From: an uncultured Bacteroidales bacterium
Lineage (GTDB): Bacteria > Bacteroidota > Bacteroidia > Bacteroidales > P3
Assembly (NCBI GenBank): GCA_947176875.1
Contig: CAMWSI010000017.1
Location: forward strand, 1 to 10,373
Length of the DNA: 10,373 nucleotides
Direction: 5' to 3'
Position 1 is the stretch's first letter; each line of letters starts with the position of its first letter. The notes beneath the pieces were generated by a model. The model did no database searches. It had not been told where the DNA came from and saw only the letters and a program-made list of their open reading frames with translations. The position numbers and the translations under genes are program-made. Positions 1 to 10,373 of the stretch are shown here, piece after piece.

Positions 1-931
1 GGATATCGTGCACCGCTTCCAGTATCGGCATGGAAATCGGCATGTCGCATTTGATTTCATGCACGCAACGGCTCGCATAATAGCCCTCGGCCACCATTTT
101 CATCTCCAATATGGCCGACTTGACGGAATAGCCCTGCCCTATCATATTGCCGAACGTACGGTTGCGGCTGAACTGGGAGTAAGAGGTCACGAGCAAATCG
201 CCGATATAGGGGGCCGACGCCAGATTGCGGCGGATATGGTGGACTTCCTTCAGGAATACGTCCATCTCCTCCACGGCATTGGCCACGAGCACGGCCACGA
301 AATTGTCGCCGTAACCGAGGCCTTTGGCGATGCCTACGGCCAGCGCATAGACATTCTTGATGACGGCCGCGTATTCGATGCCGTAAACGTCGTCGCTCAA
401 ACGCACATGCACGTAACGGCACGCGAACAGATCCGCGAAATAACGCGCCGTTTCCCCGCTGAGTGAAGCCGCCGTCAGATAGGTCAGCCGCCCCAACGCC
501 ACCTCCTCGGCATGGGACGGACCGCTGATAATGGCCATATCCTGCTCGGCGATATGCCAGCGGTCGCGCAGATATTCGCCTACCACCTGATTGGTCTGCG
601 GGATGATGCCTTTGGTGGCCGAGCAGACTTTCTTGCCCGCCCAAACCGAAACCGGCAACGCCTGCAACGTGTCTTCGACAAAAGCCGATGGCACGACGAG
701 CACGACGGCCTCCACCGCCTCTACGACGGCCCGCAGGTCGTGACTGACATGCAGACGCTCCTTGGGAAATTCCAAGCCCGAAAGATAGAGCGCATTGACG
801 CCGTCCGCCTCAATACTCCGCTTGATTTCCGGCTCACGCACCCACCAATGCACTTCCTCCACATTGTTGAGGAGGATCTTCACGATGGCCGTCGCCCAGG
901 AACCGCCACCGATAACCGCTGCCTTCTGCAT
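1..931 (-). CDS. gpsA: NAD(P)+-dependent glycerol-3-phosphate dehydrogenase, 3' end missing
   Basis: Cytosolic enzyme that interconverts dihydroxyacetone phosphate and sn-glycerol 3-phosphate, supplying the backbone for phospholipid synthesis. About 310 residues are visible; the family is usually about 330, so roughly the last 20 lie beyond the window edge. The N-terminal Rossmann motif is AVIGGGSWATA (residues 5-15, family form GxGxWGTA). Further family blocks are SATKG, then SGPSHAEEVA, then VIKNV with the expected catalytic lysine at K192, and late in the protein GDLLVTSYSQFSRNRTFG, the conserved substrate and NAD region. The start is the ATG at 931-929. It shares one base with the stop codon of the upstream M49 gene (TAATG), so the two are probably translationally coupled and co-transcribed from the promoter near 2700. 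The assignment is secure; GC content is high, like that of the M49 gene. Confidence 0.95.
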   Translation of the reverse strand, partial: MQKAAVIGGGSWATAIVKILLNNVEEVHWWVREPEIKRSIEADGVNALYLSGLEFPKERLHVSHDLRAVVEAVEAVVLVVPSAFVEDTLQALPVSVWAGKKVCSATKGIIPQTNQVVGEYLRDRWHIAEQDMAIISGPSHAEEVALGRLTYLTAASLSGETARYFADLFACRYVHVRLSDDVYGIEYAAVIKNVYALAVGIAKGLGYGDNFVAVLVANAVEEMDVFLKEVHHIRRNLASAPYIGDLLVTSYSQFSRNRTFGNMIGQGYSVKSAILEMKMVAEGYYASRCVHEIKCDMPISMPILEAVHDI

Positions 932-2550
932 TACAGACCCAATACGGATTTACCCTGTTCGTAATAGATGTCTTTCGGGATGTCGGCACCGGCGATACGT
1001 TCCAGATCGGCCTGCAATTCGGCATTGACCACGCTCTTTTCCGCAATCCAAGCCACCAACTTGTCATAGTCGCCATCGCCTTGTACTTTCAAAATCTCGC
1101 CCAACAGGGAAGCCGCCGCTTCCTTCATCTTGGGTACATCCACCGTGTAAAGCCCGTCGGCCGAGCGCGTAAACACGCCGCGGTCGGCCATATAATTGAA
1201 GCAAAGCATATTGGCCTTGCCGTGCGCGCTGGCCGCGCCGAAACGTACCGAGCGGAAAATACCGGCGAAGAACGTGATGTAGTTCTTTTCGACCTCACCC
1301 TCGTTGAGTTCGCCCATTTCGTGCAGACGATCCACGAGATACAGCCCCATGATGTCGGCCTTGGCCTCTTCTATCGTCGCGTAATTTTCTTTCAGAGCCT
1401 GACGTACCGTGCCCTTGCCGTTGATTGTGTTCTTGATGCCCATGCCGTGCGCCACTTCGTGGAACGTCACGTTTTCGAAGAAAGCGTTGAATTCCACCTG
1501 CGCCTTCTGCTCGGGCGTCATCACGACTTCGGCTATCGGCATCATGATGCGGTCGAACTTGGCCTTCATCGCGTTTTTAAGTTGCAGTTTGCGCGTACCT
1601 TTCTGGATATGCACGCGTTCGTCGTTGGGCAGGTTGATCGCGATGGTCTTGCTGCCGGCGTTGCAGTCGCCGCGGTACAGCACGGCGTCGTAAACGTTCA
1701 TGTCTGACTCCAGACCCGGCGTCTCGCTCTTGTATTTTTCCGCCACGGGCAAAGCTTTCTGCAAGTCGGGCAGAAGCGCGGCGAATTTGTCCAGTTTCGC
1801 GCTCCAATCCTCGTCCTTGATCAGCAGGAACGATTCGTGCGCGTTCTTGTAACCGAACAGCGCGTCTTCATAGTTCTCGATCGGGCCCACCACAAAGTCG
1901 AACTTATAGCCCTTGACGTCCATCCAGGCCATGTCGCTTTCGAAATAATCGTCGGTACGCAAAGCCTTGGCACGCAGGTTCAAATAGTTCTTGAAACCCT
2001 CGTGATCGCAGAGTTCCGCCGCTTTCTCCAACAGGCCGGCCGCCTTTTCTATCTGTTCGGGGAAAGCCTCGTGGTAGAACTTGACGACGAGCTTGCCGTT
2101 TTCGTCACGGCGCAACACCGTGTAGCCGGACGTTTTGTTTTCATCTTCCAAAGCGTCGAACTCTTCTTTCGTCATGTCGGCCGGATAGAAACCCGCGCCG
2201 GCCGGCTTCGCGCCGACGCCATCTATGAACGGCGCGTTATCGTCCAGACGGCTCCAGGGGCCGTAGTTGATTTCGGCAAAACGGCGCAACGTATCGTTTT
2301 CGATGGCGGCCAGGAACGCGTCTCTGTCGGGGCCGTAGGCTTCGAGCCAAAACAGGTCGTTCATGATTTCGGCCGCGTCGCACAGATAAGCCAACATCTG
2401 TTTTTCGTTGGCCGTCAGCTTGCTCAAATCGGCCGTCAGCGGCACCTTGGCGAAACCCATCACAACATCCGGCTGACTTTTCTTCTTGGAGCAGCAACCG
2501 GAAAGCATAAACAAGGCGCACAGCCCCGTCATGAACCATAATTTTTTCAT
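931..2550 (-). CDS. M49 (dipeptidyl-peptidase III family) zinc metallopeptidase, lipoprotein
   Basis: Predicted 539-residue envelope lipoprotein. It opens with a lipoprotein signal peptide: MKK, a hydrophobic stretch, and the lipobox LSGC with the lipidated Cys near residue 19. The zinc-peptidase signature HEVAH lies at residues 364-368, and EEAKAD at 394-399 supplies the third ligand (expected E395), matching the M49 pair HEXX(G)H plus EEXXA(E/D). The motif here is the shorter pentapeptide instead of the HEXXGH of eukaryotic DPP III. Members of the family remove N-terminal dipeptides, but the substrate of this protein cannot be read from sequence, and similar Bacteroidota proteins often carry misleading names. 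The frame stays open upstream to an ATG at 2643, but only the start at 2550 places the signal peptide at the N-terminus. It is preceded by A/T-rich sequence without a Shine-Dalgarno, as usual in this phylum. The stop overlaps the gpsA start. Confidence 0.88.
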   Translation of the reverse strand: MKKLWFMTGLCALFMLSGCCSKKKSQPDVVMGFAKVPLTADLSKLTANEKQMLAYLCDAAEIMNDLFWLEAYGPDRDAFLAAIENDTLRRFAEINYGPWSRLDDNAPFIDGVGAKPAGAGFYPADMTKEEFDALEDENKTSGYTVLRRDENGKLVVKFYHEAFPEQIEKAAGLLEKAAELCDHEGFKNYLNLRAKALRTDDYFESDMAWMDVKGYKFDFVVGPIENYEDALFGYKNAHESFLLIKDEDWSAKLDKFAALLPDLQKALPVAEKYKSETPGLESDMNVYDAVLYRGDCNAGSKTIAINLPNDERVHIQKGTRKLQLKNAMKAKFDRIMMPIAEVVMTPEQKAQVEFNAFFENVTFHEVAHGMGIKNTINGKGTVRQALKENYATIEEAKADIMGLYLVDRLHEMGELNEGEVEKNYITFFAGIFRSVRFGAASAHGKANMLCFNYMADRGVFTRSADGLYTVDVPKMKEAAASLLGEILKVQGDGDYDKLVAWIAEKSVVNAELQADLERIAGADIPKDIYYEQGKSVLGL

Positions 2551-2663
2551 TATCGTGTATTTTGATTGATTACCAACACAAAACGGAAAGTCGGACTTTG
2601 CCGGAAACCTATGCCAACCGGTCAAAATGCCGTTTACAGACATTCCCGCGCGACCTCATCCCG

Positions 2664-2695
2664 TCAGGTATCGAACCGCCATCAGGTCCGAACCG
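2664..2695 (-). repeat. Tandem 14-15 bp repeat at the predicted transcription start
   Basis: Two direct copies, 18 bases apart on the plus strand: TCAGGTATCGAACCG (2664-2678) and TCAGGTCCGAACCG (2682-2695). They differ by one base and a one-base indel. They sit just downstream of the predicted -7 box, where a bound repressor would block initiation. Whether this is an operator or chance cannot be decided from a single sequence. Confidence 0.35.
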
Positions 2696-2696
2696 A

Positions 2697-2730
2697 CAAA
2701 GGTACAAAATTTTCAGCTAAAACGGACAAA
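2697..2730 (-). promoter_or_regulatory. Bacteroidota-type promoter for the M49 peptidase-gpsA operon
   Basis: On the minus strand TACCTTTG (2704-2697) matches the Bacteroidota -7 consensus TAnnTTTG exactly. A TTTG element (2730-2727) lies upstream with a 22-base spacer, slightly longer than the usual 19-21. Transcription would begin near 2690, leaving an untranslated leader of about 140 bases before the M49 start at 2550. The promoter lies between the last RiPP export gene and the M49 gene, so the two sets can be expressed independently. Seen directly; activity is inferred. Confidence 0.7.
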
Positions 2731-2829
2731 AGGTGCATAAGAAGTCTCCTTGGTATGTTCAACCATCAAGTGCGATTTCACAACAAATACATTTCAAGCC
2801 AAGACTTAAAAATATTTTACACTAAGACT

Positions 2830-4128
2830 TCAATGTCTCCAATGGGCTTTAAGAGGATTAAGAATACGCTCTAAAAGACTACGATTTACAGACAGTATTT
2901 CGGCTATTCCCGACATCTCCGGCAAGACCTCCAAGTGCTTTCCATAATTAGTTTCTAAACAATCAGGCAAATCAAATTCCGCCACCGTACATATCTTATC
3001 CCCATCTTGCTCTGGCAACAACAAGATACGATCGACTTTTGCCTTTACCTTACCATACTCCATATAAGGGTAGGCATCAAACTTAATGTATATATCTTGT
3101 CCGAGCATCACGTTACCTAACACTTGTGACGGCAACCTTATCCGACCGACCATCTGCCTCTCCCCCTCCGTTCTTATCCTCAACAATACCATCCCCGCTG
3201 TCACTCGCTGGTTTACTCGCCAATATTCAGTTGTTTCCACTACTCCAGATACTGGACTGATATACATATAATTTTGTCGCCATGTATCTACCCGTGAAAG
3301 AAATTCCCAATAGGCATCCGTTAAAGCCCTAAATAAAACTTGCCGTCGCCCCCACTCTTCTTTTTTTATCCTCCATCTCTTCTGCTCCAATTGAGCCACT
3401 TCCAAACGAGTATAATTTTCAGATATCAACAACTTAGCATGACTTTTCCTCAACTGCATAATCGCATCATGATGATTTCCATACTCTGCCAACGAAATAA
3501 TTTTCCCCGCATACAATGCAGAATCCGTAATGAATAATTTTTCCTGCAACTGATTCTCTGAAAAACCGACCTGAGCCTTCATTTGTTCAAGAACTTGATT
3601 CTGTATCACTTCTTGTTTACCCACTGCAGCAATTATTTTGGTATAACAATCATCTGTATCAAAACTGATATAATCTTCCACCGCCTTTACAAAAGCATCG
3701 TATATAGGCTGCAACGTTCCCAATTCCAAATCCTTCGGATAGGACGAAGTCGGCAAACTATCTGTCTCCATCCTACAAAAACGTCCATAAGTCGCCACGT
3801 ATATTCGCGCGGTCTCCACATCGACATACCGTATTGGACTTCCTTGCACAAACAAGACACTGCCGGCCTCCACTGTATCTCCATTTGCCACGAACGAAGT
3901 ATCTATCCAACCCGACTCACGCGCATTAAGACATATCGGCATATTTCCAGTTTCCACCACACTATTCAAAACCACCTTATCCGGATATTTGAAATAAGCA
4001 CTACCTGCTACCAACGCCATAACGGCACCGCACACTATTGCAATACCCCATCGTACAATCCATCGGGGTGGACGACCGAATATTTCTTGTACCAGCGGAC
4101 TCTGCAACTCCAATGGACGAGTCGTCAT
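2830..4128 (-). CDS. HlyD-family periplasmic adaptor (membrane fusion protein) of the RiPP exporter
   Basis: Adaptor of a type I-like export system: anchored in the inner membrane by one helix, it spans the periplasm and links the ABC transporter to an outer-membrane channel. With the ATG at 4128 it has 432 residues. A short cytoplasmic tail (LELQSPLVQEIFG) precedes one membrane segment at about 24-45. The first half of the lipoyl-like domain follows (about 62-96, with GDTVEAGSVLF). A long helical, coiled-coil-prone section rich in Gln, Glu and Lys occupies about 170-280, the second lipoyl half lies at about 288-319 (YISPVSGVV), and a beta-barrel section ends the protein. A GTG start at 4191 would add 21 residues, has AAAAAGGG about 9 bases upstream and lies only 15 bases from the preceding stop. 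I prefer 4128 because the extension does not look like this family's N-terminus. No TolC-type partner is encoded nearby. AT-rich like the exporter. Confidence 0.87.
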   Translation of the reverse strand: MTTRPLELQSPLVQEIFGRPPRWIVRWGIAIVCGAVMALVAGSAYFKYPDKVVLNSVVETGNMPICLNARESGWIDTSFVANGDTVEAGSVLFVQGSPIRYVDVETARIYVATYGRFCRMETDSLPTSSYPKDLELGTLQPIYDAFVKAVEDYISFDTDDCYTKIIAAVGKQEVIQNQVLEQMKAQVGFSENQLQEKLFITDSALYAGKIISLAEYGNHHDAIMQLRKSHAKLLISENYTRLEVAQLEQKRWRIKKEEWGRRQVLFRALTDAYWEFLSRVDTWRQNYMYISPVSGVVETTEYWRVNQRVTAGMVLLRIRTEGERQMVGRIRLPSQVLGNVMLGQDIYIKFDAYPYMEYGKVKAKVDRILLLPEQDGDKICTVAEFDLPDCLETNYGKHLEVLPEMSGIAEILSVNRSLLERILNPLKAHWRH

Positions 4129-4206
4129 ATCCCTTTCTTGGTCTCTACATTTTGGGCTTATCCCCGTATTCTTTTCTCCGTATTCGTCCACCTGTCTTGC
4201 CCTTTT

Positions 4207-6432
4207 TTAATTTCCCAATTCCAATTGATTCTTAACTAACTCATAGTAAGAGCCTCTCTGCGACACCAACTCTGCGTGTTTCCCCCGTTCCTCTATCTTT
4301 CCATCTTTCAGTACAACAATTTGGTCGGCTTCTTTCACTGTACTCAGTCGATGCGCCACAACCACCACGGTCTTCCCGTTGAAAAACTCCCTCAAATTTT
4401 CCATAATCACTTTTTCATTGTTCGCATCTAAAGAATTCGTCGCTTCATCAAAAAAAATATACTTCGGATCCTTGTATATTGTACGTGCAATCAATATCCG
4501 TTGTTTCTGGCCTTGGCTTAAACCATTCCCATCTTCTCCTATCTTTGTATTGTATCCCAACGGCAAGCCATCTATCAAATCTTCAAGATTGGCCACTTTC
4601 ACCGCATGCCGCAAACGAGTTTCATTCACAATCTCGTCTCCCATCGCAATATTGTTGGCAATCGTATCAGAGAATATTACACCATCCTGCATAACAGCAC
4701 CACAATTAGCCCTCCACAAATGCGTGTTTACATTGTCTAAACGACAGTTTCCGACCTTTACCACACCTTCCCCTGGCGGATAAAACCCTAACAGCAACTT
4801 CACTAAAGTCGTCTTTCCACTCCCACTCATTCCTACGATTGCCGTTGTCTTCCCATAGGGTATATGTAAGTCAATATCATTCAACACCCATGGATTCTCC
4901 GAACCACCATAACGAAATTTAATTGATTCCAATCTCAACGAAGCTTTCTCTTGCAAATATCCCATCGCTTGTTCATTCGCCATCTCCTCATCATTCCTAT
5001 CCTGTATCTCTCCCAAACGTTCCAAACTGATTTTGGCATCCTGAGCTGACTGAATAAAATCAATCAGCATCACTATCGGACTATTCAACTGTCCTATAAT
5101 ATATTGAACGGCCATCATCATGCCTAACGTCATCTCCCCCCCGATTACCGCACGAGCAGACAAAAACGACACGACTATATTCTTCAATTGATTGAGAAAC
5201 GCACCTCCAGCCTGCTGATACTGACTTAATGCCAGCCCTTGTACACTGATTTTGAATAAACGAGCCTGAATTATTTCCCATCCCCAACGCTTCTGCCGCT
5301 CACAATTTTGCAATTTAATCTCCTGCATAGCAGATACCATCTCGTATAAATTACTCTTCTCTATAGCGGCCTCTGAAAAACGCTTGTAGTCTAATTCCCG
5401 ACGTTTTTTCAGAAACGCCACGACCCACAATACATACAAGATACTTCCCCCAAAAAACACCGTAAATATCAATCCATCGTAAACAGCCAATACTATTAAA
5501 AAGACAATTAATGAAATAAAAGAAAAAAAAGTCTGTAAAGTCTCCTGTGTCAGAAAACTCTGCACCCGTGAATTATCCTGAATTCTTTGAAGTAAATCTC
5601 CAATCAGTCTGGTATCAAAAAAACGAATTGGCAGTTTCATCAATTTTGTCAAAAAATCCGATATCATAACTACATTGACCCGAGCAGTGATATGTAGCAA
5701 TATCCATGACTGAATAAAATCTACCATTGCCTGACTAATGAACAACACCAATTGTGCTACCAAAATCAGCGTCACAAAATTCAGGTCCTGATTCCCTATT
5801 CCATAATCAACTATACTCTGCGTCAAGAAAGGGAAAATAAGTTGTAGAATTGCCCCCAAAAGTACACCGAGAAAAAGTTGAATTACCAAATGGCGATAAG
5901 GCCTCACATAACGCAACACAAACGAAATTTTCCTGCGTACAAATTTTTCTTCTTTCTGGGCATAAAACTCCGGTGTTGGTTCCAAAAGTAAAGCAATGCC
6001 AACTCCTTTTCCTCCCATTCGTGCACTCTCCCAGCCACATAAAAACTCGTTCACCGAAACTTTTGCCAAACCGAATGCCGGATCTGCTATGTATATCTGC
6101 CCTTTATATATTCCTTTCTGATAATGGCACTTTACTTTATATACCACGATAAAGTGATTCTGTCTCCAATGCACAATACAAGGCAACACAGCCTCTTTTA
6201 CTATCTGGTCGAGAGTAAGCCGCACCCCCATCGTTCGCATCCCCAATCGTTCAGCCGCCTCACTCAAGCTCAGCATTGAGACACCATCCCGTGTAGCATG
6301 ACAACTTTCCCGTAAACTTTTCACCAAATAATTTTTGCCATAATATTGACATATCATTGACAAACAGGCCACGCCACAATCCATCGCATCTGGCTGACGC
6401 ACGAATTGGAAGCGTTTTCTCATGATTCTCAT
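4207..6432 (-). CDS. C39 peptidase-containing ABC transporter that cleaves and exports double-glycine peptides
   Basis: Bifunctional 741-residue inner-membrane exporter that cuts the leader after Gly-Gly and transports the released core with ATP. The N-terminal C39 cysteine-protease domain (1 to about 150) has the catalytic triad C19 (in DCGVACLSM), H93 (NHFIVV) and D117 (ADPAFG), with Q13 as the oxyanion residue, so it should be active. A six-helix ABC transmembrane domain covers about 170-465. The nucleotide-binding domain has Walker A GMSGSGKTT (534-542), Q-loop Q582, signature LSQGQ (638-642), Walker B YIFFDEATNSLD (658-669) and switch H694; all are intact. Length and order are typical of peptidase-containing ABC transporters such as LagD/ComA and those of lantibiotic or sactipeptide clusters. 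It starts 52 bases after the maturase stop; a second ATG three codons in (6423) is possible. Its obvious substrate is the GG-leader peptide encoded upstream. Confidence 0.96.
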   Translation of the reverse strand: MRIMRKRFQFVRQPDAMDCGVACLSMICQYYGKNYLVKSLRESCHATRDGVSMLSLSEAAERLGMRTMGVRLTLDQIVKEAVLPCIVHWRQNHFIVVYKVKCHYQKGIYKGQIYIADPAFGLAKVSVNEFLCGWESARMGGKGVGIALLLEPTPEFYAQKEEKFVRRKISFVLRYVRPYRHLVIQLFLGVLLGAILQLIFPFLTQSIVDYGIGNQDLNFVTLILVAQLVLFISQAMVDFIQSWILLHITARVNVVMISDFLTKLMKLPIRFFDTRLIGDLLQRIQDNSRVQSFLTQETLQTFFSFISLIVFLIVLAVYDGLIFTVFFGGSILYVLWVVAFLKKRRELDYKRFSEAAIEKSNLYEMVSAMQEIKLQNCERQKRWGWEIIQARLFKISVQGLALSQYQQAGGAFLNQLKNIVVSFLSARAVIGGEMTLGMMMAVQYIIGQLNSPIVMLIDFIQSAQDAKISLERLGEIQDRNDEEMANEQAMGYLQEKASLRLESIKFRYGGSENPWVLNDIDLHIPYGKTTAIVGMSGSGKTTLVKLLLGFYPPGEGVVKVGNCRLDNVNTHLWRANCGAVMQDGVIFSDTIANNIAMGDEIVNETRLRHAVKVANLEDLIDGLPLGYNTKIGEDGNGLSQGQKQRILIARTIYKDPKYIFFDEATNSLDANNEKVIMENLREFFNGKTVVVVAHRLSTVKEADQIVVLKDGKIEERGKHAELVSQRGSYYELVKNQLELGN

Positions 6433-6484
6433 GACTCACATGATCTCTAAATCCACTACCAATATGATAAAATCCCCCTATGCT

Positions 6485-7864
6485 CTATTTATAATAGATT
6501 TCATTCTTCAATGGCAACGCATCCGGACAACGCGGATCGGCCTGATCCCACTGTTCCATACCATACGCTTGCAATATCATTTTCCAACAAACACCTTTAT
6601 GATGTCGACACTCCTTAAAATCATGACAAAGTTTGCACGGACTGCTTTCACTAATAACATTTTGTTGAATATAGAACAAGTCCAATGCTTTTTTGCCATT
6701 CCATATTTCCGCAAGCGTGTTTTCCCGCAAATCTCCGATAAGAAACTGCGGATGCCAATACAACTCCTCACATATCGTCACTTTTCCATCGGGTAGCACT
6801 ATCAATGCCTGTTCATTCCCCGTACAAATTGCACGCTCCTGAAAATCAACCTTTTTATTCACCCCACAAAATAAAGATTCCGACATCGGATTCGGACTTT
6901 TGAAATTAATGGAGGGAAACGTATCTTTTAACGTATCTATATACAAGGCTATAGAATGCAGGTCTTCTGCTCTCGCTTTAATCGCTCGATAATGTTCCGG
7001 AGTCTTATAAAGAGAATAACCCGCTTCGCTACTCCTGATATTTCGAATATGCTTAAACGAAGTTAAAAAAGAAAACAACGGCTTGACTTCCTTCTCCAAA
7101 TGGGAATTGTACTTGGTTAAAATAGTATTCGTCTGCCAATGAAACCGCATTTCATCTAACAATTTCATCGTATGTCGGATTTTTTCAAAATAATCCTTAT
7201 CGACTTTCAACACAGAACTCAATGTATCCGGATTAATCGAATCAATGGAAATTTGAATCTGAGTAATTCCTATTTTATGCAAAAATTCCAGCATCTCATA
7301 CTCTACCGGATATTTCGTAGAAATAAGCGGATAATATCCACATCGGACCATTTCTTGTAAAATTTCCTTAATATCCGGATGTAATAACACTTCCCCGCCA
7401 TTAATACTCACATCTTTTACCCCTATCTGTTTCATCTGACGGATAACATCCAATATTTCCTGCGTGGAAAGATTCGTTTCCACATGATTACGCCTATCTG
7501 CATAACAATATACGCAATCTGTATAACACCGCATAGTCAGTTCAAAAATAGCCACTACGGGTCCATGATTACGCCGAAAACTAAAATCCGCTTTCCCTGA
7601 CATCGGAAAATCTTCCATCTTATAATACTCTACCCGTTCATAATCACCTTTTTGTATCAACATATTTTCCAATGCGAGAAAACATTTGGATTCGTCTTCA
7701 GAATTTATCCACTCACGATTTTCTATATATCGATCCAGAATTTCTTGCAAATCATTTCGAGACAACTCGAAACGATTTTCCAAAACTGACAGACACTCAG
7801 TCATGGTTCGTTTTCCATCGAAAACTGATAACATCTGTGCCACATAAGGATGAATGTTTATCAA
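6485..7864 (-). CDS. Radical SAM/SPASM peptide maturase with PqqD-like leader-binding region (N-terminus frame-disrupted)
   Basis: Predicted RiPP-modifying iron-sulfur enzyme; the intact frame gives 459 residues. Residues 1 to about 60 (INIHPYVAQMLSVFDGKRT onward) resemble the helical half of a PqqD-like RiPP recognition element, which binds leader peptides. The radical SAM core has the 4Fe-4S motif CYTDCVYC (C113, C117, C120) and the SAM-binding NGGE motif (155-158). The C-terminal SPASM region carries C347, C365, C410, C413, C419, C426 and C446, enough for two auxiliary clusters. Such enzymes make thioether or other cross-links in cysteine-rich precursors; the actual chemistry cannot be assigned. 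The frame is open only down to a TAG at 7905-7903 and has no in-frame ATG before 7834; its first usable codon is TTG at 7864. A convincing missing N-terminus lies in another frame, so this may be a frameshifted gene, or its sequence may contain an error. It lies downstream of the precursor and upstream of the exporter. Confidence 0.93.
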   Translation of the reverse strand: MINIHPYVAQMLSVFDGKRTMTECLSVLENRFELSRNDLQEILDRYIENREWINSEDESKCFLALENMLIQKGDYERVEYYKMEDFPMSGKADFSFRRNHGPVVAIFELTMRCYTDCVYCYADRRNHVETNLSTQEILDVIRQMKQIGVKDVSINGGEVLLHPDIKEILQEMVRCGYYPLISTKYPVEYEMLEFLHKIGITQIQISIDSINPDTLSSVLKVDKDYFEKIRHTMKLLDEMRFHWQTNTILTKYNSHLEKEVKPLFSFLTSFKHIRNIRSSEAGYSLYKTPEHYRAIKARAEDLHSIALYIDTLKDTFPSINFKSPNPMSESLFCGVNKKVDFQERAICTGNEQALIVLPDGKVTICEELYWHPQFLIGDLRENTLAEIWNGKKALDLFYIQQNVISESSPCKLCHDFKECRHHKGVCWKMILQAYGMEQWDQADPRCPDALPLKNEIYYK

Positions 7865-7986
7865 TGTATCGGCCGTATAGTAAATATCATCATAAATTGG
7901 TTGCTATATGCGCCTATTTGACTTCTATCCTGATCATGATGTAAAAAATAGCAAGGATTCAAGATATAAACAGATTCTTTTTCCAT
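7861..7986 (-). pseudogene. Displaced N-terminal segment of the radical SAM maturase (41-codon frame)
   Basis: An ATG at 7986 opens a 41-residue frame beginning MEKESVYILNPCYFLHHDQD and ending in a TGA at 7863-7861. Residues 1-31 look like the two or three beta strands expected ahead of the helical half of a PqqD-like domain. The maturase frame, read just upstream of its TTG, gives YDDIYYTADT, a natural continuation. The frames differ by one base: reading TTTT instead of TTT at 7896-7894 would give NQF-YDDIYY and a single 500-residue protein starting at 7986. The TGA overlaps the TTG at 7864 (TTGA), so re-initiation or coupling is conceivable. No classical slippery heptamer is present. The most likely explanations are a one-base deletion or a sequencing error. 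Without the repair, the sheet half of the leader-binding domain would be lost. Confidence 0.75.
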
Positions 7987-8025
7987 ATCTCATTATTTTT
8001 AATATGTTTCTAATATTTTTTGAAG

Positions 8026-8053
8026 AAGGGTGCCACCTTAAGGCGACACCCTT
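8026..8053 (-). promoter_or_regulatory. Hairpin between precursor and maturase genes (attenuator or mRNA-stability element)
   Basis: On the minus strand AAGGGTGTCGCC, loop TTAA, and GGTGGCACCCTT form a continuous 12-pair stem, including one U-G and one G-U wobble. On the plus-strand transcript those two positions would be A/C mismatches, so the structure suits the minus-strand mRNA. It begins seven bases after the precursor stop codon. The sequence after it is CTTCAAAAAA, not a run of U, so it is not a textbook intrinsic terminator. It could allow partial read-through or protect the upstream precursor message, giving more precursor than enzyme. The fold is seen directly; the function is inferred. 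Confidence 0.65.
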
Positions 8054-8059
8054 TCATAA

Positions 8060-8239
8060 TCATTTAGAAGAAGCTGTACAGGTAGACCCATTCAACTGTG
8101 TTCTCTGGCAACCTGGCGAACACTTCAACATACAACTGGTATCACACCCTCTCGTGTCGAGATCGTTTCCAGTTGAAATTCCCCCAAGAACTTTTTTGAG
8201 TTCCTCCGGTGTCATGGTGTTTTTCATTTCTTTTTCCAT
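8060..8239 (-). CDS. Double-glycine-leader, cysteine-rich RiPP precursor peptide
   Basis: This 59-residue peptide is the likely substrate of the module. Residues 1-20 form a charged leader ending TPEELKKVLGG, the consensus site for C39 peptidases, with cleavage predicted after G20. The 39-residue core begins ISTGNDLDTRG and holds cysteines at 32, 36, 40, 44 and 54, giving spacing C-X3-C-X3-C-X3-C-X9-C. The tail is short and rich in Ser and Thr (STCTASSK). The likely start is the ATG at 8239, with A-rich sequence upstream; in-frame ATGs at 8227 and 8215 are alternatives that would still leave the GG site. The gene lies 69 bases after the barrel-protein stop and is followed by a hairpin, then the maturase and exporter genes. 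Leader, core composition and position together make the call strong. The mature product could be a sactipeptide/ranthipeptide-like thioether peptide, or a disulfide-bonded one. I do not recognise the family. Confidence 0.88.
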   Translation of the reverse strand: MEKEMKNTMTPEELKKVLGGISTGNDLDTRGCDTSCMLKCSPGCQRTQLNGSTCTASSK

Positions 8240-8308
8240 AACGTTTAATTTTTTTGTTTGTCCTACTCTATTATCCCTTTTCGGTTCCGGGTTTTATATT
8301 GATTGTAT

Positions 8309-10373
8309 TCAATCGGCTATGCGTTGCACGGTCTGCACTGTCCTAACGCCCTGCGGATTGCGGGAAAACCGCCACCGCACGGTCAGATAAAGGCTCTGCA
8401 CCACCGGATTATAATAACGGACCATCGCTTTATAAGCCCCATCCAGTTCCCGGGTCTTCACACATATGTCCCAAGCCCGGAAGTAACCGGCCACACTCAG
8501 ATACAGTTTCCCGTCGAAAAAAGTCTTGTATATGGAAAGGCTGCCCGTCAGATCGTGGTTCGAATATTCGTCGATAAGCAATACCGGCGTGTTGTAGAAA
8601 AGGTTTAGATCAATTCCCATACTGGGCATGACCTGAAAATTCAAATTCACAGAAACCATGCCGATCACAGCTTTATGGCGATAGTTGCCCGTGGCATCGC
8701 GGTAAGACTGATCCATATACAAAGCGCGGCCCTCCAAGCCCATGCACAGCCATCGCGCCACTTCCTTCTCCCAATTCACCGACAACTCGTGTCCGTATTC
8801 CCAGTTTCCGTTTTGCGGATGTTGCCAGCTGATGCCCGTGGCCGGGTCGTAGGACGTGATGTTGTAAATAGCCCCCTTGGCGGCGCTGAAGCTATAGGCA
8901 AACCGCCAGTCCCCACGCAACATATAAGTCAACTGCCCCCTGTAGCCGTCGGGCAGGCGGAGGGCTTCGTTGCCCACCATGTAGGAGGTCGCCGACAGCC
9001 TGACCAGACGGGGCGACAGTTGCCGGTAGGTCGGCATCCTCCCCGAATAACGGCTTAGGTCCAGACTCAGGCTCGTCCCCATCCGGGCGTTGAAATCATA
9101 TCCGAAACTGAAGTTGGCGAATGGCTGAACATAATGCCGTCTCGAAAAGAGGTCGTCCCTGGCGTCTTTGGCACAAATACCGTCCCACTGCACACTCGCG
9201 CCCACCGAATAGGAGAACTTGCCGTAGCGGTCACGGTATATCGCGTAAGCCGTAGCATGGTTCGTCTCAATGCCGTAACACTCGCCCCGCACCTGGTCGT
9301 CCTGCCACTCCCCGTCCCGCACCACCTCCGTACGGAAGGCGTCCGACGCGAAGTTGCCGTCGTAGGTCAAGCCCACATCCAAGCCGCGCCCCGGACGAAA
9401 CCCGTGGTGGTAATCCAAACGGACCGTCGCGTTGTTTTCCGTCAAGGGCGCGTCCTGCCGATAAACTTCCTCGCCCAATAAGACCGCCTCTTCCGCCCCT
9501 ACAGCCGCCGCGCCCAACCATGCCGTCCGGTAGCGCGTGTTCCGGCGCACCGCGTTGTACAGATAGTCGGCCTTGACGGAGAGACGCGAGCCTAAGGTAT
9601 CAAAAGTCCGGACAAAATCCACCGCCACCAACGAACTCAGCGTGTTGGCGTTTTCATCCGAGGAATAAACGGAACGATCATAGCCCAAGCCCGTCGGATT
9701 GTGCCCCGGCAGCGTTTCCGGTGTGGAAACGGAACGCACTTTGTTTTTAGAGGTATTGTAAAAGACCGCCCCGACTAAGCCGACGCTCGTCTGCGCATTG
9801 ATATCATAGACCATGCTCAGATAATCCTTAAACACATGGTAACGGAGCATAGAATGCCGCTCCGTTTCCAAACGGTACGCTTCCGCGGAATACGTGGCGT
9901 CCTCGTATTCGATGGCATCGCCCGTATGATGCCGGTAACTCGCATCGTTCGTCAGACTGAATTTCCCTTTCCGGAAACTGAACGGCGCCACAAAACTGCC
10001 GCCATACATATCTACTTTACGGTCAGGCGTATAATACGGATTCAGTATCAGATCCAACGAATAGCCTTCTTTCCGTTTGGTACAGATACGGACAATCCCG
10101 CCCTTCAAGGCGGACGAATGGGCGCTGCCCGCCTGGTTCCGCACCTCCACGTCCTCAATATCCTCCCCGTTCAACCACCGTAGCCGCTCCCTGTCTTTCA
10201 ACTCCCTGCCGTCCAGATAGACGACCGACACTTCCCGGCCGTCCAGCAGCAATTTTCCATCCTTATACGTCAGACCCGGTAAAAAATTCAGGACTTCGCT
10301 CACAGTCCGGTTCCGTACCATCTCCGCCTCGGACAAATTGACCGTATAGCCCCCCGCCGTGTAACGCAACCGG
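8309..10373 (-). CDS. TonB-dependent-receptor-like outer-membrane beta-barrel protein, 5' end missing
   Basis: The frame is open to the window edge, giving about 688 residues; the signal peptide and any N-terminal carboxypeptidase-regulatory-like domain would lie outside. Counting from the TTG at 10369, which is internal rather than a start, residues about 20-98 form a plug domain: EVLNFLPGL, then GKLLLDGREV, VVYLDGREL, GEDIEDVEV and the closing GGIVRICTKR. The rest alternates aromatic and polar residues as in transmembrane beta strands. It ends with the barrel-like strand LYLTVRWRF followed by a short tail. This resembles the Bacteroidota outer-membrane barrel family related to TonB receptors (OMP_b-brl type). 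Its ligand is unknown. It shares the direction of the RiPP genes and ends 69 bases before the precursor with no obvious terminator between, so co-transcription is possible. It is GC-rich like gpsA and unlike the AT-rich RiPP genes, so it may instead be an older neighbour. Confidence 0.85.
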   Translation of the reverse strand, partial: RLRYTAGGYTVNLSEAEMVRNRTVSEVLNFLPGLTYKDGKLLLDGREVSVVYLDGRELKDRERLRWLNGEDIEDVEVRNQAGSAHSSALKGGIVRICTKRKEGYSLDLILNPYYTPDRKVDMYGGSFVAPFSFRKGKFSLTNDASYRHHTGDAIEYEDATYSAEAYRLETERHSMLRYHVFKDYLSMVYDINAQTSVGLVGAVFYNTSKNKVRSVSTPETLPGHNPTGLGYDRSVYSSDENANTLSSLVAVDFVRTFDTLGSRLSVKADYLYNAVRRNTRYRTAWLGAAAVGAEEAVLLGEEVYRQDAPLTENNATVRLDYHHGFRPGRGLDVGLTYDGNFASDAFRTEVVRDGEWQDDQVRGECYGIETNHATAYAIYRDRYGKFSYSVGASVQWDGICAKDARDDLFSRRHYVQPFANFSFGYDFNARMGTSLSLDLSRYSGRMPTYRQLSPRLVRLSATSYMVGNEALRLPDGYRGQLTYMLRGDWRFAYSFSAAKGAIYNITSYDPATGISWQHPQNGNWEYGHELSVNWEKEVARWLCMGLEGRALYMDQSYRDATGNYRHKAVIGMVSVNLNFQVMPSMGIDLNLFYNTPVLLIDEYSNHDLTGSLSIYKTFFDGKLYLSVAGYFRAWDICVKTRELDGAYKAMVRYYNPVVQSLYLTVRWRFSRNPQGVRTVQTVQRIAD

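Follow-up and report, generated by a model that had tools for sequence, protein, structure and literature searches.

A GG-leader radical SAM RiPP cassette with a linked receptor-like barrel gene in an uncultured Bacteroidales bacterium

What does a short run of same-strand genes in an uncultured Bacteroidales bacterium make, where does the run end, and is its product released to kill or taken back? These questions are raised by a 10,373-nucleotide stretch of DNA (the window; contig CAMWSI010000017.1, assembly GCA_947176875.1) from a metagenome-assembled genome (MAG) that is 61% complete and consists of 279 contigs.

Extent and origin of the cassette

The window encodes, all on the minus strand, a precursor peptide, a radical SAM/SPASM maturase, a C39-ABC exporter, a HlyD adaptor and an outer-membrane barrel. 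As originally predicted, the genes are separated by short gaps: 15 nt between the HlyD and ABC genes, 52 nt between the ABC and maturase genes, and 73 nt between the precursor stop and the N-terminal frame of the maturase. The gene order is identical in G049, a genome from a different genus of the same family, where the cassette lies on a 49 kb contig. A maturase with a CX3CX2C motif and a SPASM domain adjoins a short leader-core peptide, the arrangement of a radical SAM RiPP. The prediction of a GG-leader radical SAM RiPP cassette is well supported by the domains, the order in G049 and the peptides found beside related maturases; the cassette is ordinary in kind and new as a family. The predicted span (2830..8239), however, was too short, since it overlooked a TonB-receptor-like gene at 8309–10372; this gene is part of the module, which extends to 10372, and the edges of the cassette are placed at about 2570 and beyond 10373.

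The cassette was not found at the corresponding site in any of three genomes of the same genus (3/3), and was therefore probably acquired. The genes from precursor to HlyD have a G+C content of 37–43%, versus 55–58% in GpsA and M49; the barrel gene, at 56%, differs from the rest of the cassette. We consider it likely that the whole is an acquired five-gene RiPP cassette, comprising the receptor-like barrel, precursor, radical SAM/SPASM maturase, C39-ABC and HlyD genes.

Precursor, maturase and export

The precursor gene (8060..8239, minus strand) encodes 59 amino acids, with a leader ending at GG (8239–8180) and a core (8179–8063) with cysteines at residues 32, 36, 40, 44 and 54. The GG and all five predicted core cysteines are kept in the G049 precursor, which is 62% identical, and the precursor frame is under constraint (pN/pS 0.40). 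Conservation of the 59-residue frame across relatives, proposed as a check on the prediction, holds in G049 and only there: the exact precursor had no members beyond these two genomes. A second check, a GG-leader peptide conserved beside homologous maturases, was borne out in part. In 31 of 76 loci a GG-leader cysteine peptide that fits a strict pattern precedes the maturase gene, versus 0/76 on the opposite strand and 3/232 control regions, while 45 of the 76 failed the strict pattern, and for the nearest named relative after G049 (L035, 41%) no GG/Cys peptide, exporter, adaptor or barrel was found within about 10 kb on each side. C-x3-C-x3-C peptides occur beside the maturase in 39/81 loci (1/81 on the opposite strand; 8/1034 controls), and cysteine at every fourth residue is the commonest target signature shared among the maturase loci.

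Directly 3' of the precursor gene lies a hairpin (8021..8056, minus strand; z −4.4 for 77 nt and −5.5 for 65 nt), and G049 keeps a stem of comparable strength but different sequence at this site. Hairpins with z<−2 follow the precursor gene in 21 of 29 loci, compared with 27 of 233 stretches that follow other genes; the 29 derive from the 31 strict-GG loci, with L031 replacing the duplicate L034, and with L065 (a copy of L064) and L076 omitted. No terminator-type T run was found after the hairpin, no sigma-70 promoter or terminator pattern in 7800–8400, and no Rfam match in the window. The hairpin probably allows more peptide than enzyme to be made.

The main open frame of the maturase (6485..7864, minus strand; 459 aa from TTG) contains the motif CYTDCVYC and the radical SAM and SPASM domains expected from the prediction (PF04055, E 4e-19; PF13186, E 7e-11), and seven cysteines of the SPASM part are invariant among 33 aligned sequences. 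The predicted PqqD-like N-terminus is not whole in this frame; its first part is encoded by a separate 41-aa frame (7861..7986, minus strand), which matches the start of the intact 500-residue G049 maturase. This frame break, also overlooked before, cuts off ~40 residues at the start of the protein, roughly half of what is presumed to be its leader-binding domain. In a model of the G049 maturase, strands 1–3 of the N-terminal domain fall in residues 6–26, and the strand-helix order fits a PqqD-like domain, which the break would split in the window. A protein-database entry, P0002, is identical to the C-terminal 449 residues of the G049 maturase, its start having been placed at a later Met.

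If the break in the maturase frame is genuine and not an error in the sequence, the copy in the window may not function. The break, the sharp G+C shift at the cassette edge and the incomplete, fragmented MAG would all fit a dead or artefactual copy, resulting from decay of the maturase gene, a contig error or a chimera. The remaining maturase frame, however, is open and constrained (pN/pS 0.20), and the same gene order recurs on the 49 kb contig of G049, so that we regard this explanation as possible but rather unlikely. In a working maturase the N-terminal PqqD-like domain would hold the leader, and the enzyme would act on the core cysteines spaced every fourth residue, with thioether links as its most likely product.

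The exporter (4207..6432, minus strand; 741 aa) carries PF03412 (E 3e-32), PF00664 and PF00005, and is 75% identical to that of G049. Its translation contains the predicted C39 triad (C in DCGVAC, H in QNHF and D in ADPAFG) and ATPase motifs, residues that we take to have their usual catalytic and ATPase roles. Peptidase, membrane and ATPase domains together with a GG substrate, for which cleavage is predicted, identify a C39-ABC (PCAT) exporter by sequence. The HlyD-type periplasmic adaptor (2830..4191, minus strand; PF13437, E 5e-6), likewise predicted, is a 453-aa frame from GTG, whose true start may be internal, and is 46% identical to its G049 counterpart. C39-ABC genes are present in 44/81 maturase loci and HlyD-like genes in 17/81, short contigs included. 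The original prediction saw no TolC; TolC-family genes are present elsewhere in the same genome. By analogy with these families, the C39 domain would cut after GG, and the ABC-HlyD pair would export the core together with a TolC-type protein whose gene lies elsewhere.

The receptor-like barrel gene

The gene at 8309..10372 (minus strand; PF14905, E 7.6e-41), whose N-terminus is cut off by the contig end, encodes a TonB-dependent-receptor-like outer-membrane barrel 63% identical to the product of an 820-aa gene in the same place in G049. A model of the G049 barrel matches siderophore receptors, with TM-scores on the query of 0.40–0.50 among the matches listed. Profile and fold matches together indicate the plug and barrel of an importer, the plug being weak by Pfam (E 0.016; E≤0.001 in 12 of 45 members). 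A TolC-type fold was ruled out by the importer fold match. Given this fold, which is that of TonB-dependent importers, binding or recapture of the released peptide is a more probable role for the barrel than serving as an exit channel.

A barrel gene lies within 6 kb of the maturase on the same strand in 45 of 81 loci and on the opposite strand in none (0/81); on the tree the gene switched sides at least nine times and stayed linked, and only 3 of 61 family genomes carry the gene, two of them being the cassette carriers. For these reasons we count it in the module. It might instead be a mere bystander adjoining the cassette, as its deviating G+C content in the window and its presence in G032 with no cassette beside it would suggest, and of 65 loci long enough to show it, 20 lack it, so that the group can do without it. 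Against the strand bias, the persistence of the linkage and the distribution among family genomes, we consider a bystander very improbable.

Relatives and possible function

Radical SAM matches occur in 98 of 149 genomes, mostly weak and covering only part of the protein; near full-length matches with E below 1e-80 were confined to G049 (73%) and G004 (35%). A search for closer maturases across a sample of 393 genomes from the order gave one hit at E≤1e-100, at 43%. The cassette belongs to a broad, little-studied group, often with an outer-membrane receptor-like gene; its carriers include the cultured commensal Bacteroides ihuae (locus L091).

The best PDB matches of the intact G049 maturase model are SuiB and SkfB, followed by PqqE, and also include a sactipeptide thioether enzyme. 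SuiB, SkfB and CteB (the last being PDB entries 5wgg and 5why) share its domain order and fold, but only 12–18% identity, and their precursors and hosts differ. In the NCBIfam search proposed with the original prediction, neither precursor nor maturase reached the cut-off of any model, and a known NCBIfam family at cut-off was rejected for both. The GG-samocin system (TIGR04148/TIGR04149/TIGR04150) resembles the cassette in its Bacteroidota hosts, GG leader and radical SAM maturase. TIGR04148 (cut-off 300 bits) was not among the best 25 of 70 models for the window maturase, the 25th scoring 36.5 bits, and TIGR04149 did not match the window precursor; it matched 7 of 38 hand-chosen precursors (window, G049 and 36 others) at E≤0.01. 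In G049 a TIGR04148 maturase and a TIGR04150-like partner adjoin the cassette as a separate set. The CXXX-repeat system (TIGR04115/TIGR04117) likewise has cysteines every fourth residue. The window maturase fell far below the 350-bit cut-off of TIGR04115, also outside the best 25 of 70, and TIGR04117 did not match the window precursor, though the spacing motif is present; one of the 38 precursors matched it (E 0.0087). PADLOC matched the radical SAM part to viperin, at E 6e-18 at best, and also gave ABC ATPase matches; we take both to reflect generic domain similarity, and an anti-phage reading was discarded.

Bacteriocins are usually exported via the C39/GG route, which would suit an antimicrobial cassette whose product kills neighbours, with the barrel either protecting the producer itself or contributing to the exit path. 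GG-leader radical SAM clusters of Bacteroidales are treated as bacteriocin candidates (Fernandez-Cantos et al. 2023, PMC10352776), and TonB-receptor-related proteins in graspetide clusters are predicted to export (PMC8939145). The clusters of the former study, BGC1 and BGC2, resemble ours in having a radical SAM enzyme as sole tailoring enzyme, a C39 exporter and, in most clusters, GG-motif precursors, and BGC2 also in its adaptor and outer-membrane protein; compared by description rather than precursor sequence, the portions consulted describe neither the cysteine-every-fourth signature nor an importer fold. Yet no immunity gene was recognised in the window, as the original prediction had noted, the barrel has an importer rather than a TolC fold, and TolC-family genes exist elsewhere in the genome. 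An antimicrobial role is quite possible, though we stop short of favouring it.

With a receptor gene present, recapture has to be taken seriously as an alternative to killing. We suggest, speculatively and with considerable doubt, that a secreted every-fourth-Cys peptide is recaptured by its own TonB-type receptor. The cassette would then encode no bacteriocin but a circuit for a ribosomally made metallophore or pheromone, one that is widespread among Bacteroidota. The maturases of this broad group, of which the window member scores below every curated NCBIfam cut-off, have in common a simple target signature and a receptor-like gene linked to them. Together these make it possible to test directly whether RiPPs of Bacteroidota are released for killing or for reuptake.

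Gene order and the interrupted maturase frame

All cassette and flanking genes described here lie on the minus strand of the window. In transcription order they are an outer-membrane barrel gene resembling TonB-dependent receptors (10372-8309, cut by the contig end), the 59-residue precursor peptide (8239-8060), a radical SAM/SPASM frame (7864-6485), a C39-ABC exporter (6432-4207) and an HlyD protein (4191-2830); after the HlyD gene, domain matches show an M49 peptidase and GpsA, both ordinary chromosomal genes. The original prediction of a peptide, a radical SAM/SPASM enzyme, a C39-ABC exporter and an HlyD protein on this strand was right in substance, while its interval (2830 to 8239), which omitted the barrel gene, was too short. 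The window is an entire contig, from a source genome that is 61% complete and in 279 contigs.

The PqqD-like N-terminus formerly ascribed to the maturase is wrong for the window copy. Most of the 33 aligned maturase sequences have about 500 residues; the window frame has 459 and begins from TTG, and the missing start sits in a separate 41-residue frame (7986-7861), which matches the beginning of the intact maturase of G049, a genome from another genus of the same family. In a model of that intact protein (pLDDT 94), residues 6-26 include the first three strands of the N-terminal domain, so that, of the presumed leader-binding domain, the window frame alone retains just the later portion. The frame break is either a mutation or a sequence error; intact copies exist outside the window.

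Relatives of the maturase and of the peptide

A scan of the named genome collection returned 203 stretches, 130 of them encoding maturase relatives; counts out of 81 refer to the best 80 of these 130 plus the window. Within 6 kb on the same strand, we found a C39-ABC gene at 44 loci (opposite strand, 1), an HlyD-like frame at 17 (0) and the barrel gene at 45 (0), all lower bounds because many contigs are short. For L035, the nearest named relative after G049 (41% identity), no partner was found in about 10 kb on each side. Seven loci (L038, L040, L048, L080, L091, L096 and L103) carry short HlyD-like frames of about 150-180 aa after the C39-ABC gene, perhaps a reduced adaptor. Loci L065, L085, L104 and L108 come from bins labelled Lachnospiraceae, Methanothrix or Alphaproteobacteria, some of which may be mis-binned, since the L065 maturase is the same as that of the Bacteroidales locus L064.

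Of the 76 loci offering 500 nt or more upstream of the maturase, 31 matched a strict precursor pattern (ATG start, leader motif, and GG followed by two or more Cys) there on the maturase strand and none did on the opposite strand; of 232 regions upstream of other genes, 3 matched. By eye, several of the loci failing it encode a Cys-rich peptide in which AG, CG or NGA replaces GG, some have GG peptides that the pattern overlooked, and some remaining ones show nothing convincing. Also lacking such a leader by eye are the Paenibacillus loci L106, L110 and L113, where two Cys-rich peptides in tandem carry a leader of another type, without GG. Short frames containing C-x3-C-x3-C adjoin the maturase at 39 of 81 loci (opposite strand, 1/81; control stretches, 8/1034).

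The window precursor peptide is real. At the equivalent position G049 has a 59-residue counterpart, 62% identical, that retains GG and all five cysteines, which in the window lie at residues 32, 36, 40, 44 and then 54. Estimates of pN/pS (peptide, 0.40; maturase, 0.20; exporter, 0.17; HlyD, 0.42; barrel protein, 0.29) are rough because synonymous change is near saturation. The exact peptide had a single match in a large protein database (E<=1), identical to the G049 peptide. A search of 190 family genomes gave good scores for the window and G049 alone, eight other matches being weak (E 0.016-0.093), and 395 class genomes yielded no match at E<=1e-4 except the window itself.

When 38 chosen precursors were compared with known families at E<=0.01, seven matched TIGR04149 and one TIGR04117, the window precursor matching neither. 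No NCBIfam model recognised the window maturase or peptide at cut-off, and our searches of open-licence PMC papers showed no account of the hairpin described below, of the maturase group or of its cysteine spacing. Among known kinds, the closest is that of Bacteroidales radical SAM clusters with a GG leader and a C39 exporter; the system is ordinary in kind, and its family is uncatalogued. Adjoining the G049 cassette is a second RiPP set (L031:449-5811), comprising a radical SAM maturase that scores 475 bits against TIGR04148 (cut-off 300), a TIGR04150-like pseudo-radical-SAM whose 169 bits fall short of the cut-off (250), an S41 peptidase and a GG-bearing Cys peptide of 82 aa.

In 21 of 29 loci (window and G049 counted, some near relatives included, L065 and L076 left out), the 65 nt 3′ of the precursor stop fold more stably than shuffled sequences at z<-2, and in 19 at z<-4. 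Values of z<-2 were reached by 10 of 145 random stretches, by 27 of 233 stretches after other genes (z<-4 in 10) and by 6 of 40 with another gene 40-300 nt downstream (z<-4 in 2). The stem differs in sequence between the window and G049 and keeps the same shape; in the window it lacks the terminator pattern. The hairpin likely serves to yield more peptide than enzyme out of one operon.

Probable acquisition of the cassette

Three same-genus genomes align with window positions 1-2570 at 86%, one of them to position 2556. All three have the same 336-residue gene upstream of the M49 peptidase, and no cassette gene was found in the matching stretch; in the window's genome a contig ends in a fragment of this gene covering 93 of its 336 residues. 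From the peptide through HlyD, the window has a G+C content of 37-43%, compared with 55-58% for the M49 and GpsA genes and 56% for the barrel gene. Insertion of the cassette at this site fits best; alternatively, the window contig may be chimeric. The G049 copy (L031:6256-11724) is a mosaic not seen in the window, its exporter and adaptor having 62-65% G+C and its maturase 39%. A 531-aa frame upstream of the G049 barrel gene on the opposite strand (L031:14900-16495) looks, by eye, like a transposase.

The linked outer-membrane protein

PF14905 was matched by 44 of 45 aligned barrel proteins. A search of 61 family genomes at E<=1e-20 found the gene in three (the window's, G049 and G032); it was not found in three same-genus genomes, one of them 55% complete. 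The G032 gene (L143:8558-11059) has an in-frame stop, no adjoining cassette and 87% DNA identity to G049 over 2.5 kb, and is perhaps a relict. On a quick maturase tree with several weak forks, the barrel gene switched sides relative to the maturase at least nine times across the 45 loci that carry it within 3 kb, and changes in its presence number at least six; 20 loci having at least 3 kb on both sides lack it, and 16 with too little room were left out of the count.

As modelled (pLDDT 81, pTM 0.70), the G049 barrel protein matches TonB-dependent importers including PfeA, FoxA, Cir and FecA, with TM-scores on the query of 0.40-0.50 among the matches listed, and its sequence profile also matches such importers (PfeA, Cir and others). 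Five other contigs of the window's genome carry TolC-family genes, with nine matches in all. Given the importer-fold matches and these TolC-family genes, the barrel protein would be a receptor or recapture protein rather than an exit channel; a comparison for such recapture is that of metallophores, as with methanobactin. Published views on such proteins differ: an export role is predicted for TonB-receptor-related proteins of graspetide clusters (PMC8939145), and several Bacteroidales RiPP clusters list an outer-membrane protein, discussed alongside TolC (PMC10352776). The linked importer-fold gene is the one point that deserves a specialist's time.
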